NCBI RefSeq assembly: GCF_034087045.1
Contig: NZ_CP139247.1
Location: 2,878,001 to 2,942,000, forward strand
DNA from: Chitinophaga sancti
GTDB lineage: Bacteria; Bacteroidota; Bacteroidia; Chitinophagales; Chitinophagaceae
Direction of reading: 5' to 3'
DNA: 64,000 bases
The notes beneath the pieces were generated by a model. The model ran no database searches, was not told the origin of the DNA, and saw only the letters and a program-made list of their open reading frames with translations. Position 1 is the stretch's first letter, and each line of letters begins with the position of its first letter. Shown here piece after piece: positions 1 through 64,000 of this stretch. The translations under genes and the position numbers were made by a program.

Positions 1-669
1 CTGGATGATGAAGATACTAAACGTATCTGCTTCGGTATCGGTGTGGGTGCTACCCAGTATAGTCTGGATGGTACTACGCTCGAATACCTGGATTCCGGTG
101 ACCGTATCATCCCTGATGGTACTGCAAAGGAAACAACTCCTGATGCCCGTGTAGGTGTTTACTATTATTCTCCTACCTTTTATTTCGGTGTATCTGCACT
201 GGACCTCTTTTCAAAATTTACCAGCAGTGGTTATAAATGGAGAGGATATACATATGAAAGTATTCGCAGAAGACAATCTGTTTACCTGACTGCAGGTTAT
301 ATGTACAGCCTGTCGGAACAGGTTTCACTGAAACCTTCTGTTATGTTTAAGAGTGATTTCGCAGGTCCTGCAGGTTTAGACCTGAACCTGATGATGTACA
401 TCGATAATCTGCTGTGGATCGGGGGATCTTACAGAACTAACGTAGGCGTGTTTACAAACAAAGCGATTACTACTGCTACAGCAGTGGAATCTACCAACGC
501 AGCAAGTGCTATATTAGAGTACTACATTACGAGCAAATACCGTATCGGCTATTCCTATGATATGACTTTAAATAAATTGGCTGGCATGCAAAGCGGCAGC
601 CATGAAATTTCAATCGGCATCCTATTTAATTCTAAGCAATACAGTACTTCCAATCCCCGGTATTTTTAA
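1..669 (+). CDS. PorP/SprF family T9SS membrane protein (5' end outside window)
   Basis: The frame is open from base 1 and stops at 669, so this is the C-terminal 222 codons of a longer gene; the GTG at 43 is internal, not a start. The segment is a run of amphipathic beta strands rich in aromatic residues and glycine, with the family's typical ending (GSHEISIGILF near the C terminus, then a short Tyr/Arg/Phe tail). PorP/SprF proteins are outer-membrane beta-barrels that partner T9SS cargo carrying type B sorting domains. The next gene is a PorE-like OmpA protein 21 bp downstream, so an upstream type B cargo gene is likely just outside the window. Family assignment is good; the specific partner is not visible. 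Confidence 0.85.
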   Translation: MDDEDTKRICFGIGVGATQYSLDGTTLEYLDSGDRIIPDGTAKETTPDARVGVYYYSPTFYFGVSALDLFSKFTSSGYKWRGYTYESIRRRQSVYLTAGYMYSLSEQVSLKPSVMFKSDFAGPAGLDLNLMMYIDNLLWIGGSYRTNVGVFTNKAITTATAVESTNAASAILEYYITSKYRIGYSYDMTLNKLAGMQSGSHEISIGILFNSKQYSTSNPRYF

Positions 670-690
670 TCTTAAGATCATCGAATTAAT

Positions 691-3024
691 ATGCTACGTT
701 GTTACGCAATTTTATTATGTGCACTTTTAGTCGTCCCTGTCACACTCTTTGGACAGGAATCTAAGAGTGTACGTGAATTGGCTGACGAGGCTTACGACAG
801 GCAGGAATTTGCCACAGCCGGCTCCTTATATTCGAAACTGGCAAATAAGAACCGTAATAAGACTAACATCGAGTTGCTGCAAAAAATAGCAATGTGTTAC
901 CGCGAAGTTGGCTACTATGAAGAAGCTGCTAACTGGTTCAAAAAACTTGATGCCTTACCTAACTGTCCTAACGTTGCACATCTGGTATATGGAGAGACAC
1001 TAAAGAACCTGCAGAAATATGAGCAGGCAAAAGTACAGATAGCAAAATTTGTCACTACCAAGCCGGATAGTTTACGATTAAAAAATGTAATGAGCGCAGG
1101 ATGTGATAGCGCCATTATGTGGAAAGCAGATCGTGTCGATATGGCGATGGAAGATATTAAAGAATTGAGTTCCTCCGGTTCCGACTACGTAAGTGGTGTA
1201 ACCAGGCAGGGGCTTTTGCTCGTATCAAACGGTTACCGGAAAATGGCAATTTCCAATGCTCCGGAAAAAACACCGCAGATTGATACGCGCACAGGGCAAC
1301 CCTATTTTAAAGCATACCTCTTTAAACAGTATGCACAGGGTGTTGCTAATACATATGTAGAAGAGATATTACCAGAGCTATTGGGCAAGATACCTTATCA
1401 CGTCGGCCCTGTATGTTTTAATCCAAGAGAAGATACTGTCTACGTAACACTGAACTCCTGGCAGCAGGATATTGCGAATAAGACAAAGCGTGGCCCTGTA
1501 AACGGTGAGCGTGTTATGGTCGTGTTCTGGTCTTATAAAACAGGTGACTCCTGGGCGCCGCTGGAACCGCTGAAAGAAATCAATGCAGCAGGCTTTTCTT
1601 CCGGTCACGTAGCCCTGAGCCGTGATGGTCAGCTGATGTATTTCACTTCTGACAGAAAAGGTAGTGTGGGTGGAATGGATATCTGGTATAGTGAGAAACA
1701 AAAGAATGGTAAATGGGGCAAGCCTAAAAACTGTGGTCCTATTATCAATACACCGTTTGACGAAGCATTCCCTACTTTTAACGAAGCGGGTATGTTGTAC
1801 TTCTCCAGTAAAGGACATCCGGGTATGGGTGGTTTCGATATTTACCGTGCAACTGGTACCGGTAGCAACTGGACCAAGCTGCAGAACCTGCGCTGGCCGT
1901 TTAACTCCGGTGGAGATGACCTGGGTTTCATCATGAAAGCGAATATGTATGAAGGCTACTTCGCCTCTAACCGTCCTGGTGGTGGTGGTAGTGATGATAT
2001 CTATCGTTTCATGGATACTCACTTTGCTGAACGTTTTAATGGCGATGGTGGTATGGCGCCTTACCAGGCCCCTCCTGTAACCAATGAACCAGCACCGGTG
2101 GTGCTTGCAGCAACAGAACCAGTGGTAAAGCCTGATGAGGTAAAGACTACCGAAACTAAGAAAGGGTCTTCTAAATCTGAAAGGGCAAAAGAGAAGGAAA
2201 AGGAGAAAGAAAAGGAAAAAGAGGAGAAATCTTCCAAACACCATAAAGGAGGGAAAACAGCACCAGTAGTACCAGTGCCTGTTCCTGTGCCAGTGCCTGC
2301 TGCACCAACGCCAGCACCTCCGGCACCTGCACCTGCCAAAAAAGAAGAACCTGTGGTGACCAGTCCAATGCAACAGGTAACTGTTCCATATACTGAGCCA
2401 AGTGTAACACCTTCTACTCCGGCACCAGAACCGGCAGCACCAGTAAAGGAGCCTGCGCCTGAACCAGTGAAAAAAGCAGATCCGAAGAAACCAGCTGCGA
2501 GGCAATCAACGCCTAAGCGCCCGGTTAGACCAGAGCCGAAAGCAACATTGCCTGAGCCGGTGGCAGAACCAGTCACACCAGTGGCAGAACCAGTGAAGGA
2601 ACCCGCTCCTGAAACGAAGTCAGATTATTCAGAAGACCAGTTCAGCGAAATGGATAACGCCATCATCGATAAGATGGAAAAACTGATGTTCTTCTACGAT
2701 TATAACAGTGCGATTCTGACTACTAAGTCAAGGGATATGCTGGATAGGGTAGCAGTGGTGTTGAACCAGTTCCCTAACTGGAAACTGAAGATCACCTCTT
2801 ATACAGATAGCCGTGGTTCTGATGCTTATAATAAGGATCTGTCTGCAATGAGATGTTATGCGGTGATTGATTACCTGATTAAGAAAGGTGTGGCTAGCAG
2901 CAGGTTGTATTATGAAAACATTGGTAAAGATCCGAACGATCCTTGTAAAGGAGGAACAAATTGTACGGAAGAACAGTATAAGTTTAGCAGACGTACCATG
3001 TTGAAAATATTACGTAAGAATTAA
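691..3024 (+). CDS. PorE-like OmpA-family protein (TPR, beta-propeller, OmpA domain)
   Basis: This 777-residue protein has an N-terminal signal peptide (MLRCYAILLCALLVVPVTLFG), TPR-type helices over about residues 25-150, and a PD40/WD40-like propeller over about 200-450 with repeated 'YFTSDR' and 'YFSSKG' blades. A low-complexity Lys/Glu then Pro/Ala/Val linker covers about 455-645. A C-terminal OmpA-type peptidoglycan-binding domain covers about 655-777 (TDSRGSDAYN motif and a final FSRRT). This order resembles PorE of the type IX secretion/gliding machinery, which ties outer-membrane components to peptidoglycan. The Cys-containing insert between the last two OmpA motifs (DPCKGGTNC) is common in Bacteroidota. 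It follows a PorP/SprF gene by 21 bp and is probably cotranscribed with it. Whether it is the main PorE or a locus-specific paralogue cannot be decided here. Confidence 0.85.
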   Translation: MLRCYAILLCALLVVPVTLFGQESKSVRELADEAYDRQEFATAGSLYSKLANKNRNKTNIELLQKIAMCYREVGYYEEAANWFKKLDALPNCPNVAHLVYGETLKNLQKYEQAKVQIAKFVTTKPDSLRLKNVMSAGCDSAIMWKADRVDMAMEDIKELSSSGSDYVSGVTRQGLLLVSNGYRKMAISNAPEKTPQIDTRTGQPYFKAYLFKQYAQGVANTYVEEILPELLGKIPYHVGPVCFNPREDTVYVTLNSWQQDIANKTKRGPVNGERVMVVFWSYKTGDSWAPLEPLKEINAAGFSSGHVALSRDGQLMYFTSDRKGSVGGMDIWYSEKQKNGKWGKPKNCGPIINTPFDEAFPTFNEAGMLYFSSKGHPGMGGFDIYRATGTGSNWTKLQNLRWPFNSGGDDLGFIMKANMYEGYFASNRPGGGGSDDIYRFMDTHFAERFNGDGGMAPYQAPPVTNEPAPVVLAATEPVVKPDEVKTTETKKGSSKSERAKEKEKEKEKEKEEKSSKHHKGGKTAPVVPVPVPVPVPAAPTPAPPAPAPAKKEEPVVTSPMQQVTVPYTEPSVTPSTPAPEPAAPVKEPAPEPVKKADPKKPAARQSTPKRPVRPEPKATLPEPVAEPVTPVAEPVKEPAPETKSDYSEDQFSEMDNAIIDKMEKLMFFYDYNSAILTTKSRDMLDRVAVVLNQFPNWKLKITSYTDSRGSDAYNKDLSAMRCYAVIDYLIKKGVASSRLYYENIGKDPNDPCKGGTNCTEEQYKFSRRTMLKILRKN
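2187..2350 (+). repeat. Low-complexity Lys/Glu and Pro/Val/Ala coding repeat
   Basis: Purine-rich GAA/AAA/GAG codons give a KEKEKEKE stretch, followed by repeats of CCA/CCT/GTA codons giving a Pro-Val-Pro-Val run. It lies between the propeller and the OmpA domain of the PorE-like protein and probably acts as a flexible periplasmic spacer. Such tracts are prone to length change. Confidence 0.7.
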
Positions 3025-3042
3025 GATAGACATAAAGGAGAG

Positions 3043-3080
3043 AAATCCCGGTCGGCGCCCGCCGACCGGGATTTTTTTTT
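3043..3080 (+). terminator. Strong intrinsic terminator after the PorE-like gene
   Basis: A perfect stem pairs ATCCCGGTCGGC (3045-3056) with GCCGACCGGGAT (3061-3072) around a GCCC loop. It is extended by AA/TT and followed by a run of nine T. It lies 18 bp after the stop of the OmpA-family gene. Confidence 0.9.
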
Positions 3081-3082
3081 CA

Positions 3083-3120
3083 GGGGATTTCTGGCCGGCG
3101 ACTGCCCGCCAGAAATCCCC
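3083..3120. terminator. Second tandem hairpin (13-bp perfect stem)
   Basis: GGGGATTTCTGGC (3083-3095) pairs perfectly with GCCAGAAATCCCC (3108-3120) around a 12-nt loop containing GGCGACTGCC. It begins two bases after the T run of the first hairpin and is followed by TTTT. It may be an accessory terminator, an mRNA-stabilising element or a palindromic repeat. Confidence 0.7.
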
Positions 3121-3122
3121 TT

Positions 3123-3179
3123 TTCAGGTATTGGCGACTGCCTTCGGCATCCGCCAATACCTGAATTTTTCTTTTTTTT
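3123..3179 (+). terminator. Third tandem hairpin with T-rich tail
   Basis: TTCAGGTATTGGCG (3123-3136) pairs perfectly with CGCCAATACCTGAA (3152-3165). The loop contains a small inner hairpin (TGCC-TTC-GGCA). A T-rich tail (TTTTTCTTTTTTTT) follows, which is the classic intrinsic terminator arrangement. The left arm and loop repeat the GGCGACTGCC string seen in the second hairpin. Confidence 0.85.
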
Positions 3180-3351
3180 AAAAAATAGAAATTCGCAATA
3201 GTACCATTTCCCGCATGACCCGACTCCTATATAGTGACTTTATAACCATATGCATTAAAAGAACATAAAATATCAGGCCAGGGTAGACCGCTTCACCTAC
3301 CCAAGCCGATAGCATTATTAATAAATAATAATTCTATTCTGTGAAACACAG

Positions 3352-3419
3352 GCTTTATTGCCCTATTATTACAGCACCCGAAAAACCTTGAAAACCCGGC
3401 CCTGTAATTACAATAAAGC
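3352..3419. repeat. Split inverted repeat upstream of the chitinase gene
   Basis: Outer arms GCTTTATTG and CAATAAAGC (9 bp) and inner arms ATTACAG and CTGTAAT (7 bp) are separated by 7-nt and 2-nt bulges, with a 27-nt centre. The element lies about 140 bp before the chitinase start. It could be an operator or a leader structure; no function can be assigned from sequence alone. Confidence 0.35.
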
Positions 3420-3561
3420 ATATCCGTCAGAGAGTCAGACGTGTGCCTATACCCGCTACTGCCATTTCAGCCTGAGTGGAACCCTCCCACCAGCCAGACA
3501 GCAGGGTAGATAATGTGAGTGGCACAGTCCTATCCATATCGTCTACAAAAATCCAGCGATA

Positions 3562-6500
3562 ATGAAAGTAAACTTTACCTTTCGTAATGCATGGCTATGC
3601 ACCTATGCAAGACATGCAATTCTTTTCCTTCTGCTAATAACCGGCCTCGGTAAGGCCAGGGCACAGGTAAGCCCTTCTGTAACCGCGACCACAGCAAACC
3701 ACAAAAAACAGGTGATAGGCTATATCACCCAATGGGATGCCTGGAAAGATGTATCGGGTATTGTTCCCAAAGGTGGCTACAACCAGCTGAACGTGGACTA
3801 CTCCCAGTACACCATCCTCAACTTCTCCTTTTTTGGCGTAGCCAAAGATGGTTCCCTCCATAGTGGTGACTTCCGCAACAAAAACATTTACCAGGTAGGC
3901 GCCGTTCAGGAACCAGCCGCTCTGATAAATGAGGATATTTACAGCAGCTGGGACCTGTACCTCCTCAAAGGAGAACTGGACGCCCCTCTTTATTATATCT
4001 CAGATGGCAGCTATGCCTACACACTGGGATACCGTAATTCAGGCAGTGGCTGGACGAATGTGAATACAGGTCTGTCCGGTAGTTTTCCGTTAAGCGTTCC
4101 AAAACAGGGTGGCGCACCAGGTCTGATTGACCTGTGTCACCAGAAAGGCATCAAATGTATGGCCTCTATCGGTGGCTGGAGTATGTGTAAGCACTATCCT
4201 TCTACTGCCGCTAACGCTACTATGCGTGCTAAATTTGTAGCTAACTGCGTGGACCTGATCAACATGGGTTTTGATGGTATCGACTTCGACTGGGAATATC
4301 CCAACGGACCTGGTATGAACATCGAAAACTACAGCCAGGCAGACTATGCAAACTTCGCTACCCTCGTAGAAGCTGTGAGAGCTGCTATCGGTTCAAGTAA
4401 ACTGATCACTGCGGCTTTCTCCGCTGTTCCTTCCAAACTTTCAGGTTTCGACTGGACTCGCCTGAATAAATCCATGGACTACTTCAACCTGATGACCTAT
4501 GACTATAATGGTGGCTGGTCAAACATTGCAGGACACAATGCTCCGCTGTATGATTATCCGGGTGCTGAATATTCCGGATTCTCTATCGACGCTACTGTAA
4601 AAGGTGTGAAAGCACTGGGTGTGAACATGTCTAAAGTGAACATCGGTGCGCCTTTCTATGGTCGTGGTGTAGTATGTACAAGTACTGCCGCGCTGAATGG
4701 TGCAACTACCAAACGTAGTGAAACCGTACAGCCGGATGGTCCTGTTTCTACCTGTGCCGACTATACCAACTGGGCATTGAACCTGTGGGATGGTACACCA
4801 AATTATAGCTACATCCTGCAGCAGACCGGCTCCGGTTCTGGCTGGACTGATCATTGGGATGATAATGCGAAGGTGCCTTACATGACGAAAGGCAACTACT
4901 TCCTTAGCTATGACAACGAAAAGTCTATTGGCCTTAAAGCACAATATATCAATGACAATGGCCTGGCAGGTGTGATTGTATGGCAGGTTTTCGGCGATAT
5001 GCTGAATATGACCAGCAGTACGACTGCAAAAGGTAAACTGATTTATTGCCCTGCTACTACCTCTCCGCTGGTCAATAAGCTGAATGCTGTATTTGCAAAC
5101 GGAACAGGTACTACCAACCAGTCACCAACCGTGAGCATCACTTCTCCTGCTGGTGGCGCTTCTTACACTGCCGGTGGATCTATCTCTATCACAGCTTCTG
5201 CTGCTGACAGCGATGGTTCTATCAGCAAAGTAGCATTCTATAATGGTGCTACGCTGCTCGCAACTGTGACCGCTGCTCCATATACTTATTCATGGAGCAA
5301 TGTAAGTGCAGGTAGCTATTCCATCACTGCCGTTGCTACCGACAATGCTGGTGCTACTACCACTTCTACCGCAGTCGCCGTTACCGTTAAATCTTCTACT
5401 TCTGACAATACTTCCGGTAAGGTACTGGTAGGTTACTGGCATGACTGGAACCTGGCTTCTGCTCCTTACATCCGTCTAAAAGATGTAGATTCCAGGTATA
5501 ATGTTATTGAAGTTGCATTTGCTACTACCGGAACTGACTATGCTACAGTAAGCTTCACTCCTGATGCAAGCCTTACTTCTGAAAGTGAAATTAAATCTGA
5601 CATTGCAACTTTACAGGCACAGGGTAGAAAAGTTTTACTGTCTATCGGCGGTGAAAACGGAACCCTGTTGCTGTCTTCTGCTACAGCTAAAGCCAGCTTC
5701 ATCTCCAGCATGAAAGCTGTGTTGGACAACTACAACTTCGATGGTTTCGACCTGGATATCGAAGGCGGTACTTCCCTCCAGCTGGATAACGGGGATAATA
5801 ACTTTACAGCGCCTACTACCGCGAAAGTGGTAAACCTGATCGCTGCATGTAAAGAAATCATCTCTTATCGTACAGCACAGGGTAAAAATTGCTTGCTGAC
5901 CATGGCGCCTGAAACATATTATGTACAGACTGCTTACGGTGCTACTTACTCTCCACTGGTAGGTGCTTACCTGCCTATCATTTATGGTCTGAAAGATCAG
6001 CTGTCCTGGATTCAGCCACAGCTGTACAATACTGGTTCAGTAACTGCCCTGGATAATAAAGTATATAGCTCTGCTACAGCTGACTTTATCGTATCTATGA
6101 CAGAAATGCTGTTGACAGGTTTCCCTGTTTCCGGTACCAGCCAGACATTCCCTGCATTGCGTCCTGACCAGGTAGCCTTCGGTCTGCCAGCGGCTCCGGG
6201 TGCAGCAGGTAGCGGATACACTGCTCCTTCAGCTGTATTGAATGCTTTGAATTATTTAGTAAAGGGTCAGTCCTATGGTGGTACATATACCTTACGTAAC
6301 AGCGCTGGTTATTCCGGTCTGCGTGGTATCATGACCTGGTCTATCAACTGGGATGCGGTGAATAACAAAGAATTCGCCAGCAACTATTATCCATTCTTCT
6401 TTGGTACTACCGGCGGTAATCAGTCACCATCTGTAAGCATCACTTCACCAGCTGCCAATGCTTCATTTACAGCACCAGCTTCTATGACTATTACAGCTAC

Positions 6501-7668
6501 GGCTACAGATTCCGATGGTTCTATTGCCAAGGTAGAATTCTATAACGGTTCTACACTGTTGGGTACCTCTACTACCAGTCCCTATACCTATACCTGGAGT
6601 AGTGTAGCAGCAGGCAGCTACTCACTGACTGCGAAGGCGACAGACAACGCCGGCGCAGTAACAACTTCTGCAGCTGTTGGCATTGTAGTAACAAGTAGCA
6701 CAGGTAGCGGTACTTGCGACGGTATCGCTGCCTGGACTGCTACCGGTATCTACACCGGTGGCACCAAGGTGGTGTATAACAGTAAGATCTATACTGCTAA
6801 ATGGTGGACACAGGGTGAACAACCTGATACCCACTCCGGCGATAGCCAGGTTTGGACATATACAGGTGATTGCTCTGGTGGAACCGGTACTGGTTCTGCA
6901 CCAACTGTAAGCATCTCTTCTCCATCTGCAGGTGCCTCTTATACTGCCCCTGCTACTGTATCTATCACCGCTGCTGCATCTGATGCTGATGGCACTATCG
7001 CGAGCGTAGCCTTCTACAATGGTTCTACACTGCTGGGTACTGTGACTGCTTCACCTTACACTTACAGCTGGACCAGCGTAGCTGCAGGTACTTATTCCCT
7101 CACAGCAAAAGCTACTGACAACAGTGGGAACACTACTACCAGCACTGCTGTAAGCATCACCGTAAGCGGATCTACCAGCACCGGAAACTGTGCAGGTGTG
7201 GCTACTTACCAGCCATATCCTTCTGTGTACAACGCAGGTGATAAAGTAGTGTACAACGGTTATCTGTATGTAAGCCTTGCTAATGGCCTGTACAATGTTA
7301 CGCCTGGTACTGCTGACTACTGGTGGCAACCACTGGGTGCTTGTACAGCTTCTGCTGCAAGAACTACCAATACAACAGTAGTTGCTGCCGAAACAACTGC
7401 CAAAGATCAGATCCTCGTATTCCCTAACCCTGTTACGGGCAACAACCTGCAGGTAAGCCTAACCGCTGCTGCTGGTGAAAAGATCTGGGTAGAACTGTGG
7501 AGCATCAATGGTAGCAATCCTGTGATCAGAAAAGAATATGTAGCTGGCGCCAAAGGTGCACAGGTGATTACACTGGATGTTAGCCGTTTACCTCAGGGTA
7601 CATGGATACTGAAAACATCCAATGCAAAAACAGGTCGCAATGGTGCTGCGAAGGTGATTAAAATGTAA
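3562..7668 (+). CDS. Secreted double-GH18 chitinase with Ig-like and CBM5/12 modules and T9SS tail
   Basis: This 1368-aa modular chitinase cleaves beta-1,4 GlcNAc chains outside the cell. A signal peptide covers about 1-34. The first GH18 domain (about 48-505) has DGIDFDWE at 238-245 with catalytic Glu245. An Ig-like module follows (about 520-610). The second GH18 domain (about 619-948) is of a different subfamily, with DGFDLDIE at 727-734 and Glu734. Then come an Ig-like module (953-1045), a chitin-binding CBM5/12-like module (1051-1106), a third Ig-like module (1113-1205) and a second CBM5/12-like module (1209-1265). The C terminus (1284-1368, starting at FPNPV) is a type A T9SS sorting domain. 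Two unlike GH18 domains in one T9SS-exported chain recall ChiA of Flavobacterium johnsoniae, though the module order differs. It heads a block of secreted hydrolases. Confidence 0.95.
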   Translation: MKVNFTFRNAWLCTYARHAILFLLLITGLGKARAQVSPSVTATTANHKKQVIGYITQWDAWKDVSGIVPKGGYNQLNVDYSQYTILNFSFFGVAKDGSLHSGDFRNKNIYQVGAVQEPAALINEDIYSSWDLYLLKGELDAPLYYISDGSYAYTLGYRNSGSGWTNVNTGLSGSFPLSVPKQGGAPGLIDLCHQKGIKCMASIGGWSMCKHYPSTAANATMRAKFVANCVDLINMGFDGIDFDWEYPNGPGMNIENYSQADYANFATLVEAVRAAIGSSKLITAAFSAVPSKLSGFDWTRLNKSMDYFNLMTYDYNGGWSNIAGHNAPLYDYPGAEYSGFSIDATVKGVKALGVNMSKVNIGAPFYGRGVVCTSTAALNGATTKRSETVQPDGPVSTCADYTNWALNLWDGTPNYSYILQQTGSGSGWTDHWDDNAKVPYMTKGNYFLSYDNEKSIGLKAQYINDNGLAGVIVWQVFGDMLNMTSSTTAKGKLIYCPATTSPLVNKLNAVFANGTGTTNQSPTVSITSPAGGASYTAGGSISITASAADSDGSISKVAFYNGATLLATVTAAPYTYSWSNVSAGSYSITAVATDNAGATTTSTAVAVTVKSSTSDNTSGKVLVGYWHDWNLASAPYIRLKDVDSRYNVIEVAFATTGTDYATVSFTPDASLTSESEIKSDIATLQAQGRKVLLSIGGENGTLLLSSATAKASFISSMKAVLDNYNFDGFDLDIEGGTSLQLDNGDNNFTAPTTAKVVNLIAACKEIISYRTAQGKNCLLTMAPETYYVQTAYGATYSPLVGAYLPIIYGLKDQLSWIQPQLYNTGSVTALDNKVYSSATADFIVSMTEMLLTGFPVSGTSQTFPALRPDQVAFGLPAAPGAAGSGYTAPSAVLNALNYLVKGQSYGGTYTLRNSAGYSGLRGIMTWSINWDAVNNKEFASNYYPFFFGTTGGNQSPSVSITSPAANASFTAPASMTITATATDSDGSIAKVEFYNGSTLLGTSTTSPYTYTWSSVAAGSYSLTAKATDNAGAVTTSAAVGIVVTSSTGSGTCDGIAAWTATGIYTGGTKVVYNSKIYTAKWWTQGEQPDTHSGDSQVWTYTGDCSGGTGTGSAPTVSISSPSAGASYTAPATVSITAAASDADGTIASVAFYNGSTLLGTVTASPYTYSWTSVAAGTYSLTAKATDNSGNTTTSTAVSITVSGSTSTGNCAGVATYQPYPSVYNAGDKVVYNGYLYVSLANGLYNVTPGTADYWWQPLGACTASAARTTNTTVVAAETTAKDQILVFPNPVTGNNLQVSLTAAAGEKIWVELWSINGSNPVIRKEYVAGAKGAQVITLDVSRLPQGTWILKTSNAKTGRNGAAKVIKM
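5113..7170 (+). repeat. Three near-identical Ig-like module repeats inside the chitinase
   Basis: Segments at about 5113-5395, 6415-6695 and 6892-7170 encode versions of the same ~90-aa module. Each opens with SPxVSITSP or a close variant, has a central YNGxTLL and PYTYxWxxVxAGxYS, and ends with TDNxGxxTTS. The high similarity points to internal duplication. The modules probably act as stiff spacers between catalytic and binding domains. Confidence 0.8.
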
Positions 7669-7697
7669 TTTACTGAGCGGATAAGCTCCATCTATCC

Positions 7698-7740
7698 TTA
7701 GGAACTACGGGAGATTAAAATTCCCGTAGTTCCTAATTCT
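7698..7740 (+). terminator. Hairpin after the double-GH18 chitinase gene
   Basis: A 15-bp perfect stem pairs TTAGGAACTACGGGA (7698-7712) with TCCCGTAGTTCCTAA (7722-7736) around a 9-nt loop, about 30 bp after the stop codon. The tail is only moderately T-rich (TTCTAATTTCTG), so termination may be partial. Confidence 0.65.
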
Positions 7741-7793
7741 AATTTCTGAAAAACTGTTGCAGTAAGATTTTTTACTTTTCCCTCACCGCAGGA

Positions 7794-7815
7794 ACCGCCC
7801 CCTAAGCGGGGCGGT
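7794..7815. repeat. GC-rich 8-bp hairpin between chitinase-block genes
   Basis: ACCGCCCC (7794-7801) pairs with GGGGCGGT (7808-7815) around a CTAAGC loop. No T run follows, so it is more likely an mRNA structure or a binding site than a terminator. It lies about 130 bp before the next start codon. Confidence 0.4.
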
Positions 7816-7943
7816 CTCCGATGCGGCTTTATTCACTCTTTAAAACTGAACCTGCATGAACTAAACTTTTACACTCCTACCAATTTATTCTTCATTTCTT
7901 TCCACGTTAATCCTCATTTATTAACAGGCTAAAATCATTCTTT

Positions 7944-9740
7944 ATGAATGCTAAGAACTGTATCGTATTGCTGCTTATGGCGCTTTCGGTTCATACTGCG
8001 CTCTTTGCTCAATCAGGTATTTATGCTGGTGGACCTGTATATAAAAACAGAAGCTACTCCATCAGTGAACTCAAAAATTCAGGCTTTACTTATGTAGTGG
8101 TATGGACCATACATATCGATGCCAGCGGTAACTTTAACTTCAATGCCGAATTCCCGTTAGTGCAAAATGGATCTTATGTGGGTGCCAGCACCTATCCTAA
8201 TTTTGCAAATGATATTGCCCTGCTCAAGTCTGCCCCTACCACTATCAACAGGGTTGAGTTTTGCATCAGCGCATGGGGCTCCGGTACCTTCGCAAATATT
8301 AAAAGTTTGATTGCGGCACAGGGCACAGGTAGCACAAGTATCCTGTACAAAAATTTCCAGGCATTGAAAAATGCTATTCCTGCTGTAGATGCGATTGCTT
8401 TTGATGATGAAAGCACGTATGATGTAAGCTCTTCTACTGCCCTGGCTGTGATGCTGGGTAACCTGGGTTATAAGGTGACACTGGTGCCTTATACCAATAC
8501 CAGTTACTGGACTAGCGTAGCGACAAATACGAATAGTCAGCTGGCAGGTACAGTTACCCGTGTTGATCTGCAATGTTATTCAGGGGGCGCTGGCAATAGT
8601 CCCTGCAGTAGCAGCTGGAGCTTTGGGTCTATTCCTGTTTACGCAGGTTTGTGGGATGCAGAAAAATCTACTACACAGGTGACGAGTACATTAAATTCAT
8701 GGAAGAGTAGTTGTAGTAGTAAACTGGGCGGTGGTTTTATCTGGTTGTATGATGATATTGACAACTCAGGTTCAACTGCTGGTTATGCATCTGCTGTGAA
8801 TAGTGTATTTGGCGGTGGCGGTCTGAATACGGCTGCGGCTACTTTTTATAAAGATTGTAATTATAGTGGTTTAGGAATTAGTTTACCAACTGGTAATTAT
8901 ACGTTGTCACAACTCAAATCACATGGTATACTGAATGATGATATTTCTTCTATTCAGCTGGCCAGTGGCTACCAGACCACGGTGTATGCAGACGATAATT
9001 ATGGTGGCAGTTCCCTGCTGGTGAATGCAAATAATTCCTGTTTGGTGAATAACAGCTTTAATGATATCATCAGTTCACTCAAAGTAGCTGCAACTTCATC
9101 CGCATCAACTACTAAAATTCAGGCAGAAAGTTACAGCGCAATGTCAGGTGTACAGACAGAAACAACTACGGATACAGATGGTGGTTTGAGCGTAGGTTAT
9201 ATCGATACCGGCGATTGGCTGGCGTATTCAAATATTAATATTCCAACGACCGGTTCGTATCGTATAGATTACCGGGTGGCCAGTGAATCAACAGGTGGTC
9301 AGTTATCATTGGATATGAATGCAGGTGCTACTGTGCTGGGATATCAAACCATTCCTGTAACCGGTGGCTGGCAAACCTGGCAAACTGTATCGCAAACTGT
9401 GAATATTACAGCCGGTACATATGCCTTTGGTATCTATGCACAATCTGGTGGCTGGAACCTGAACTGGTGGAGTATTACACCTGTATCAGGAGCGAGAGTG
9501 GCAGCTACTCCCAAAACGACAGTATTTAATATCTATCCCAACCCTGCACAAAATGAATTAAAGATCAATGCTGACCTGACAGGTGCATTGATACAGGTTT
9601 ATGATGTAACAGGTAATCAGGTGATTAATTTAAAACCAAATTCTAATACTATCAATATATCCCGGCTAATACCGGGAATGTATACACTGGTCATCATCAA
9701 AGATGGTAATCGTACCACCCGTCAGTTTATCAAGCATTAA
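7944..9740 (+). CDS. Divergent GH18-like protein with beta/gamma-crystallin, CBM6 and T9SS tail
   Basis: This 598-aa secreted protein begins with a signal peptide (to about residue 22). The N-terminal barrel-like domain (about 25-290) keeps a GH18-like strand with DAIAFDDE at 149-156. The first and third Asp and the catalytic-position Glu156 are present, but the second Asp of DxxDxDxE is Ala152. A beta/gamma-crystallin-type module follows (about 299-388, with FYKDCNYSG and VYADDNYGG Greek-key motifs), then a CBM6 module (390-513) and a type A T9SS sorting domain (about 526-598, YPNPA). It lies between chitinases and shares its CBM6 with the next two genes. The family and activity of the N-terminal domain are tentative. 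It may be a distant chitinase, an endo-N-acetylglucosaminidase-like enzyme or a chitin-binding decoy. Confidence 0.75.
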   Translation: MNAKNCIVLLLMALSVHTALFAQSGIYAGGPVYKNRSYSISELKNSGFTYVVVWTIHIDASGNFNFNAEFPLVQNGSYVGASTYPNFANDIALLKSAPTTINRVEFCISAWGSGTFANIKSLIAAQGTGSTSILYKNFQALKNAIPAVDAIAFDDESTYDVSSSTALAVMLGNLGYKVTLVPYTNTSYWTSVATNTNSQLAGTVTRVDLQCYSGGAGNSPCSSSWSFGSIPVYAGLWDAEKSTTQVTSTLNSWKSSCSSKLGGGFIWLYDDIDNSGSTAGYASAVNSVFGGGGLNTAAATFYKDCNYSGLGISLPTGNYTLSQLKSHGILNDDISSIQLASGYQTTVYADDNYGGSSLLVNANNSCLVNNSFNDIISSLKVAATSSASTTKIQAESYSAMSGVQTETTTDTDGGLSVGYIDTGDWLAYSNINIPTTGSYRIDYRVASESTGGQLSLDMNAGATVLGYQTIPVTGGWQTWQTVSQTVNITAGTYAFGIYAQSGGWNLNWWSITPVSGARVAATPKTTVFNIYPNPAQNELKINADLTGALIQVYDVTGNQVINLKPNSNTINISRLIPGMYTLVIIKDGNRTTRQFIKH

Positions 9741-12585
9741 TTTTTTCACTCCCTCAAAATAAACCATATGCAAACAAACAAATGGATAAGGGCTGCATTT
9801 CTCAGCATTGCAACCCTTATTTCTTCTTCTCAGGTATTCTCGCAATTCAAAGTAGTGGGATATATGCCTTCATGGTCAGGTGATGTGAATGCTATTCAGT
9901 ATAGCAAATTGACCCACATCAACTATGCCTTCCTGCTTCCTACCTCTACCGGTGGTTTGCAGGCCATTGAAAATTCTTCCAAACTTTCCAGCCTGGTTTC
10001 TCTCGCACATGCGAACGGAAAGAAAGTGCTGATTGCTGTAGGTGGATGGAATAATGGTGATGACAGCGGTTTTGAATCCATTGCAGCCAACAGTACTTAT
10101 CGCACCACATTTGTGAACAACCTGCTCAGCTTTGTAAATCAGTATGGATTGGATGGTGTGGATATGGATTGGGAATATCCTGATGCAGGTGCATCTGCCA
10201 ACAACTATGTATCCCTCATGACACAACTGGCCACAGCTCTGCACAATCAGGGCAAACTGCTGACGGCCGCAGTAGTAGGTACAGGTGGTGAAAGCATTCT
10301 GAGCAGTGTATTCGCACAGGTAGATTACCTGAACATCATGGCGTACGATTATAACAACTACGATCACTCTACTTATACTTATGCATCGCAGGCCATCACT
10401 TATTGGAAGGGCAGGGGCCTGGCAGCTTCAAAGGCAATCCTGGGTGTACCTTTTTACGGACGTCCTTCCTGGGAAACTTATGCTGCGCTGATAGCCAGAG
10501 GTGCTGATCCATATAGCGATACTTATAGTGGTGTAGGCTACAATGGTATCACTACCATCAAAGCTAAAACTGACCTGGCTTACAATTCTGGTGGTGGTAT
10601 TATGATCTGGGAACTCTCAGGCGATGCAACAGGTACCTATTCACTGGTATCCGCTATCAATACTGAACTGGGTGTATTACAGGGTGGCACCGGTGGTGGT
10701 ACTTCCACACTGATACAGGCAGAGAATTATACATCTATGTCAGGTGTACAGACAGAAACTACAACTGATACGGATGGTGGTTTAAATGTGGGTTATATCG
10801 ATACCGGCGATTGGATGGCTTATGCCAATATCAACTTCCCATCAACAGGTACTTATAAAATTGAATATCGTGTTGCCAGCGAAAGCACTGGCGGACAGTT
10901 ATCCCTCGATCTGAATGCAGGGTCTACTGTATTGGGATATTTAAATGTTCCGGTAACTGGTGGCTGGCAAACATGGACCACGATTTCTCATACAGTAAGT
11001 GTAACAGCTGGAACTTATGCACTGGGCATTTATGCACAGGCGGGTGGCTGGAATCTGAATTGGATTAAGATCACCAAACAATCATCAGCTAAGACCACAG
11101 CAGCTGAAACTACTACATCCATAACCACTGCCGATACGCATGAGAGCAGTGTGATTATATACCCTAATCCTGTAGCAACCGATCTGCACCTGAAAGGTGA
11201 TTACACCCAACCAGGCGGTTACCTCACTGTTTACGACCTGAATGGCAAGCAGGTATTAAATGTAAAGAGTGGGGTACAGCAGATCGCGGTATCAGGTTTA
11301 CCAGCAGGTACATACCTGTTGATCTATACAAAAGGTGAAAAACGAATCACGCAAAAGTTTGTAAAACAATAAGGCTAGAGATATACCATATCGATTTTTT
11401 ATTAACCATTTAAAACCAAAACCCTCAATTATGATTCGATCCTTGAAATTCCCTCTATTGTTAACCGCTATGTTAGCGCTGACAGGTAGCACTGCCATGG
11501 CACAAAACTGGCAACTGGTGTGGGCAGACGAATTCACCAGCAGCATTGGCTCTGACTGGGTATTCGAGACCGGCGCCGGTGGCTGGGGCAATAACGAGCT
11601 GGAATACTATCGGGCAGAAAATGCCAGTATCGAAAATGGTCAGCTGGTAATTACCGCAAAAAACGAGAGCTACGGCGGTGCCAGCTATACTTCCACCCGT
11701 ATGAAGACTCAGGGCAAAAAATCTTGGACATACGGCAAAATTGAAGCCCGTATTGCAATGCCCTCTTTTTCTGGTTCATGGCCTGCATTCTGGATGCTGG
11801 GCGACAACATCGGTTCTGTAGGCTGGCCAGCCTGCGGCGAAATCGATATCATGGAACACATTAACATCGAATCCAACGTGTACGGTACTGTACACTGGGT
11901 AGGTACCAATGGTGGTCATGCCGATTACGGCAGTAACACACCTGTGTCCGTGACTGGTTACCACGTTTATTCCATCGAATGGACCCCTACCTATATCAGG
12001 TGGTTTGTAGATGGTGCTCAGTACAACGAAATCAATATCGCTAACAACGTAGGCAGTACTGAAGAATTCCAGAAGGCATTCTTCATCATCCTGAACTTCG
12101 CTATTGGCGGTAACTGGCCTGGTTTCACCATCAATAATGCTGCATTCCCTGCTAAAATGTATGTGGATTATGTAAGAGTATACCAGGATGGTGGTACCAG
12201 TTCATTTACCAAACAGGTAGAAGCAGAATCTTACAGCTCTATGTCTGGTGTTCAAACTGAAACTACTACTGATACCAATGGTGGGTCAAACGTTGGTTAC
12301 ATCGACACAGGTGACTGGATGGCTTACAACAGCATCACCATTCCTACTACCGGTACCTACAAAATTGAATACCGTGTAGCTTCTTTGAGTGGTGGTGGTC
12401 GTCTCTCTCTTGACCTGAATGCAGGTTCTACTGTCCTGGGTTACCTGGATATACCATCCACAGGTGGCTGGCAGAACTGGACGACGGTTTCCCATACCGT
12501 AACCATCAATGCCGGTACGTACAACTTCGGTATCTACGCCCAGGCCGGAGGATGGAACCTGAACTGGTTCAAGATTACAAAACTG
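9111..12585 (+). repeat. Three CBM6 cassettes shared by adjacent genes
   Basis: Closely similar CBM6 modules lie at about 9111-9482, 10704-11078 and 12211-12585, in three successive genes. They share SGVQTETTTDT, VGYIDTGDW, LDxNAGxTVLGY and GGWNLNW. Such similarity between neighbours with unrelated catalytic domains indicates recent module duplication. All three would direct enzymes to the same or a related glycan. Confidence 0.85.
9768..11372 (+). CDS. Secreted GH18 chitinase with CBM6 and T9SS tail
   Basis: This 534-aa enzyme hydrolyses chitin or chito-oligosaccharides. A signal peptide ends near residue 25 (SQVFSQ). The GH18 domain covers about 27-300 and has the full catalytic motif DGVDMDWE at 129-136, so Glu136 is the acid/base. 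The GH18 SIGGW-like strand (VAVGGW) and a Tyr-Asp-containing strand (LNIMAYDYN) are also present. A CBM6 module follows at about 314-437, then a type A T9SS sorting domain at about 462-534 (IYPNPV). It starts 27 bp after the GH18-like gene and is probably in the same transcript. It lacks the Ig and CBM5/12 modules of the large chitinase. Confidence 0.93.
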   Translation: MQTNKWIRAAFLSIATLISSSQVFSQFKVVGYMPSWSGDVNAIQYSKLTHINYAFLLPTSTGGLQAIENSSKLSSLVSLAHANGKKVLIAVGGWNNGDDSGFESIAANSTYRTTFVNNLLSFVNQYGLDGVDMDWEYPDAGASANNYVSLMTQLATALHNQGKLLTAAVVGTGGESILSSVFAQVDYLNIMAYDYNNYDHSTYTYASQAITYWKGRGLAASKAILGVPFYGRPSWETYAALIARGADPYSDTYSGVGYNGITTIKAKTDLAYNSGGGIMIWELSGDATGTYSLVSAINTELGVLQGGTGGGTSTLIQAENYTSMSGVQTETTTDTDGGLNVGYIDTGDWMAYANINFPSTGTYKIEYRVASESTGGQLSLDLNAGSTVLGYLNVPVTGGWQTWTTISHTVSVTAGTYALGIYAQAGGWNLNWIKITKQSSAKTTAAETTTSITTADTHESSVIIYPNPVATDLHLKGDYTQPGGYLTVYDLNGKQVLNVKSGVQQIAVSGLPAGTYLLIYTKGEKRITQKFVKQ

Positions 12586-12588
12586 TAA
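11431..12588 (+). CDS. Secreted GH16 beta-glucanase with C-terminal CBM6
   Basis: This 385-aa protein has a signal peptide ending about residue 25 (GSTAMAQ) and a GH16 jelly-roll domain (about 27-250). The domain carries the signature EIDIME at 137-142: Glu137 is the expected nucleophile and Glu142 the acid/base. Flanking motifs (WADEF, FWMLG, WPACG) fit laminarinase or beta-1,3(4)-glucanase members. A CBM6 closes the protein (about 261-385). Unlike its neighbours it has no T9SS sorting domain and stops exactly at the end of the CBM6, so it may stay periplasmic or be released another way. Beta-1,3-glucan together with chitin suggests fungal cell walls as the target, which is an inference from the gene set. 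Confidence 0.92.
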   Translation: MIRSLKFPLLLTAMLALTGSTAMAQNWQLVWADEFTSSIGSDWVFETGAGGWGNNELEYYRAENASIENGQLVITAKNESYGGASYTSTRMKTQGKKSWTYGKIEARIAMPSFSGSWPAFWMLGDNIGSVGWPACGEIDIMEHINIESNVYGTVHWVGTNGGHADYGSNTPVSVTGYHVYSIEWTPTYIRWFVDGAQYNEINIANNVGSTEEFQKAFFIILNFAIGGNWPGFTINNAAFPAKMYVDYVRVYQDGGTSSFTKQVEAESYSSMSGVQTETTTDTNGGSNVGYIDTGDWMAYNSITIPTTGTYKIEYRVASLSGGGRLSLDLNAGSTVLGYLDIPSTGGWQNWTTVSHTVTINAGTYNFGIYAQAGGWNLNWFKITKL

Positions 12589-12624
12589 AGGAGCATTTGT
12601 TTTAATCTATCAACGTAAACCCTT

Positions 12625-14706
12625 ATGAGCACAATTGTAAAATTTCTATCTGGCGCAACTATGCTGATGATGTCGGCGGCACTTGCTTTCGGGCAACAAC
12701 AACCTTATCGCTTAGGTTCCCCCGCTGGCCTTCGCGACGATATCAGAGCACAGGCAAAATCTTCTAATGCTCGTCTGACCAGCGCAGCAGAATTAAAAGT
12801 AGGTCCAAATACGGTATTGACTGGTAAAGTAAACTCCCGTCGTACAGACAATAAAACAGAGGAGTTCATGGCCGGTGAGATTGATGGTGTAGCTGGTTCA
12901 TCTTTCTACCTGGAAGTTAAAGGAGAAGATGTACGTGGTTTCGTGATTCTCCGTAAAACCAAAACTGGTTATAAATATTATACTGAAAACGGTACTGCCT
13001 ATGTGAAACAGGTACCATTGGATTCTATTCTTTGTATCGATTATACACCAGCACCTGCTCCACAAGGTGGTGCTAAGGTAGCATCTGCTACAGCTACCAG
13101 CAGCGTAGCTGCACTGGGCTCTCTGCAAAGTCTGCCAAACGCTAATGGTGTGGTATTGCTCGATTTCGATGGCCAGGTTGTAACCAGTTCTTACTGGAAC
13201 AATGGTGTGACCATCAATGCAGCAGCTGCTAACCTGAGTGATGCTGAACAGCTGGAAGTATGGGAACTGGTAAGTGAAGACTACCGCCCATTCCAACTGA
13301 ACATCACCAATGATGAAGCAGTGTATAATTCATATCCAGCTAACAGAAGAATGCGTTGCATCTTCACTCCTACCAACACAGCTGCGCCTGGCAGTGGTGG
13401 GGTGGCCTACATCGGTTCTTTCAACTGGGGTAACGAAACACCTTGCTGGGTTTTCAATGGTGGCGTAAAGGGGGCTGGTGATGCAGCTTCTCATGAAATA
13501 GGCCATACCTTTGGTCTGGGTCATGATGGCCGTACTTCTCCTTCAGAAGGTTACTACCTGGGTAATGGTACCTGGGCGCCTATCATGGGTGCTGGTTATT
13601 ATGTACCAGTTGTACAATGGAGTAAAGGTGAATACCAGTATGCAAACAACACTGAAGATGATCTGGCTAAAATTTCCAGCGCTACTTATGGTGTAGGTTA
13701 CAGAACAGATGATTATGGTGGAACCATTGCTACTGCGTCTTCACTGGGAGTGAGTACTTCTGGTGCCGTTAATAAAAGTGGTGTGGTTGAGCGTACAGGC
13801 GACCTGGACTTCTTCTCATTTACAACAGGAGGTGGTGCACTGTCTCTGAGCATTGCTACACCTACCCGTCAGCCAAATCTGGATATCCTGGCTACGTTGT
13901 ACAACAGTAGTGGTACTGTAGTAGCAACAGGTAATCCTTCTGGTCTGCCTGCTACCCTGAGTGCGACCCTTTCTGCAGGTACATATTACGTTTCTATTAC
14001 CGGTACAGGTTATCTGGATCCTGCTACTACCGGTTATTCCAACTATGCTTCACTAGGTAGTTACCAGATTACAGGTACGGTTCCTGCGCCTTCATCTGCT
14101 GCAGCTACTATCTATAAAGATTGTAATTATGGTGGCTATGCGATTACGCTGGGTGTAGGTAGCTACAACATGGCGGATTTGATTGCGCTGGGTGCAGCGA
14201 ACGATGATGTTTCATCTATGAAGATTGCAAGCGGTTACGAAGTGATCCTGTATAAGGACATTAACTTCGCCGGCGAGGCTTACCTGTTTAGAGGCGACTG
14301 GTCCTGCCTGGTATCAGTAGGGTTGTCTGACGGTTCTACCGTGAACCTGAATGACTGGACTACTTCCCTGGTAGTACGTGCTTCTACAGCATCTGCTGCC
14401 CGTACTGCTGCTCCTGCTGATGCATCGGCAGAAAAAGTACAGGACGGTGTAACGGAAGAGACTAAACTTTCTACATCACTCACTGTAACGCCTAACCCAA
14501 CTGCCAACGAAGTACAGGTGAAAGCGCCAACTAAGGATGGCTACCTCTATGTAAGCATCTACACCCTGGATGGCAAGACTATCCTGGCGCCAAAACGTAT
14601 TGTAAGCGGCGAAAAGGTAGATCTGTCCAAAGCAGCTCCTGGAGTTTATCTTGTGAGAGTATTCAATGGTGTGGAAACAGAAACAAGAAAGATTGTAAAA
14701 TATTGA
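12625..14706 (+). CDS. Secreted zinc metalloprotease with PPC, beta/gamma-crystallin and T9SS tail
   Basis: This 693-aa protease has a signal peptide (to about residue 23) and a pro-like region (about 25-160). A metzincin-type zinc site HEIGHTFGLGHD lies at 290-301 (His290, His294, His300; catalytic Glu291), and a likely Met-turn Met321 (PIMGAGY) lies 20 residues later. A pre-peptidase C-terminal (PPC) beta module spans about 364-490. A beta/gamma-crystallin module (about 494-585, IYKDCNYGG and LYKDINFAG) follows, then a type A T9SS sorting domain (about 618-693). It begins 36 bp after the GH16 gene. A protease here would help attack protein-linked polymer, for example fungal or arthropod material. 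Family-level placement within the metzincins is uncertain. Confidence 0.9.
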   Translation: MSTIVKFLSGATMLMMSAALAFGQQQPYRLGSPAGLRDDIRAQAKSSNARLTSAAELKVGPNTVLTGKVNSRRTDNKTEEFMAGEIDGVAGSSFYLEVKGEDVRGFVILRKTKTGYKYYTENGTAYVKQVPLDSILCIDYTPAPAPQGGAKVASATATSSVAALGSLQSLPNANGVVLLDFDGQVVTSSYWNNGVTINAAAANLSDAEQLEVWELVSEDYRPFQLNITNDEAVYNSYPANRRMRCIFTPTNTAAPGSGGVAYIGSFNWGNETPCWVFNGGVKGAGDAASHEIGHTFGLGHDGRTSPSEGYYLGNGTWAPIMGAGYYVPVVQWSKGEYQYANNTEDDLAKISSATYGVGYRTDDYGGTIATASSLGVSTSGAVNKSGVVERTGDLDFFSFTTGGGALSLSIATPTRQPNLDILATLYNSSGTVVATGNPSGLPATLSATLSAGTYYVSITGTGYLDPATTGYSNYASLGSYQITGTVPAPSSAAATIYKDCNYGGYAITLGVGSYNMADLIALGAANDDVSSMKIASGYEVILYKDINFAGEAYLFRGDWSCLVSVGLSDGSTVNLNDWTTSLVVRASTASAARTAAPADASAEKVQDGVTEETKLSTSLTVTPNPTANEVQVKAPTKDGYLYVSIYTLDGKTILAPKRIVSGEKVDLSKAAPGVYLVRVFNGVETETRKIVKY

Positions 14707-15037
14707 TGATGAATTGCTAAGCAAAAAAGGTATAGGATGCAGTTGCAGCGTGGCTGCGTTGTGACGAGCAAACCCTGCCAATAGTAAAACCACCGGTTAC
14801 ATTTGTTAACTGGTGGTTTTGCTTTTTAATACGTACATTACTTTGCATCGATATTACAAGGGTAAACACATTTCAATTAGTTTTAATTTATTTTTTTATT
14901 ATAAAATAGTGCACAATAAAAAGAAATGTTACTATTTTATCTCTCGGATTGATGGAGCCATTGTATTGAAACCCGGACCCATTTAAACAGCCATATAGCT
15001 TGTATTAGATAAATACGGGTTATATAAATGTCGTGAT
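14707..15037. other. Intergenic region between protease and sigma factor genes
   Basis: These 331 bp contain one terminator hairpin (listed separately) and an AT-rich stretch at about 14880-14940 preceding the sigma gene. No gene or clear TAnnTTTG promoter element was recognised. Confidence 0.5.
14786..14826 (+). terminator. Intrinsic terminator ending the secreted-hydrolase block
   Basis: AAAACCACCGGTTA (14786-14799) pairs with TAACTGGTGGTTTT (14807-14820) with a single G-T wobble. The T-rich tail GCTTTTTAAT follows. It lies 80 bp after the protease stop codon. Confidence 0.8.
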
Positions 15038-15628
15038 ATGAATACACAAGATGCCGAGTTAGTAGTATTGTTACAACAGGACGATGTAAGTGCATTTGAT
15101 TCGCTGTACTGGAAATATCACCAGGCGGTGTACCGTAACATTTTCAAGTTTGTAAAGGAACCGATTGGTACAGAGGATATTCTCCAGGAGGTGTTTACCA
15201 AATTGTGGGAGAAGAGAAAGGAAATTAATGCTACCCAGTCGGTGGCAGGATGGTTATTTGTAATCAGTTTTAATTTATCGGTAGACTATGTAAGGCGCAA
15301 GCTGCGCGAGCAAACCATTCACAAGGAACTATATAATATAAATCCGGAAGAAGATCTGGGACTGGATAATAAGAATGTATATGAAGAGCAATATCAGTTG
15401 CTCGAAGAGGCAATTGCACAGTTATCTCCCAAAAAGCGAAAAATTGTGACGATGTGTAAACTGGAAGGGAAGACATATGATGAAGTAGCAGCAGAGATGA
15501 ATATTTCCCGGAATACGGTGAAGGAACATCTGTCGATAGCAATGGCTAAACTCAATGAATATATTCAAAAAAACAAAGAACATAAATACATAGTGTTATT
15601 CCTCCTTTTCCTGAATTACCACGACTAG
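15038..15628 (+). CDS. FecI-type ECF sigma factor with hydrophobic C-terminal tail
   Basis: This 196-aa protein has sigma-70 region 2 (about 20-90, with EDILQEVFTKLWEKR) and region 4 (about 125-180, an HTH with YDEVAAEMNISRNTVKEHL). It would direct RNA polymerase to the SusC/SusD genes downstream when the paired FecR-type protein relays an outer-membrane signal. The last residues (YIVLFLLFLNYHD) form a short hydrophobic tail after a charged KNKEHK segment, which is not part of the core sigma fold. The FecR gene is next, but 226 bp away and beyond a terminator-like hairpin. Start chosen at the ATG that opens MNTQDAEL. Confidence 0.9.
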   Translation: MNTQDAELVVLLQQDDVSAFDSLYWKYHQAVYRNIFKFVKEPIGTEDILQEVFTKLWEKRKEINATQSVAGWLFVISFNLSVDYVRRKLREQTIHKELYNINPEEDLGLDNKNVYEEQYQLLEEAIAQLSPKKRKIVTMCKLEGKTYDEVAAEMNISRNTVKEHLSIAMAKLNEYIQKNKEHKYIVLFLLFLNYHD

Positions 15629-15651
15629 GAGAACCTTTAAGCTATCTTGAT

Positions 15652-15685
15652 CAGGCCCTCTCTAGAGGAGGGCCTGGTTTTTTTC
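15652..15685 (+). terminator. Terminator between sigma and FecR genes
   Basis: CAGGCCCTC (15652-15660) pairs with GAGGGCCTG (15668-15676) around TCTAGAG, followed by GTTTTTTTCG. It lies 23 bp after the sigma stop. It separates sigma from its anti-sigma, so the two are probably not strictly cotranscribed. Confidence 0.85.
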
Positions 15686-15854
15686 GTATATACCTGCATA
15701 AAAATGCACCGTAATATCTGCAATTTACAACTGTATCTTCTCACAATTCTTTTTACCCAACATATTAGTATTAAGAATATGTAAATTTTTTTCAAAAACC
15801 ACCCACCCACATATACCACCTCCACGTATTTAGTGTAAATAAGCAATCAAAATA

Positions 15855-16853
15855 GTGCAGAACAGGAAGGAATACTTCAAACATCTGTTGCATAATAAGA
15901 ACTGGACACAGGAAGACAGAGTGTGGTTTCTGCAATATTTGAATGAAAAAGATCTTACGGAATTACAGGAGTTTGCCGCAGCGGAATTCAATGCGGACCT
16001 GTTTACCGCCGAGCCAATACTGGCCAGGGAGGACTCTGAGAGGATATTGAAAAATATCCATCAGCGCATAGCAGCAAAGCCACAACCAATTGTGAGAAGA
16101 CTATGGTGGAGGGCAGCGGCAGCGGCCATGTTGATACTGGCGGCAGGAATAGGATACTACAAGGTATCACATCCGCCTGTAAAGGAGTTGATTGTATTAT
16201 CAGGAGAGCAACGAAAGAAAGTGACGTTGCCAGATGGATCAAAGGTGTTCCTGGAACCCCGGTCCTCATTGAAATATAAAGGAGATTATGGTAAAGCGGA
16301 GCGCGAAGTAGCATTGTCAGGAGAGGCGCTGTTCGATGTACAGCACGACAATGCACATCCTTTTATCGTCGCGTCTCCATTAATAAATACACGGGTACTG
16401 GGTACTTCTTTTAATATTGAAGCCCGGGATGCCCGGGAAGCAAAAGTAGTGGTTTTGACAGGAATGGTACAGGTACAGGCTATAGATGGAGATCGTAATG
16501 ATGGTCAGGAAGTGATCCTCACCGCCAATAAAAGGGCCGTATACAACAAAACTACCGACCAACTGCAAATGTCAGATGCTTCCGATGATGCGAGATTTTA
16601 TTTACAGAAGCAACAGGGCCGATTCGTATATGACGGCACTGAGCTCATAAAAGTGGTAAACGACCTGCAAAGGTATTACAATATTAATGTTACAGTAGAC
16701 AAACGCTTACAGCATTGCGCCTTTTATGGTGATTTCAATACTATTGATGAACCTGAGAAAGCCCTAAACGTAATAGCTTTATCGTTGAACGCCAGAATCA
16801 ATAAAGACAGCGCCGGAAACGGATTCACCATCAGTGGAGGCAGCTGCCAGTAG
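15855..16853 (+). CDS. FecR-type anti-sigma factor
   Basis: This 332-aa inner-membrane regulator has a cytoplasmic N-terminal part (1-84), one transmembrane segment (about 86-104, AAAAAMLILAAGIGYY), a periplasmic FecR domain (about 115-215, with the conserved LPDGS and VLGTSFNIE) and a C-terminal DUF4974 domain (about 255-328). It is expected to hold or activate the neighbouring ECF sigma in response to the STN domain of the SusC protein encoded 414 bp downstream. It starts with GTG because no in-frame ATG lies between the upstream stop and the first conserved residues. Confidence 0.9.
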   Translation: MQNRKEYFKHLLHNKNWTQEDRVWFLQYLNEKDLTELQEFAAAEFNADLFTAEPILAREDSERILKNIHQRIAAKPQPIVRRLWWRAAAAAMLILAAGIGYYKVSHPPVKELIVLSGEQRKKVTLPDGSKVFLEPRSSLKYKGDYGKAEREVALSGEALFDVQHDNAHPFIVASPLINTRVLGTSFNIEARDAREAKVVVLTGMVQVQAIDGDRNDGQEVILTANKRAVYNKTTDQLQMSDASDDARFYLQKQQGRFVYDGTELIKVVNDLQRYYNINVTVDKRLQHCAFYGDFNTIDEPEKALNVIALSLNARINKDSAGNGFTISGGSCQ

Positions 16854-17266
16854 TAAAATGAAGTAGGAAAAAGAGACACAAGCAGTTAACCGAGACAACC
16901 TTATGAGAGGATAGGACTAGCATTTTGTACTGTGAAGGAATGCCTGAACGGGGTTTAGTACGCAATCCCGCTACAGGAAGGCATCCTGACCCTGTACTGC
17001 ATGATTACAATCGGCCTGTTGTAATCGCTGTGAAACCCAACCAAGGTTAGCCATTTTACTGTGAAAAGCAAACATTGCAACAACCAAAATGAATCGCAAA
17101 AACATGACGAAATCTAAACGCACGCCGTCCGGGTAACCATTTTCGAAAAATCGGTTAATCCATAAAAGACTATGACTGCACCGCAGCAGGTGCGCTATTG
17201 CCCTGGCTTCACAAGAGCCGGAATGGGCACTCTATTTCCTGAAACGCACAAAACAATTTATGATCA
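16854..17266. other. Leader region before the first SusC gene
   Basis: This 413-bp region holds no gene. It contains a short inverted repeat, GATTACAA at 17003-17010 and TTGTAATC at 17019-17026, separated by 8 nt. The region is the expected site of the promoter recognised by the FecI-type sigma, but no element could be assigned with confidence. Confidence 0.4.
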
Positions 17267-20200
17267 ATGTTTAAAAAGGCGACCCTATTCCTTCAACTAA
17301 CCGTGTTGGCGTTACTGTTATCTATACACGCTGCCGGTTTTGGTATACAGGATGCACTGGAGAAGAAAATATCCCTTGAGTTAAAAGATGTACTGTTAAA
17401 AGAAGCATTGGACAAGATCGGGAATCTCGCCGACGTATCTTTTATATACGCAGGCAATTCTGTCACAGCCATCGACAAGGTCGATGTGAATGCTCATAAC
17501 GAAAAGGTAGGAACGCTCCTCAATAGATTATTAAAACCTTATTCACTGTCGTATACCGTATTGTATGATCGTATCATCATCCGTCAGGCAGACAAAAAGA
17601 TTAATTCAAGCGTTACCAGCACTGGTCATTCTGTGGCCTTCCGCACACAGGACATTAAAGGTGTGGTGCTCACCGCAAACAGAGAACCACTGCCAGGTGT
17701 AGCAGTGATGATCAAAGGGACAACCAGGGGGACTACTACCAATGACAAAGGTGTGTTCGAGCTGAAAAATATTCCGGCAAATGCCGTTCTGGTCATCAAC
17801 CTCTCTGGCTATGAACCACAGGAGATCCCGATGGCCACCTTTAGCGGTGATTTGCTGACGGTGCTCCTGAAAGAAAAAACAACAAAACTACAGGAAGTAG
17901 TCGTAACAGGGTTTCAGAACATTGATAAGAGCAAGTTTTCCGGCGCTGCTACCCGCATTAAAATGGAAGACGCAAAGATAGACGGTATGCCCGATGTGAG
18001 CCGCATGCTGGAAGGCCGCGTAGCCGGTGTGTCTATTCAAAACGTATCCAGCACATTTGGTTCTGCCCCAAAGATCCGTGTACGTGGTGCTACCTCTATC
18101 AATGGTGACAATAAACCACTGTGGGTGGTAGACGGTGTAGTGCTGGAAGATGTGGTAAACATCTCCAACGATCAGCTCTCCAGTGGCGACCCTACTACGC
18201 TGATGGGTTCTTCTGTCGCTGGTCTGAACCCCAACGATATCGAGAGCTTCGACATCCTGAAAGATGCCGCCGCTACCGCTCTCTATGGTGCCCGCGCTAT
18301 GAACGGGGTAGTGGTAATTACTACCAAAAAAGGAAAGATAGGTACACCATCTATCATGTACAGCGGTAACTATAGCACACAGCTGAAACCAAATTATGGT
18401 AATTATAATATCATGAACTCAGCCCAGCAAATGTCAGTACTGGCAGAACTGGAACGCAAAGGCGCACTGACTTCAGATATTCTTTCCCGTGGTGATAACG
18501 GGGTCTATGGAAAGATGTATGAGCAATTGAATGCGGATGAAAATGGAAACTTCCCATTAGAAAACACCCCGGAGGCGAAAAGGAAGTTCCTGCTGAGATA
18601 TGCTTCTGCCAATACTGACTGGTTCAACATCCTGTTCCGTACCAGCTTTATTCAGGAACACTCCCTCAGTATCTCCTCTGGTACAGACAAGTCTCAGTCC
18701 TATTTCTCCACCAGCTATTATCACGATAATGGCTGGACAGTAGCCGACAGAGTAAGCCGGTACACACTCAACTTCAGGAACAACTATAAGTTGTCCGACA
18801 AGGTTACTGCCGGCTTCTCTGTCTTAGGCTCTGTACGTCAGCAAAAAGCACCCGGTGCACTGAGCCGTACCAGCAACCCTGTAGAAGGACAGTATGACCG
18901 CGACTTTGATATCAACCCATTCAGCTATGCACTGAACACCAGCCGTACGCTGACAGCCTTTGATGAAAGCGGTAACAGAGAATACTTCAGAAGAAACTTT
19001 GCACCATTTAACATCCTGACTGAGGTTGAAAACAACTATCTCAAAATAAACATGATGGACTTGCGCCTTCAGGGCGACTTTTCCTGGAAGCTCATGAAGA
19101 ACCTTCGTTATGAACTCGTAGGCGCACTGCGCTATGTAAAGTCTTCACGTGAACACCAGATCACTGAGAACAGTAATATGGCAAATGCATATCGTGCAAA
19201 TGGTAATTCGACCATTGCAGAGAACAACAAGTTCCTATATCGCGATCCGGACAACCCTGATGCATTGCCACAAGTGGTACTGCCCTATGGTGGTTTTTAC
19301 AACCGTACTGAAGACCTGCTGGTGAACTATGATTTCCGTAACAGCTTAAACTACTCCCTCAATGTGGCAGACAGGCATAACCTGAATGTCCTGGTAGGGC
19401 AGCAGGTAAAGTATGCTGACAGGCAAAACTCATCCAACACCGGTTATGGTTACCAGTATGATAACGGAGGTGTGGCGTTCACTGACCCACGCATTCTGAA
19501 GCAAACGATCGAAAGCAATTTCCCTTACTATGGTATGAGCCAGGACTACGATCGCTTTGCAGCATTTTATGCCACGGCTACTTATGCATTCAAAGAGAAA
19601 TACAACCTGACTGGTACTACCCGTTACGATGGGTCCAACAAACTGGGTCGTTCTAAAAATGCCCGCTGGTTACCTACCTGGAGTATATCTGGTAGCTGGA
19701 ACATCGATAAAGAAGCATTTATGAAACCAGCTACATGGGTAGATTACCTCGCACTACGCGCTAGTTATGGACTCACTGCCAGCATGGGACCTGCCACCAA
19801 CTCCAACATTGTATACCAGACAGTAAATTCCAACCGTGGACACCTCGATGAAGTAGAATCTGTCATTAAGATTGCACACCTGCAAAACGACGACCTGACC
19901 TGGGAGAAGATGTATACAACGAACATTGGTCTGGATGGTACCTTCTTCGACAGACGACTGAACTTCTCTATCGATGCATACAGGAAAAAGAGCTTTGACC
20001 TGATCAGCCTGATCAAAACGTCCGGTATCGGTGGTGAATTGTACAAAGCAGCCAACTATGCAGATATGGATTCAAAAGGTATTGAAGTGATGGTAGGGGG
20101 CGATGTGATCCGCAGAAAGGACTGGGGCTGGAAAGCGAATGTGACTTTTGGCTACAATACCAACAGGATCACGAATGCAAAGAACATCCCGTCCATCTTT

Positions 20201-20902
20201 GACCTGGTGGTGCCTGAAGGAGGTAATAAAGAAGGATACCCTGTAAGAGGATTGTTCTCTATCAAATACGAAGGACTGGATCCCAAAAATGGTTATCCCC
20301 GTTTCCTGAACCAGAATGGTGATATCAGTGCAGATGTGTACCTGCAGGACCTGAATACTTCTCATCTCGTATATGAGGGACCGGTAGATCCTCCGGCGAA
20401 CGGCGGTTTATCTAACACTTTCCATTATAAGAATTTATCCCTGAATGTATTTGTCACTTACCAGTGGGGCAACAAGATCCGTCTGTACCCTGCATTCAAG
20501 ACAAACTACTCTGACCTGGATGCTATGCCCAAAGAGTTTTACGACCGTTGGGTAATGCCGGGCGATGAGACGGTGACAAGAACACCTTCTATACTCGATG
20601 CACTGGAGCAAAATGTGATTTACGGCACTTATCCTTATAACAACTATAACTATTCGACCGATAGAGTGGCCAAAGGCGATATGATCCGTCTGAAAACAGT
20701 ATCCCTCACGTATCAGCTGCCACAGTACCTGGTCAGAAAGACCGGGCTGAAAAACCTGTCCGTAACAGGTGCTGCCATCAATCCATGGCTTATTTATTCA
20801 GACAGTAAGCTGAGAGGACAGGATCCTGAATTCTTCAACACGGGTGGTGTAGCACAACCTATCCAAAAGCAATTCACACTTTCATTAAAAGTAGGACTCT
20901 AA
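17267..20902 (+). CDS. SusC/RagA TonB-dependent outer-membrane transporter with STN domain
   Basis: This 1211-aa transporter has a signal peptide (about 1-25), then an STN signalling domain (about 33-108, with LKDVLLKEALDKI) that contacts a periplasmic FecR partner. A carboxypeptidase-regulatory-like domain (about 128-200) follows, then a plug domain beginning near the LQEVVVTGF sequence and a 22-strand barrel to the C terminus. The first SusC signature VRGATSINGDNKPLWVVDG is present. SusC proteins import nutrients bound by the SusD lid, encoded 16 bp downstream. The STN domain fits regulation by the sigma/FecR genes just upstream. The companion peptidase and DUF4302 lipoproteins suggest a peptide-containing substrate. 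Confidence 0.95.
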   Translation: MFKKATLFLQLTVLALLLSIHAAGFGIQDALEKKISLELKDVLLKEALDKIGNLADVSFIYAGNSVTAIDKVDVNAHNEKVGTLLNRLLKPYSLSYTVLYDRIIIRQADKKINSSVTSTGHSVAFRTQDIKGVVLTANREPLPGVAVMIKGTTRGTTTNDKGVFELKNIPANAVLVINLSGYEPQEIPMATFSGDLLTVLLKEKTTKLQEVVVTGFQNIDKSKFSGAATRIKMEDAKIDGMPDVSRMLEGRVAGVSIQNVSSTFGSAPKIRVRGATSINGDNKPLWVVDGVVLEDVVNISNDQLSSGDPTTLMGSSVAGLNPNDIESFDILKDAAATALYGARAMNGVVVITTKKGKIGTPSIMYSGNYSTQLKPNYGNYNIMNSAQQMSVLAELERKGALTSDILSRGDNGVYGKMYEQLNADENGNFPLENTPEAKRKFLLRYASANTDWFNILFRTSFIQEHSLSISSGTDKSQSYFSTSYYHDNGWTVADRVSRYTLNFRNNYKLSDKVTAGFSVLGSVRQQKAPGALSRTSNPVEGQYDRDFDINPFSYALNTSRTLTAFDESGNREYFRRNFAPFNILTEVENNYLKINMMDLRLQGDFSWKLMKNLRYELVGALRYVKSSREHQITENSNMANAYRANGNSTIAENNKFLYRDPDNPDALPQVVLPYGGFYNRTEDLLVNYDFRNSLNYSLNVADRHNLNVLVGQQVKYADRQNSSNTGYGYQYDNGGVAFTDPRILKQTIESNFPYYGMSQDYDRFAAFYATATYAFKEKYNLTGTTRYDGSNKLGRSKNARWLPTWSISGSWNIDKEAFMKPATWVDYLALRASYGLTASMGPATNSNIVYQTVNSNRGHLDEVESVIKIAHLQNDDLTWEKMYTTNIGLDGTFFDRRLNFSIDAYRKKSFDLISLIKTSGIGGELYKAANYADMDSKGIEVMVGGDVIRRKDWGWKANVTFGYNTNRITNAKNIPSIFDLVVPEGGNKEGYPVRGLFSIKYEGLDPKNGYPRFLNQNGDISADVYLQDLNTSHLVYEGPVDPPANGGLSNTFHYKNLSLNVFVTYQWGNKIRLYPAFKTNYSDLDAMPKEFYDRWVMPGDETVTRTPSILDALEQNVIYGTYPYNNYNYSTDRVAKGDMIRLKTVSLTYQLPQYLVRKTGLKNLSVTGAAINPWLIYSDSKLRGQDPEFFNTGGVAQPIQKQFTLSLKVGL

Positions 20903-20918
20903 AAAGAAGAAGACTAAC

Positions 20919-22370
20919 ATGAAAAATTTTACACGGGTATCATTGATCAGTCTGGGCCTGCTTGCTATGAGTAGCTGCAGTAAATATCTGGACCAATCTC
21001 CTGATAGTACCTGGACAGAGTTAAATACACCGCAAAAGGTATCTCAGTTATTAGGCACTGCATATCCGCAGGCCAACTACATCGTGTTTTGTGAAGCGAT
21101 GTCTGACAATGCAACAGACAAAGGGGCCGGGGTGATAGAAAGGACAAATGAAGATCCATATTTCTTCAATGATGTGAACGACATCAATCAAGATTCTCCT
21201 GAGTGGTACTGGACATCCTGCTACAAAGCTATTGCTGCCTGCAACAATGCACTCAAGGCATGTGAAAACGCTACTGACACCACCCAGTACCAGGCGCAAA
21301 AAGGAGAGGCGCTGGTAGCAAGAGCATATGCACACTTTATGCTGGTGACATTCTTCTCCAGATTCTATAACGCTGCCACAGCAGCTACTGATCCGGGTAT
21401 TCCGTATGTAACGGAGCCTGAAACGGTGGTATTCAAACAATACGACCGTGGCACGGTTGCCGATGTGTATGATAAGATTGAACGTGATTTACTGGCAGGC
21501 ATTCCGCTGATCAACGACCAAAAATACGACGTTCCTCATTACCACTTCAATAAATCAGCAGCTTACGCCTTTGCTACCAGGTTCTACCTGTTTAAGAAAG
21601 ATTATGCAAAGGTGGTGGAGTTTGCCAACAAAACTTTCCCTAACAATGACCTGGCCAGTTACATGCGCCCATGGAATACCACTTACAGAACCATGACGCC
21701 ATCTGTGCTGTGGGAAACTTATGCGCGGGCTACTGAAAAATGTAACCTGCTACTTGTAGAAACCCAGTCCCTGTATGGTCGTTATGTAGCGCAGTATCGC
21801 TTTGGCATGGACTACTCCATAGAGTCCGTAGCATTGGGTCGCAATGTAACAGGTGGTAGCTACACATATCCAATATACTACTATGGTACACGCGACTACT
21901 TTGTACCAAAGCTGACAGAATACTTCGTAAAGGCATCTGTGAATGCGACTATAGGTGATCCTTATGTGATGGTGCCGCTGTTTACAACAGAAGAAGTATT
22001 GTTCAACAGGGCAGAGGCTAATCTTTATTTAGGTAATACGAACGATGTGCTGGATGATCTGAACCTCTTCGCCAGCAAGCGTATCGTAAACTATGACGCC
22101 ACAACCCATGCGGTGACCATTGCCAAAGCAGAGACCTTCTATAATACTTCCAGCAGTAGTAACGCTTTGTTAAACACCATCCTTGGTTTCAAGAGAGCGG
22201 AGTTTATACAGGAAGGACATCGCTGGTTTGATATACAACGGTACGGCATCACTGTAAATCACTATGATATCAATGGCGCTAAGACTTCGATAGTGGCCGG
22301 TGATAACCGCCGTGTATTGCAATTGCCATTGTCGGCCCAGACAGCAGGTCTCGCTTTGAATCCCAGATAA
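20919..22370 (+). CDS. SusD/RagB family nutrient-binding lipoprotein
   Basis: This 483-aa lipoprotein has a lipobox (LLAMSSC, acylated Cys20) followed by the usual SKYLDQSP start of mature SusD proteins. It has an alpha-helical TPR-like scaffold, including a YLVLFF-type 'ARAYAHFMLVTFFSRFY' helix. The C-terminal SusD signature is also present: RAEFIQEGHRWFDIQRYG. It forms the surface lid over the SusC barrel encoded immediately upstream. Translation is probably coupled within the operon. Confidence 0.94.
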   Translation: MKNFTRVSLISLGLLAMSSCSKYLDQSPDSTWTELNTPQKVSQLLGTAYPQANYIVFCEAMSDNATDKGAGVIERTNEDPYFFNDVNDINQDSPEWYWTSCYKAIAACNNALKACENATDTTQYQAQKGEALVARAYAHFMLVTFFSRFYNAATAATDPGIPYVTEPETVVFKQYDRGTVADVYDKIERDLLAGIPLINDQKYDVPHYHFNKSAAYAFATRFYLFKKDYAKVVEFANKTFPNNDLASYMRPWNTTYRTMTPSVLWETYARATEKCNLLLVETQSLYGRYVAQYRFGMDYSIESVALGRNVTGGSYTYPIYYYGTRDYFVPKLTEYFVKASVNATIGDPYVMVPLFTTEEVLFNRAEANLYLGNTNDVLDDLNLFASKRIVNYDATTHAVTIAKAETFYNTSSSSNALLNTILGFKRAEFIQEGHRWFDIQRYGITVNHYDINGAKTSIVAGDNRRVLQLPLSAQTAGLALNPR

Positions 22371-22392
22371 CAACCAAAAATATTTCGCATAT

Positions 22393-23304
22393 ATGAAACC
22401 GTTAAACGCACTCTTTTTCTTCCTGCTGGTGATCGCATTGGCAGCCTGTTCAAAAGATAACGATGATCTAAGTGGTGTGCAAGACATCCCCGGCCTGGGT
22501 GGCGACACCTGGGTCGAGGATTCTTTAGACAAATGGCTGTATGATTCCCTCACTGTTCCTTACAACATAGAGGTGAAGTACAAATGGGACCAGTTTGAAT
22601 TTGATGTGACCAAAACACTGGTACCGCCTAAAGAAGAAGTAGTGATTCCTGCCATGCAGGCAATTATGAAAGTATGGATAGATAATTATATAAAATATGC
22701 CGGAGAACTTTTCTTCAAGAAGTATTCTCCCAAATTTTTCATCCTCTCTGGCAGCGCCAGCTGGAATGACAACGGTACTATCACCCTGGGTACTGCCGAA
22801 GGTGGTCGTAAGGTAGTGATGTACCTGCTGAATGAATTCCGTACCAAAGAAATGGATGGCTACCAGTTAGGTGATACTTCTAATGTGAAGCAGATCTTTC
22901 ACGTAATAGAGCACGAATTCGGGCATATTCTCCACCAGAATATAATGTACCCAACCGAGTTTAAAAAGATCAGTGTTGGGCTCTATACAGCAAACTGGAA
23001 CAATATCTACGATTCCGATGCACACCAGGATGGTTTTGTGACGCCGTATGCCATGAGCAGTGAGAATGAGGATTTCGTAGAGATGATCGCCACTATGCTG
23101 ATAGAAGGAAAAGAAGGATTTGACAGGATTGTAAACAGCATAGAGGATAAGACCAGCGACAACGGCACTACTCAGGCACAGGCCGTAGCAGCCCTGCGGC
23201 AGAAAGAAGCGATGGTGGTGAACTACTACAAGTCCGCTTACGATGTAGACTTCTACGCTTTGCAGAAAGCAACCAGAGACAGTATTAACGCACTTTTTTA
23301 TTGA
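22393..23304 (+). CDS. Lipoprotein zinc metallopeptidase (Peptidase_Mx1-like)
   Basis: This 303-aa lipoprotein has a lipobox (LAAC, Cys19) and a zinc site HEFGH at 174-178 within FHVIEHEFGHILHQ. A downstream acidic segment (ENEDFVEMIATML) could supply the third ligand, as in gluzincin-like folds. It resembles the putative zinc-binding metallopeptidases often encoded beside SusCD pairs in Bacteroidota. It probably trims peptides at the outer membrane before SusC import. The gene lies 22 bp after susD-like and 6 bp before the DUF4302 gene. The substrate is unknown. Confidence 0.85.
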   Translation: MKPLNALFFFLLVIALAACSKDNDDLSGVQDIPGLGGDTWVEDSLDKWLYDSLTVPYNIEVKYKWDQFEFDVTKTLVPPKEEVVIPAMQAIMKVWIDNYIKYAGELFFKKYSPKFFILSGSASWNDNGTITLGTAEGGRKVVMYLLNEFRTKEMDGYQLGDTSNVKQIFHVIEHEFGHILHQNIMYPTEFKKISVGLYTANWNNIYDSDAHQDGFVTPYAMSSENEDFVEMIATMLIEGKEGFDRIVNSIEDKTSDNGTTQAQAVAALRQKEAMVVNYYKSAYDVDFYALQKATRDSINALFY

Positions 23305-23310
23305 TGCTTT

Positions 23311-24591
23311 ATGAGAACAAATTTATACCTCTATATTTTTTTGACTGCATTATGCTTTGCCGCCTGTAAAAAGGAGGATGATAATGTATTTAAACAATCG
23401 CCCGATGAAAGAATTAATAAAGTGCTCAGTACCTACAGTGCTGCGCTTACCAGTGCCGAATATGGATGGAAAGGGATTGTATATCCCTCGGCTATATCCA
23501 CTGTACCTTTTAGTTTTTATTTCAAATTCGATACAGCAAATCGTGTACAGATGTATGCTGACTGGGATTCATCCACACTCTCCGTTATGCAGGAAAGCAG
23601 TTACAGGTTGAAAGCCCTGCAGCAACCTTGTTTATTATTTGATACCTACAATTATATTCATATACTCTGCGATCCCGACGCTGGTATTAACGGCGGTTAT
23701 TATGGCGGCGGGTTGCTATCCGATTTTGAGTTCATACTCGATAGCATGAGCAGCGACGGTGATACAATTAAACTTATAGGACGTTTGCATGGTAGTAAAG
23801 CTGTGCTCGTCAAAGCTACCTCCAAAGAGGCACAGGATTATTACGATAGAAAACGGAACTGGGATTTTAATTATTTTTCCCGGTTTCTTACTTATTTTAA
23901 AAAGCTGCATACTGGTAAAGGTGACTACGACATCTATATCAACCAGCAGTTCAAGAGCGTCAAAATCGTAAATGCTAACGTAAAATTCAGTGCCGGTTAT
24001 TACTTAACACCCACTGGCGTCTCCTTTGACAAACCATTTACCGATGCCGGGGAAACCATTAATGGATTTGATGATGTCTCCTGGTCGGAAGACAATCAGC
24101 TCATGACCCTGAAGGTCAATGGCAGAGTTGTTACTATCAACAGTGATAAAAAACCCTATATCGTAGACAGCACCGCTGGCTCCCGCTGGTACAATACAGC
24201 TATAAACGCAGCTGACTATTACTACTCTGATGCAGGAATTCATGTAGATGGCCAGGATGACTATTACGACTTCAAATCTATCTCCGGTTTTGAGTACCTG
24301 TTATACTATCCCAATTTCCAGAGTAGTGGATATGACTTTAATGGAATCATGGAAAACAGTTACTACGGACCGGCCTTTAAAGCAAAATTCAGCACCAGCG
24401 GCATTGCCACATTCACCTATGGCGGCACATGGTATACCATCCCTGATTACAGTAGCACCACCATATCAAATATCATCACCAGGTTCACAGAAAGTACCGG
24501 TTACTACTTTGTACAAACCAGCGACTACAATACCTATGACATGGTGAATGTAAAGGATGCCCGTACCTGGATCAGCTGGCAATTATTCTAA
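23311..24591 (+). CDS. DUF4302 family lipoprotein
   Basis: This 426-aa surface or periplasmic lipoprotein has a lipobox ending at Cys19 (CFAAC). The conserved DUF4302 opening SPDERINKVLSTYSAALTSA lies near residue 33, followed by a beta-rich body with many Tyr, Asp and Gly residues. The biochemical role of DUF4302 is not known to me. It travels with SusC, SusD and Mx1-type peptidases, and the order here is the same, so it is probably an accessory substrate-binding component of this uptake locus. Confidence 0.8.
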   Translation: MRTNLYLYIFLTALCFAACKKEDDNVFKQSPDERINKVLSTYSAALTSAEYGWKGIVYPSAISTVPFSFYFKFDTANRVQMYADWDSSTLSVMQESSYRLKALQQPCLLFDTYNYIHILCDPDAGINGGYYGGGLLSDFEFILDSMSSDGDTIKLIGRLHGSKAVLVKATSKEAQDYYDRKRNWDFNYFSRFLTYFKKLHTGKGDYDIYINQQFKSVKIVNANVKFSAGYYLTPTGVSFDKPFTDAGETINGFDDVSWSEDNQLMTLKVNGRVVTINSDKKPYIVDSTAGSRWYNTAINAADYYYSDAGIHVDGQDDYYDFKSISGFEYLLYYPNFQSSGYDFNGIMENSYYGPAFKAKFSTSGIATFTYGGTWYTIPDYSSTTISNIITRFTESTGYYFVQTSDYNTYDMVNVKDARTWISWQLF

Positions 24592-24627
24592 TGCATTAAC
24601 CCTAAATAATAGAAAAAGAGAACCCAT

Positions 24628-27600
24628 ATGAGAACCAAGCCTGTTTCTGTACGCCTCGGGGCTGTCTTATACCTGTTATTGTTGTTGCTGCCGGCCATTG
24701 GCCTGCGTGCACAGACTGATATTACCATCGGTCTGGGCAACGGTAGTAACTCTACGACATCTTATCCATGTCCTATACAAGACTGGTATCAAGCTACCCG
24801 GGCCCAATATCTTTATCGAGCCTCTGAATTGACTGCCAAAGGCATGGGCCCTGGTATGATCAATGCCTTGAAATTCAACGCCACATCTGTAGGAAGCGAT
24901 GTGGACGGTGCCGAGAACTATGCTATTAAAATAGTCGGCACTACGGTGAGTTCATTGTCTGACTCATATTATGAACCAGTAGGTAATAACTTTTACGGAC
25001 CACTGAACTATATGCCGGTGGTGGGATTGAACTCTTTCACCATTCCTTCAGGTTTCTTCTGGAATGGTACGGACAATATCCTGGTAGAGGTATGTGGAGG
25101 CGCAGCTTCCTATACACATAACCCCGTATTCCCTTACACGACAGGTCTTGCGTTCAATGGATCCCATACATATTACCAGGATGCGGGCACCAGTCTTTGT
25201 GGCACCTCACAGGTGAACTCAGCATCGACGACCCGTCCTGACATTATTTTCAACTGGACTCCTGCCGCTGCATGTACCGGTACTCCCACAGCCGGTACTG
25301 CAGCCAGCAGTGCTTCAGCAGTATGTCTGAATGAAAGCTTTACACTTTCACTCAGTGGTGTGACGGTTGCTTCCGGTCTGAAATACCAGTGGCAATCCTC
25401 TACTGACAATAGCACATGGACAAACATTCCCAATGATACATTGTCATCACTTACTACCACGCAGACTGTGTCTTCATATTACCGCTGCGTGGTTACCTGT
25501 ACTGCCAGCAGTAATGCGGCGAACTCTACGAGCGTACAGGTCACTAGTCCATCGTTAGTACATGGTACTTTCACTATCAATAAAGCGTTGCCAACAGGTG
25601 CAGGCAACTTTGCTTCCTTCAATGACGCATACAATTATATCAAGTGCGGTATTGACGGTGCAGTGGTATTTAATGTAGTGGCCAATTCGGCTTCTGCATA
25701 CAATGAGCAGCTGATTATGACACCGGTTCCGGGTGCTTCAGCAACGAATACAGTTACCTTCAATGGCAACAATGATACGATCGCTTACCTCAGTACAACG
25801 AGTGCAGAAAGAGCAGTGATCAAACTGAATGGTGCAGATTATATCACCTTCAATGACCTGGTCATTCAGGCCAAAGGCAGTTCTTCCGGCCAATATGGCT
25901 TTGGTGTACAATTGCTGAATGATGCAGATTACAATACCATCAATAATTGTAAGATCCTTGTTAATACGACTTCTACCTCATCAGATTTTGCAGGTATCGT
26001 CGTAAGTGCATCTGCTACATCCGCTACCGGATCAGGCTCCACCAGCTGTGACAACAATACTTTTAGCAATAATACCGTGACGGGTGGTTACTATAGCATG
26101 ACGCTGGTAGCCAGCTCGACGGCCTCAAATGCCAGCAATAAGGTGATCAACAACAAGTTCCTGGATTTCTACTATTATGGTATGTATATCTATGGAGCTT
26201 ACAACCTCACATTTGAGAAGAATACGATCAGCCGTCCTTCACGTACTTCTGTGGATAATTTCTATGGTATCTATGTGACGAACCTGAGTACGAAATTAAA
26301 CATCAATGCAAACAGGATTACTAACCCATTTGGTGGTAACCCCACCAGTACCAGTACCTTCTACGGTATTTACTTTACCAGCGTAGATGCGCTGAATACC
26401 CTGGAGAACGTGGTGAGCAATAACCTGATCTACAACCTCACAGGTAGTGGTTCTGTTTATGGATTTTACAACAGTTCTTCAGACAATATATTCTATTATC
26501 ATAATACCCTCTCACTGGATGGATCTGCTACACCAGGTAGCTCTTATGTAACAAGAGGGTTCTACCAGACTTCCCAGGCAGCAGGTGTTTACCTGAGGGA
26601 CAACATGATCACCATCAATCGTGGTGGACAGAATATCAAGCATGGTATTTACTTTGGTACCACATCAAGCGATATCGTATCCAATTATAACAATATCTAC
26701 CTGGCGGCGACAGTTGCCAATGCTTACACCGGTTATTATTCCGCTAACAGGGCTACTTTGACCGACTGGCAAACTGCTACAACACAGGATGCCAATTCAC
26801 TGGCAGCGAATCCTATCTATAAGGACAGTACGAATGGTAATTATGCCCCAAGCAGTCAGACAGTAAATGACAGAGGCTTCCCAGTAGGTATCGCAGCAGA
26901 TATCAACAGCACTACCCGTAGTACATCTACACCGGATATGGGTGCCTATGAATTTACACCGGATCCATGTACTGCACCACCAGTGCCTGGTACATCGACT
27001 GTAAACAAGAATCCGGTATGTGTGGGTACGAATGTAGGTTTAGGCCTGAACGGCAATAGCAATGGTTTAACACAAACCTACCAGTGGCAGTACTCGACTA
27101 CTGCTGCAGGACCATGGACAAACCTAGGTACGCCTATCAATTATCCTGATACGGTGATTGTGTCTACCGCCACCCTGTACTATCGTACAGCAGTGACCTG
27201 TAGTGGTAATACCGCTTATTCCACACCCGTTTTGCTGACTGTGAACCCTGCATTGCCACCAAATACCTATACGGTGGATAAGAATTCACCAGCCAGCGCT
27301 ACCAACTATACCAGCTTTGCAGCTGTGAAAACCGCGCTGGAATGTGGTATTACAGGCCCTGTAGTATTCAATGTTGTAGCAGGTCGTACACCTTATGAAG
27401 AACAGTTCTCGCTCGACTCTGTAAGAGGTACTTCTGCCATCAATACCATCACCTTCCTGGGTAATGGCAACACGATCCACTATAGCTCCAATACCACCGA
27501 TGAGCGCGCAGTTATAAAACTGAAGCACACAGACCATATCATTTTCGATAGTCTGAACATCGATGCAACCGGTACAGGTACCTACGGGTATGGTGTACAA

Positions 27601-30600
27601 TTCATCGATCATGCTGATAGCAATGTGGTAAGACATAGTAACATCATTACGAATACTACGGATGGTTATAATTCAAACTACGCCGGTGTCGTGATCAATG
27701 CTTCTGACTCTGATCCGGCTACTACTGGTGCTACCCGTTGTACAGGCAATGTGATTGACAGCAATACCGTGACAGGTGGTTTGTATAGCGTGACAATTGT
27801 AGGTGGCAGCAGTGATCCTGTGTATGGAACAATTATCAGGAACAATATTCTGCAGGAATTCTACTACTATGGTCTTTACCTGGAATATACTTCTGGTACG
27901 CTGTTGAAAGGCAACACCATACAACGACCTACCCGTACCAATGTGAGTTATTACTATGGATTGTATGCTTACGGTGAAAACACGAACCTGAGTGTACTGG
28001 AGAACAGGTTCACCAATCCATTTGGCGGCTCACCGACTTCTACCAATTACTTCTATGGTATTTACTTCAGTAGTGTGTCTTCCAATTCAAGTACGCCTAT
28101 ACTGGTAGCTAACAATATCATGTACAAAACTACCGGTGCAGGATACCAGTATGGTTTCTACAACTACAATTCTCCAAATATCAATTACTACCACAATACA
28201 ATTTCACTGGATAATACAGGTGGTAGCTCTTCTTACTATTCAAGAGGCTACTATCAGTCCAGTACAACCACTGGTATTAATTTCAAGAATAACATTATTA
28301 CTATCAATAACTCTGGTGCCAACTATAAGTATGCAGTTTACCTGTCATCGACCGGTACAGAATTCTTCGCTGACCACAATGACTACTATGTAGCTGGTGG
28401 TGGCAACAATAAATTTATCGGTTACAGTAACAGTAACCAGGCTACGTTGGCAGACTGGAGAAGCACTACCGGTCAGGATGCAGCTACCATCAGTATAGAC
28501 CCTGTTTATGCGGATGCGCCAAATGGCAACCTGACACCGGTGATCTATCCGTTGGATAATACAGGTATCCCATTAGGTATCACCAACGATATCGTACAAA
28601 AAACAAGGAGCACGACCACACCTGATATCGGTGCCTATGAAATAGACATCGTACCATGTGTGTCTCCGCTAAATCCGGGTACTGCGGTAGTAACGCCAAA
28701 CAGCAATATCTGTATGGGTACCCAGATCACCCTCGATCTCACAAACAATACACCGGGTGGCCGCATGACTTATCAGTGGCAGGCTTCTTATACGGCTACT
28801 GGCCCATGGATCAATGTATCTGATACGCTCTATGTATCTCAGTACAAAATGGAGCTGGGTATGCTCAACTACTTCCGCTGTAAGATCGTATGTAGTGGCA
28901 CCGACAGCGCTTTCTCCACAATCGCAACAGTGGCGATGAATGCTCCGCTGGTAAAAGGATTGTACACCATCAATCCTGCAGGTACAGGCAGCCGTAACTT
29001 CACTTCCTTCCAACAGGCTGTGACAGCACTGGAATGTGGTATAGCCGGTTGGGTGATCTTCGATGTAGTGCCTGGCACTTATACTGAGCGGATCCGTATG
29101 CGTAAAATACCAGGTGCGTCAGATACCAGCCGTGTCACTTTCCGTAGTCAGACAGGTGATCCTGTATCAGTTACACTGACTACCCCACCAACTTCGGCTG
29201 CGAACTATGTATTGAAACTGGATAGTGCCAGCTATGTGACTTATAAGAACATTACCATTAAAGCGACTGGCTCCACCTATGCAAGAGTAGTGGAACTGGC
29301 TGGTACTACAGCGTACGATAGCTTACTCACCAACATCCTGAGTATGCCTTCTACAACTTCGAACAGTACGAATATGGTAGGTGTCTATGCAACCAGCTTT
29401 AAAGGAAACAATAATGCCATCGTCGGTAATACCATCCAGAATGGGGCCAGTGGTATTTACTTCTCAGGTACAGGTACAAGTGAATTGGCAACGTCCATCG
29501 TGATTGACAGCAACTTTATAGCTGGTGCCTATGTAAATGGTATCTATTCATCTTATGTAGATCATATCGTTATTACCCGTAACAATGTAAACCTGACTGC
29601 ACCGCTGGCCAGCACAGCTTACGGTATCTATAACTACTCCGATGACGGTGCGTTCAAAACTAACCATAACATCGTAAGCATCAACAATGCAAGCACCACA
29701 ACCTATGGTATCTACACCTATAGTTGTGAGGCATCGCAGGCGGATACTGCGCAGATGGATGGAAACAGGGTGATTGCCACAACAGGCAATACCGGTACCA
29801 TGTATGGTCTGGGCCACCAGTATTCCACTTACGTGAGTAACGTAAACAATGTGATCAACATCGCCACATCAGGCAGCAGTTCTTATGGCCTGTATAGCAG
29901 TAGTGATGCAAATAGTGTGTACTATAACAATACTGTTCAGAGTGCCGCTACTTCAGCTACCAACAATATCGCTGCTTACCTGGGTCACGCTTCTGCCGGA
30001 TATAGTAATGTCTTCTTCAGAAATAATATCTTCTCTCATACAGGAGGCGGTTATGCCATGTATACAACCAGTGTGGGGTATCACAACAGTGATTACAATA
30101 CACTGTATACATCTGGTACGAACCTGATCAGAAACACGAATACCGGTGTGAACTATACGACACTGAATGATTTCGTCACAGCTGCTGATCAGGATGTACA
30201 CTCCATCGTATACAAACCTGCATTCGAAGCAGGGAATAATAACCTGCTGCCAGATCTGAATAACCCGGAAGTATGGGCGATTCATGGCCGTGGTGTACAG
30301 GTAAGAGGTAATGCACATGATATAAATGGTGCATACCGCCCACAAACACTGGCAGAAGGTGTACCTGACATGGGTGCATATGAATTCCTGCCAGCTGTAG
30401 AACCCGTGTTGTTAACACCTGTACCTGCTGCTCCATCTCCGGGTATTACCCAGACATTCATGTTCGGTACAGATACTGTAGCGAAAGTTACCTGGGCTGC
30501 TTCAGGTGCTGTGCCTACATCCCTGACGCTGAAACGCTACTCAGGTATCAAGCCGCCAAACCTGACGCCAACGCAGGAATTTATGTACTTCTACACCGAT

Positions 30601-33552
30601 GTAGATGCAAGTGGACAGTACAGCAACTTTGATTTCAAACAATACTATGTGCCTTCATGGCAGGGTACATTCACAGATGAAAAAACAATTCACCTGGGTA
30701 GAACGAACAATGACTCCGCCTGGGTGGTGAATGATAGCAGTAAGGTCGATACTGACTTCAAGACGATCTCTGAAAATCAGTTATCATACCTCGACAGGTA
30801 TACCGGTCTGAAAGGCAGCGAACCTGATGTACCAAGCTTCCCTGCACTACCGGATAGTTCTAACAGAGGTACCCGTTTCTGGGTAGGCTATGGTCACCAG
30901 TACTACATGAATGTGGATAACTCGCAGAACATGGTGTTGTACCTGAGTGCACAACAACCAGCACATGTAGTAGTGAAGATCCATGGTACCAGTTACAGGA
31001 AAGAATATACAGTACCCGCCAACTCAGTACTGGCATCAGATATCATCCCTAAATCAGGTTTGAGCGATGCACGTCTGCTGGGTGAAGGATTGTATGAACA
31101 AGGTATCAGCATAGAAAGTGACGAGCCTATCGTAGCCTATGCACACATATATAGTTCTGCCTCTTCCGGTGCAACCATGCTGTTGCCTGTAGGAACTTAC
31201 GGATATGAATATTATGCACTCACATCCCGTCAGAACTATAGTTCTACTTCTTATTCCTGGTTCTATATTATCGCAGACAATGATAACACAGTAGTTGAAA
31301 TCACACCATCCGTACCTACACTGGCAGGTAAACCTGCGAAGGTGCCATTCACTGTAACACTGAATAAAGGCCAGGTGTACCAGGTACTGGGTGCGATCAT
31401 GAGTGGATCAGAAGGATATGACCTGTCTGGTAGTAAGGTTAGATCAATCACCAACTCAGCAGGTAAATGTTATCCGGTAGCGGTCTTCTCCGGCAATAGC
31501 CGTACATCCCTGGGTTGTGATGGCTCAACCGGTAGCTCAGGTGATAATGCGATCCAGCAAAACTTCCCGTCACAGGCATGGGGTATGCATTATCTCACAG
31601 CGCCTACCAGCAGTTCTGATGATCCTGCTACACTCTCTACGAATATCTTCCGTGTAATGGTGAAAGACTCCGCTACCGTTGTGAAACTGAATAATGTGCC
31701 GCTGACAGGTTTAATCAATGGACGCTACTATCAATACCAGAGCAATACCGCCGATTACCTGGAAGCTAATCAACCGATCATGGTAGCACAGTACATGGCA
31801 TCAGAAGGTGCTTGTCCGAATACCGGTTCAATGGGTGATCCTGAAATGTTCTATATAAGTCCGCTGGAACAGGGTATCAATGCGGTAGGCTTGTATCGCA
31901 ATGTATTGGAGGCGATAGATGTCAACTACCTCACCGTGATTATCCCTACAGGTGCTTTACCATCTCTCCTGATTGATAACAGTAACCTCTTCGACTACAC
32001 TTATGCACATCCTAATAAACCAGGATATTCAGTAGTGGTGAAAAGATGGTCAGCTGCTTCTGCTCAGTGTATAGTAACCAGCGATTCTGCCTTCACCGCA
32101 GTCACCTATGGTATGGGTAGTGTAGAAAGCTATGGTTTCAATGCCGGTACACTGGTGAGAAATCTGAATGCCACTACCTCCTTTAACAATAACTATGGCT
32201 CCAGCAGCAGTTCTGATTATACCTGCGCCGGTACGCCATTCCACTTCACAGCTATGCTGCCGATCAAGCCAGTCTCCATCACATGGGAACTGAGCCAGGT
32301 AAGCAACCTGTTGCCTGCAGGCGATGTGATCCAAACAAACCCTGTAGCACTGGATAGCATTGTTGCAAATGGAAAGACTTATTATAAATATGACCTGACA
32401 GGTGATTACATGTTCACTGCACCAGGTACCTACTACATACCAATGAAGATGCAGCATCCTGAGATCGAAAGCTGTGACAATACTTCAGAGGTGATTCTCA
32501 CCATCAAGGTGATCAGGAAACCAGTAGTGGATTATAGTGTGGATTACTCCGGTTGCGTAGCTGATATCGCAGAGCTGACAGGGAGTGTAACCACCGAAAA
32601 CAATGCAGCCATCAATACCTGGAAATGGAATTTCGCAGATGGTACGACAGCTTCTACACAAAAAGTAACCAGGCAGTATCCTGCCGCAGGTACCTATGTT
32701 GAAGAACTGCACATCATCACTTCCGAAGGTTGTATCGGTGATACAACAAAAGAAGTAGTAGCGAATGAACCAACTGCAGCGAAACTCGTGACCGATAGCT
32801 TCACAGTATGTTACAACTCATCTGTGACCTTCACAGTGAAAGATCCTGAAACCGGTGTAACCTATAGCTGGTACAATGCGAAAACAGGTGGGGCCCTGCT
32901 GGATACCGGCAATACATTTACCATCAATCCGGTAACAACGCCTGGTATCTACTATGTAGAGGCAATGAAGAATGGTTGTGTAAGCACCTCACGCACACCC
33001 GCCACCGTAAATGTTTTGCCACAGTTGACAGTACCTGTAGTAGAAGTGGATAGCATCGGTGTAAACACCATCCGTTTCAAATGGAATGCAATACCTGGTG
33101 CAACTGGTTACGAGGTAAGTATCGATGGTGGTAATACCTGGGCTACACCTTCATCTGGTGCACAGGGTACAGAACATATAGTTACAGGCCTGAAACCAGT
33201 GCAGGAAGTAACGCTGATCGTGAAAGTAAAAGGTTGTGAAGACAAGATCTCCGATCCTGTATCAGCAGTTACACTCACTGATGGTATCTATATACCAAAT
33301 GCGTTCTCTCCAAATGGTGACGGTTTGAATGATGTGCTGAAAGTATATGGTGCCGTTATCAGCGAAGTACACTTTATGGTGTTCAACCAGTGGGGTGAGA
33401 AGGTCTTTGAATCAAATGACCAGTCTGTAGGCTGGGATGGTTTCTACAAGAGTAAGGCGCAGCCTTCAGGAGTATACATCTATGTGGTAAAACTGAAACT
33501 GATAGATGGTAGTGCGATAGATAGAAAAGGTTCAGTGAACCTGATCAGGTAA
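24628..33552 (+). CDS. Giant surface protein: tandem beta-helix units, IgGFc-binding-like domain, PKD, FN3, T9SS type B tail
   Basis: This 2974-aa protein has a signal peptide (about 1-29) and an N-terminal beta-sandwich-like region (about 30-212). Three tandem ~564-aa units start at Cys216, Cys781 and Cys1344. Each unit is an Ig-like module with a YQWQ motif plus a right-handed parallel beta-helix rich in Asn, Tyr and Thr, closing with PDxGAYE. An IgGFc-binding-like domain follows (about 2078-2500), then a further beta domain, a PKD module (about 2635-2715), an Ig-like module, an FN3 module (about 2800-2885) and a type B (CHU_C) T9SS sorting domain (2888-2974, NAFSPNGDGLND). It is probably a surface adhesin or glycan-binding fibre secreted with the PorP/SprF proteins encoded downstream. 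The next gene is a shorter paralogue 21 bp away. The ligand is unknown. Confidence 0.9.
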   Translation: MRTKPVSVRLGAVLYLLLLLLPAIGLRAQTDITIGLGNGSNSTTSYPCPIQDWYQATRAQYLYRASELTAKGMGPGMINALKFNATSVGSDVDGAENYAIKIVGTTVSSLSDSYYEPVGNNFYGPLNYMPVVGLNSFTIPSGFFWNGTDNILVEVCGGAASYTHNPVFPYTTGLAFNGSHTYYQDAGTSLCGTSQVNSASTTRPDIIFNWTPAAACTGTPTAGTAASSASAVCLNESFTLSLSGVTVASGLKYQWQSSTDNSTWTNIPNDTLSSLTTTQTVSSYYRCVVTCTASSNAANSTSVQVTSPSLVHGTFTINKALPTGAGNFASFNDAYNYIKCGIDGAVVFNVVANSASAYNEQLIMTPVPGASATNTVTFNGNNDTIAYLSTTSAERAVIKLNGADYITFNDLVIQAKGSSSGQYGFGVQLLNDADYNTINNCKILVNTTSTSSDFAGIVVSASATSATGSGSTSCDNNTFSNNTVTGGYYSMTLVASSTASNASNKVINNKFLDFYYYGMYIYGAYNLTFEKNTISRPSRTSVDNFYGIYVTNLSTKLNINANRITNPFGGNPTSTSTFYGIYFTSVDALNTLENVVSNNLIYNLTGSGSVYGFYNSSSDNIFYYHNTLSLDGSATPGSSYVTRGFYQTSQAAGVYLRDNMITINRGGQNIKHGIYFGTTSSDIVSNYNNIYLAATVANAYTGYYSANRATLTDWQTATTQDANSLAANPIYKDSTNGNYAPSSQTVNDRGFPVGIAADINSTTRSTSTPDMGAYEFTPDPCTAPPVPGTSTVNKNPVCVGTNVGLGLNGNSNGLTQTYQWQYSTTAAGPWTNLGTPINYPDTVIVSTATLYYRTAVTCSGNTAYSTPVLLTVNPALPPNTYTVDKNSPASATNYTSFAAVKTALECGITGPVVFNVVAGRTPYEEQFSLDSVRGTSAINTITFLGNGNTIHYSSNTTDERAVIKLKHTDHIIFDSLNIDATGTGTYGYGVQFIDHADSNVVRHSNIITNTTDGYNSNYAGVVINASDSDPATTGATRCTGNVIDSNTVTGGLYSVTIVGGSSDPVYGTIIRNNILQEFYYYGLYLEYTSGTLLKGNTIQRPTRTNVSYYYGLYAYGENTNLSVLENRFTNPFGGSPTSTNYFYGIYFSSVSSNSSTPILVANNIMYKTTGAGYQYGFYNYNSPNINYYHNTISLDNTGGSSSYYSRGYYQSSTTTGINFKNNIITINNSGANYKYAVYLSSTGTEFFADHNDYYVAGGGNNKFIGYSNSNQATLADWRSTTGQDAATISIDPVYADAPNGNLTPVIYPLDNTGIPLGITNDIVQKTRSTTTPDIGAYEIDIVPCVSPLNPGTAVVTPNSNICMGTQITLDLTNNTPGGRMTYQWQASYTATGPWINVSDTLYVSQYKMELGMLNYFRCKIVCSGTDSAFSTIATVAMNAPLVKGLYTINPAGTGSRNFTSFQQAVTALECGIAGWVIFDVVPGTYTERIRMRKIPGASDTSRVTFRSQTGDPVSVTLTTPPTSAANYVLKLDSASYVTYKNITIKATGSTYARVVELAGTTAYDSLLTNILSMPSTTSNSTNMVGVYATSFKGNNNAIVGNTIQNGASGIYFSGTGTSELATSIVIDSNFIAGAYVNGIYSSYVDHIVITRNNVNLTAPLASTAYGIYNYSDDGAFKTNHNIVSINNASTTTYGIYTYSCEASQADTAQMDGNRVIATTGNTGTMYGLGHQYSTYVSNVNNVINIATSGSSSYGLYSSSDANSVYYNNTVQSAATSATNNIAAYLGHASAGYSNVFFRNNIFSHTGGGYAMYTTSVGYHNSDYNTLYTSGTNLIRNTNTGVNYTTLNDFVTAADQDVHSIVYKPAFEAGNNNLLPDLNNPEVWAIHGRGVQVRGNAHDINGAYRPQTLAEGVPDMGAYEFLPAVEPVLLTPVPAAPSPGITQTFMFGTDTVAKVTWAASGAVPTSLTLKRYSGIKPPNLTPTQEFMYFYTDVDASGQYSNFDFKQYYVPSWQGTFTDEKTIHLGRTNNDSAWVVNDSSKVDTDFKTISENQLSYLDRYTGLKGSEPDVPSFPALPDSSNRGTRFWVGYGHQYYMNVDNSQNMVLYLSAQQPAHVVVKIHGTSYRKEYTVPANSVLASDIIPKSGLSDARLLGEGLYEQGISIESDEPIVAYAHIYSSASSGATMLLPVGTYGYEYYALTSRQNYSSTSYSWFYIIADNDNTVVEITPSVPTLAGKPAKVPFTVTLNKGQVYQVLGAIMSGSEGYDLSGSKVRSITNSAGKCYPVAVFSGNSRTSLGCDGSTGSSGDNAIQQNFPSQAWGMHYLTAPTSSSDDPATLSTNIFRVMVKDSATVVKLNNVPLTGLINGRYYQYQSNTADYLEANQPIMVAQYMASEGACPNTGSMGDPEMFYISPLEQGINAVGLYRNVLEAIDVNYLTVIIPTGALPSLLIDNSNLFDYTYAHPNKPGYSVVVKRWSAASAQCIVTSDSAFTAVTYGMGSVESYGFNAGTLVRNLNATTSFNNNYGSSSSSDYTCAGTPFHFTAMLPIKPVSITWELSQVSNLLPAGDVIQTNPVALDSIVANGKTYYKYDLTGDYMFTAPGTYYIPMKMQHPEIESCDNTSEVILTIKVIRKPVVDYSVDYSGCVADIAELTGSVTTENNAAINTWKWNFADGTTASTQKVTRQYPAAGTYVEELHIITSEGCIGDTTKEVVANEPTAAKLVTDSFTVCYNSSVTFTVKDPETGVTYSWYNAKTGGALLDTGNTFTINPVTTPGIYYVEAMKNGCVSTSRTPATVNVLPQLTVPVVEVDSIGVNTIRFKWNAIPGATGYEVSIDGGNTWATPSSGAQGTEHIVTGLKPVQEVTLIVKVKGCEDKISDPVSAVTLTDGIYIPNAFSPNGDGLNDVLKVYGAVISEVHFMVFNQWGEKVFESNDQSVGWDGFYKSKAQPSGVYIYVVKLKLIDGSAIDRKGSVNLIR
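25273..30380 (+). repeat. Three ~1.69-kb coding repeats in the giant surface protein
   Basis: Units start at 25273, 26968 and 28657, giving spacings of 1695 and 1689 bp. Each encodes an Ig-like module (conserved Cys pairs and YQWQ) followed by a beta-helix ending in PD(M/I)GAYE. Within units the FYGIYF and NPFGG motifs recur. The first two units are more alike than the third. Confidence 0.8.
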
Positions 33553-33573
33553 GCCTAATTAAATAGTTATCCC

Positions 33574-36500
33574 ATGAAGTATCCTGTTTTAAATTATACT
33601 GCTTGCTATTGCTCTCCACCTACGGGTGGGGGCAACAGCCGCAGCATACAGCGCTCCTTGTGGCTCACATTGGTCTCGCTGTTCATCATTGTATTATCAG
33701 GTCATGCACAAAACCTTTCCAATAAAGGAACAGAGTTCTGGACAGCCTATGGGCACCATGAGTTTATGGAACCCGGTTGGACCAACTCACAGGAGATGGT
33801 ATTGTACCTGAGTGCTGAACAACCTGCTGTAGTCACTGTGTCCGTAGATAGTCTTGGCTGGAGTCGTACTTATTCTATACCCGCCAATACGGTGATTGCG
33901 ACCGATTTTATACCGAAAGGCGGAACCTACGATGCGCGTTTGTATTCAGTGCCACCCAGTTTTGGTGGTACAGGTGGCGAAGGTATCTTCAGGTACAAGG
34001 GCATTCATATCGTGAGCAATGTACCTATTGTTGCATATGGCCACATATTTGGTTCTGCATCTTCCGGCGCCACTACGTTGTTGCCTGTGAATACCTGGGG
34101 TTATTATTATGTATCGCTGAATAGTGAGCAGAATTATCTGCCAGATTGTTTCTCCTGGATGTATGTGATCGCGAGCCATGATAGTACGGTAGTGGAAATC
34201 ACACCTTCAGCACTGACCCGTAACGGCAACATGGCCAATGTACCTTTTACGGTGACCTTGAATAAGGGACAGATTTACCAGGTAGTAGGCAGTACAAATG
34301 GCAGCTCAGGAGTTGAATTAACGGGAACCAAAGTGCGCTCTATTGCAAATCCGGGTGATACCTGTTATCCTATTGCTGTATTTTCCGGCAGTAGCCGTAC
34401 AGCCATTGGTTGTACAATAGGTACCGGAGGCAGTGGCGACAACAACATGCAGCAGGTTTTCCCTTCGCAGGCATGGGGTAAGCGTTATCTGCTGGCACCC
34501 ACCAGCACATCTGCCAGTCCGTCCTCTTTTATGACCAACATTTATAAAGTATTGGTGAAGGATCCCATTACGGTGGTAAAGAGGAATGGTGTGGTATTGA
34601 CCGGCCTGACCGGGAATAGTTATTACCGTTTTACGAGTGGTACGGCCGATTATATAGAAGCCGATAAACCAGTCATGGTCGCGCAGTTTATGTCCTCTGA
34701 GGGGGCATGCCCAAACACCTCCGGCGATGGAGACCCGGAAATGGTGTACCTCAGTCCGATAGAACAGGCCATCAAAAATATTGGCTTCTACCGCAATACC
34801 AGGGAGAATATTACCACAAATTACCTCACCCTGATCATTCCTACAGCAGGTACCCAATCATTGAAAATAGACGGGTTAAATAATGCGTGGAATTATACCT
34901 ATGCACATCCTAATCTTCCGGGTTATTCTATAGTCATTAAACGGTGGTCAGCTGCTCAGGCTCAATGTCTTGTTTCCAGCGATTCTGCCTTTACTGCTGT
35001 AACATATGGTTTAGGCTCCGTGGAAAGCTATGGGTACAATGCGGGTACCATGATCAATAACCTGAATGCAGTGGGTACGATCCATAACCAATATGATACT
35101 GCCAATGTAAAAAACGATTTTACCTGTACCAATACACCTGTAGAACTGTCTGTATTACTGGCTTACCATCCTACAAATATGGTGTGGCAAATAAGTCAGC
35201 TGGGTAGTGCGATCACTCCCAATAATGATGTGGTGGTCACTAATCCGGTTAGCACTGGTCAGGAAATAGTGAATGGCGTACCTTATTACAAATACACCCT
35301 GCCGGGCACTTACCAGTTCAGTAATACCGGCACTTACGATATTACCATTACAAACACCAATCCTGAGATTGAAAAATGTGATCACACCGAACAGGTGAAG
35401 ATCTCTGTGACAGTAAAGAAAAAACCTTCCGCGAAGTTCTCTTATACACATACCGGTTGTACAAAAGACTCCGTCTACTTTACAGGAGACACAAGCGGAA
35501 ACGGATACGATGTCAACCGCTGGAAATGGACATTTGCCGGACCTGTATCAGATAGTGGTCAGCATGTGACACATGCTTTTGCACCAGGTACACAAAGTGT
35601 ACAGCTGAGTGTAATTACAGAAGAAGGTTGTATTGCTGATAGCACTGCATCTATCACCATCTATCCAAGACCTACTGCCGATTTCAATATCAGTGTACAA
35701 AGTGTATGTGAAGGCAGTGATGTAACGCTTACCGATCAGTCGTCCTTTGCTGGTAGCGCACCTATAGCAGGCTGGTACTGGGATGGTGGCAATGGCACTG
35801 TCAATAACAATCCGACTGCCGCCGCGCAGACTGAACATTATGATACATACGGCACTTACAATATCAGGCATATTGTAAAGGTAAGCGACCTCTGTGTGAG
35901 CGATACGGTAACAAAACCAGTCACTGTTTACGCCAAACCAGTTCCATCCTTTACCTATCCTGACAACTGCCTGGCAGTAGATGGCATCGTACAGTTCACC
36001 AGTACGACCACGGTACCTGATGCACAAACACTGGGCTCCTATACCTGGGACTTTGGTGATGCAGCGGCTACTCCTGCCAATCCAAACACCAGCACAGATG
36101 CAAACCCACAACATACATACACTTCATTTGGTACTTATACAATCAAATACAGTGCGACCACAGCCAATGGTTGTACGAAAGATACGACTGTAACTGCCGT
36201 CTTTAAACTGAAACCAAAACTCACTTACACCAGGCTGGATTCTGTCTGCGTCAATCAGAAAGGAACAATTGATGTAGCAAAAGCTGCCGTAACCAATGGT
36301 GTAACTGGCACAGGTGTGTACAAAGGTCCGGGTACAAGTACTGCCGGGGCATTCAATCCAACGACCGCAGGTGCAGGCACACACACCATCTGGTATGTAT
36401 TTACTACCAACAGTGGTTGCATAGACTCTATCTCTGCCACTATCAAAGTGAATCCAAAACCAGCTGCTGCGTTTACGGCCGAAGATGTATGTCTGGGAGC

Positions 36501-37731
36501 GCCAGTGGTGATCAGTGATCAATCCACTATCTCAGCAGGTAACATCGCTTCCTGGAACTGGAACTTTGGTGATGGTAACAGCGAGAGCCATACTGATAAT
36601 ACAACCTTCAACAAAACATACACTGTCTGGAAGACCTACACTGTGAAACTGGTAGCGGTCAGTGACAATGGTTGCGTCAGTGATACCGCTACCCACACAG
36701 TAGCTGTACATCCTAATCCGACTACAGACTTTGCACTACCACAGCATATCTGTATGCCGGAAGGGATTGCTGAATTCACTAATAGCACTTCCACACCTGA
36801 TAAATCATCTATGAGCTATCAGTGGAACTTTGGTGATGGCACAGCCACCAGTACGACTGCTTCGCCAACGCATGTTTACCAGCAGGCAGGCAGCTATACG
36901 GTGACACTGACCGCTACTACTAAATATGGTTGCAGCAGCAGTAAAGACAAAGTGTTAAGCGCCTTCTTTACCCAACCGGTGGCACAATTCTCCGTATCAC
37001 CCGATACACTCTGTCAGGGTACTGAAAGCATATTCACTGATCAGAGTACAGATGCCAGTGATAACATCACGACATGGAGCTGGACCTTTGGTGATGGCAG
37101 TAGTTCTACCAGCCGTAACCCGGTGAAAGAATATACCACGCCAGGTGAATACACCGTACAGCTCACCGTTACTAACGGCGCAGGCTGTGTATCTACGCCT
37201 GTAAGCAGCCAGGTAGTGGTATACCTGCAACCCGTGATCGATGCCGGCGACGACTTCGTTGTACCACAGGGTACCCTCATACAATTTAATGCAACGGCCA
37301 ACGATAGCACCCAACTGGTATTTCGCTGGTCACCGGGTGATGGGCTTTCGTCTGCCAATGTGTTGAACCCATGGCTGGTAGCAATGGCAGACCAGGTGTA
37401 CACACTCACCGCTATCGGCAAAGGTAGCTGTGGTGCACAGGACCAGATGAAAGTAAAAGTGCTGAAACCTGTGAAAATACCGAATGCGTTCTCTCCAAAC
37501 GGAGATGGTATCAATGATCGCTGGGTGATTTCCAACCTCGCTGATTATCCAGGTGCTACCATCGAAGTATTCAACAGGTATGGACAAAGGGTATACTATT
37601 CCGTCGGCTACGATGCGCCATGGGATGGTATGTGGAATGGCAAGCTGTTGCCACTGGCGACCTACTACTACATCATCAAACTGAAAAACGGGTTCGCACC
37701 TCTCACCGGGTACGTTACGATACTTCAATAA
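33574..37731 (+). CDS. Large surface protein: IgGFc-binding-like domain, multiple PKD modules, T9SS type B tail
   Basis: This 1385-aa protein has a hydrophobic export segment around residues 28-46. An IgGFc-binding-like domain (about 48-470, starting NKGTEFWTAYGHHE) is paralogous to the matching part of the 2974-aa protein. A linked beta domain (about 510-620) follows. Six or so PKD modules carry WxWxFGDG-type motifs (for example WNWNFGDGN, YQWNFGDGT, WSWTFGDGS), with one different Ig-like module among them. The type B T9SS sorting domain lies at about 1303-1385 (NAFSPNGDGIND). It probably reaches the surface through the PorP/SprF protein encoded 17 bp downstream. The domain name does not establish antibody binding; adhesion is the safer inference. 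The long N-terminal extension before the hydrophobic segment makes the exact start uncertain. Confidence 0.88.
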   Translation: MKYPVLNYTACYCSPPTGGGNSRSIQRSLWLTLVSLFIIVLSGHAQNLSNKGTEFWTAYGHHEFMEPGWTNSQEMVLYLSAEQPAVVTVSVDSLGWSRTYSIPANTVIATDFIPKGGTYDARLYSVPPSFGGTGGEGIFRYKGIHIVSNVPIVAYGHIFGSASSGATTLLPVNTWGYYYVSLNSEQNYLPDCFSWMYVIASHDSTVVEITPSALTRNGNMANVPFTVTLNKGQIYQVVGSTNGSSGVELTGTKVRSIANPGDTCYPIAVFSGSSRTAIGCTIGTGGSGDNNMQQVFPSQAWGKRYLLAPTSTSASPSSFMTNIYKVLVKDPITVVKRNGVVLTGLTGNSYYRFTSGTADYIEADKPVMVAQFMSSEGACPNTSGDGDPEMVYLSPIEQAIKNIGFYRNTRENITTNYLTLIIPTAGTQSLKIDGLNNAWNYTYAHPNLPGYSIVIKRWSAAQAQCLVSSDSAFTAVTYGLGSVESYGYNAGTMINNLNAVGTIHNQYDTANVKNDFTCTNTPVELSVLLAYHPTNMVWQISQLGSAITPNNDVVVTNPVSTGQEIVNGVPYYKYTLPGTYQFSNTGTYDITITNTNPEIEKCDHTEQVKISVTVKKKPSAKFSYTHTGCTKDSVYFTGDTSGNGYDVNRWKWTFAGPVSDSGQHVTHAFAPGTQSVQLSVITEEGCIADSTASITIYPRPTADFNISVQSVCEGSDVTLTDQSSFAGSAPIAGWYWDGGNGTVNNNPTAAAQTEHYDTYGTYNIRHIVKVSDLCVSDTVTKPVTVYAKPVPSFTYPDNCLAVDGIVQFTSTTTVPDAQTLGSYTWDFGDAAATPANPNTSTDANPQHTYTSFGTYTIKYSATTANGCTKDTTVTAVFKLKPKLTYTRLDSVCVNQKGTIDVAKAAVTNGVTGTGVYKGPGTSTAGAFNPTTAGAGTHTIWYVFTTNSGCIDSISATIKVNPKPAAAFTAEDVCLGAPVVISDQSTISAGNIASWNWNFGDGNSESHTDNTTFNKTYTVWKTYTVKLVAVSDNGCVSDTATHTVAVHPNPTTDFALPQHICMPEGIAEFTNSTSTPDKSSMSYQWNFGDGTATSTTASPTHVYQQAGSYTVTLTATTKYGCSSSKDKVLSAFFTQPVAQFSVSPDTLCQGTESIFTDQSTDASDNITTWSWTFGDGSSSTSRNPVKEYTTPGEYTVQLTVTNGAGCVSTPVSSQVVVYLQPVIDAGDDFVVPQGTLIQFNATANDSTQLVFRWSPGDGLSSANVLNPWLVAMADQVYTLTAIGKGSCGAQDQMKVKVLKPVKIPNAFSPNGDGINDRWVISNLADYPGATIEVFNRYGQRVYYSVGYDAPWDGMWNGKLLPLATYYYIIKLKNGFAPLTGYVTILQ

Positions 37732-37748
37732 GCAAATATTAACTCGCA

Positions 37749-38756
37749 ATGAAAAATATCATCACCTTCATCCTGCTTTGCCCGCTATTGTTTGTAATGG
37801 CTGATAAGGCAAATGCGCAATCTGATCCGCATTTCTCCCAGTACTATGTGTACCCCTCCTGGCTGAATCCCGCACTGACCGGTGCTTTTGACGGCGATTA
37901 CCGTGTGTCGGCTATCTATCGTACCCAGTGGGGAAACATCAGCAGTCCGTTTGCTACCTATGGTGTAGCCGCTGACATTACTACCAATAAGCAATTCAAT
38001 GTTGGCGTCAGTGTATTGAATCAATCCGCTGGTGATGGTGGATATAACTATACGACCGGTTATGCCAGTGCCTCTTATACTGGTGTAAAGCTGGGTGCTA
38101 ATCAAACACACAGATTGGTATTCGGTATACAGGCCGGTTTGATCCAACGCCGCTTTGATGCTTCCAAACTCACCTTTGGTGACCAGTGGAACCCAGTGAC
38201 TGGTTATAACCCGGGCACTCCAAGTGCAGAGGTCTTAGGCAGAACATCTGCTACCTCCTTCGATGCCGGTGCTGGTGTACTGTATTACGATGCAGAGCCA
38301 GGTAAGAAGTATAACATCTTCGGTGGTTTCGGGGTGAGTCATCTTACACGTCCTACCGATCAGTTTAGTGCCAGTGGTGATGCACGTTTCCCTATGCGCT
38401 TTACAGGTCATGCCGGTGTGAAAATAGCGGTCAATGAAACCTTTAGTATCACACCGAATTTATTATATCTCCATCAGGGTAATGCAGAAGAAAAGATGAT
38501 AGGCGCATACGGTCAGATGTATGTAACACCGACTGTTGATTTCCTGCTGGGCGTGAACTATCGTTTCAAAGATGCCATTGCTCCTCATGCAGGCTTTACC
38601 TATGGCGGCTTTACCCTTGGCGTTAGCTATGATATCAACAATTCCGATCTGGGCAAGATAGCCAGAGGCTCCAACAGCTTCGAACTCTCGCTGACCTGGA
38701 TAGGCAGAAAACTCTTTAAAACACCTGAAGTAGAATTTGTGTGCCCACGTCTCTAA
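37749..38756 (+). CDS. PorP/SprF family T9SS outer-membrane protein
   Basis: This 335-aa outer-membrane beta-barrel has a signal peptide (about 1-23, ending ADKANAQ) and the family opening SDPHFSQYYVYPSWLNPALTGAFDG. PorP/SprF proteins help secrete or anchor type B cargo; SprF is needed for SprB in Flavobacterium johnsoniae. It follows the type B surface protein gene by 17 bp and precedes an OmpA-family gene by 16 bp. It is therefore the likely partner of one of the two large proteins upstream. Confidence 0.93.
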   Translation: MKNIITFILLCPLLFVMADKANAQSDPHFSQYYVYPSWLNPALTGAFDGDYRVSAIYRTQWGNISSPFATYGVAADITTNKQFNVGVSVLNQSAGDGGYNYTTGYASASYTGVKLGANQTHRLVFGIQAGLIQRRFDASKLTFGDQWNPVTGYNPGTPSAEVLGRTSATSFDAGAGVLYYDAEPGKKYNIFGGFGVSHLTRPTDQFSASGDARFPMRFTGHAGVKIAVNETFSITPNLLYLHQGNAEEKMIGAYGQMYVTPTVDFLLGVNYRFKDAIAPHAGFTYGGFTLGVSYDINNSDLGKIARGSNSFELSLTWIGRKLFKTPEVEFVCPRL

Positions 38757-38772
38757 AATCTAATAAAGAACC

Positions 38773-40539
38773 ATGAAAAAGATCTTCTTCACAGCAGCAC
38801 TGTTAGGTGCAGTAATGGCAGGCAAAGCCCAGTTTGCTTACAATTACCTCAAGGCTGCTGACTATTATTTCAGGAACGCGGACTACAATTCTGCTGCACA
38901 GTATTATGAGAAATATCTGGCAGGCAACCGTTCCATCGTCAGCAATGCCGTTTATAAACCCTACAATACACAACAGGTAGCCAGCAAAAAGCAGGTATCT
39001 GTAAGCTCTGAACACCAGGCCATCTATAAGCTGGCAGAGAGCTATCGCTTACTGCATGATTATAGCAAAGCAGTGCCCTGGTATGCAGAGGCATTGGAGT
39101 TTGAAAAAACAGAATATCCATTAGCACCTTATTATTATGCCGTATCACTGCGTGCATTGAGCCGTTATGATCTGGCAGAAAAAGCATTCGCTTATTTCCT
39201 CGATACTTATCAGGCAGATGATAAATACCGTGATGATGCAAAGCGTGAACAACAGAACCTTCACTTCATCATTATACAACTTGCGCGCCCTGATCTTTCT
39301 CTATTTACTGTTGAGAAAGGAAATACCAACCTGAATCCTGAAGGTGCCAACTATGCCCCTGTATGGCTGGGCGATACCTTGTTGTTATTCACCTCTACCA
39401 GACCTGATAATGATGCTGCAAAGAATCATGTGTATACCAACAGGATATATGGCGCAAAGTTCAGTGGCGAAGTACCAGACAGCATTTCCAAACTGGCATT
39501 GGCACAACCCAAAAGTGAAGAACAGGGCGTGATCACTGTTACCCCGGATGGCAATACTATGTTCCTGACCCGCTGGGTAAAAAATAAGAAAGCAGCGATC
39601 TATAGCAGTCATAAAAATGGTGATACCTGGGCAGAACCTGTATTGCTGGATTCAATCGTAAATGCCACAGGTTTTAGTGCACAACAACCATTTGTCACTG
39701 CCGATGGCAAGCGCTTATTATATGCCAGTGACAGGCCAGGTGGTGAAGGAGGATTGGATATATGGGAAGCGCAACTGAATGGAGACGGTACTCCTTTCTT
39801 TACAAAAAATTTAGGCCCTGTGGTGAATACCGCTTCCAATGAACAGGCTCCTTATTACCATAGCCCTTCCGGCTTATTGGTCTTCTCTACAGATGGGAGA
39901 ATAGGTATGGGTGGATATGATTTCTTCTATACAAAAGATAGCGCAGGTGGTTATACAACACCGGTGAATTTCGGTTATCCTGTAAACTCTGTGAAAGATG
40001 ATATCTACTTTACCAGCAAGGGTAGTAAAGATAATATCCTGGAGTCAGTATGGTTGTCATCCGATCGTTCTGCCAGCTGTTGCTTAGAGTTGTTTACGTT
40101 GAAAAAGAGCGTACCGCCACCACCACCTCCGCCGCCACCAGTAACCGAAACACCTGTAGCTGTAGCGCCTCCGCCAGCTGAGGTACCTGTTGTACTGGAC
40201 AATGTATACTACGATTTCAATCAATCATATCTGCAACCGGCTTCTTTCCCTTCATTGGATAAACTGGTTGCCATGCTGCAGGCACATCCTGAAGTGAAGA
40301 TAGAACTGAGTGCACACACAGATAGCAAAGGTTCCAATGAACTGAACCGGAAACTGTCTGAAGCACGTGCAAAGAGTTGTGTGGATTACCTCGTGAGCAA
40401 AGGTGTGTCAGCAGAACGTCTTACCTGGAAGGGATATGCGGCTACCATGCCGATAGCGCCTAATACCAATACGGATGGATCAGATAATCCTGAAGGAAGG
40501 GCCAGGAACAGAAGGACGGAATTCAAAGTGATTAAATAG
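38773..40539 (+). CDS. PorE-like OmpA-family protein (TPR, beta-propeller, poly-Pro, OmpA)
   Basis: This 588-aa protein has a signal peptide ending near residue 19 (GKAQ), TPR-like helices (about 20-165), a PD40-like propeller (about 180-440, with LLFTSTRPD and LLYASDRPGGEGG) and a poly-proline stretch of nine residues near 452. An OmpA domain (about 475-588) contains TDSKGSNELN and a final RARNRRTEF. This is the same arrangement as the protein at 691-3024 but with a much shorter linker. It lies between two PorP/SprF genes, so it probably anchors their complex to peptidoglycan. Confidence 0.9.
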   Translation: MKKIFFTAALLGAVMAGKAQFAYNYLKAADYYFRNADYNSAAQYYEKYLAGNRSIVSNAVYKPYNTQQVASKKQVSVSSEHQAIYKLAESYRLLHDYSKAVPWYAEALEFEKTEYPLAPYYYAVSLRALSRYDLAEKAFAYFLDTYQADDKYRDDAKREQQNLHFIIIQLARPDLSLFTVEKGNTNLNPEGANYAPVWLGDTLLLFTSTRPDNDAAKNHVYTNRIYGAKFSGEVPDSISKLALAQPKSEEQGVITVTPDGNTMFLTRWVKNKKAAIYSSHKNGDTWAEPVLLDSIVNATGFSAQQPFVTADGKRLLYASDRPGGEGGLDIWEAQLNGDGTPFFTKNLGPVVNTASNEQAPYYHSPSGLLVFSTDGRIGMGGYDFFYTKDSAGGYTTPVNFGYPVNSVKDDIYFTSKGSKDNILESVWLSSDRSASCCLELFTLKKSVPPPPPPPPPVTETPVAVAPPPAEVPVVLDNVYYDFNQSYLQPASFPSLDKLVAMLQAHPEVKIELSAHTDSKGSNELNRKLSEARAKSCVDYLVSKGVSAERLTWKGYAATMPIAPNTNTDGSDNPEGRARNRRTEFKVIK

Positions 40540-40545
40540 TAAACT

Positions 40546-41571
40546 ATGAAAAGATTACCCCTGCTGTTGTTGCTGCTGGCCTGGTCCGCCAGCAGCTACG
40601 CACAGCAACAACCGCACTACACCCAGTACATTCTCAACACGTTTATCATCAACCCTGCTGTAGCAGGAATTGAGAACTACTGGGATGTAAAGGCGAGCCA
40701 TCGCCATCAGTGGGCAGGATTGAACGGTGCCCCGGTTACTTCTTATCTCACTGTGCATGGACCATTACGTAAGAGTGATTATGCTGAAGCGGGTATCACA
40801 GGTTTGACGCCTCCCGGAGAGAATCCAAGAGGCAGAGCTTACTGGCAACAGTATACTACACCGCCTGCGCATGCAGGTGTAGGGATGACGATCCTGAATG
40901 ATAAAACAGGTCCGCTGAACCGGTTTTCCATCACAGGTACCTATGCACATCATATTCCTATTTCGCCACGTACCAGTGTGAGTGCAGGAGTTTCAGTGGG
41001 AGTGCAACAGGTGTCGCTCGATGCTTCGAAGCTGGATTTTGAGCAGGCGGGAGATCCGGTGGTGGCAGCAAGCATACAGTTGAACAAGTGGCGGCCGGAA
41101 GTGAATGCAGGGTTGATGCTCTACAGCAGCAGCTATTATATCAGTGCAGCGGTACAGAACATCATTCCGCAGGAGATCGCGTATGACAATGGAAAAGTAG
41201 TGGGTGATTCTTTGTACAGAGGTAAGCTGGTGCCACATTTATTTTTCTCAGGAGGGTATCGTGCTTTTATCAATGATGATATCAGTGTATTGCCTTCCGT
41301 GATGGTGAGGATGATTACGGCTGCACCTGTCAGCTTTGACCTGAATACGAAGTTTCAGTATCGCGACAGGATGTGGTTAGGAGCTTCTTACCGCATCTCT
41401 GATGGATTTGCAGCCATGTTTGGTGTGAATATCAATTCGACAATCAATATCGGGTACTCCTATGATTATACCACCTCATCATTGAATACGGTGAGTAAAG
41501 GATCGCATGAGATATTGATTGGTTTCTTAATAGGGAACAGGTTTGGTGATCTGTGTCCGCGTAATTTCTAA
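40546..41571 (+). CDS. PorP/SprF family T9SS outer-membrane protein (second copy)
   Basis: This 341-aa beta-barrel has a signal peptide (about 1-19, SSYAQQ) and the family opening QPHYTQYILNTFIINPAVAGIENY. The C terminus has the GSHEILIGFLIG motif also seen in the protein at the window's left edge, to which it is more similar than to the copy at 37749-38756. It starts 6 bp after the OmpA-family gene and ends the run. Two PorP/SprF genes for two type B cargo proteins suggest dedicated pairing, which is an inference. Confidence 0.93.
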   Translation: MKRLPLLLLLLAWSASSYAQQQPHYTQYILNTFIINPAVAGIENYWDVKASHRHQWAGLNGAPVTSYLTVHGPLRKSDYAEAGITGLTPPGENPRGRAYWQQYTTPPAHAGVGMTILNDKTGPLNRFSITGTYAHHIPISPRTSVSAGVSVGVQQVSLDASKLDFEQAGDPVVAASIQLNKWRPEVNAGLMLYSSSYYISAAVQNIIPQEIAYDNGKVVGDSLYRGKLVPHLFFSGGYRAFINDDISVLPSVMVRMITAAPVSFDLNTKFQYRDRMWLGASYRISDGFAAMFGVNINSTINIGYSYDYTTSSLNTVSKGSHEILIGFLIGNRFGDLCPRNF

Positions 41572-41614
41572 TTCATTTCATTTCGGGCGGCCGGCAGGCA
41601 CAGCCCACTAACCC

Positions 41615-41633
41615 ACGTTCGCGAAGCGAACGT
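41615..41633. repeat. Perfect 8-bp hairpin with GAA loop
   Basis: ACGTTCGC (41615-41622) pairs with GCGAACGT (41626-41633) around GAA. It lies 44 bp after the PorP/SprF stop and 69 bp before the collagen-like lipoprotein gene. No T run follows, so it is not a typical intrinsic terminator. Confidence 0.5.
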
Positions 41634-41701
41634 CAATATATCAGATGGAGATAAAATAATTAAAATCAATTCTATCAAAACAAACAATCAAAATTTAATT
41701 T

Positions 41702-42235
41702 ATGAAAAAGGTTTTCGGTTATTTATTCGTGGCATGTATGTTCTCCCTTACCCTTGGAATGACTTCTTGTAAAAAAGGTGATGCGGGTCCTGCAGGTCCA
41801 CAGGGTGAAAAAGGTGACACAGGTGTGGCTGGAAATGCAGGTATCATTTACTCTGACTGGGAGGATGCAACATTCACTTTGGGATCTGACGATGCCACTT
41901 ACTTTGTAGATGTAGATGCTCCAAAAATCACAGCAGACATACTGAATAGTGGTGATGTAAAAGTATATACTCAATACTATACAAGCAGCGGCCAGCTGGT
42001 GGTAATGCCATTGCCTTACTTCGATGGCAGCTATATTATCAACGTATCAATCTTTACAGGTGGCTTTGAAATCTACAGCAATTCTGATTTTAGCACTTAT
42101 ACCGACGATAATGGAAACAAGGCTTTCCAATACAGATATGTGATCATTCCAGGTGGCGAAGCAGCTGCACGTAAAGCAGGCATCGACTGGAACAATTACG
42201 AACAGGTAAAAGCTTACCTGCATCTGAAGAACTAG
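41702..42235 (+). CDS. Small lipoprotein with collagen-like Gly-X-Y repeats
   Basis: This 177-aa lipoprotein has a lipobox ending at Cys23 (LGMTSC), followed at once by seven Gly-X-Y triplets (residues 26-46: GDA, GPA, GPQ, GEK, GDT, GVA, GNA). A beta-rich C-terminal domain of about 125 residues contains YFVDVDAPKIT and YVIIPGGEAAARK. Short collagen-like stretches can trimerise, so the protein may form a membrane-tethered trimer with C-terminal globular heads. The C-terminal domain is not one I recognise. A terminator follows the gene. Confidence 0.75.
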   Translation: MKKVFGYLFVACMFSLTLGMTSCKKGDAGPAGPQGEKGDTGVAGNAGIIYSDWEDATFTLGSDDATYFVDVDAPKITADILNSGDVKVYTQYYTSSGQLVVMPLPYFDGSYIINVSIFTGGFEIYSNSDFSTYTDDNGNKAFQYRYVIIPGGEAAARKAGIDWNNYEQVKAYLHLKN

Positions 42236-42274
42236 TTTACTAATGACCATCTCCATCAAAACCACAAGTAACAG

Positions 42275-42304
42275 GGCTGCTTTATCGAGAGCGGCCAATT
42301 TTTT
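42275..42304 (+). terminator. Terminator after the collagen-like lipoprotein gene
   Basis: GGCTGCT (42275-42281) pairs with AGCGGCC (42290-42296) with one G-T wobble, followed by AATTTTTT. It lies 40 bp past the stop codon and 20 bp before the next start. Confidence 0.6.
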
Positions 42305-42324
42305 CAACATCTAATAATCATACC

Positions 42325-42912
42325 ATGAAAAGATATAGTGAATTGACAGATGAAGAATTAATAAAACTCTACAGATCGGGAGACGATAGTGCTTTCTCGG
42401 TACTGGTGTACAGACACAAAAACAGGATCTTTACAACCATCATGCTGTTGGTAAAGGACCGGCACCTGGCGGAAGATATTTTCCAGGATGTATTTATCAA
42501 AATCATTAATGCACTCAAAGAAGGACATTATCTGGACAATAGTCGTTTCATAGCCTGGGCAGTGAGAATCGCCCACAACTGCTGTATCAGCCATTTCCGG
42601 AAGAAGAATGCACGGCCTGCCTTTGCACTCATCTACAACGATGACATTACCAGTGGCGATAGCCGTATAGACATCAGCCAGGAGCAACGCATTATTATCA
42701 AAGAAACCAATACCGCCGTACAGGCATTAATGGATCGCCTGCCAGAAACACAGCGGGAAGCACTGATACTGCGATACTATGCAGATCTGAGTTTTAAAGA
42801 GATTGCGCAAACCGTCAACGTGGGGATCAACACCGCCCTGGGCAGGGTTCGGTATGCCATCATCAACATGCGAAAACTGATGGAGCGCGAGGCACTGGAA
42901 GCCGTTTTATAA
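42325..42912 (+). CDS. ECF sigma factor without adjacent FecR
   Basis: This 195-aa sigma-70 family protein has region 2 (about 15-90, RHLAEDIFQDVFIKIIN) and region 4 (about 125-185, LPETQREALILRYYADLSFKEIA). No FecR or zinc-finger anti-sigma gene lies beside it. Its C terminus (MRKLMEREALEAVL) lacks the hydrophobic tail seen on the three FecR-linked sigmas of this window. It converges on a histidine kinase gene, with only 6 bp between the two stop codons. Its regulon cannot be read from context. Confidence 0.88.
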   Translation: MKRYSELTDEELIKLYRSGDDSAFSVLVYRHKNRIFTTIMLLVKDRHLAEDIFQDVFIKIINALKEGHYLDNSRFIAWAVRIAHNCCISHFRKKNARPAFALIYNDDITSGDSRIDISQEQRIIIKETNTAVQALMDRLPETQREALILRYYADLSFKEIAQTVNVGINTALGRVRYAIINMRKLMEREALEAVL

Positions 42913-42918
42913 CCAACA

Positions 42919-45036
42919 CTATACGTTCAGACGCGCACCTTTGACAGCAGGTTGCTTACTGGGCTCGCAGGGGAGCTCTACATAAAAGGTTGTTTCCTTA
43001 CCTGGTACACTCTCAAACCACAGATGGCCATTGTGCATTTCTGCAATTTTTCTGGAGATGGATAACCCCAGTCCAAAGGACTGCTCACCGGCTGTACCCG
43101 GTCTTCCCGCAGAAGTGTGCATCTCAAAGATCTTGTCCTTTAATTCCGGCGGAATACCAATGCCTTTATCCTTGATCATAATGGTAAAGGTATTGTCTGT
43201 CCGGGTAGCACTGATATTGATCACGGATCTTTCATTACTGAACTTGATGGCATTGTCGATCAGGTTGGAGAAGAGCTGCCAGATCTTATCCCTGTCAAGA
43301 TAGGCCATGCCTGCGGGCATGCGGCCTACCCTGATGCGTTGTCTTTTCTGCTGTGCTTTGAACTGTAGCAGATCGATACATTCCATCAGAACGAGGGGGA
43401 GATCTGTCAGTTCTGATCTCAGACCAGCCAGTTGTCCTTTGTTTTTATTTTCGAGTAGTTGATTAATGATTTCAAATGCCTGGTTGCCTGCGTTGGCGAT
43501 CATCTGGTACATGGCTTTGCGCTGAGCTACATCGAACTCTTCGCCATCTAATAGCAGGCCGGCGATAGCACCGATATTGCCCACAGGGTTTTTCAGGTCA
43601 TGAATAATGACTTTGAGCAGCGCGGCATTTTCCTGATCCCTGCTTTCCAGGGTACGCAGGGCAGTGGTAAGCCTGGCATTCTGAATACCCACCAGTTGCA
43701 GATTCTGCTTGGATCGAAGCCACATTTTCCAGATCAGGAAGGCGATGACAATCACTGATGCGAGGAAGAGGCTGGTGATGACTAAAAGGATGGTCTTGAG
43801 CCGGTCGTCATTTTTGAGTGAAATGATTTCCTGCTGACGGGCTACGTTATCAAATTCCCTGCTAATGTCTGCTTCGTGAATTTTCCGGTTGCGGTTGTCC
43901 AGCGAGTCTTTGATGTAGGTATATTCTTTTAGGAAAGCGTATGCCTTATCAGGTTGATTAGTTTTTGCAAACCAGGTTTCTTCTGCTTTGAGCCACCTGA
44001 GGCGCAGTTCTCTGTCCGGAAGTGCGATAGTATCCATTGCCGATTTTATCTTACTCAACATCTTATATGCCTCCGGCATCCGGTTGGTATTGATGTAGAG
44101 ATTCGCGAGACGGAGCTGTGTGTAATAGGCGTCGTCATTGGCATAACCAGGCTGATTGTTGATACAGATGCTTTCAAGAAGCAGGGGCTCAACACTGGCG
44201 GTGTCTCCCTTTTTTAGGTACATGAACGACTGGTTGCCGTATATAATACCTTTTGCCATCGCGATATAGCGCTTCTCATTGGCGGCAATACTGAACCTGC
44301 CTTCGTTTTCACTGATATAGCTGAGGGCTTTCTGGAAATAAAGACTGGCGCTGTCATAATTGCCGGCACGGTCAAAGGAAAGCGCAGTATTGTCGATATT
44401 CTCCTGGATAAAGGAAAAGGCCGGGAAATCCTGCTCACCACAAATGAGGCGAAGGTGTGTGGCAGTTTTGAAATACTTAGCAGCTTCTGAGTATTTCTCC
44501 TGCCTGTAGCAGATCATGCCTAGCTGATTGTAATAGTCAGCAAGGAAAGCAGTATCATGAGTGGTTTCACCTATTTGCTTTGCCTTGTAATAGTATTCGA
44601 AAGCTTCAGTCAGCCGTTTTTGTGCTACCAGCACATCCCCTTTATTCAAAAGTGCGTTCACATACGACTTCGTATACCTTTTATCGTCCTTGAGATCTTT
44701 CATTACGTACAGCATGCTGTCGCAATAGATCAGGCTTTTTGAGTAGTCTTTGTCGTAATAGTAGTTTCTTTTGAACAGGTATTTACGGTATAGATCGCCC
44801 GGACCCGCATGTTGAAAACGGGCGTATACAGAATCCAGGTAGCGCAATTCTTTTTCCCTGTCCGGATCTGTACCCAGACTGTCAGCCTGGCGGATGACAG
44901 CTTCGAAAAATTTAGGGTGATCAACATTGTTCTGTTGACCGGGGTTACAGGCAATACACGCTAAAAGCATGTACACAAACAACACATACCAGAACACTCG
45001 CCAAAGGGATAATTCTTTTATACTAATAATAAACAT
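42919..45036 (-). CDS. TPR-containing sensor histidine kinase
   Basis: This 705-aa membrane sensor has an N-terminal hydrophobic export or lipoprotein-like segment (ending LLACIAC), TPR repeats over about 60-380, and one transmembrane segment (about 414-434). A HisKA domain has phospho-acceptor His479 (IIHDLKNP), and an HATPase domain has the N-box LFSNLIDNAIKF, the G1 box DKGIGIP and the G2 box GLGLSISRKIAEMH. The kinase core looks intact. No receiver domain is fused and no response regulator gene is adjacent, so its partner is elsewhere. The periplasmic TPR sensor suggests detection of a protein or envelope state. Confidence 0.9.
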   Translation of the reverse strand: MFIISIKELSLWRVFWYVLFVYMLLACIACNPGQQNNVDHPKFFEAVIRQADSLGTDPDREKELRYLDSVYARFQHAGPGDLYRKYLFKRNYYYDKDYSKSLIYCDSMLYVMKDLKDDKRYTKSYVNALLNKGDVLVAQKRLTEAFEYYYKAKQIGETTHDTAFLADYYNQLGMICYRQEKYSEAAKYFKTATHLRLICGEQDFPAFSFIQENIDNTALSFDRAGNYDSASLYFQKALSYISENEGRFSIAANEKRYIAMAKGIIYGNQSFMYLKKGDTASVEPLLLESICINNQPGYANDDAYYTQLRLANLYINTNRMPEAYKMLSKIKSAMDTIALPDRELRLRWLKAEETWFAKTNQPDKAYAFLKEYTYIKDSLDNRNRKIHEADISREFDNVARQQEIISLKNDDRLKTILLVITSLFLASVIVIAFLIWKMWLRSKQNLQLVGIQNARLTTALRTLESRDQENAALLKVIIHDLKNPVGNIGAIAGLLLDGEEFDVAQRKAMYQMIANAGNQAFEIINQLLENKNKGQLAGLRSELTDLPLVLMECIDLLQFKAQQKRQRIRVGRMPAGMAYLDRDKIWQLFSNLIDNAIKFSNERSVINISATRTDNTFTIMIKDKGIGIPPELKDKIFEMHTSAGRPGTAGEQSFGLGLSISRKIAEMHNGHLWFESVPGKETTFYVELPCEPSKQPAVKGARLNV

Positions 45037-45300
45037 TACATCTTATAACGTTAATAATAGCTAAACTATTTTTTAGCAAAACATTTTGTAACAGGTACTG
45101 GTTATTGCCCACCATAGTGTAAGGTAAAGCGTTTTTTGCAGGATGTGTAACAGGGGGTGAAAAATTACATGTAAGTGGTATAGCGATATAAGAATACTTT
45201 TTCAAGTAATGGATATTTTAAATGCAATTAGATTTCAGATGATTATTGGTATTGGGGGAAGAAAAACTGAGGACCACTTTCGTGATCCTCAGCCATCAAT
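45037..45300. other. Gap between OmpA-lipoprotein and kinase genes
   Basis: This 264-bp AT-rich stretch separates two minus-strand genes. It holds the minus-strand terminator described separately and, presumably, the kinase promoter; no clear promoter match was found. Confidence 0.4.
45257..45292 (-). terminator. Terminator of the OmpA-family lipoprotein gene
   Basis: Read on the minus strand, CTGAGGATCA (45292-45283) pairs with TGGTCCTCAG (45276-45267), with one mismatch. TTTTTCTTCC follows. It starts 9 bp after the stop codon. Confidence 0.8.
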
Positions 45301-46158
45301 TTATTGCTTCTTTTCTAACAACTTGAAGAACTGATCCAGTTGCGGCAGGATCACAATCCTTGTTCTACGGTTGGCAGCTCGTCCTTCCGGTGTGTCATTG
45401 CTGGCTACCGGAACGTATTCGCTACGACCGGCAGCAGTGATACGTGCTGGATTGATTGCATAATCGTTTTGTAAAACACGGGTTACAGCAGTCGCTCTCT
45501 TCACACTCAGATCCCAGTTGTCCAGCAGTACGCCTTTCTTGTACGGGTTGGTATCGGTATGACCTTCTACGAGGAACTCGATATTAGGCTGATTATTCAG
45601 CACTTTGGCCACTTTACCCAATACTTCTTTTGCACGCGCAGTGATGTCATAGCTACCACTTTCAAACAACAGTTTGTCAGAGATGTCTATGTAAACCACA
45701 CCCTTATCAACTTTAATGTTGATGTCCTGGTCATTCAGATCGCCGATAGCTCCTTTCAGGTTCATGACCAATGCCATGTTGAGGGAGTCCTTCCTGGCAA
45801 TCGCTGACTGCAGGTCCTGGATGTAGGCATCCTTTGCGCCAATATTATCTAATGATTTCTTGATGCTTTCAGCCTGTGAATTACTGATCACAGACAGGTT
45901 TTTTAGCTGATCAAGCAGCTCGTTGTTGTTCTTTTTCAGCCCTTCTGTACGTTCGTCTGTGATATTTCTGCGATGTTCAAAAGCAGCAGTGGAATCACGA
46001 AGACTACGCTGGCAATCCTGTAATTGCCCCTGCAGTGCAGCATATTTCTCATTCAGAGAAACATAGCGGGCCTCCGAAGCCTTGTACTTCTTTGTACCTA
46101 CACAGGAAAACAATAATACAGGCAACGATGCTGCCAACAATATGATCCTTAGTTTCAT
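45301..46158 (-). CDS. OmpA-family lipoprotein with coiled coil
   Basis: This 285-aa protein has a lipobox (LLFSC, Cys19), a predicted coiled-coil stretch (about 30-135, heptad-like Leu/Lys/Asp/Asn), and a C-terminal OmpA/MotB-type peptidoglycan-binding domain (about 165-280, with FLVEGHTDTNPYKKG and GRAANRRTRIVI). It probably links the outer membrane to the cell wall. It is transcribed away from the GH29 gene, has its own terminator and is not obviously tied to T9SS. Confidence 0.9.
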   Translation of the reverse strand: MKLRIILLAASLPVLLFSCVGTKKYKASEARYVSLNEKYAALQGQLQDCQRSLRDSTAAFEHRRNITDERTEGLKKNNNELLDQLKNLSVISNSQAESIKKSLDNIGAKDAYIQDLQSAIARKDSLNMALVMNLKGAIGDLNDQDINIKVDKGVVYIDISDKLLFESGSYDITARAKEVLGKVAKVLNNQPNIEFLVEGHTDTNPYKKGVLLDNWDLSVKRATAVTRVLQNDYAINPARITAAGRSEYVPVASNDTPEGRAANRRTRIVILPQLDQFFKLLEKKQ

Positions 46159-46238
46159 ATAAATTTTATTTTAATTAAATAACTCTCAAGTTTGGTACCT
46201 GCACACTGGTAATATTCCAAAACCTTGCCACAATCTTT

Positions 46239-46269
46239 TTTGGCGGGGTGAACTATACCTGTAAATTTG
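46239..46269 (+). promoter_or_regulatory. Bacteroidota-type housekeeping promoter for the GH29 gene
   Basis: TTTG at 46239-46242 and TAAATTTG at 46262-46269 are separated by 19 nt. This matches the TTTG-N19/21-TAnnTTTG consensus of the Bacteroidota primary sigma factor. Transcription would start about 7 nt downstream and leave a leader of roughly 108 nt before the ATG at 46384. Confidence 0.65.
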
Positions 46270-46383
46270 TTAAAATGATGAGATTGATGGCAATTTCACC
46301 AATCATGGTATTAGTTTATCAGGGTAGGTACAGTGCGCCATGCTTATATTATATTGGTCTTCTTAACCACGTATAGGTCTCAT

Positions 46384-47775
46384 ATGAAGCAACAATTCTT
46401 TTCCCGCTTACTGGCAGGGGTACTGTGTTTGTCACCAGCCATTTTAAGCGCACAATCAAAATCGTTATCCACACTACAGCAACAATTTGTTGATCTGCGG
46501 TTCGGTATGTTCATCCACTTTAACATTCCTACTTTCATGGATCAGGACTGGCCTGACCCTGAAACGCCTGCTACTGCCTTCAATCCGACTAAATTGGATT
46601 GTAACCAGTGGGCTACAACTGCCAAAGCCGCGAATATGTCTTATGGTTGCCTGACTACAAAACACCATAGTGGTTTTTGTATATGGGATACCAAAACAAC
46701 AGATTACAATGTTATGAATAGTCCGCTGAAGCGTGACGTCGTAAAAGAATATGTAACCGCATTCAGAGCAAAAGGATTGAAAGTGATGTTGTACTATTCC
46801 ATTTTAGATACACATCATAAATTGCGTCCCCACGGCATTACCCGTCAGGATATTGAAATGATCAAAGCCCAACTCACAGAGTTACTTACCAATTACGGGG
46901 AGATCACGGCTTTGATTATAGATGGATGGGATGCACCATGGTCACGCATCTCTTACGAAGATGTACCGTTTGATGACATCTACCATCTGGTAAAGACACT
47001 GCAACCAAACTGCCTGCTCATGGACCTGAATGCAGCGAAATATCCAACAGATGCACTGTTCTACACAGATATCAAATCTTATGAACAGGGGGCCGGTCAG
47101 CACATCTCAAAAGAAAGTAATCAACTGCCTGCATTGTCCTGTTTGCCAATTAATCAGAACTGGTTCTGGAAAAAAAGTTTCCCAACCACACCCGTGAAAG
47201 ATCCTGTAAAATTGGTCAATGACAACCTGGTTCAATTGAATAAAGCATGGTGTAACTTCATCCTGAATGTAGCGCCTAACCGTGAAGGGTTGATTGATGA
47301 TAATGCAGTTGCTGCATTGACACAGATGGGAAAGATGTGGAAACCGGCAGGTCCATTACCTGCTTTGCCAAAAGGTGCAGCACCCATTACTGCACAAAAC
47401 TTTGCGAAATTCCAGTACAGTAATTCCAGTTGGAGTGATGATATGAATATCATGGACTTTGCAAATGATGATAACTTCCGTACCAGCTGGCAGTCAAATG
47501 CTGAGGTGAAACAACCCTGGTATGAAGTGGACTTTGACAGGGAGAAGGATTTTAATATGGTGACCATTGTAGAAGATGGCGAGCATATTAAGAAGTACCA
47601 GTTGGAATACAACGATGGTGGTGTATGGAAACCCTTACCAGCAGGTGTACAACAGGGTCGTGTGAGAATACACAGATTTGATGCTGTAAGAGGTGGAAAA
47701 GTCAGAATAAAAATTGAAGAAAGTAGTGCACCCCCTGCAATCGCGGAATTCGGTGTGTACGATGAAAGAAAATAA
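46384..47775 (+). CDS. Secreted GH29-like alpha-L-fucosidase with C-terminal F5/8-type module
   Basis: This 463-aa enzyme has a signal peptide (about 1-24, ending ILSAQS). The GH29 catalytic domain (about 25-325) has the typical opening LRFGMFIHFN, the TKHHSGFCIW strand and a likely nucleophile Asp180 in LIIDGWD. The Asn-Tyr-Gly-Glu-Ile segment before it (LLTNYGEIT) is a family hallmark. The C terminus (about 343-463) looks like a discoidin/CBM32-type module. The chosen start is the ATG that directly precedes the signal peptide; a GTG at 46333 would add 17 residues and bury the signal. It removes terminal fucose from glycans. Confidence 0.88.
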   Translation: MKQQFFSRLLAGVLCLSPAILSAQSKSLSTLQQQFVDLRFGMFIHFNIPTFMDQDWPDPETPATAFNPTKLDCNQWATTAKAANMSYGCLTTKHHSGFCIWDTKTTDYNVMNSPLKRDVVKEYVTAFRAKGLKVMLYYSILDTHHKLRPHGITRQDIEMIKAQLTELLTNYGEITALIIDGWDAPWSRISYEDVPFDDIYHLVKTLQPNCLLMDLNAAKYPTDALFYTDIKSYEQGAGQHISKESNQLPALSCLPINQNWFWKKSFPTTPVKDPVKLVNDNLVQLNKAWCNFILNVAPNREGLIDDNAVAALTQMGKMWKPAGPLPALPKGAAPITAQNFAKFQYSNSSWSDDMNIMDFANDDNFRTSWQSNAEVKQPWYEVDFDREKDFNMVTIVEDGEHIKKYQLEYNDGGVWKPLPAGVQQGRVRIHRFDAVRGGKVRIKIEESSAPPAIAEFGVYDERK

Positions 47776-47807
47776 TCAATTCTTTTCTTTAAAATAAAAC
47801 TCCCCAC

Positions 47808-47850
47808 CAAATGAAAACGCTTTTGCCTTTGGCAAAAGCGTTTTCATTTG
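47808..47850. terminator. 20-bp perfect palindrome after the GH29 gene
   Basis: A perfect 20-bp inverted repeat (47808-47827 and 47831-47850) flanks a TTT loop. The core arms are AAAACGCTTTTGCC and GGCAAAAGCGTTTT. Poly-A and poly-T tracts in the outer arms make it a potential bidirectional terminator. The SusD remnant begins a few tens of bases later. Confidence 0.8.
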
Positions 47851-47887
47851 ATTAATTTCCCTCATCTCCCCAGTCCGTTAAAAAAAC

Positions 47888-48150
47888 ATAAAAATAATTA
47901 CCTGAGTGACCTGTCCGATGTAACCATTGAGCAACTGATGGAAGAGCGCAGAAAAGAATTCTTAGGTGAAGGCCTTAGATGGAATGATCTGGTACGTGAA
48001 GGTATGGCGGTGACTACGATGAATGCATGGATTGCGGCAGATGCTGTAACCAATGTAGAAACAGTAGTACCAGCTTATGTGCTTTATCCGGTACCCTCTG
48101 CGGAGATTTCTGCCAGTGGGGGATTATATGAGCAGAACACCGGGTACTAA
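47888..48150 (+). pseudogene. C-terminal remnant of a SusD/RagB gene
   Basis: The reading frame encodes only the last ~85 residues of a SusD protein. It includes the signature EERRKEFLGEGLRWNDLVRE and the usual C-terminal ending (LYPVPSAEISASGGLYEQN followed by TGY). No ATG, lipobox or upstream SusD body exists; the frame is preceded directly by unrelated sequence and the palindrome of the GH29 gene. This is a deletion remnant of a former SusCD locus rather than a functional gene. Confidence 0.85.
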
Positions 48151-48176
48151 TACCAGAATATCCTACCCACCCGCAT

Positions 48177-48213
48177 AAAAAGGTTGTATCTGGATTTTGA
48201 TACAACCTTTTTT
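48177..48213 (+). terminator. Terminator after the SusD remnant
   Basis: AAAAAGGTTGTATC (48177-48190) pairs perfectly with GATACAACCTTTTT (48199-48212) around an 8-nt loop. It lies 26 bp after the remnant's stop and 12 bp before endonuclease V. Confidence 0.88.
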
Positions 48214-48224
48214 ACCTTTATACC

Positions 48225-48890
48225 ATGCTAACAGAACAAGCTGCTATTGACCTACAGAACACCCTTCGTCAACAACTGGTACTAACAGATCAGTTACCCG
48301 AAAACCTACAACTCATAGCCGGCGTAGATGTCGAATATGATAAAGAAACCGACCTGATAGCTGGTGCTATTGCTGTACTGGACTTTCATACATTGGAGGT
48401 AAAAGCCGTTGCCACCCACGTTATGCACGTTACTTTCCCTTACATCCCTGGTCTATTTTCATTCAGAGAAATGCCTGTCTTACTGGAGGCCTGGAAAAAA
48501 CTGGAGCTACATCCTGACCTGATCGTTTGTGATGGCCATGGATTAGCGCATCCGAGACGATTTGGGTTGGCATGCCACCTCGGTGTGGTATTGGATATTC
48601 CGACATTAGGATGTGGGAAAACCCGCTTTTTTGGTGATTTCGAACCACCAGGGGAAGACCGTGGTAGCATCTCTCCTTTACTGGCGGAAGATAATAAAGA
48701 AACGATAGGCAATGTACTGCGTACACAACCCGGTATTAATCCTGTGTTTGTATCACCGGGGCATAAAATCAGTTTGGCTACAGCTACAGAAATTGTGTTG
48801 AAAATGGCAGCAGAATTTCGTTTGCCGGAAACTACACGCAAAGCGGATCATTATGGTCGGGAAGCCATGCTGGCATATAAGAATGAATAG
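48225..48890 (+). CDS. nfi: Endonuclease V
   Basis: This 221-aa DNA repair nuclease cuts near deaminated bases, chiefly inosine. The family motifs are in order: GVDVEY with metal ligand Asp35, PYIPGLFSFRE with Glu82, CDGHGLAHPRRFGLACHLG with Asp103, and SPGHKISL near the C terminus. Length matches typical bacterial members. It is unrelated in function to the flanking glycan genes and probably marks a stretch of core genome. Confidence 0.95.
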   Translation: MLTEQAAIDLQNTLRQQLVLTDQLPENLQLIAGVDVEYDKETDLIAGAIAVLDFHTLEVKAVATHVMHVTFPYIPGLFSFREMPVLLEAWKKLELHPDLIVCDGHGLAHPRRFGLACHLGVVLDIPTLGCGKTRFFGDFEPPGEDRGSISPLLAEDNKETIGNVLRTQPGINPVFVSPGHKISLATATEIVLKMAAEFRLPETTRKADHYGREAMLAYKNE

Positions 48891-48980
48891 TGAGTGAGTT
48901 TTTTTGCTGAGGTTGTAGAAAACGGAGGCACGGGTACCTATCCATGATCTCAACTGATATCCAATATAACATAGAAGAAT

Positions 48981-49856
48981 TTACTCTTCTTCAATAAGGA
49001 TTTCATCAGCGTTACGATAAGTGTATTTTAGATTGAGCGTAGAGGTGATCACTTCCAGCATATAGTCAAGGGTTTTGTCTTCAAATATGCTGGTTAGTCT
49101 TAAAGCTGCCATAGCAGGATTTTGCAACACAATTTTTTTATTATATGCCATAGACAGTCTTTCGGCAATACTGCCCAGTGTGTTGTTGTCAAAAGTAAAA
49201 TGATAGTTTTCAAGCACTAAAGCACCGGCCTTGTAATATGCCATCTGGCCAGCGGTAACTATTACTTCCTTACTGTCTTTTTGCATTTTTACCTTGCCCG
49301 AACGCACCTTTACCATGATGAGCGAATCACTTTCTGCTACATGAAAGGCGGTCCCCAATACCGTCACCTGCACAGGGCCTGCTTTCACTATAAACGGATG
49401 TGAGGGGTCATACTTCACATCAAATTCACCATTCCCTTTCAATTGAATAGTACGGTTGGTGTAGTGGATATTGCCACCAGGAGCCACCTTTGCCACAGAT
49501 CCATCCGGTAGTGTTTGTGTCACCGTTTGTAGGGTTGCAGCAATCTCGATGGTAGCAGGTTTACGTAGTTGTAACCATAACAATGCAACGGCAGTCAGCA
49601 AAGTTGCTGCCACTGCCACCCATGCAAGCCCACGTACTTTGGAGCGGGGCCTGGTTTGTTGCCATACCGCCTGTAAATCAGGGAGTGAATAGGGATGTTC
49701 ACTGGCTATGTGCCACGCATCCCAGCTGGCCTGGAAAAGGCTGGCATTATCCGCATGGCTCATCTTCCAATCGTCAATCGCCATTGCTTCCTCAGGGAAG
49801 GCTTCCCCAGCGAAGTACCTGGACAGGAGCTCGTCGGTGATTTGAATATTTGCCAT
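48981..49856 (-). CDS. FecR-type anti-sigma factor (orphan locus)
   Basis: This 291-aa protein has a short cytoplasmic part (1-74) with the FecR N-terminal motif (ELLSRYFAGEAFPEEA), one transmembrane segment (about 76-95), a periplasmic FecR domain (about 110-205, LPDGS and VLGTAFHV) and a C-terminal DUF4974 domain (about 220-288). It begins 2 bp after the sigma stop, so the two are cotranscribed. Unlike the other two pairs here, no SusC/SusD genes follow: the next gene downstream is nfi on the opposite strand. Confidence 0.9.
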   Translation of the reverse strand: MANIQITDELLSRYFAGEAFPEEAMAIDDWKMSHADNASLFQASWDAWHIASEHPYSLPDLQAVWQQTRPRSKVRGLAWVAVAATLLTAVALLWLQLRKPATIEIAATLQTVTQTLPDGSVAKVAPGGNIHYTNRTIQLKGNGEFDVKYDPSHPFIVKAGPVQVTVLGTAFHVAESDSLIMVKVRSGKVKMQKDSKEVIVTAGQMAYYKAGALVLENYHFTFDNNTLGSIAERLSMAYNKKIVLQNPAMAALRLTSIFEDKTLDYMLEVITSTLNLKYTYRNADEILIEEE

Positions 49857-49858
49857 AA

Positions 49859-50431
49859 TCAGTGAAAGAATTTTTGAATTTCAGTCAATAAACGAAACGA
49901 GATTAATATCCAGAAATACGTTTTGTCTGATAATTTTGTACGTAAAGCATGGAGAGCCTTACCCATGTGAGCTTCAACTGTTTTAACGGATATGTCAAGC
50001 TCTTTCGCGATCTCAGCGTAAGTTTTCTCTTCAAATCTGCTTTTATAGAATACTTCCCTGCACTTATCAGGCAATGATTCCATGGCAGACAAAACTTCTT
50101 TTTTGAGGGCCCGGACGGATACCTGCTCTTCATTGTTCCAGGTAGCATGTTCCTGTCCTGTGGCAAAACTTTTATAATGCCGCTGCCGGGTTTGCAGGCT
50201 TTTAATCCTGTTCAGGCAGTGATTGTGCGTAGCGGCATAGAGGTAAGCCCGTACTGACTGCTTAATAGATAGCGTTTCCTTTTTCTCCCATAGGAGCATG
50301 AATACCTGTTGTACCGCATCTCTCGCTTCCTCATTATCCTTTAGCAACGTATAAGCATACCGATGCAGATCCCCGAAATACTCGAAGAAGTATTGCTCAA
50401 TTGTATGATTATCTGATAATTTTTCTTTCAC
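49859..50431 (-). CDS. FecI-type ECF sigma factor (orphan locus)
   Basis: This 190-aa sigma has region 2 (about 25-90, EARDAVQQVFMLLWEKK) and region 4 (about 115-170, YAEIAKELDISVKTVEAHMGKAL). The C-terminal tail (YFWILISFRLL followed by TEIQKFFH) is hydrophobic, as in the other FecR-linked sigmas here. The start is GTG, with no better in-frame ATG upstream. It pairs with the FecR gene 2 bp downstream. Confidence 0.9.
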   Translation of the reverse strand: MKEKLSDNHTIEQYFFEYFGDLHRYAYTLLKDNEEARDAVQQVFMLLWEKKETLSIKQSVRAYLYAATHNHCLNRIKSLQTRQRHYKSFATGQEHATWNNEEQVSVRALKKEVLSAMESLPDKCREVFYKSRFEEKTYAEIAKELDISVKTVEAHMGKALHALRTKLSDKTYFWILISFRLLTEIQKFFH

Positions 50432-50685
50432 AAATTCTATAGCCCAATGGTAATTTGCGTCTAAAGGTAGACAACTGAAAAGAACAAATACCCCTATTCA
50501 TATAATTTTTCTTCTGGCAGCATCGGCATGGCCCTTTGCCCAGGCCTTATATATTTCTCTTTTATGAGGTTAATTCGTTAAATTAGACATAACAATAGTA
50601 CGGATAAATTTAAACCTGTCAGTGCAAGGGCTGTCTAATCCAGGGAGTCATATTCAAATTCAACCATCATTTTATTTCCCTTCTT

Positions 50686-51123
50686 ATGCAAAACAACTAT
50701 TTACTCGTTATGGTGCTATGCCTTTTGGCATTGCAACCCGCTTTTGCCCAGAACATAGGAAATTTAGACCAGCGGGAAGTCGCTATAAACTTTATGGAGT
50801 ATGTCCAGGATGGAAAACCCGATAAAGCGGCAAAATTACTGGACCAGAACAAAGTACAATACGACGATCTCCTAAAGTCGAACATGAAAGGTGCGGCAGA
50901 AAGTATTCGGGATGTGGCAGAAATGACCATCCCTGCGGTAACAGCCATGAAGACGGATAGTACGGTGTTTTTCAGGTGCCGGTATTACGCGCCGAAAGAT
51001 AAATTCCCGGATTATTACCAGGTAGATATTCAGTTTGAAGACGAAAAATCATTGAAAATAACTAAGCTTGTATTTTATGACAGGGCGACCCTCGTCAAAA
51101 TGCAAATAGCACAGAAAGAATAA
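50686..51123 (+). CDS. Small secreted protein of unknown function
   Basis: This 145-aa protein has a clear signal peptide (1-21, ALQPAFAQ) and a mature domain with two amphipathic helices (VAINFMEYVQDGKPDKAAKL) followed by beta strands (FFRCRYYAPKDKFPDYYQVDIQFEDE). The layout resembles DUF3887 or NTF2-like small domains, but that is only a guess from the helix-then-sheet order. It is a single-gene unit with its own terminator, divergent from the sigma gene. Confidence 0.7.
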   Translation: MQNNYLLVMVLCLLALQPAFAQNIGNLDQREVAINFMEYVQDGKPDKAAKLLDQNKVQYDDLLKSNMKGAAESIRDVAEMTIPAVTAMKTDSTVFFRCRYYAPKDKFPDYYQVDIQFEDEKSLKITKLVFYDRATLVKMQIAQKE

Positions 51124-51131
51124 ATGAGAAA

Positions 51132-51166
51132 GGGAATCACTATAATGATTCCCATTTTTTTTATAT
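51132..51166 (+). terminator. Terminator after the small secreted protein gene
   Basis: GGGAATCA (51132-51139) pairs with TGATTCCC (51146-51153), followed by A then a run of eight T. It lies 8 bp after the stop and 11 bp before the next start. Confidence 0.85.
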
Positions 51167-51176
51167 TTTTCATTCA

Positions 51177-52241
51177 ATGAAACAGCGCTTACTTTCCTTA
51201 GACTTTTTTCGCGGCGTTACCGTAGCCGGTATGATCCTCGTAAACAATCCCGGAGACTGGGGCCACATCTACGCCCCCCTGGAGCACTCCAAATGGAATG
51301 GCTGCACACCTACAGACCTGGTGTTCCCATTCTTCCTCTTTATGGTAGGCGTAGCAGTATCGTTTGCCCTGAGCAGCAGGAGACAAGACCCTACCTTACA
51401 TAAATCACTCATCCTCCACGTATTTCGCCGTGCGGCCATCATATTTGGCATTGGACTGGCTTTTGGATTGATCCCTAAGTTCGACTTCGCACACGTCCGT
51501 ATACCGGGTGTATTGGCCAGAATTGCGGTAGTTTACCTCATCATATCATTATTGTACCTGAAAACCAGCAGCAAAACCAGGATCTGGATCTGTGGCGGGC
51601 TGTTAGTAGGCTATTACCTGCTCATGACCCTTGTGCCTGTACCGGGTGTGGGGTATCCCAACCTGGAACCGGAAACCAACTTAGGTGCCTGGGTAGACAG
51701 ATTGATCCTCACCCCTGATCACCTCTGGAAGCAATCCCGCACCTGGGACCCTGAAGGACTCTTAAGCACATTGCCTGCGATCAGTACCGGTTTATTGGGG
51801 ATTATGGTGGGTGATTGGGTCAGGAGAAAAGATAAGCCTGAAGCAGATAAGGTTGCCTGGTTATTTACAGCAGGCTTCCTGTCAGTATTGGCAGGGTTGG
51901 TATGGGATGGCTTTTTCCCGATCAACAAACAATTGTGGACCAGTTCATTCGTATTATTTACAGCAGGGCTGGCCAGCATGGGATTAGCGCTTTGCTATTG
52001 GCTCATAGACGTACAGGGATATAAAAGCATTACACCGCCATTTGTAGCATTTGGCCGGAACGCCATCACGGCATATGTACTGTCCGGACTGGTACCAAGA
52101 ATACACAGTATACCTTCCTCCCTGTTCATGCCATTCCTGTCGCCGCTCAATGCCTCACTGGCAGCAGCTATCACATTGGTACTACTCATGCTTATACCCG
52201 TTTGGATCCTGTACAAACGAAATATTATCTTGAAGATTTGA
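51177..52241 (+). CDS. NagX/HGSNAT-like membrane acyltransferase (DUF5009)
   Basis: This 354-aa polytopic protein has about ten transmembrane segments. The family opening LSLDFFRGVTVAGMILVNNPG is followed by LEHSKWNGCTPTDLVFPFFLF with conserved His37. Relatives include the human lysosomal heparan-alpha-glucosaminide N-acetyltransferase and proteobacterial NagX, which is found in GlcNAc and chitin regulons. In a chitin degrader it may act on glucosamine or GlcNAc at the inner membrane, by transfer of acetyl groups or by transport. The activity of the bacterial branch is not settled. It lies apart from the chitinase block and appears monocistronic. Confidence 0.85.
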   Translation: MKQRLLSLDFFRGVTVAGMILVNNPGDWGHIYAPLEHSKWNGCTPTDLVFPFFLFMVGVAVSFALSSRRQDPTLHKSLILHVFRRAAIIFGIGLAFGLIPKFDFAHVRIPGVLARIAVVYLIISLLYLKTSSKTRIWICGGLLVGYYLLMTLVPVPGVGYPNLEPETNLGAWVDRLILTPDHLWKQSRTWDPEGLLSTLPAISTGLLGIMVGDWVRRKDKPEADKVAWLFTAGFLSVLAGLVWDGFFPINKQLWTSSFVLFTAGLASMGLALCYWLIDVQGYKSITPPFVAFGRNAITAYVLSGLVPRIHSIPSSLFMPFLSPLNASLAAAITLVLLMLIPVWILYKRNIILKI

Positions 52242-52284
52242 CCAGTTTTTTGTATTATTAGGCGTCTTCCAAAATCAACTGTCT

Positions 52285-52899
52285 ATGCAATCGGAGAGTC
52301 ATGTGTTATGGTGGAATGCGTTTAAACAGGGGGACTGGGATGCCTTCACCGCTCTTTATGGAGAGTTCTACGAACTATTGAACAACTACGGCCGTAAGTT
52401 TACGCGGGATGAAGACCTCATCCACGATGTAGTGCACGATCTCTTTGTGAGAATATGGACTACCCGCCAGCGACTGGGTCAACCTGTATCTGTAAAAAAT
52501 TACCTGTACAAAGCATTCCGTTCTACCTTATTCCGTAAGATCCAGTCCCTTTCAAAATTTGTGGAACTGGATGGGGAAGGGACTGGCTTTACTGTCAACT
52601 TTATTCCTGATGCATCTTTCCGGCAGGAGGAGCAGGAACTGCGTAAGCAGGTAATAGACCTGGTCAATACCCTCCCTGCCAGGCAACAGGAGATCATCTT
52701 CCTGCGATTTTATGAAGGCATGTCCTACGAAGAGATATCCACGATCATGGACATTAATATGAGTTCTACCTATAAATTATTATATAAAGCCCTCGACAAC
52801 CTGCAAAAGGCCTCCAACAAACAAACCTGGCTGCTTATATGCGGCCTTTTATTCCTGCTGAAAAATATTTCAAAAAAAATTCCGGTTTTGGAGGGATAA
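52285..52899 (+). CDS. FecI-type ECF sigma factor with hydrophobic C-terminal tail
   Basis: This 204-aa sigma has region 2 (about 20-85, EDLIHDVVHDLFVRIWTTRQ) and region 4 (about 125-180, LPARQQEIIFLRFYEGMSYEEI and MSSTYKLLYKAL). The tail TWLLICGLLFLLKN is strongly hydrophobic. The FecR gene follows after 45 bp, then SusC and SusD, so this sigma should control the catabolic cluster downstream. Confidence 0.92.
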   Translation: MQSESHVLWWNAFKQGDWDAFTALYGEFYELLNNYGRKFTRDEDLIHDVVHDLFVRIWTTRQRLGQPVSVKNYLYKAFRSTLFRKIQSLSKFVELDGEGTGFTVNFIPDASFRQEEQELRKQVIDLVNTLPARQQEIIFLRFYEGMSYEEISTIMDINMSSTYKLLYKALDNLQKASNKQTWLLICGLLFLLKNISKKIPVLEG

Positions 52900-52944
52900 T
52901 TTTCAATATGTCATGTATAATACCAATAAACAGGGGATAGCGTG

Positions 52945-53973
52945 ATGAACAATGATAAATATTTAGCGTATTCACTACAGGATTTTTTGGACGATGATGC
53001 TTTTATCAAATGGGTATCAGGCAAAGAACAAGACCCTGCAGCAGCACAATTCTGGAGCGAATTCCCTGTACAATATCCTGCAGCAGCAGCCAACTTTGAG
53101 TTTGCTGTAAATGTGATCCGTTCCTATCGGTCACAGGAGTTCTGGGACAATAAAGATAGCAAAGCCCGTGTACTCGAAAGGATTACGGCGACTATAGAAA
53201 GTCAGGGTGCCCGCCCTACCCGCCTGCGTTGGTTAAACAACTGGGTGCGTGCAGCAGCAGTGGCCCTGGTAGTGACTGCCGGAGGTTATATGATAGTGAA
53301 CCATTACTTCCGCAATCACATGGAGCAGATAGCAACTGGCTATGGCGAAATGAGAACAGTGACATTGCCTGACCATAGTACCGTAACACTCAATGCATCT
53401 TCGGCCATATCATTCAATGAAGCATGGAGTGACACTAAACCAAGAGAAGTATGGATAGATGGTGAAGCCTATTTTGATGTAAAACATATCAACAGAACCG
53501 GCCCTGGCCAACAATTTATAGTACATAGCAATGGTATTAGTATTGAAGTACTGGGTACGTCCTTCAATGTCAGAAGCCGTCATGGCAAAACCAAAGTCGG
53601 ATTGATTACAGGTAAGATCAAAGTAGATTATAATAAGGATCGCTCACTCGTTATGTTGCCTGGTGACTATGTGGAATACGCAGACAATAATTTAATAGTA
53701 ACAAGAAAGTTAGATAAGCCCGAGAAGATAAAGCGCTGGACAGAGATACAGCTTACGTTTACAGACGCCACTTTAGGTGAGATCATAGAAACACTGCAGG
53801 ATAACTATGGCTATACCGTAAAAGTAGCTGATGCCTCACTCAGAAAGTTAAAGATTGAAGGAGATATTAACGTAACGAATGTTGATGAACTCTTAACCGT
53901 AATTACTACTACGCTAAACGTAACAATCGATCAGCCATCCAAAAAGGAACTGGTCATCACATCAGGAAAGTAA
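52945..53973 (+). CDS. FecR-type anti-sigma factor
   Basis: This 342-aa regulator has an N-terminal cytoplasmic segment (about 1-98), a transmembrane helix (about 102-118, AAAVALVVTAGGYMIV), a FecR domain (about 130-235, LPDHSTVTLNASSAI and VLGTSFNVR) and a DUF4974 domain (about 265-338). The ATG at 52945 was chosen over the GTG directly before it because the AGGGGA at 52932-52937 then lies 8 nt upstream. It is expected to relay the STN signal from the SusC encoded 52 bp downstream. Confidence 0.9.
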   Translation: MNNDKYLAYSLQDFLDDDAFIKWVSGKEQDPAAAQFWSEFPVQYPAAAANFEFAVNVIRSYRSQEFWDNKDSKARVLERITATIESQGARPTRLRWLNNWVRAAAVALVVTAGGYMIVNHYFRNHMEQIATGYGEMRTVTLPDHSTVTLNASSAISFNEAWSDTKPREVWIDGEAYFDVKHINRTGPGQQFIVHSNGISIEVLGTSFNVRSRHGKTKVGLITGKIKVDYNKDRSLVMLPGDYVEYADNNLIVTRKLDKPEKIKRWTEIQLTFTDATLGEIIETLQDNYGYTVKVADASLRKLKIEGDINVTNVDELLTVITTTLNVTIDQPSKKELVITSGK

Positions 53974-54025
53974 AAGGGAGTACGCGGAGGAAGCGCGTAT
54001 AAACAGTACACGTAAAAAAAAACTA

Positions 54026-57000
54026 ATGAACATTTTAAACCAAAATCTCATTTTGGGGCTGCTTTCCTGTGCCCTGCTACCAGGTATTGCTGCACCTGTC
54101 AGCGCACAGACGCCCGCGATGTATGCTTCCATGAGGCAGACGGACAATATCCCATACCACAAGGCAGGAACAATGTCACTGAAAGATGCACTGATAAGGC
54201 TGAAAAAGCTGCAAAATATCCGTTTCGCATACAGGGAAGGACTGCTGGACGGTAAAATGGTGCCCGCTGATGTCGTAGACAGAGCAGAAACAATGGAGGC
54301 AGAAGCTGCCTTAAAATTATTACTGTCTGATTTCGCGCTTGCCTACAGCCGGGTCAACAAAACTCAGTATTCTATTTATACAAGGGACGTAAATACGACT
54401 ATTCTCAATTACAACGCACTCTTTGCCGATAAACTGAAGGGGAAAATTACCGGCCCCGATGGCGCACCTGTACCTGGCGCTACCATCTCAGTAAAAGGTA
54501 ATCCCGCTCTCGTAACTGTTGCCAACGATAAAGGAGATTTCGAACTAAATTTAAAAGATGCTACACTACCTATAGTATTGGTAGTTTCATCCATCGGTTT
54601 TGATAAACAGGAGATCACTGTCAACAGTGCTGCTGACCTGGTAAATGTAACACTCGCTGAATCCAACAAAGCACTCTCCGAAGTAGTAGTGACTGCATTG
54701 GGTATCAAAAAGGATAAAAAAGCACTGGCCTATTCAGTGACCGAAGTAAAGGGTAGTGACTTCACACAGGCCCGCGAGGTGAACGTTGCCAATGCACTTA
54801 CCGGTAAAATTGCCGGTGTGAACGCTACCAGCCTGGCCAGCGGCCCTGGTGGTTCCAGCCGCGTGATCATTCGTGGAAACACTTCATTGAATGGGGATAA
54901 CCAACCACTCTATGTTGTAAACGGTATGCCTATTGATAACACCACACCAGGCGGAAGCCCTACTACCGGTGGTGGTGGTCAGAACGTAGACCGTGGTGAT
55001 GGTATTGGTGGCATCAACCCTGATGATATCGAGACCATTAGCGTATTGAAAGGAGGTACTGCTGCTGCACTCTATGGCTCCCGCGCAGCAAATGGTGTGA
55101 TTCTCATCACTACCAAAAAAGGTCGTGCCCGAAAGGGGGTTGGGGTAGATTACAATTCTACCTTCACCGCAGAAACACCTGTTGTATTTACTGACTGGCA
55201 ATATGAATATGGCCAGGGTGATGGCGGTGTAAAACCTTCTTCACAGTCACAGGCAGTAACCTGGGGCCGTCGCAGTTGGGGTGCTAAAATGGATGGTCAG
55301 AATTATATCGCATTCGACGGTAAAGAACATCCTTACTCCCCACAAAAAAATAATATCCAGAATTTCTACCGTACAGGTTCTACCTATACTAACACCGTAG
55401 CTTTTAACGGTGGTAATGAAGCACTGAACTTCCGCTTCTCGCTCTCTAATACCAACAGCAAAAGCATCGTTCCTAATTCAAAGTTCGACAAGAAAATTGC
55501 GAACCTGAACCTGAACGCTGTCCTGGGTAAAAGGATCAGCATCGAAGCAATAGCGCAATATAATGTAGAGAATGCCACAAACCGCTCCAGTTCCGGGGAT
55601 GCTACCGGCAACCCTAACTGGGGCGTTTATATGATCGCGAATACAGTGGACATCCGCTCCCTGGATCCCGGTTATGATGAAAATGGTCGTGAAATACAAT
55701 GGAATGAAACTGCGTACGCTTCCAACCCTTATTTCGTTGTGAACCGCTTCAAAAACAATGATACCAAAAACCGTTTCATTGGTCAGGCTAGTGTGAAATA
55801 CGACATCCTCAAGAACCTGTATGTAAAAGGAAATATCAGCCGCGATTTCTTCAACTACGACTATGTAGGTATCATTCCAACTGGTACAGTTTATACTACA
55901 GGTGCTGCAGGTGAATACAGCGGCATAAGAAATGCAGTATCAGAAACCAACTCTATGCTCACGGCGAACTACAATACCAAACTCGCCGGTACAATCGGGC
56001 TGAACGTACTTGCAGGTGGAAATTCACGCAGATACAAATCAAATCAAACAGCCATTACCGGTACACAGTTCATTATTCCATTCTTCTACAGCTATACCAA
56101 CCTGAGTACTGTCACAACTACGCCTACAAGAAACAATGTTGCGACCAACTCTATTTTTGGTGCGGTAGACCTGGACTATAAATCTGTCGTGTTCCTGAAC
56201 TTCAGCGGTCGTGAAGACTGGTTTTCAACATTAAGTCCTCAGAATAATCATATCTTTTATCCTGCTGTAGGTAGCAGCTTCATCCTTTCTGATGCAGTGC
56301 AGCTGCCTAAAGCTATCAGCTTTGCCAAAGTACGCGCCTCATGGGCACAGGTAGGTGGTGCAACGCCTGATCCATACATCCTGAACCAGAGTTATAGTAT
56401 GGTACAGGGTGGACATGAAGGTCAACCTGTACAAACAATCACACAGTCGAACGGTGCAAACCTGGTCACCAATTCCAACCTCAAGCCACTCACGTCTACT
56501 ACTTACGAAGTAGGTGTTGAAGCACAGCTCCTGAATAACCGTATCGGTTTCGATATCACTTACTACAACAAGCATACGACGAACGATATCGTAACTACGG
56601 CTATCTCTACCACCTCCGGCTATAATAATGCACTGCTGAATGTGGGTAAATTATCGAACAAGGGTATTGAAGTACTGTTAACCGGTACACCAGTAAAATC
56701 TAAAAACTTCACTTGGAATGTGAGCTATAATGTGGCCTACAACCAGAGCAAAGTAGAACAACTGGCAGCTGGTCTCACTACCCTCCAGATGGCTACCAGC
56801 GTAGGTAGCTGGGCATTCGTACACAATTCCGTAGGGAGCCCCTATGGTGTGATCAAAGGGTATAGCGTAGCGAAAAATGAAAAAGGGGAGACTATTTACA
56901 ATAGCGCTACCGGGTACGAGCAAAAGAGTGCGTTGAAGACTTTAGGTAACGGTGTACCACCGTTGACCATGGGTTTGAGCAATACCTTCCATTATAAACG

Positions 57001-57472
57001 CCTGTCACTCGATGTACTGGTAGACGGTAAATTCGGCAACAAGGTATTCTCTGTAATGAATGTATATGCTACCCGTTTTGGTCTGCACAAAAAGACATTG
57101 AAAGGTCGTGAAAACGGTCTGGAACTGAGTGGCGTTGATCAGAATGGCAATGCTTATACCAACACCATCCCGGTATCTAATCTGCGTCTTTACTACGACA
57201 ATACCAAGAATTATACAGATCAGTTCATGTACGACGGTAGCTTCGTAAAACTGCGCCAGGTAGTACTGAGTTACCAGTTACCTGTGCATAATCTGAAGAT
57301 CGTACAGAGCGCTTCCCTGTCTTTCGTAGCGCGTAACCTGCTTATCCTGTACAAGAATACGGACAACTTTGATCCGGAATCCAGCTACACAAACAGCAAT
57401 GCCCAGGGCTTCGAAGCGTTTGGTATTCCACGCACCAGAAGTTTTGGTCTGAACCTGATGGCTAAATTCTAA
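54026..57472 (+). CDS. SusC/RagA TonB-dependent transporter with STN domain (second locus)
   Basis: This 1148-aa transporter has a signal peptide (about 1-28) and an STN domain (about 49-118, MSLKDALIRLKKLQNI). A carboxypeptidase-regulatory-like domain (about 140-215) is followed by the plug, starting at LSEVVVTALGIKKDKKALAY, with the SusC signature IRGNTSLNGDNQPLYVVNG, and then the barrel. The plug carries a Gly-rich insert (SPTTGGGGQNVDRGDG). It belongs to the FecI/FecR-controlled operon and should import the substrate of the catabolic enzymes encoded after it. Confidence 0.95.
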   Translation: MNILNQNLILGLLSCALLPGIAAPVSAQTPAMYASMRQTDNIPYHKAGTMSLKDALIRLKKLQNIRFAYREGLLDGKMVPADVVDRAETMEAEAALKLLLSDFALAYSRVNKTQYSIYTRDVNTTILNYNALFADKLKGKITGPDGAPVPGATISVKGNPALVTVANDKGDFELNLKDATLPIVLVVSSIGFDKQEITVNSAADLVNVTLAESNKALSEVVVTALGIKKDKKALAYSVTEVKGSDFTQAREVNVANALTGKIAGVNATSLASGPGGSSRVIIRGNTSLNGDNQPLYVVNGMPIDNTTPGGSPTTGGGGQNVDRGDGIGGINPDDIETISVLKGGTAAALYGSRAANGVILITTKKGRARKGVGVDYNSTFTAETPVVFTDWQYEYGQGDGGVKPSSQSQAVTWGRRSWGAKMDGQNYIAFDGKEHPYSPQKNNIQNFYRTGSTYTNTVAFNGGNEALNFRFSLSNTNSKSIVPNSKFDKKIANLNLNAVLGKRISIEAIAQYNVENATNRSSSGDATGNPNWGVYMIANTVDIRSLDPGYDENGREIQWNETAYASNPYFVVNRFKNNDTKNRFIGQASVKYDILKNLYVKGNISRDFFNYDYVGIIPTGTVYTTGAAGEYSGIRNAVSETNSMLTANYNTKLAGTIGLNVLAGGNSRRYKSNQTAITGTQFIIPFFYSYTNLSTVTTTPTRNNVATNSIFGAVDLDYKSVVFLNFSGREDWFSTLSPQNNHIFYPAVGSSFILSDAVQLPKAISFAKVRASWAQVGGATPDPYILNQSYSMVQGGHEGQPVQTITQSNGANLVTNSNLKPLTSTTYEVGVEAQLLNNRIGFDITYYNKHTTNDIVTTAISTTSGYNNALLNVGKLSNKGIEVLLTGTPVKSKNFTWNVSYNVAYNQSKVEQLAAGLTTLQMATSVGSWAFVHNSVGSPYGVIKGYSVAKNEKGETIYNSATGYEQKSALKTLGNGVPPLTMGLSNTFHYKRLSLDVLVDGKFGNKVFSVMNVYATRFGLHKKTLKGRENGLELSGVDQNGNAYTNTIPVSNLRLYYDNTKNYTDQFMYDGSFVKLRQVVLSYQLPVHNLKIVQSASLSFVARNLLILYKNTDNFDPESSYTNSNAQGFEAFGIPRTRSFGLNLMAKF

Positions 57473-57496
57473 TTGTTCATGTTACACACTCGAATT

Positions 57497-59017
57497 ATGA
57501 AAATGCGATTTAACTTTCTTATATATACAGCCATAGCAGCTACATTACTGATCCAGTCATGTGACAAGGGCTTTGAGGAAATGAATGTGAACCCGGATGC
57601 ATCCAGCAGCGTAGTACCGGAATATATGTTCAGCAAAGCACTGCTGGACGCGCTGAACAACAGCTGGTTTGCCACAGATGCACTGGCATGTGGGGGATCT
57701 ATGCAGCAATTTGCTACATACAAAGACGTACCGGGTATAGGAGACAAATATTATTTTCAACAAGGTACCTATCCCTACGATTACTTTACAACCGGATTTC
57801 CCGGAGCTGTAAATGAAATAGCGACCGTTATCAATGCACTGGATTCTTCAGAAGTCAATGAATTGTCCATCTCCCGCATCTGGCGCGTATTCATCATGCA
57901 CCGCATAACGGATCTCTATGGCGACATTCCTTATTCTGAAGCTGCACAGGGATATACGACTAACAACTTTACGCCCAGTTACGATGCACAAAAGGACATC
58001 TATGCCGATATGCTGAATGAACTGGATGAAGCTGCTCAGGCGCTCGATGCCTCCAAAACAACTTTTGGCGCAGGTGATTATATCTATGAAGGGGATGTAA
58101 CCAGGTGGAAGAAATTTGCTTACTCCCTGATGCTGCGCCTGGGTATGCGCATGTCAAAAGTCGATGCAGCATCTGCACAGACCTGGGTACAGAAGGCAAT
58201 TGCAGGTGGTGTTATTACAGATGATGCAGACATTGCTACCATGAAATATACAGATGGTACATCGCTGAACAGGAATCCAAGAGCGGCTGCCCTGCTTTCC
58301 AACGACTACGCGGTGGCAGATGGTACGAGCAATACAGAAGGTGGTAAACTGGCCCGGACTTTTATCAATTTGCTGAAAGATAATAATGATCCCCGCCTGA
58401 ATGTAATGGCCATCGTATGGAAGGATGGAAAGGCAGATACCAGCACCGCATTGCAATTCGGTATGCCCAATGGGCTGCTGCTGAAACCAGATAGCTTCGT
58501 GAATTATTCAGAACCAAATCCGTCAACAATCTTACAATATACTGCACCTATCATTGTGATGAGTGCTGCAGAAGTAAATCTTTACCTGGCAGAAGCGGCT
58601 GTAAGAGGCTGGTATTCCGGTGACGCAGCTACTACTTTCTCTGCCGCCATTGGTGCTTCTATGCGCAACTGGGCACAATTTGGCAGTGCAGGGGTGATTG
58701 CTGAAAGTAAAATCACAGCTTACCAGGCAGCACATACCCTTACTGGTACCACAGATCAACAGCTACAAATGATCGGCAATGAATACTATGTATCCATGTT
58801 CCTCGATGAACAGGAGATTCATGCCAACTGGCGCCGTTTGGGCTACCCTGCACTCACGCCTGTGAATATCTCCGGCAATATTACTGGTGGTACCATTCCC
58901 CGCCGCCTCCTGTATCCACCTTCAGAAGAAAGCGTGAACGCAGCAAGCCTGCAGGAAGCGGTAGACAGACAAGGCGCAAACCTGATGACAACCCGCATAT
59001 GGTGGGATAAAGAATAA
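57497..59017 (+). CDS. SusD-like lipoprotein (SusD_2 type)
   Basis: This 506-aa lipoprotein has a lipobox (LLIQSC, Cys22) and the SusD_2-type opening FEEMNVNPDASSSVVPEYMFSKA split around residue 28. Further family features are the RWRVF/HRITDLYGDIPYSEAAQG helix and the C-terminal RRLLYPPSEESVNAAS. The ATG at 57497 is preferred because upstream in-frame codons (TTG at 57473, ATG at 57479) put charged residues before the signal. It forms the lid for the SusC gene 24 bp upstream. This subtype is common for peptide or amino-acid-type as well as glycan ligands, so the substrate remains open. Confidence 0.92.
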   Translation: MKMRFNFLIYTAIAATLLIQSCDKGFEEMNVNPDASSSVVPEYMFSKALLDALNNSWFATDALACGGSMQQFATYKDVPGIGDKYYFQQGTYPYDYFTTGFPGAVNEIATVINALDSSEVNELSISRIWRVFIMHRITDLYGDIPYSEAAQGYTTNNFTPSYDAQKDIYADMLNELDEAAQALDASKTTFGAGDYIYEGDVTRWKKFAYSLMLRLGMRMSKVDAASAQTWVQKAIAGGVITDDADIATMKYTDGTSLNRNPRAAALLSNDYAVADGTSNTEGGKLARTFINLLKDNNDPRLNVMAIVWKDGKADTSTALQFGMPNGLLLKPDSFVNYSEPNPSTILQYTAPIIVMSAAEVNLYLAEAAVRGWYSGDAATTFSAAIGASMRNWAQFGSAGVIAESKITAYQAAHTLTGTTDQQLQMIGNEYYVSMFLDEQEIHANWRRLGYPALTPVNISGNITGGTIPRRLLYPPSEESVNAASLQEAVDRQGANLMTTRIWWDKE

Positions 59018-59037
59018 TCCTCTCAACTTTTGAAATC

Positions 59038-59499
59038 ATGCAAAACCAAAGAAGATCCGTATTGAAAAAAATGTTTGCCGCCGCAGCTGGTATGACCGGT
59101 ATCAGTGCCGTAGCAAAGGCTGCCGGGGCGACACTGCCTGCCACAACAGAAAATGGAAATGTAGTTTATGACCAGGAAGTACCTTTATTTTCCAGTTTCA
59201 AAGTGCATGGCAACACCGTATACATTGCAGGTATCGGCGCCCACTTTGAAGGCGATATTAAGGCACATACAGATCATGTGCTGAAAGAAATGGAAGCACA
59301 GTTGAAAAAGGCAGGTTCTTCGATGGACAAGGTATTGAAAGTAAGCGTATTCCTGCATGACCTGAACGATTACAAGGCCATGAATGAGGTATATAGAGGC
59401 CGGTTTGGCGCTAACCCTCCGGTACGCACTACCGTAGCTGTTTATGGAGGAGTGCCGGGAGACTCTCTTGTAGAGATGGACTGCATTGCATCTCTATAA
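59038..59499 (+). CDS. Exported RidA-family enamine/imine deaminase
   Basis: This 153-aa protein has a RidA (YjgF/UK114) domain over about 40-153. The substrate-binding Arg130 (PPVRTTVAV) and the conserved Glu146 near the C terminus are both present. RidA proteins hydrolyse reactive enamines and imines released by PLP enzymes, giving 2-oxo acids and ammonia. The N terminus (QRRSVLKKMFAAAAGM) looks like a twin-arginine signal, unusual for a family that is normally cytosolic. The next gene encodes a PLP enzyme with a similar signal, and the two may act in sequence in the periplasm. Confidence 0.88.
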   Translation: MQNQRRSVLKKMFAAAAGMTGISAVAKAAGATLPATTENGNVVYDQEVPLFSSFKVHGNTVYIAGIGAHFEGDIKAHTDHVLKEMEAQLKKAGSSMDKVLKVSVFLHDLNDYKAMNEVYRGRFGANPPVRTTVAVYGGVPGDSLVEMDCIASL

Positions 59500-59520
59500 G
59501 AATAGTTCCCCCTTCTCTAC

Positions 59521-59550
59521 GGGATCGCTTATTAAAGCGATCCCCCCTTT
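59521..59550 (+). terminator. Hairpin between RidA and PLP-enzyme genes
   Basis: GGGATCGCTT (59521-59530) pairs with AAGCGATCCC (59535-59544) around ATTA. The tail is C- and T-rich (CCCTTTCTTCC) rather than a clean T run, so termination is likely partial and may adjust downstream gene dosage. Confidence 0.6.
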
Positions 59551-59577
59551 CTTCCTCACTTTTTTATTTTACTACTC

Positions 59578-60816
59578 ATGAACCGCAGAGACTTATTGAA
59601 AAACATGTCTGTGATCCCTGTATTCGGGGCTTTCGCAGGCAGTGCTAATATATTGCCATTAACTGACGCCGCAGCACCTGCTGTAGCAAAAGATTATTTC
59701 AAAGATTTGGGTATCCGCACTTTCATCAATGCGGCAGGCACCTACACAGCAATGACAGGATCGCTCATGCGTCCTGAAGTGATGAATGCCATCAACTATG
59801 CTTCGAAAGATTTTGTATTGCTCGATGAGCTACAGGATAAAGTAGGCGCCCGCATTGCAGAACTGCTGAAATGTGAATATGCTACAGTTACTTCTGGTTG
59901 TGCATCTGCCATGACCCTGGGAGCCGCCGGTGTGCTCACAGGCATGGATGAAAAAAAAGTAGCACAGCTGCCACACCTGGAAGGTACTGGTATGAAAACA
60001 GAAGTGATCATCCAGCGCAAGCATGATATCGCATATGCACATGCCTTGAAAAATACAGGGTTGAAGATCGTTTATGTAGATACCAAAGAAGAACTGATCA
60101 GCGCTATCACCGACAAGACTGCGCTGATGTATTTCCTGAATGCAAATAACTTTGATGGACCGGTACAGGTAGAAGAGTTCCTGAAAATAGCACAGGCACA
60201 CAACATCCCTACCATGATAGATTGTGCGGCAGACGTGCCTCCTGTGGAAAACCTGTGGAAGTATACGAACATGGGGTATGACCTGGTTTGTTTTTCAGGT
60301 GGTAAAGGTATTCGTGGCCCACAAAGTGCCGGTTTACTGCTGGGCAGAAAGAAATACATTCAGGCAGCGCGCCTCAGTGCTCCTCCAAGAGGGAATACCA
60401 TTGGCCGTGGTCTGAAAGTAAACAAAGAAGAAATACTCGGTATGCTGATAGCGCTGGAAACTTATCTGGCTACCGATCATGACAAAGAATGGAAAATGTG
60501 GGAAGCACAAATTAAGTTGATTGGCGATGCAGCAACTTCCGTAGGTGGTGTGACCACTACCGTGAAAGTACCGGCTATCGCCAATCACGTGCCTACCCTG
60601 CATATAAGCTGGGATCCCAAAAAGATCCCTGCTACCGCAGCAGAATTAAAAGAGAAACTAAGAAGCGGTTCTCCATCCATAGAAATAGCTGATGGGGAAA
60701 ACCAGCATGCCGTTGCCATCACTACCTGGATGCTGGTACCCGGACAGGAAAAGATAGTAGCCGCAGCGCTGAAAAAAGCGCTCACAGAGAAAGCTTTGTT
60801 AGAAACGCATGGTTGA
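59578..60816 (+). CDS. Exported SelA/DgaE-like PLP-dependent enzyme
   Basis: This 412-aa fold-type I PLP enzyme has an aminotransferase class V-like core. The PLP lysine is most likely Lys243 in CFSGGKGIRGPQSAG, with an upstream Asp (MIDCAADVPP) expected to contact the pyridine ring. The family includes selenocysteine synthase SelA and DgaE, a D-glucosaminate-6-phosphate ammonia-lyase. The RxTFINAAGTYTAMTGSLM opening is typical of the non-SelA branch. The N terminus NRRDLLKNMS is twin-arginine-like, as expected if a cofactor-loaded enzyme is exported folded. It is predicted to eliminate ammonia from a 2-amino-3-hydroxy acid. Genes for RidA and a deacylase flank it. Confidence 0.85.
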   Translation: MNRRDLLKNMSVIPVFGAFAGSANILPLTDAAAPAVAKDYFKDLGIRTFINAAGTYTAMTGSLMRPEVMNAINYASKDFVLLDELQDKVGARIAELLKCEYATVTSGCASAMTLGAAGVLTGMDEKKVAQLPHLEGTGMKTEVIIQRKHDIAYAHALKNTGLKIVYVDTKEELISAITDKTALMYFLNANNFDGPVQVEEFLKIAQAHNIPTMIDCAADVPPVENLWKYTNMGYDLVCFSGGKGIRGPQSAGLLLGRKKYIQAARLSAPPRGNTIGRGLKVNKEEILGMLIALETYLATDHDKEWKMWEAQIKLIGDAATSVGGVTTTVKVPAIANHVPTLHISWDPKKIPATAAELKEKLRSGSPSIEIADGENQHAVAITTWMLVPGQEKIVAAALKKALTEKALLETHG

Positions 60817-60841
60817 TAAATTGGAGTGTGTTTAGTCACCC

Positions 60842-60875
60842 ACAGGGAGCCTCAAGGCTCCCTGTTAATTTTTAC
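60842..60875 (+). terminator. Hairpin between PLP-enzyme and amidohydrolase genes
   Basis: ACAGGGAGCC (60842-60851) pairs with GGCTCCCTGT (60856-60865) around TCAA, followed by TAATTTTTACC. It lies 25 bp after the stop codon and is probably a partial terminator or processing site within the cluster. Confidence 0.7.
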
Positions 60876-60905
60876 CACACAGGTCTTAACATTAAAGTAA
60901 CAGAA

Positions 60906-62141
60906 ATGAGGTTTTTAATATTTCTCATGCTGGCTGGGAGTGCTTTGCATGCACAACAATACAGCCTCCTCATAAAAAACGGGCACGTCATTGACCCGCG
61001 CAATCATATTGATGCAGTCATGGATATTGCACTCAGAGAAGATACCATCGCAAAGGTAGCACCACACATCGATGCTACAAGAGCCGCCACCATCATAGAT
61101 GCAAAAGGAATGTACGTGACGCCGGGGCTTATTGATATTCACACACATAATTTCATTGGTACCACGCCTAACAGGTATTTAAATAATAGTTACAGTGCCG
61201 TAGCACCAGATGGCTTTACTTTCCGTTGCGGTGTGACGACTGTAGTAGATGCTGGTAGCTCGGGATGGCGCAGCTTTGAAACGTTTTTGGATCAGACCAT
61301 CCGCCATTCGCAAACGAGGGTATTGGCATTTCTGAATATTGTAGGTGGTGGTATGCGTGGTGGGCCTTATGAACAGGATACGAATGATATGGATGCAAAG
61401 ATGACAGCACTGACCATCCGCCAGTATAAGAAATATTTAGTAGGGATCAAGGTGGCACACTTTGAAGGTGCAGAATGGACACCCGTAGATAGAGCGGTAC
61501 AGGCAGGAGAGATGACGGGAACCCCGGTGATGATTGACTTTGGAGGTAGTAATCCACCTTTGCCTCTCAATGAATTGTTTGAAAAACACCTGCGCCCCGG
61601 CGATATCTTTACCCATGTATATGCCAATGTAAAAGGACGTATGCCTATCGTAGATGAAAATGGAAAAGTACCTGATTACATCTGGGCTGCGCGTAAAAAA
61701 GGCATCCTCTTCGATGTGGGGCATGGTGGCACCAGCTTTTCCTACAAGATCGCTATGCCGGCTATGAAAGCGGGATTCCTGCCTAATACGATCAGTACGG
61801 ATATTCACACAGGCAGTATGAATGCTGCCATGAAAGACCTGCTGAATGTGATGTCGAAAACCATGGCAATGGGCATGAGTTTTAATGCCCTGATCAAAGC
61901 TACTACAGATGATGCTGCAAAAGCCATTCGTCATGAAGAACTGGGTGCTCTTTCAGAAAACACCGTGGCGGACATTGCTATATTAAGATTAGAGAAAGGA
62001 CAGTTTGGCTATGCAGATCCTATGGGTGTAAAACTGGAAGGGAAAGAAAGGATCGCCTGCGAAGTCACCATCCGTGCGGGTAAGGTCGTGTATGACCTGA
62101 ATGGTCTGGCAGATAGTATCTCAGTACAAACCGAAAATTAA
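60906..62141 (+). CDS. Exported amidohydrolase/deacetylase (COG3964-like)
   Basis: This 411-aa amidohydrolase-superfamily enzyme has a Sec-type signal peptide (1-17, GSALHAQ). The binuclear metal site looks complete: His79 and His81 (IDIHTH), the bridging lysine Lys182 (VGIKVAH), histidines in FTHVYAN and DVGHGG, and the catalytic Asp in STDIHTG. It resembles the 'incorrectly annotated dihydroorotase' group, members of which hydrolyse acetylated 2-hydroxy or 2-amino acids and are often encoded beside a SelA-like PLP enzyme. The ATG at 60906 was chosen because it directly precedes the signal peptide. It probably removes an acyl group before the PLP step. Confidence 0.87.
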   Translation: MRFLIFLMLAGSALHAQQYSLLIKNGHVIDPRNHIDAVMDIALREDTIAKVAPHIDATRAATIIDAKGMYVTPGLIDIHTHNFIGTTPNRYLNNSYSAVAPDGFTFRCGVTTVVDAGSSGWRSFETFLDQTIRHSQTRVLAFLNIVGGGMRGGPYEQDTNDMDAKMTALTIRQYKKYLVGIKVAHFEGAEWTPVDRAVQAGEMTGTPVMIDFGGSNPPLPLNELFEKHLRPGDIFTHVYANVKGRMPIVDENGKVPDYIWAARKKGILFDVGHGGTSFSYKIAMPAMKAGFLPNTISTDIHTGSMNAAMKDLLNVMSKTMAMGMSFNALIKATTDDAAKAIRHEELGALSENTVADIAILRLEKGQFGYADPMGVKLEGKERIACEVTIRAGKVVYDLNGLADSISVQTEN

Positions 62142-62144
62142 AAT

Positions 62145-63059
62145 ATGAAACTGTTTTTTTTGATTCCACTCTGTCTGCTGCTGAATAGCGTTGCCGCGCA
62201 GACAATATCTAAAGAGGAACTGATATTTTTAACGGCCGACTGGAAAGGAGAACGCTTTCCGGACGGCCGTCCCCGTATTCCTGATGCAGTGATTGCACTG
62301 GCCAAAGAGGTAGGGTTGGATGATGTATGGACGATATTGGAAGGAGAGGGATACCATTGCCAGTTTGAAGGTGGATTTAAAATGATCCATCCGGATAGCG
62401 TGATGGCAGGTAGAGCGGTCACGGCCATGTTTATTCCGGCCAGACCGGATATAGAAGCACATCTGAAAGAACGCGGACAACAAAAAGGCTGGAAAGGCAA
62501 TAGTAATTCATGGCCCATCCAACAATTGACGAAAGGGGATGTATATGTGGCGGATGGATTCGGTAAAATTGCAGATGGTACATTGATCGGTTCTACACTA
62601 GGAAATGCCATCTATGCCCGCTCTGGCAATGGTGTAGTCTTCAATGCATCGGCCCGTGACCTGGATGGGCTGGAAGAGATCCCGGGTTTTAATGCGCTGG
62701 TGAGAGACTGGGATCCATCCTTTTTGAAAAACGTAATGTTGTCTGGTATGAATGTACCTATTCGTATAGGAAAGGCTGTTGTACTGCCGGGTGACTTGGT
62801 ACTAACTTCCAAAGAAGGCGTTATTTTCGTACCTGCGCATCTCGCAGAAAAAGTAATTGCTATCGCTGCCTTTATACAGGTCAAAGATGCATTTAGTTTT
62901 GAGATGCTGAAGACTGGAAAATATACTCCCGGAGAACTGGACAATAACTGGACAGATGCTATCAGGCAGGCTTTTCTGGAATGGCAGCATAAGCAGGCGG
63001 GTAAAGCACCTATGACCAGGCAGGAGCTGGACAAAATGTTAGAAAAACGAACCTGGTAA
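62145..63059 (+). CDS. Exported RraA/HMG-aldolase-like protein
   Basis: This 304-aa protein has a signal peptide (1-18, LNSVAAQ) and an RraA-like domain (about 60-240), including GDVYVADGFGKIADGTLIG and the Arg171-Asp172 pair in FNASARDLDGLEEI that binds substrate and metal in class II pyruvate aldolases. A C-terminal extension (about 245-304) is helical. RraA-family enzymes range from RNase E regulators to HMG/CHA aldolases; the export signal makes the aldolase role more likely. It starts 3 bp after the amidohydrolase stop and would cleave a 4-hydroxy-2-oxo acid to pyruvate and an aldehyde. Confidence 0.85.
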   Translation: MKLFFLIPLCLLLNSVAAQTISKEELIFLTADWKGERFPDGRPRIPDAVIALAKEVGLDDVWTILEGEGYHCQFEGGFKMIHPDSVMAGRAVTAMFIPARPDIEAHLKERGQQKGWKGNSNSWPIQQLTKGDVYVADGFGKIADGTLIGSTLGNAIYARSGNGVVFNASARDLDGLEEIPGFNALVRDWDPSFLKNVMLSGMNVPIRIGKAVVLPGDLVLTSKEGVIFVPAHLAEKVIAIAAFIQVKDAFSFEMLKTGKYTPGELDNNWTDAIRQAFLEWQHKQAGKAPMTRQELDKMLEKRTW

Positions 63060-63076
63060 AAAATAAATATCCACTT

Positions 63077-64000
63077 ATGAATCATCTCGGCCCTTATATT
63101 ATTGGTTTTTGGGTACTTTTAGCAATATTATTTTCGGGAAAACCACAAACTCGCGGCTACGTGTATACGTTAATGATCTTTGCCGCTGTGACAACTTCGC
63201 TATACTATCCGCAATATTTTACCCATGTTGGGGATTACGACCTTGCAAAACTAATCACACCTTTATTACAGATCATCATGTTCGGCATGGGAACAGCCAT
63301 GAGTCTCCGTGATTTTTATGGTGTGATCAAAATGCCTATGGGTGTACTGACAGGTGTACTTTGTCATTTCACGATCATGCCTTTCATTGGCTGGGGGCTG
63401 GCGCATCTCTTTAAGTTTCCCCCGGAAATCGCTGCAGGCGTGGTATTGATAGGCACCGTGCCTTGTGGCATGGCGTCGAACGTCATCTCTTACCTGGCAA
63501 AAGCGAACCTCGCATTGTCAGTAACACTTACGGCTATTTCCACGATGCTGGCGCCTTTCGTGACACCATTGCTCATGCGCTGGCTGGCGGGAAGTTATAT
63601 TGATATCAGCGTCACTCATATGATGTGGGACATCTTTAAAATGGTGATCCTGCCGGTGGCAGCGGGCCTGGTCTTCAATCATTTTTTGAGTGGCAGGGCG
63701 AAATGGCTGGACAATGTGATGCCTAAGATCTCCATGGCTGCCATTGGATTTATCATTGTGATCATTACTGCCCATGGGCGGGATAGCTTGCTGGATGTAG
63801 GTTTATTATTGATACTTAGTTCACTGATACACAATTTATCAGGTTATGGACTGGGTTACTGGTTGTGTAAGCTGATCCGGATGAAGGAGCAGGATTGCCG
63901 TACCATAGCGATAGAAGTAGGAATGCAAAATGGAGGGTTGGCATCTGCGATAGCGAAAAGTATGGGTAAGATAGCAACGGTAGGGTTGGCGCCGGCCGTG
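63077..64000 (+). CDS. Bile acid:sodium symporter family transporter (BASS/SBF), 3' end outside window
   Basis: The frame opens with ATG at 63077 and is still open at base 64000, giving 308 residues without a stop. It has eight or more transmembrane segments, with the BASS motifs TVPCGMASNVISYLAKAN (about residues 129-146) and EVGMQNGGLASAIA near the visible end, which form the crossing helices at the sodium and substrate sites. BASS proteins import organic anions, including pyruvate and other 2-oxo acids in some branches. It follows the RraA-like gene by 17 bp and so belongs to the cluster. It is the likely inner-membrane importer for the product. Confidence 0.88.
   Translation, partial: MNHLGPYIIGFWVLLAILFSGKPQTRGYVYTLMIFAAVTTSLYYPQYFTHVGDYDLAKLITPLLQIIMFGMGTAMSLRDFYGVIKMPMGVLTGVLCHFTIMPFIGWGLAHLFKFPPEIAAGVVLIGTVPCGMASNVISYLAKANLALSVTLTAISTMLAPFVTPLLMRWLAGSYIDISVTHMMWDIFKMVILPVAAGLVFNHFLSGRAKWLDNVMPKISMAAIGFIIVIITAHGRDSLLDVGLLLILSSLIHNLSGYGLGYWLCKLIRMKEQDCRTIAIEVGMQNGGLASAIAKSMGKIATVGLAPAV

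Follow-up and report, generated by a model that had tools for sequence, protein, structure and literature searches.

The closest described counterpart of the locus reported here is the ong pathway of Pseudoalteromonas prydzensis, a cytosolic route in which OngB, OngC, OngD (a RidA protein) and KdgK take part and N-acetylglucosaminate is converted to KDG, as set out in the available excerpts of two reports (PMC9537276, PMC12017989). According to the first excerpt, the RidA gene is essential in vivo for growth on the substrate (PMC9537276). A GlcNAc route has also been predicted for Natrarchaeobius, where, in the excerpt at hand, chitinase genes are surrounded by those for a deacetylase, a glucose dehydrogenase, a homologue of DGL and a RutC-family protein (PMC12343721). 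The preliminary description of the present locus knew of no pathway that places such chemistry in the periplasm. A periplasmic version was indeed not found among the matches listed in the open-access literature, but this chemistry has a cytosolic precedent, as the accessible part of the ong report states (PMC9537276).

The window analysed here is a stretch of 64,000 nucleotides from Chitinophaga sancti. It carries a cluster of nine genes (52285-64072), all on the + strand and spaced 3 to 89 nt apart, the end of which lies 72 nt beyond the window. Domain and profile searches confirmed all nine families first assigned to these genes (sigma, FecR, SusC, SusD, RidA, SelA/DgaE-like, COG3964, RraA-like and BASS). 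We favour the view, held with some confidence on sequence grounds, that the cluster would form the core of a periplasmic, non-phosphorylating catabolism of N-acetylated hexosaminic acids, with N-acetyl-D-glucosaminate or its galacto isomer as the predicted type of substrate. This view is built on what was observed: the order of the genes, the families and catalytic residues of their products, sequence-level export signals that relatives share, and genome-level linkage.

Table 1. Features of the cluster and its upstream neighbour, in window positions.
Feature	Position	Strand	Support
NagX-like membrane protein (HGSNAT-type)	51177..52241	+	NF046061 210 bits, below cut-off 480; PF07786
ECF sigma factor	52285..52899	+	Sigma70_r2, r4_2
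FecR-type anti-sigma factor	52942..53973	+	PF04773, PF16344 (FecR + FecR_C)
SusC TonB-dependent importer	54026..57472	+	Plug, CarbopepD_reg_2
SusD lipoprotein (SusD-like_2)	57497..59017	+	PF12771 276 bits; ATG start 57497 chosen by eye
RidA, Tat-type signal, predicted periplasmic enamine/imine hydrolase	59038..59499	+	PF01042 (Ribonuc_L-PSP)
DgaE/SelA-like PLP enzyme, Tat-type signal, predicted ammonia-lyase (unphosphorylated 2-amino-3-hydroxy sugar acid)	59578..60816	+	
Hairpin between dgaE and amidohydrolase gene	60842..60865	+	terminator-like scan; fold z -3.0
COG3964-type amidohydrolase, Sec signal, predicted N-deacylase	60906..62141	+	NF006689 434.8 bits, cut-off 371
RraA-like protein, Sec signal, probable pyruvate aldolase	62145..63059	+	PF03737
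BASS-family carrier, probable 2-oxo acid importer	63077..64000 (ends 64072 outside window)	+	PF01758

SusC and SusD are adjacent, the arrangement by which a SusCD uptake locus is recognised. A signalling region ahead of the Plug and CarbopepD_reg_2 domains of SusC was read by eye, no domain being called at that place. The amidohydrolase probably starts at 60906 rather than 60813. The hairpin upstream of it, seen by eye at the equivalent place in the 12 aligned relatives, is a possible intra-operon terminator or processing site. An Rfam scan of 50400-64000 gave no match above threshold, and promoter-like sites showed no excess over shuffled sequence. The NagX-like gene ends 43 nt before the sigma gene, lies immediately 5' of it in 14/15 Chitinophaga-type loci and may be where the transcript begins; its belonging to the system is uncertain. 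NagX proteins matter in glucosamine use in five bacteria, according to the excerpt available (PMC9007349). NagX was dropped as a core part because it was found only in Chitinophaga-type loci.

The block is kept in 15/15 Chitinophaga-type loci, which do not count as independent cases (L040 and L041 come from a single genome, as two of its contigs); this conservation led us to drop a chance neighbourhood as an explanation. Elsewhere, the DgaE-type, COG3964 and a RidA gene are co-located in 14 of the 19 other loci and in all eight independently drawn loci, counts that exclude a contig end bearing DgaE alone (L095) and the window's own downstream DNA (L066). Extra genes in the clusters of relatives encode an SGL or YbhE lactonase, PIG-L, CBM9, TRAP carriers and a sulfatase with SGSH_C. 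Detoxification by RidA alone was considered and dropped.

The export signals ascribed at the outset to all four enzymes were recovered from the sequence, Tat type for RidA and the DgaE-type enzyme and Sec type for the other two, using custom rules and inspection by eye. The RidA signal reads QRRSVLKK. A twin arginine near the N-terminus was found in 30/30 RidA and 46/46 DgaE-type relatives (L032-L065) when RR was accepted at any place up to residue 75 of the called frame; the stricter automatic signal rule called a Tat signal in 14/30 and 44/46. Among independent loci, RR is present in 8/10 RidA and 13/13 DgaE-type proteins, the two misses being RK. The genome also encodes TatC; by sequence, both a twin-arginine signal and a Tat system are present. 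For the Sec-type pair, the +1 Gln is invariant across the aligned amidohydrolases (Gln-17, 26/26, the window enzyme and 25 of 44) and the aligned RraA proteins. This fits the Bacteroidetes Q-rule, which predicts a +1 Gln according to the available excerpt (PMC5837995). The invariance was read from the alignments and not from the simple AxAQ pattern, which occurs in 43/57 amidohydrolases and 19/33 RraA proteins, many others reading RAQ, LAQ or SQ by eye. Homologous clusters without export signals would have spoken against the periplasmic assignment of the preliminary description; instead, the signals are conserved in relatives. The enzymes of the cluster are probably, by sequence, exported versions of normally internal enzymes.

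The DgaE-type enzyme scored 192 bits with TIGR01437, below the cut-off of 385, and 150 bits in a family membership test; the SelA-like family comprises at least 7,995 clusters at 1e-20. Its structure model resembles DGL and SelA, which are of fold type I. The PLP lysine, Lys-243, is present in 25/25 aligned sequences (the window and 24 of 46 relatives). At the positions of DGL Arg-301, Arg-332 and Arg-346, the residues close to the docked substrate phosphate, the window enzyme has Thr-340, a gap and Trp-384, and Arg occurs in 0/25, a loss that would suit a route without a kinase step. A point against the favoured reading is that His-162/163 of DGL lack conserved counterparts in the 25 sequences; H163A DGL remains active (PMC9529869). 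When predicted structures were compared, the nearest structure was Cap15, titled oxygen- and PLP-dependent, tied with DGL. That the window enzyme is an oxygen-dependent PLP enzyme of this kind and no ammonia-lyase seems extremely improbable, as the adjacent RidA indicates an enamine/imine product and phmmer favours DGL (124 bits vs 92 bits for Cap15). In RidA itself, Arg-130, which we take to be the active-site Arg conserved in RidA deaminases, is invariant (31/31 including the window).

The amidohydrolase scored above the cut-off of its COG3964 family profile and carries H79, H81, K182, H237, H273 and D299, presumably its metal site. The closest solved chains are 8je0 (166 bits) and 2ogj, with D-aminoacylase chains reaching only 27 bits. 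A trio of a COG3964 enzyme with SelA-like and KDPG-aldolase-like genes is known in EF0837-EF0839.

From its sequence, the RraA-like protein is a probable pyruvate aldolase, and its predicted structure model is closest to the HMG/CHA aldolase 3noj. The Asp-102 position, which we take to be important in RraA-type aldolases, is Ser-150 in the window protein and Asp in 8/17 aligned sequences (the window and 16 of 29), a point against the aldol step. Arg-171/Asp-172, which correspond to Arg-123/Asp-124 of 3noj, are kept in 15/17; in the RraA-type class II pyruvate aldolase these residues serve the enolate and the metal, respectively, according to the excerpt available (PMC5065237). The BASS carrier (331 aa in full length) scored 228 bits with TIGR00841 and 222 bits with the PanS-type NF047939 over the part inside the window, both below cut-offs; its probable cargo, to judge from the family, is a 2-oxo acid brought inwards.

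The same route might, however, lead to a 2-keto-3-deoxy acid that is imported whole, by BASS, TRAP or a DgoT-like carrier, and then cleaved or phosphorylated in the cytosol, with the RraA-like protein performing another step, for example as a dehydratase/decarboxylase. There is a precedent in the Flavobacterium RraA-family enzyme FlDet, a 2-keto-3-deoxy-glucarate dehydratase/decarboxylase that is inactive on KDG (PMC8563752). Import of the intact acid would also suit the absence of RraA from 5/19 and 4/8 of the relatives' loci (some of which are cut by contig ends), the five loci with TRAP but without BASS (L048, L050, L052, L054 and L055), and relative L059, the only one found with DgoK (a KDGal-type kinase), which encodes this kinase and a KDPG aldolase, neither with a visible signal, as well as a DgoT-like MFS carrier. 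We nevertheless consider it rather unlikely. RraA carries a signal and adjoins BASS in all 15 Chitinophaga-type loci, and the Arg/Asp pair of the aldolase is kept as described above. Moreover, in relative L064 a DUF386 (YhcH-type openase) domain is fused to an exported amidohydrolase directly before RraA, as expected if the aldolase shares its compartment; L065 has a protein of equal length at this position.

The pathway as first read overlooked an oxidation step, which is encoded elsewhere in the genome. A survey of 394 genomes of the phylum, in which each genome contributed to the scoring its top three or four candidates from a first look, identified a DgaE-type enzyme in eight. An exported COG3964 enzyme is present in 8/8 of these vs 4/386 others (Fisher p 4e-14), and a full-length glucose/sorbosone-dehydrogenase-cytochrome c protein in 8/8 vs 1/386 (p 7e-16) at a cut of 600 bits set after the gap 638/530 was seen; at the preset 1e-100 the dehydrogenase counts are 8/8 vs 42/386 (p 4e-8). 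The exceptions, all lacking the DgaE-type enzyme, are G420 for the dehydrogenase and four genomes for the COG3964 enzyme. The dehydrogenase gene lies within the cluster in many relatives and 2.3 Mb from it in C. sancti; as it is outside the cluster in two of the eight positive genomes (C. sancti and G191), the link is not only one of proximity. Within Chitinophaga, the dehydrogenase occurs in 8/10 DgaE-positive vs 0/26 negative genomes (p 1.5e-6; G007 and G024 are the positives without a full-length copy), which gives weak support, since the positives may be one clade. The SGL lactonase was rejected as a linked marker inside Chitinophaga, where it is found in 35/36 genomes and is uninformative.

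The neighbours of the lone C. sancti dehydrogenase (L085) match none of the cluster's genes. Weak hits of 1e-4 to 1e-6 were set aside; one of them, close to this dehydrogenase, starts, by eye, like a cysteine desulfurase.

Sorbosone dehydrogenases act on aldehydes, and the dehydrogenase-cytochrome could oxidise the aldehyde formed by aldol cleavage and not the amino sugar, in which case the substrate would be an aldonate from outside. Such a role would agree with the absence of the dehydrogenase gene from the cluster itself in the 15 Chitinophaga-type clusters, but it is quite unlikely in view of the joint presence of SGL lactonase and dehydrogenase in 6/8 independent loci, which fits aldose oxidation. 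An AA10 LPMO was found in none of the 36 genomes searched (C. sancti and 35 others; 23 of genus Chitinophaga). An own LPMO was thus ruled out as aldonate source, and an oxidised substrate would not come from an enzyme of this type made by the organism.

An entirely different substrate, an N-acylated beta-hydroxy D-amino acid of the serine/threonine type scavenged to yield a 2-oxo acid for BASS, strikes us as very unlikely. In its favour, N-acetyl-D-serine was reportedly a weak first hit for a COG3964 enzyme, although no paper on this was found among the matches listed, and SusD-like_2 is uninformative about sugars. The cytosolic counterpart OngC also deaminates D-serine and D-threonine, as the available excerpt indicates (PMC9537276). 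Such a substrate would explain neither the close linkage with a sugar dehydrogenase, nor the genes of sugar type in relatives, nor the aldolase-like gene. The amino-sugar-acid chemistry first proposed has gained from the co-occurring sugar dehydrogenase, from the lactonases, PIG-L, CBM9, DUF386 fusion and kinase/aldolase pair of relatives and from the lost phosphate-site arginines, while the substrate named is still a prediction.

In periplasmic catabolism of an N-acetylated hexosaminic acid, SusCD would bring in the substrate or a precursor, sensed through FecR and sigma. The linkage suggests that an unoxidised substrate would be oxidised at C1 by the periplasmic dehydrogenase-cytochrome c protein and its lactone opened by a lactonase. 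Deacylation would fall to the COG3964 enzyme and ammonia elimination to the Tat-exported DgaE-type enzyme, which would yield a 2-keto-3-deoxy sugar acid, with RidA hydrolysing the enamine/imine, and the RraA-like enzyme would probably split the product into pyruvate and an aldehyde. The 2-oxo acid would be taken up by BASS, or in some relatives by TRAP or MFS carriers. More tentatively, Bacteroidota may carry out the whole amino-sugar route in the periplasm, with neither ATP nor phosphorylation: dehydrogenase-cytochrome c would pass electrons from the sugar to respiration, lactonase, deacylase, PLP ammonia-lyase, RidA, openase and aldolase would act before the cytoplasmic membrane is crossed, and import would be limited to small acids, acetate and ammonia. 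If true, PLP-dependent ammonia elimination and sugar-acid aldol cleavage, known from the cytosol, would occur in the periplasm, and the exported part of the SelA-like family would be given a function. A substrate class would also be predicted for a SusCD locus in which a domain search found no glycoside hydrolase among the nine genes, and the pathway might serve to consume the oxidised ends of chitin or glycosaminoglycans.

As far as the available excerpts describe it, the ong pathway shares with the window deacetylation followed by PLP deamination, a RidA gene (here 59038-59499) and TonB-dependent uptake. It is cytosolic, however, and its KDG is phosphorylated by KdgK, whereas the window set is exported according to its signals and has no sugar-acid kinase KdgK among the nine genes. 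In the same excerpts OngB is grouped with the D-aminoacylases and binds metal through a Cys/His/His site, and OngC is of fold type III, unlike the COG3964-type deacylase and the DGL/SelA-like model of the window PLP enzyme. The Natrarchaeobius route, as excerpted, comprises similar kinds of genes but is archaeal, assumes phosphorylation and is a prediction only. The COG3964 amidohydrolases 2ogj, 2ics, 8wzy and 8je0 are of the same family as the window enzyme, which differs by its export signal. The HMG/CHA aldolase 3noj has the fold and the Arg-Asp pair in common with the RraA-like protein, which is longer (304 vs 238 aa), bears an export signal and has Ser at Asp-102. Finally, DGL and the window enzyme share family, fold, PLP lysine and predicted elimination chemistry. 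DGL acts on a 6-phosphate after PTS uptake, whereas the window enzyme lacks equivalents of its three arginines, and the RraA-like protein takes the place of DgaF, the aldolase of the DGL system.

The genome is a single contig of 8.32 Mb, of which the window represents bases 2878001-2942000. The gene set named in the preliminary description is present as nine same-strand genes with intergenic gaps of 3-89 nt, the BASS gene ending 72 nt past the window edge. The protein encoded next, of the AP_endonuc_2 family, has an N-terminal start resembling that of a Tat-lipoprotein; its gene lies downstream of BASS in all 15 Chitinophaga-type loci collected from relatives, immediately so in 12. The best named relatives of the SelA/DgaE-like PLP enzyme (DgaE-type, a predicted ammonia-lyase) are found in [Flexibacter] sp. 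ATCC 35208 (99%) and Chitinophaga silvisoli (96%).

Two hairpins lie within the cluster. The strong one between dgaE and the amidohydrolase gene is bigger in many aligned relatives, with a T run after it and paired changes visible by eye, and may act in termination or stabilisation of part of the transcript. The other, between ridA and dgaE, is present by eye in locus L032 and again in L033, where its letters differ. In most other Chitinophaga-type loci this gap is short (12-36 nt); in three it is structured and about 120 nt long.

Features of the cluster, its downstream DNA (L066) and related loci
Feature	Position	Remark
ECF sigma, FecR, SusC, SusD, RidA, DgaE-type, COG3964-type amidohydrolase, RraA-like, BASS	from 52285	gene order, one strand (+)
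Hairpin between ridA and dgaE	59521-59544	10 pairs
Hairpin between dgaE and amidohydrolase gene	60842-60865	strong
AP_endonuc_2-family xylose-isomerase-like TIM-barrel protein	L066:1346-2383 (window coordinate 64345-65382)	next gene after BASS
Full-length dehydrogenase-cytochrome c lipoprotein	G000:C1:651524-653170 (L085)	this genome; surrounded by unrelated genes
COG3964-type amidohydrolase fused to DUF386 (YhcH)	L064:12560-14356	600 residues
Protein of equal length to the L064 fusion	L065:8449-10248	600 residues; compared by length alone

The proposed periplasmic setting had been made to depend on export signals in homologous clusters, and these are present. A twin arginine lies close to the N-terminus of all 30 RidA and all 46 DgaE-type relatives in loci L032-L065, and in independently drawn loci of 8 of 10 RidA proteins (the remaining two have RK) and 13/13 DgaE-type proteins. 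A stricter RR motif occurs in 115 of the 120 best database homologues of the DgaE-type enzyme; the five without it have, by eye, late starts within the signal. TatC is encoded in this genome. The amidohydrolase and RraA carry Sec-type signals as judged from sequence, and the Gln following the likely cleavage site is invariant in the aligned sequences (26/26 and 17/17, respectively), which matches the Bacteroidetes Q-rule, described in PMC5837995, that Gln is expected after the cut in signal peptidase I substrates. A periplasmic location of the enzymes is judged very likely. Use of Tat by the PLP enzyme and RidA, and of Sec by the other two, would fit cofactor loading before export.

A scan of a genome collection with search words taken from the window's DgaE-type protein gave 34 loci. 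All 15 Chitinophaga-type loci, of which one bears the label Flavihumibacter and another Flexibacter, retain the full block. The 19 others, several of them shortened by contig ends, contain the COG3964 type (17), RraA (14), RidA (13), a glucose/sorbosone dehydrogenase-cytochrome c fusion (13, counting one fragment of 270 residues), a second RidA-type protein (10), TRAP carriers (6), BASS (5), PIG-L (4), SGL lactonase (4), YbhE-type lactonase (2) and two kinds of CBM9 (6 and 3). TRAP carriers replace BASS in five loci of this sample. Because the search words came from the window's own protein, a second sample was drawn by searching 394 genomes of the phylum with the DgaE-type alignment. The enzyme was found in eight, this genome included. 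Eight loci from the seven other genomes (two share one genome; L095, where a contig end leaves the DgaE-type gene alone, was excluded) contain RidA (8), the COG3964 type (8), SGL (7), the dehydrogenase (6), BASS (5) and RraA (4). In L056, L057, L060, L089 and L096 a DgaE-type protein is extended at its C-terminus, to 534-573 aa. Some clusters carry as many as four DgaE-type genes and three for amidohydrolases (L060), a multiplicity that hints at the handling of several isomers.

The association extends to whole genomes, with the best three or four candidates per genome scored in each search. An exported COG3964 enzyme occurs in 12/394 genomes: all eight with the DgaE-type enzyme and four others of one genus (G358, G370, G409, G433), all of which have a shorter dehydrogenase match. 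Nine genomes, the same eight plus G420, have the full-length dehydrogenase-cytochrome at >600 bits, a cut picked once scores were seen to jump from 530 to 638 bits; at a preset 1e-100 the figures are 8/8 versus 42/386. With genera as the unit, both tests (COG3964 and 600-bit) give 7/7 versus 1/165 (p 1e-11). Proximity is not the whole of this link, as the dehydrogenase is encoded at a distance from the cluster in this genome and in G191, two of the eight. Among 36 Chitinophaga genomes the dehydrogenase occurs in 8/10 with the DgaE-type enzyme versus 0/26 without, although a single clade may account for the positives. The two exceptions, G007 and G024, show no more than a shorter match, at about 395 bits.

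Several family clues bear on the substrate. The dehydrogenase matches PF07995 plus cytochrome c, and the lactonases match PF08450 and PF10282. One relative's COG3964-type amidohydrolase (L064) is fused to DUF386; a DUF386 protein, YhcH, is described in PMC8141875 as opening N-acetylneuraminate for its aldolase. Two sulfatases with an SGSH_C domain occur in L059 and L050. L059 also encodes DgoK, a KDPG-type aldolase and a DgoT-like carrier; DgoK and the aldolase have no visible signal, so this relative may complete 2-keto-3-deoxy hexonate breakdown in the cytosol. Weak singly, these clues jointly point to hexosamine-derived sugar acids, and an amino-sugar acid is the likely substrate.

Aldol cleavage by the RraA-like protein is graded probable. 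Arg-123 and Asp-124 of HMG/CHA aldolase, required according to PMC5065237 for enolate stabilisation and metal binding, are kept in 15 of 17 aligned RraA-like proteins. The grading is held down by the Asp-102 position (Asp in 8/17, Ser in the window), by the loss of RraA from part of the relatives' loci, and by a Flavobacterium family member described in PMC8563752 as dehydrating and decarboxylating a 2-keto-3-deoxy sugar diacid and as inactive on 2-keto-3-deoxy-gluconate (KDG). The BASS protein scores near the PanS-type keto-acid carrier model, under its cut-off.

No periplasmic version of the pathway was seen among the open-access papers listed. The same conversion is performed in the cytosol by the Ong pathway of Pseudoalteromonas, where deletion of the RidA gene is described as abolishing growth on N-acetylglucosaminate (GlcNAc1A; PMC9537276). 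As described there, however, the Ong deacetylase is of the D-aminoacylase type and the deaminase of fold type III, whereas the cluster's enzymes belong to other groups. The cluster is therefore not an Ong member; by analogy, it would work like the Ong pathway while falling outside it.
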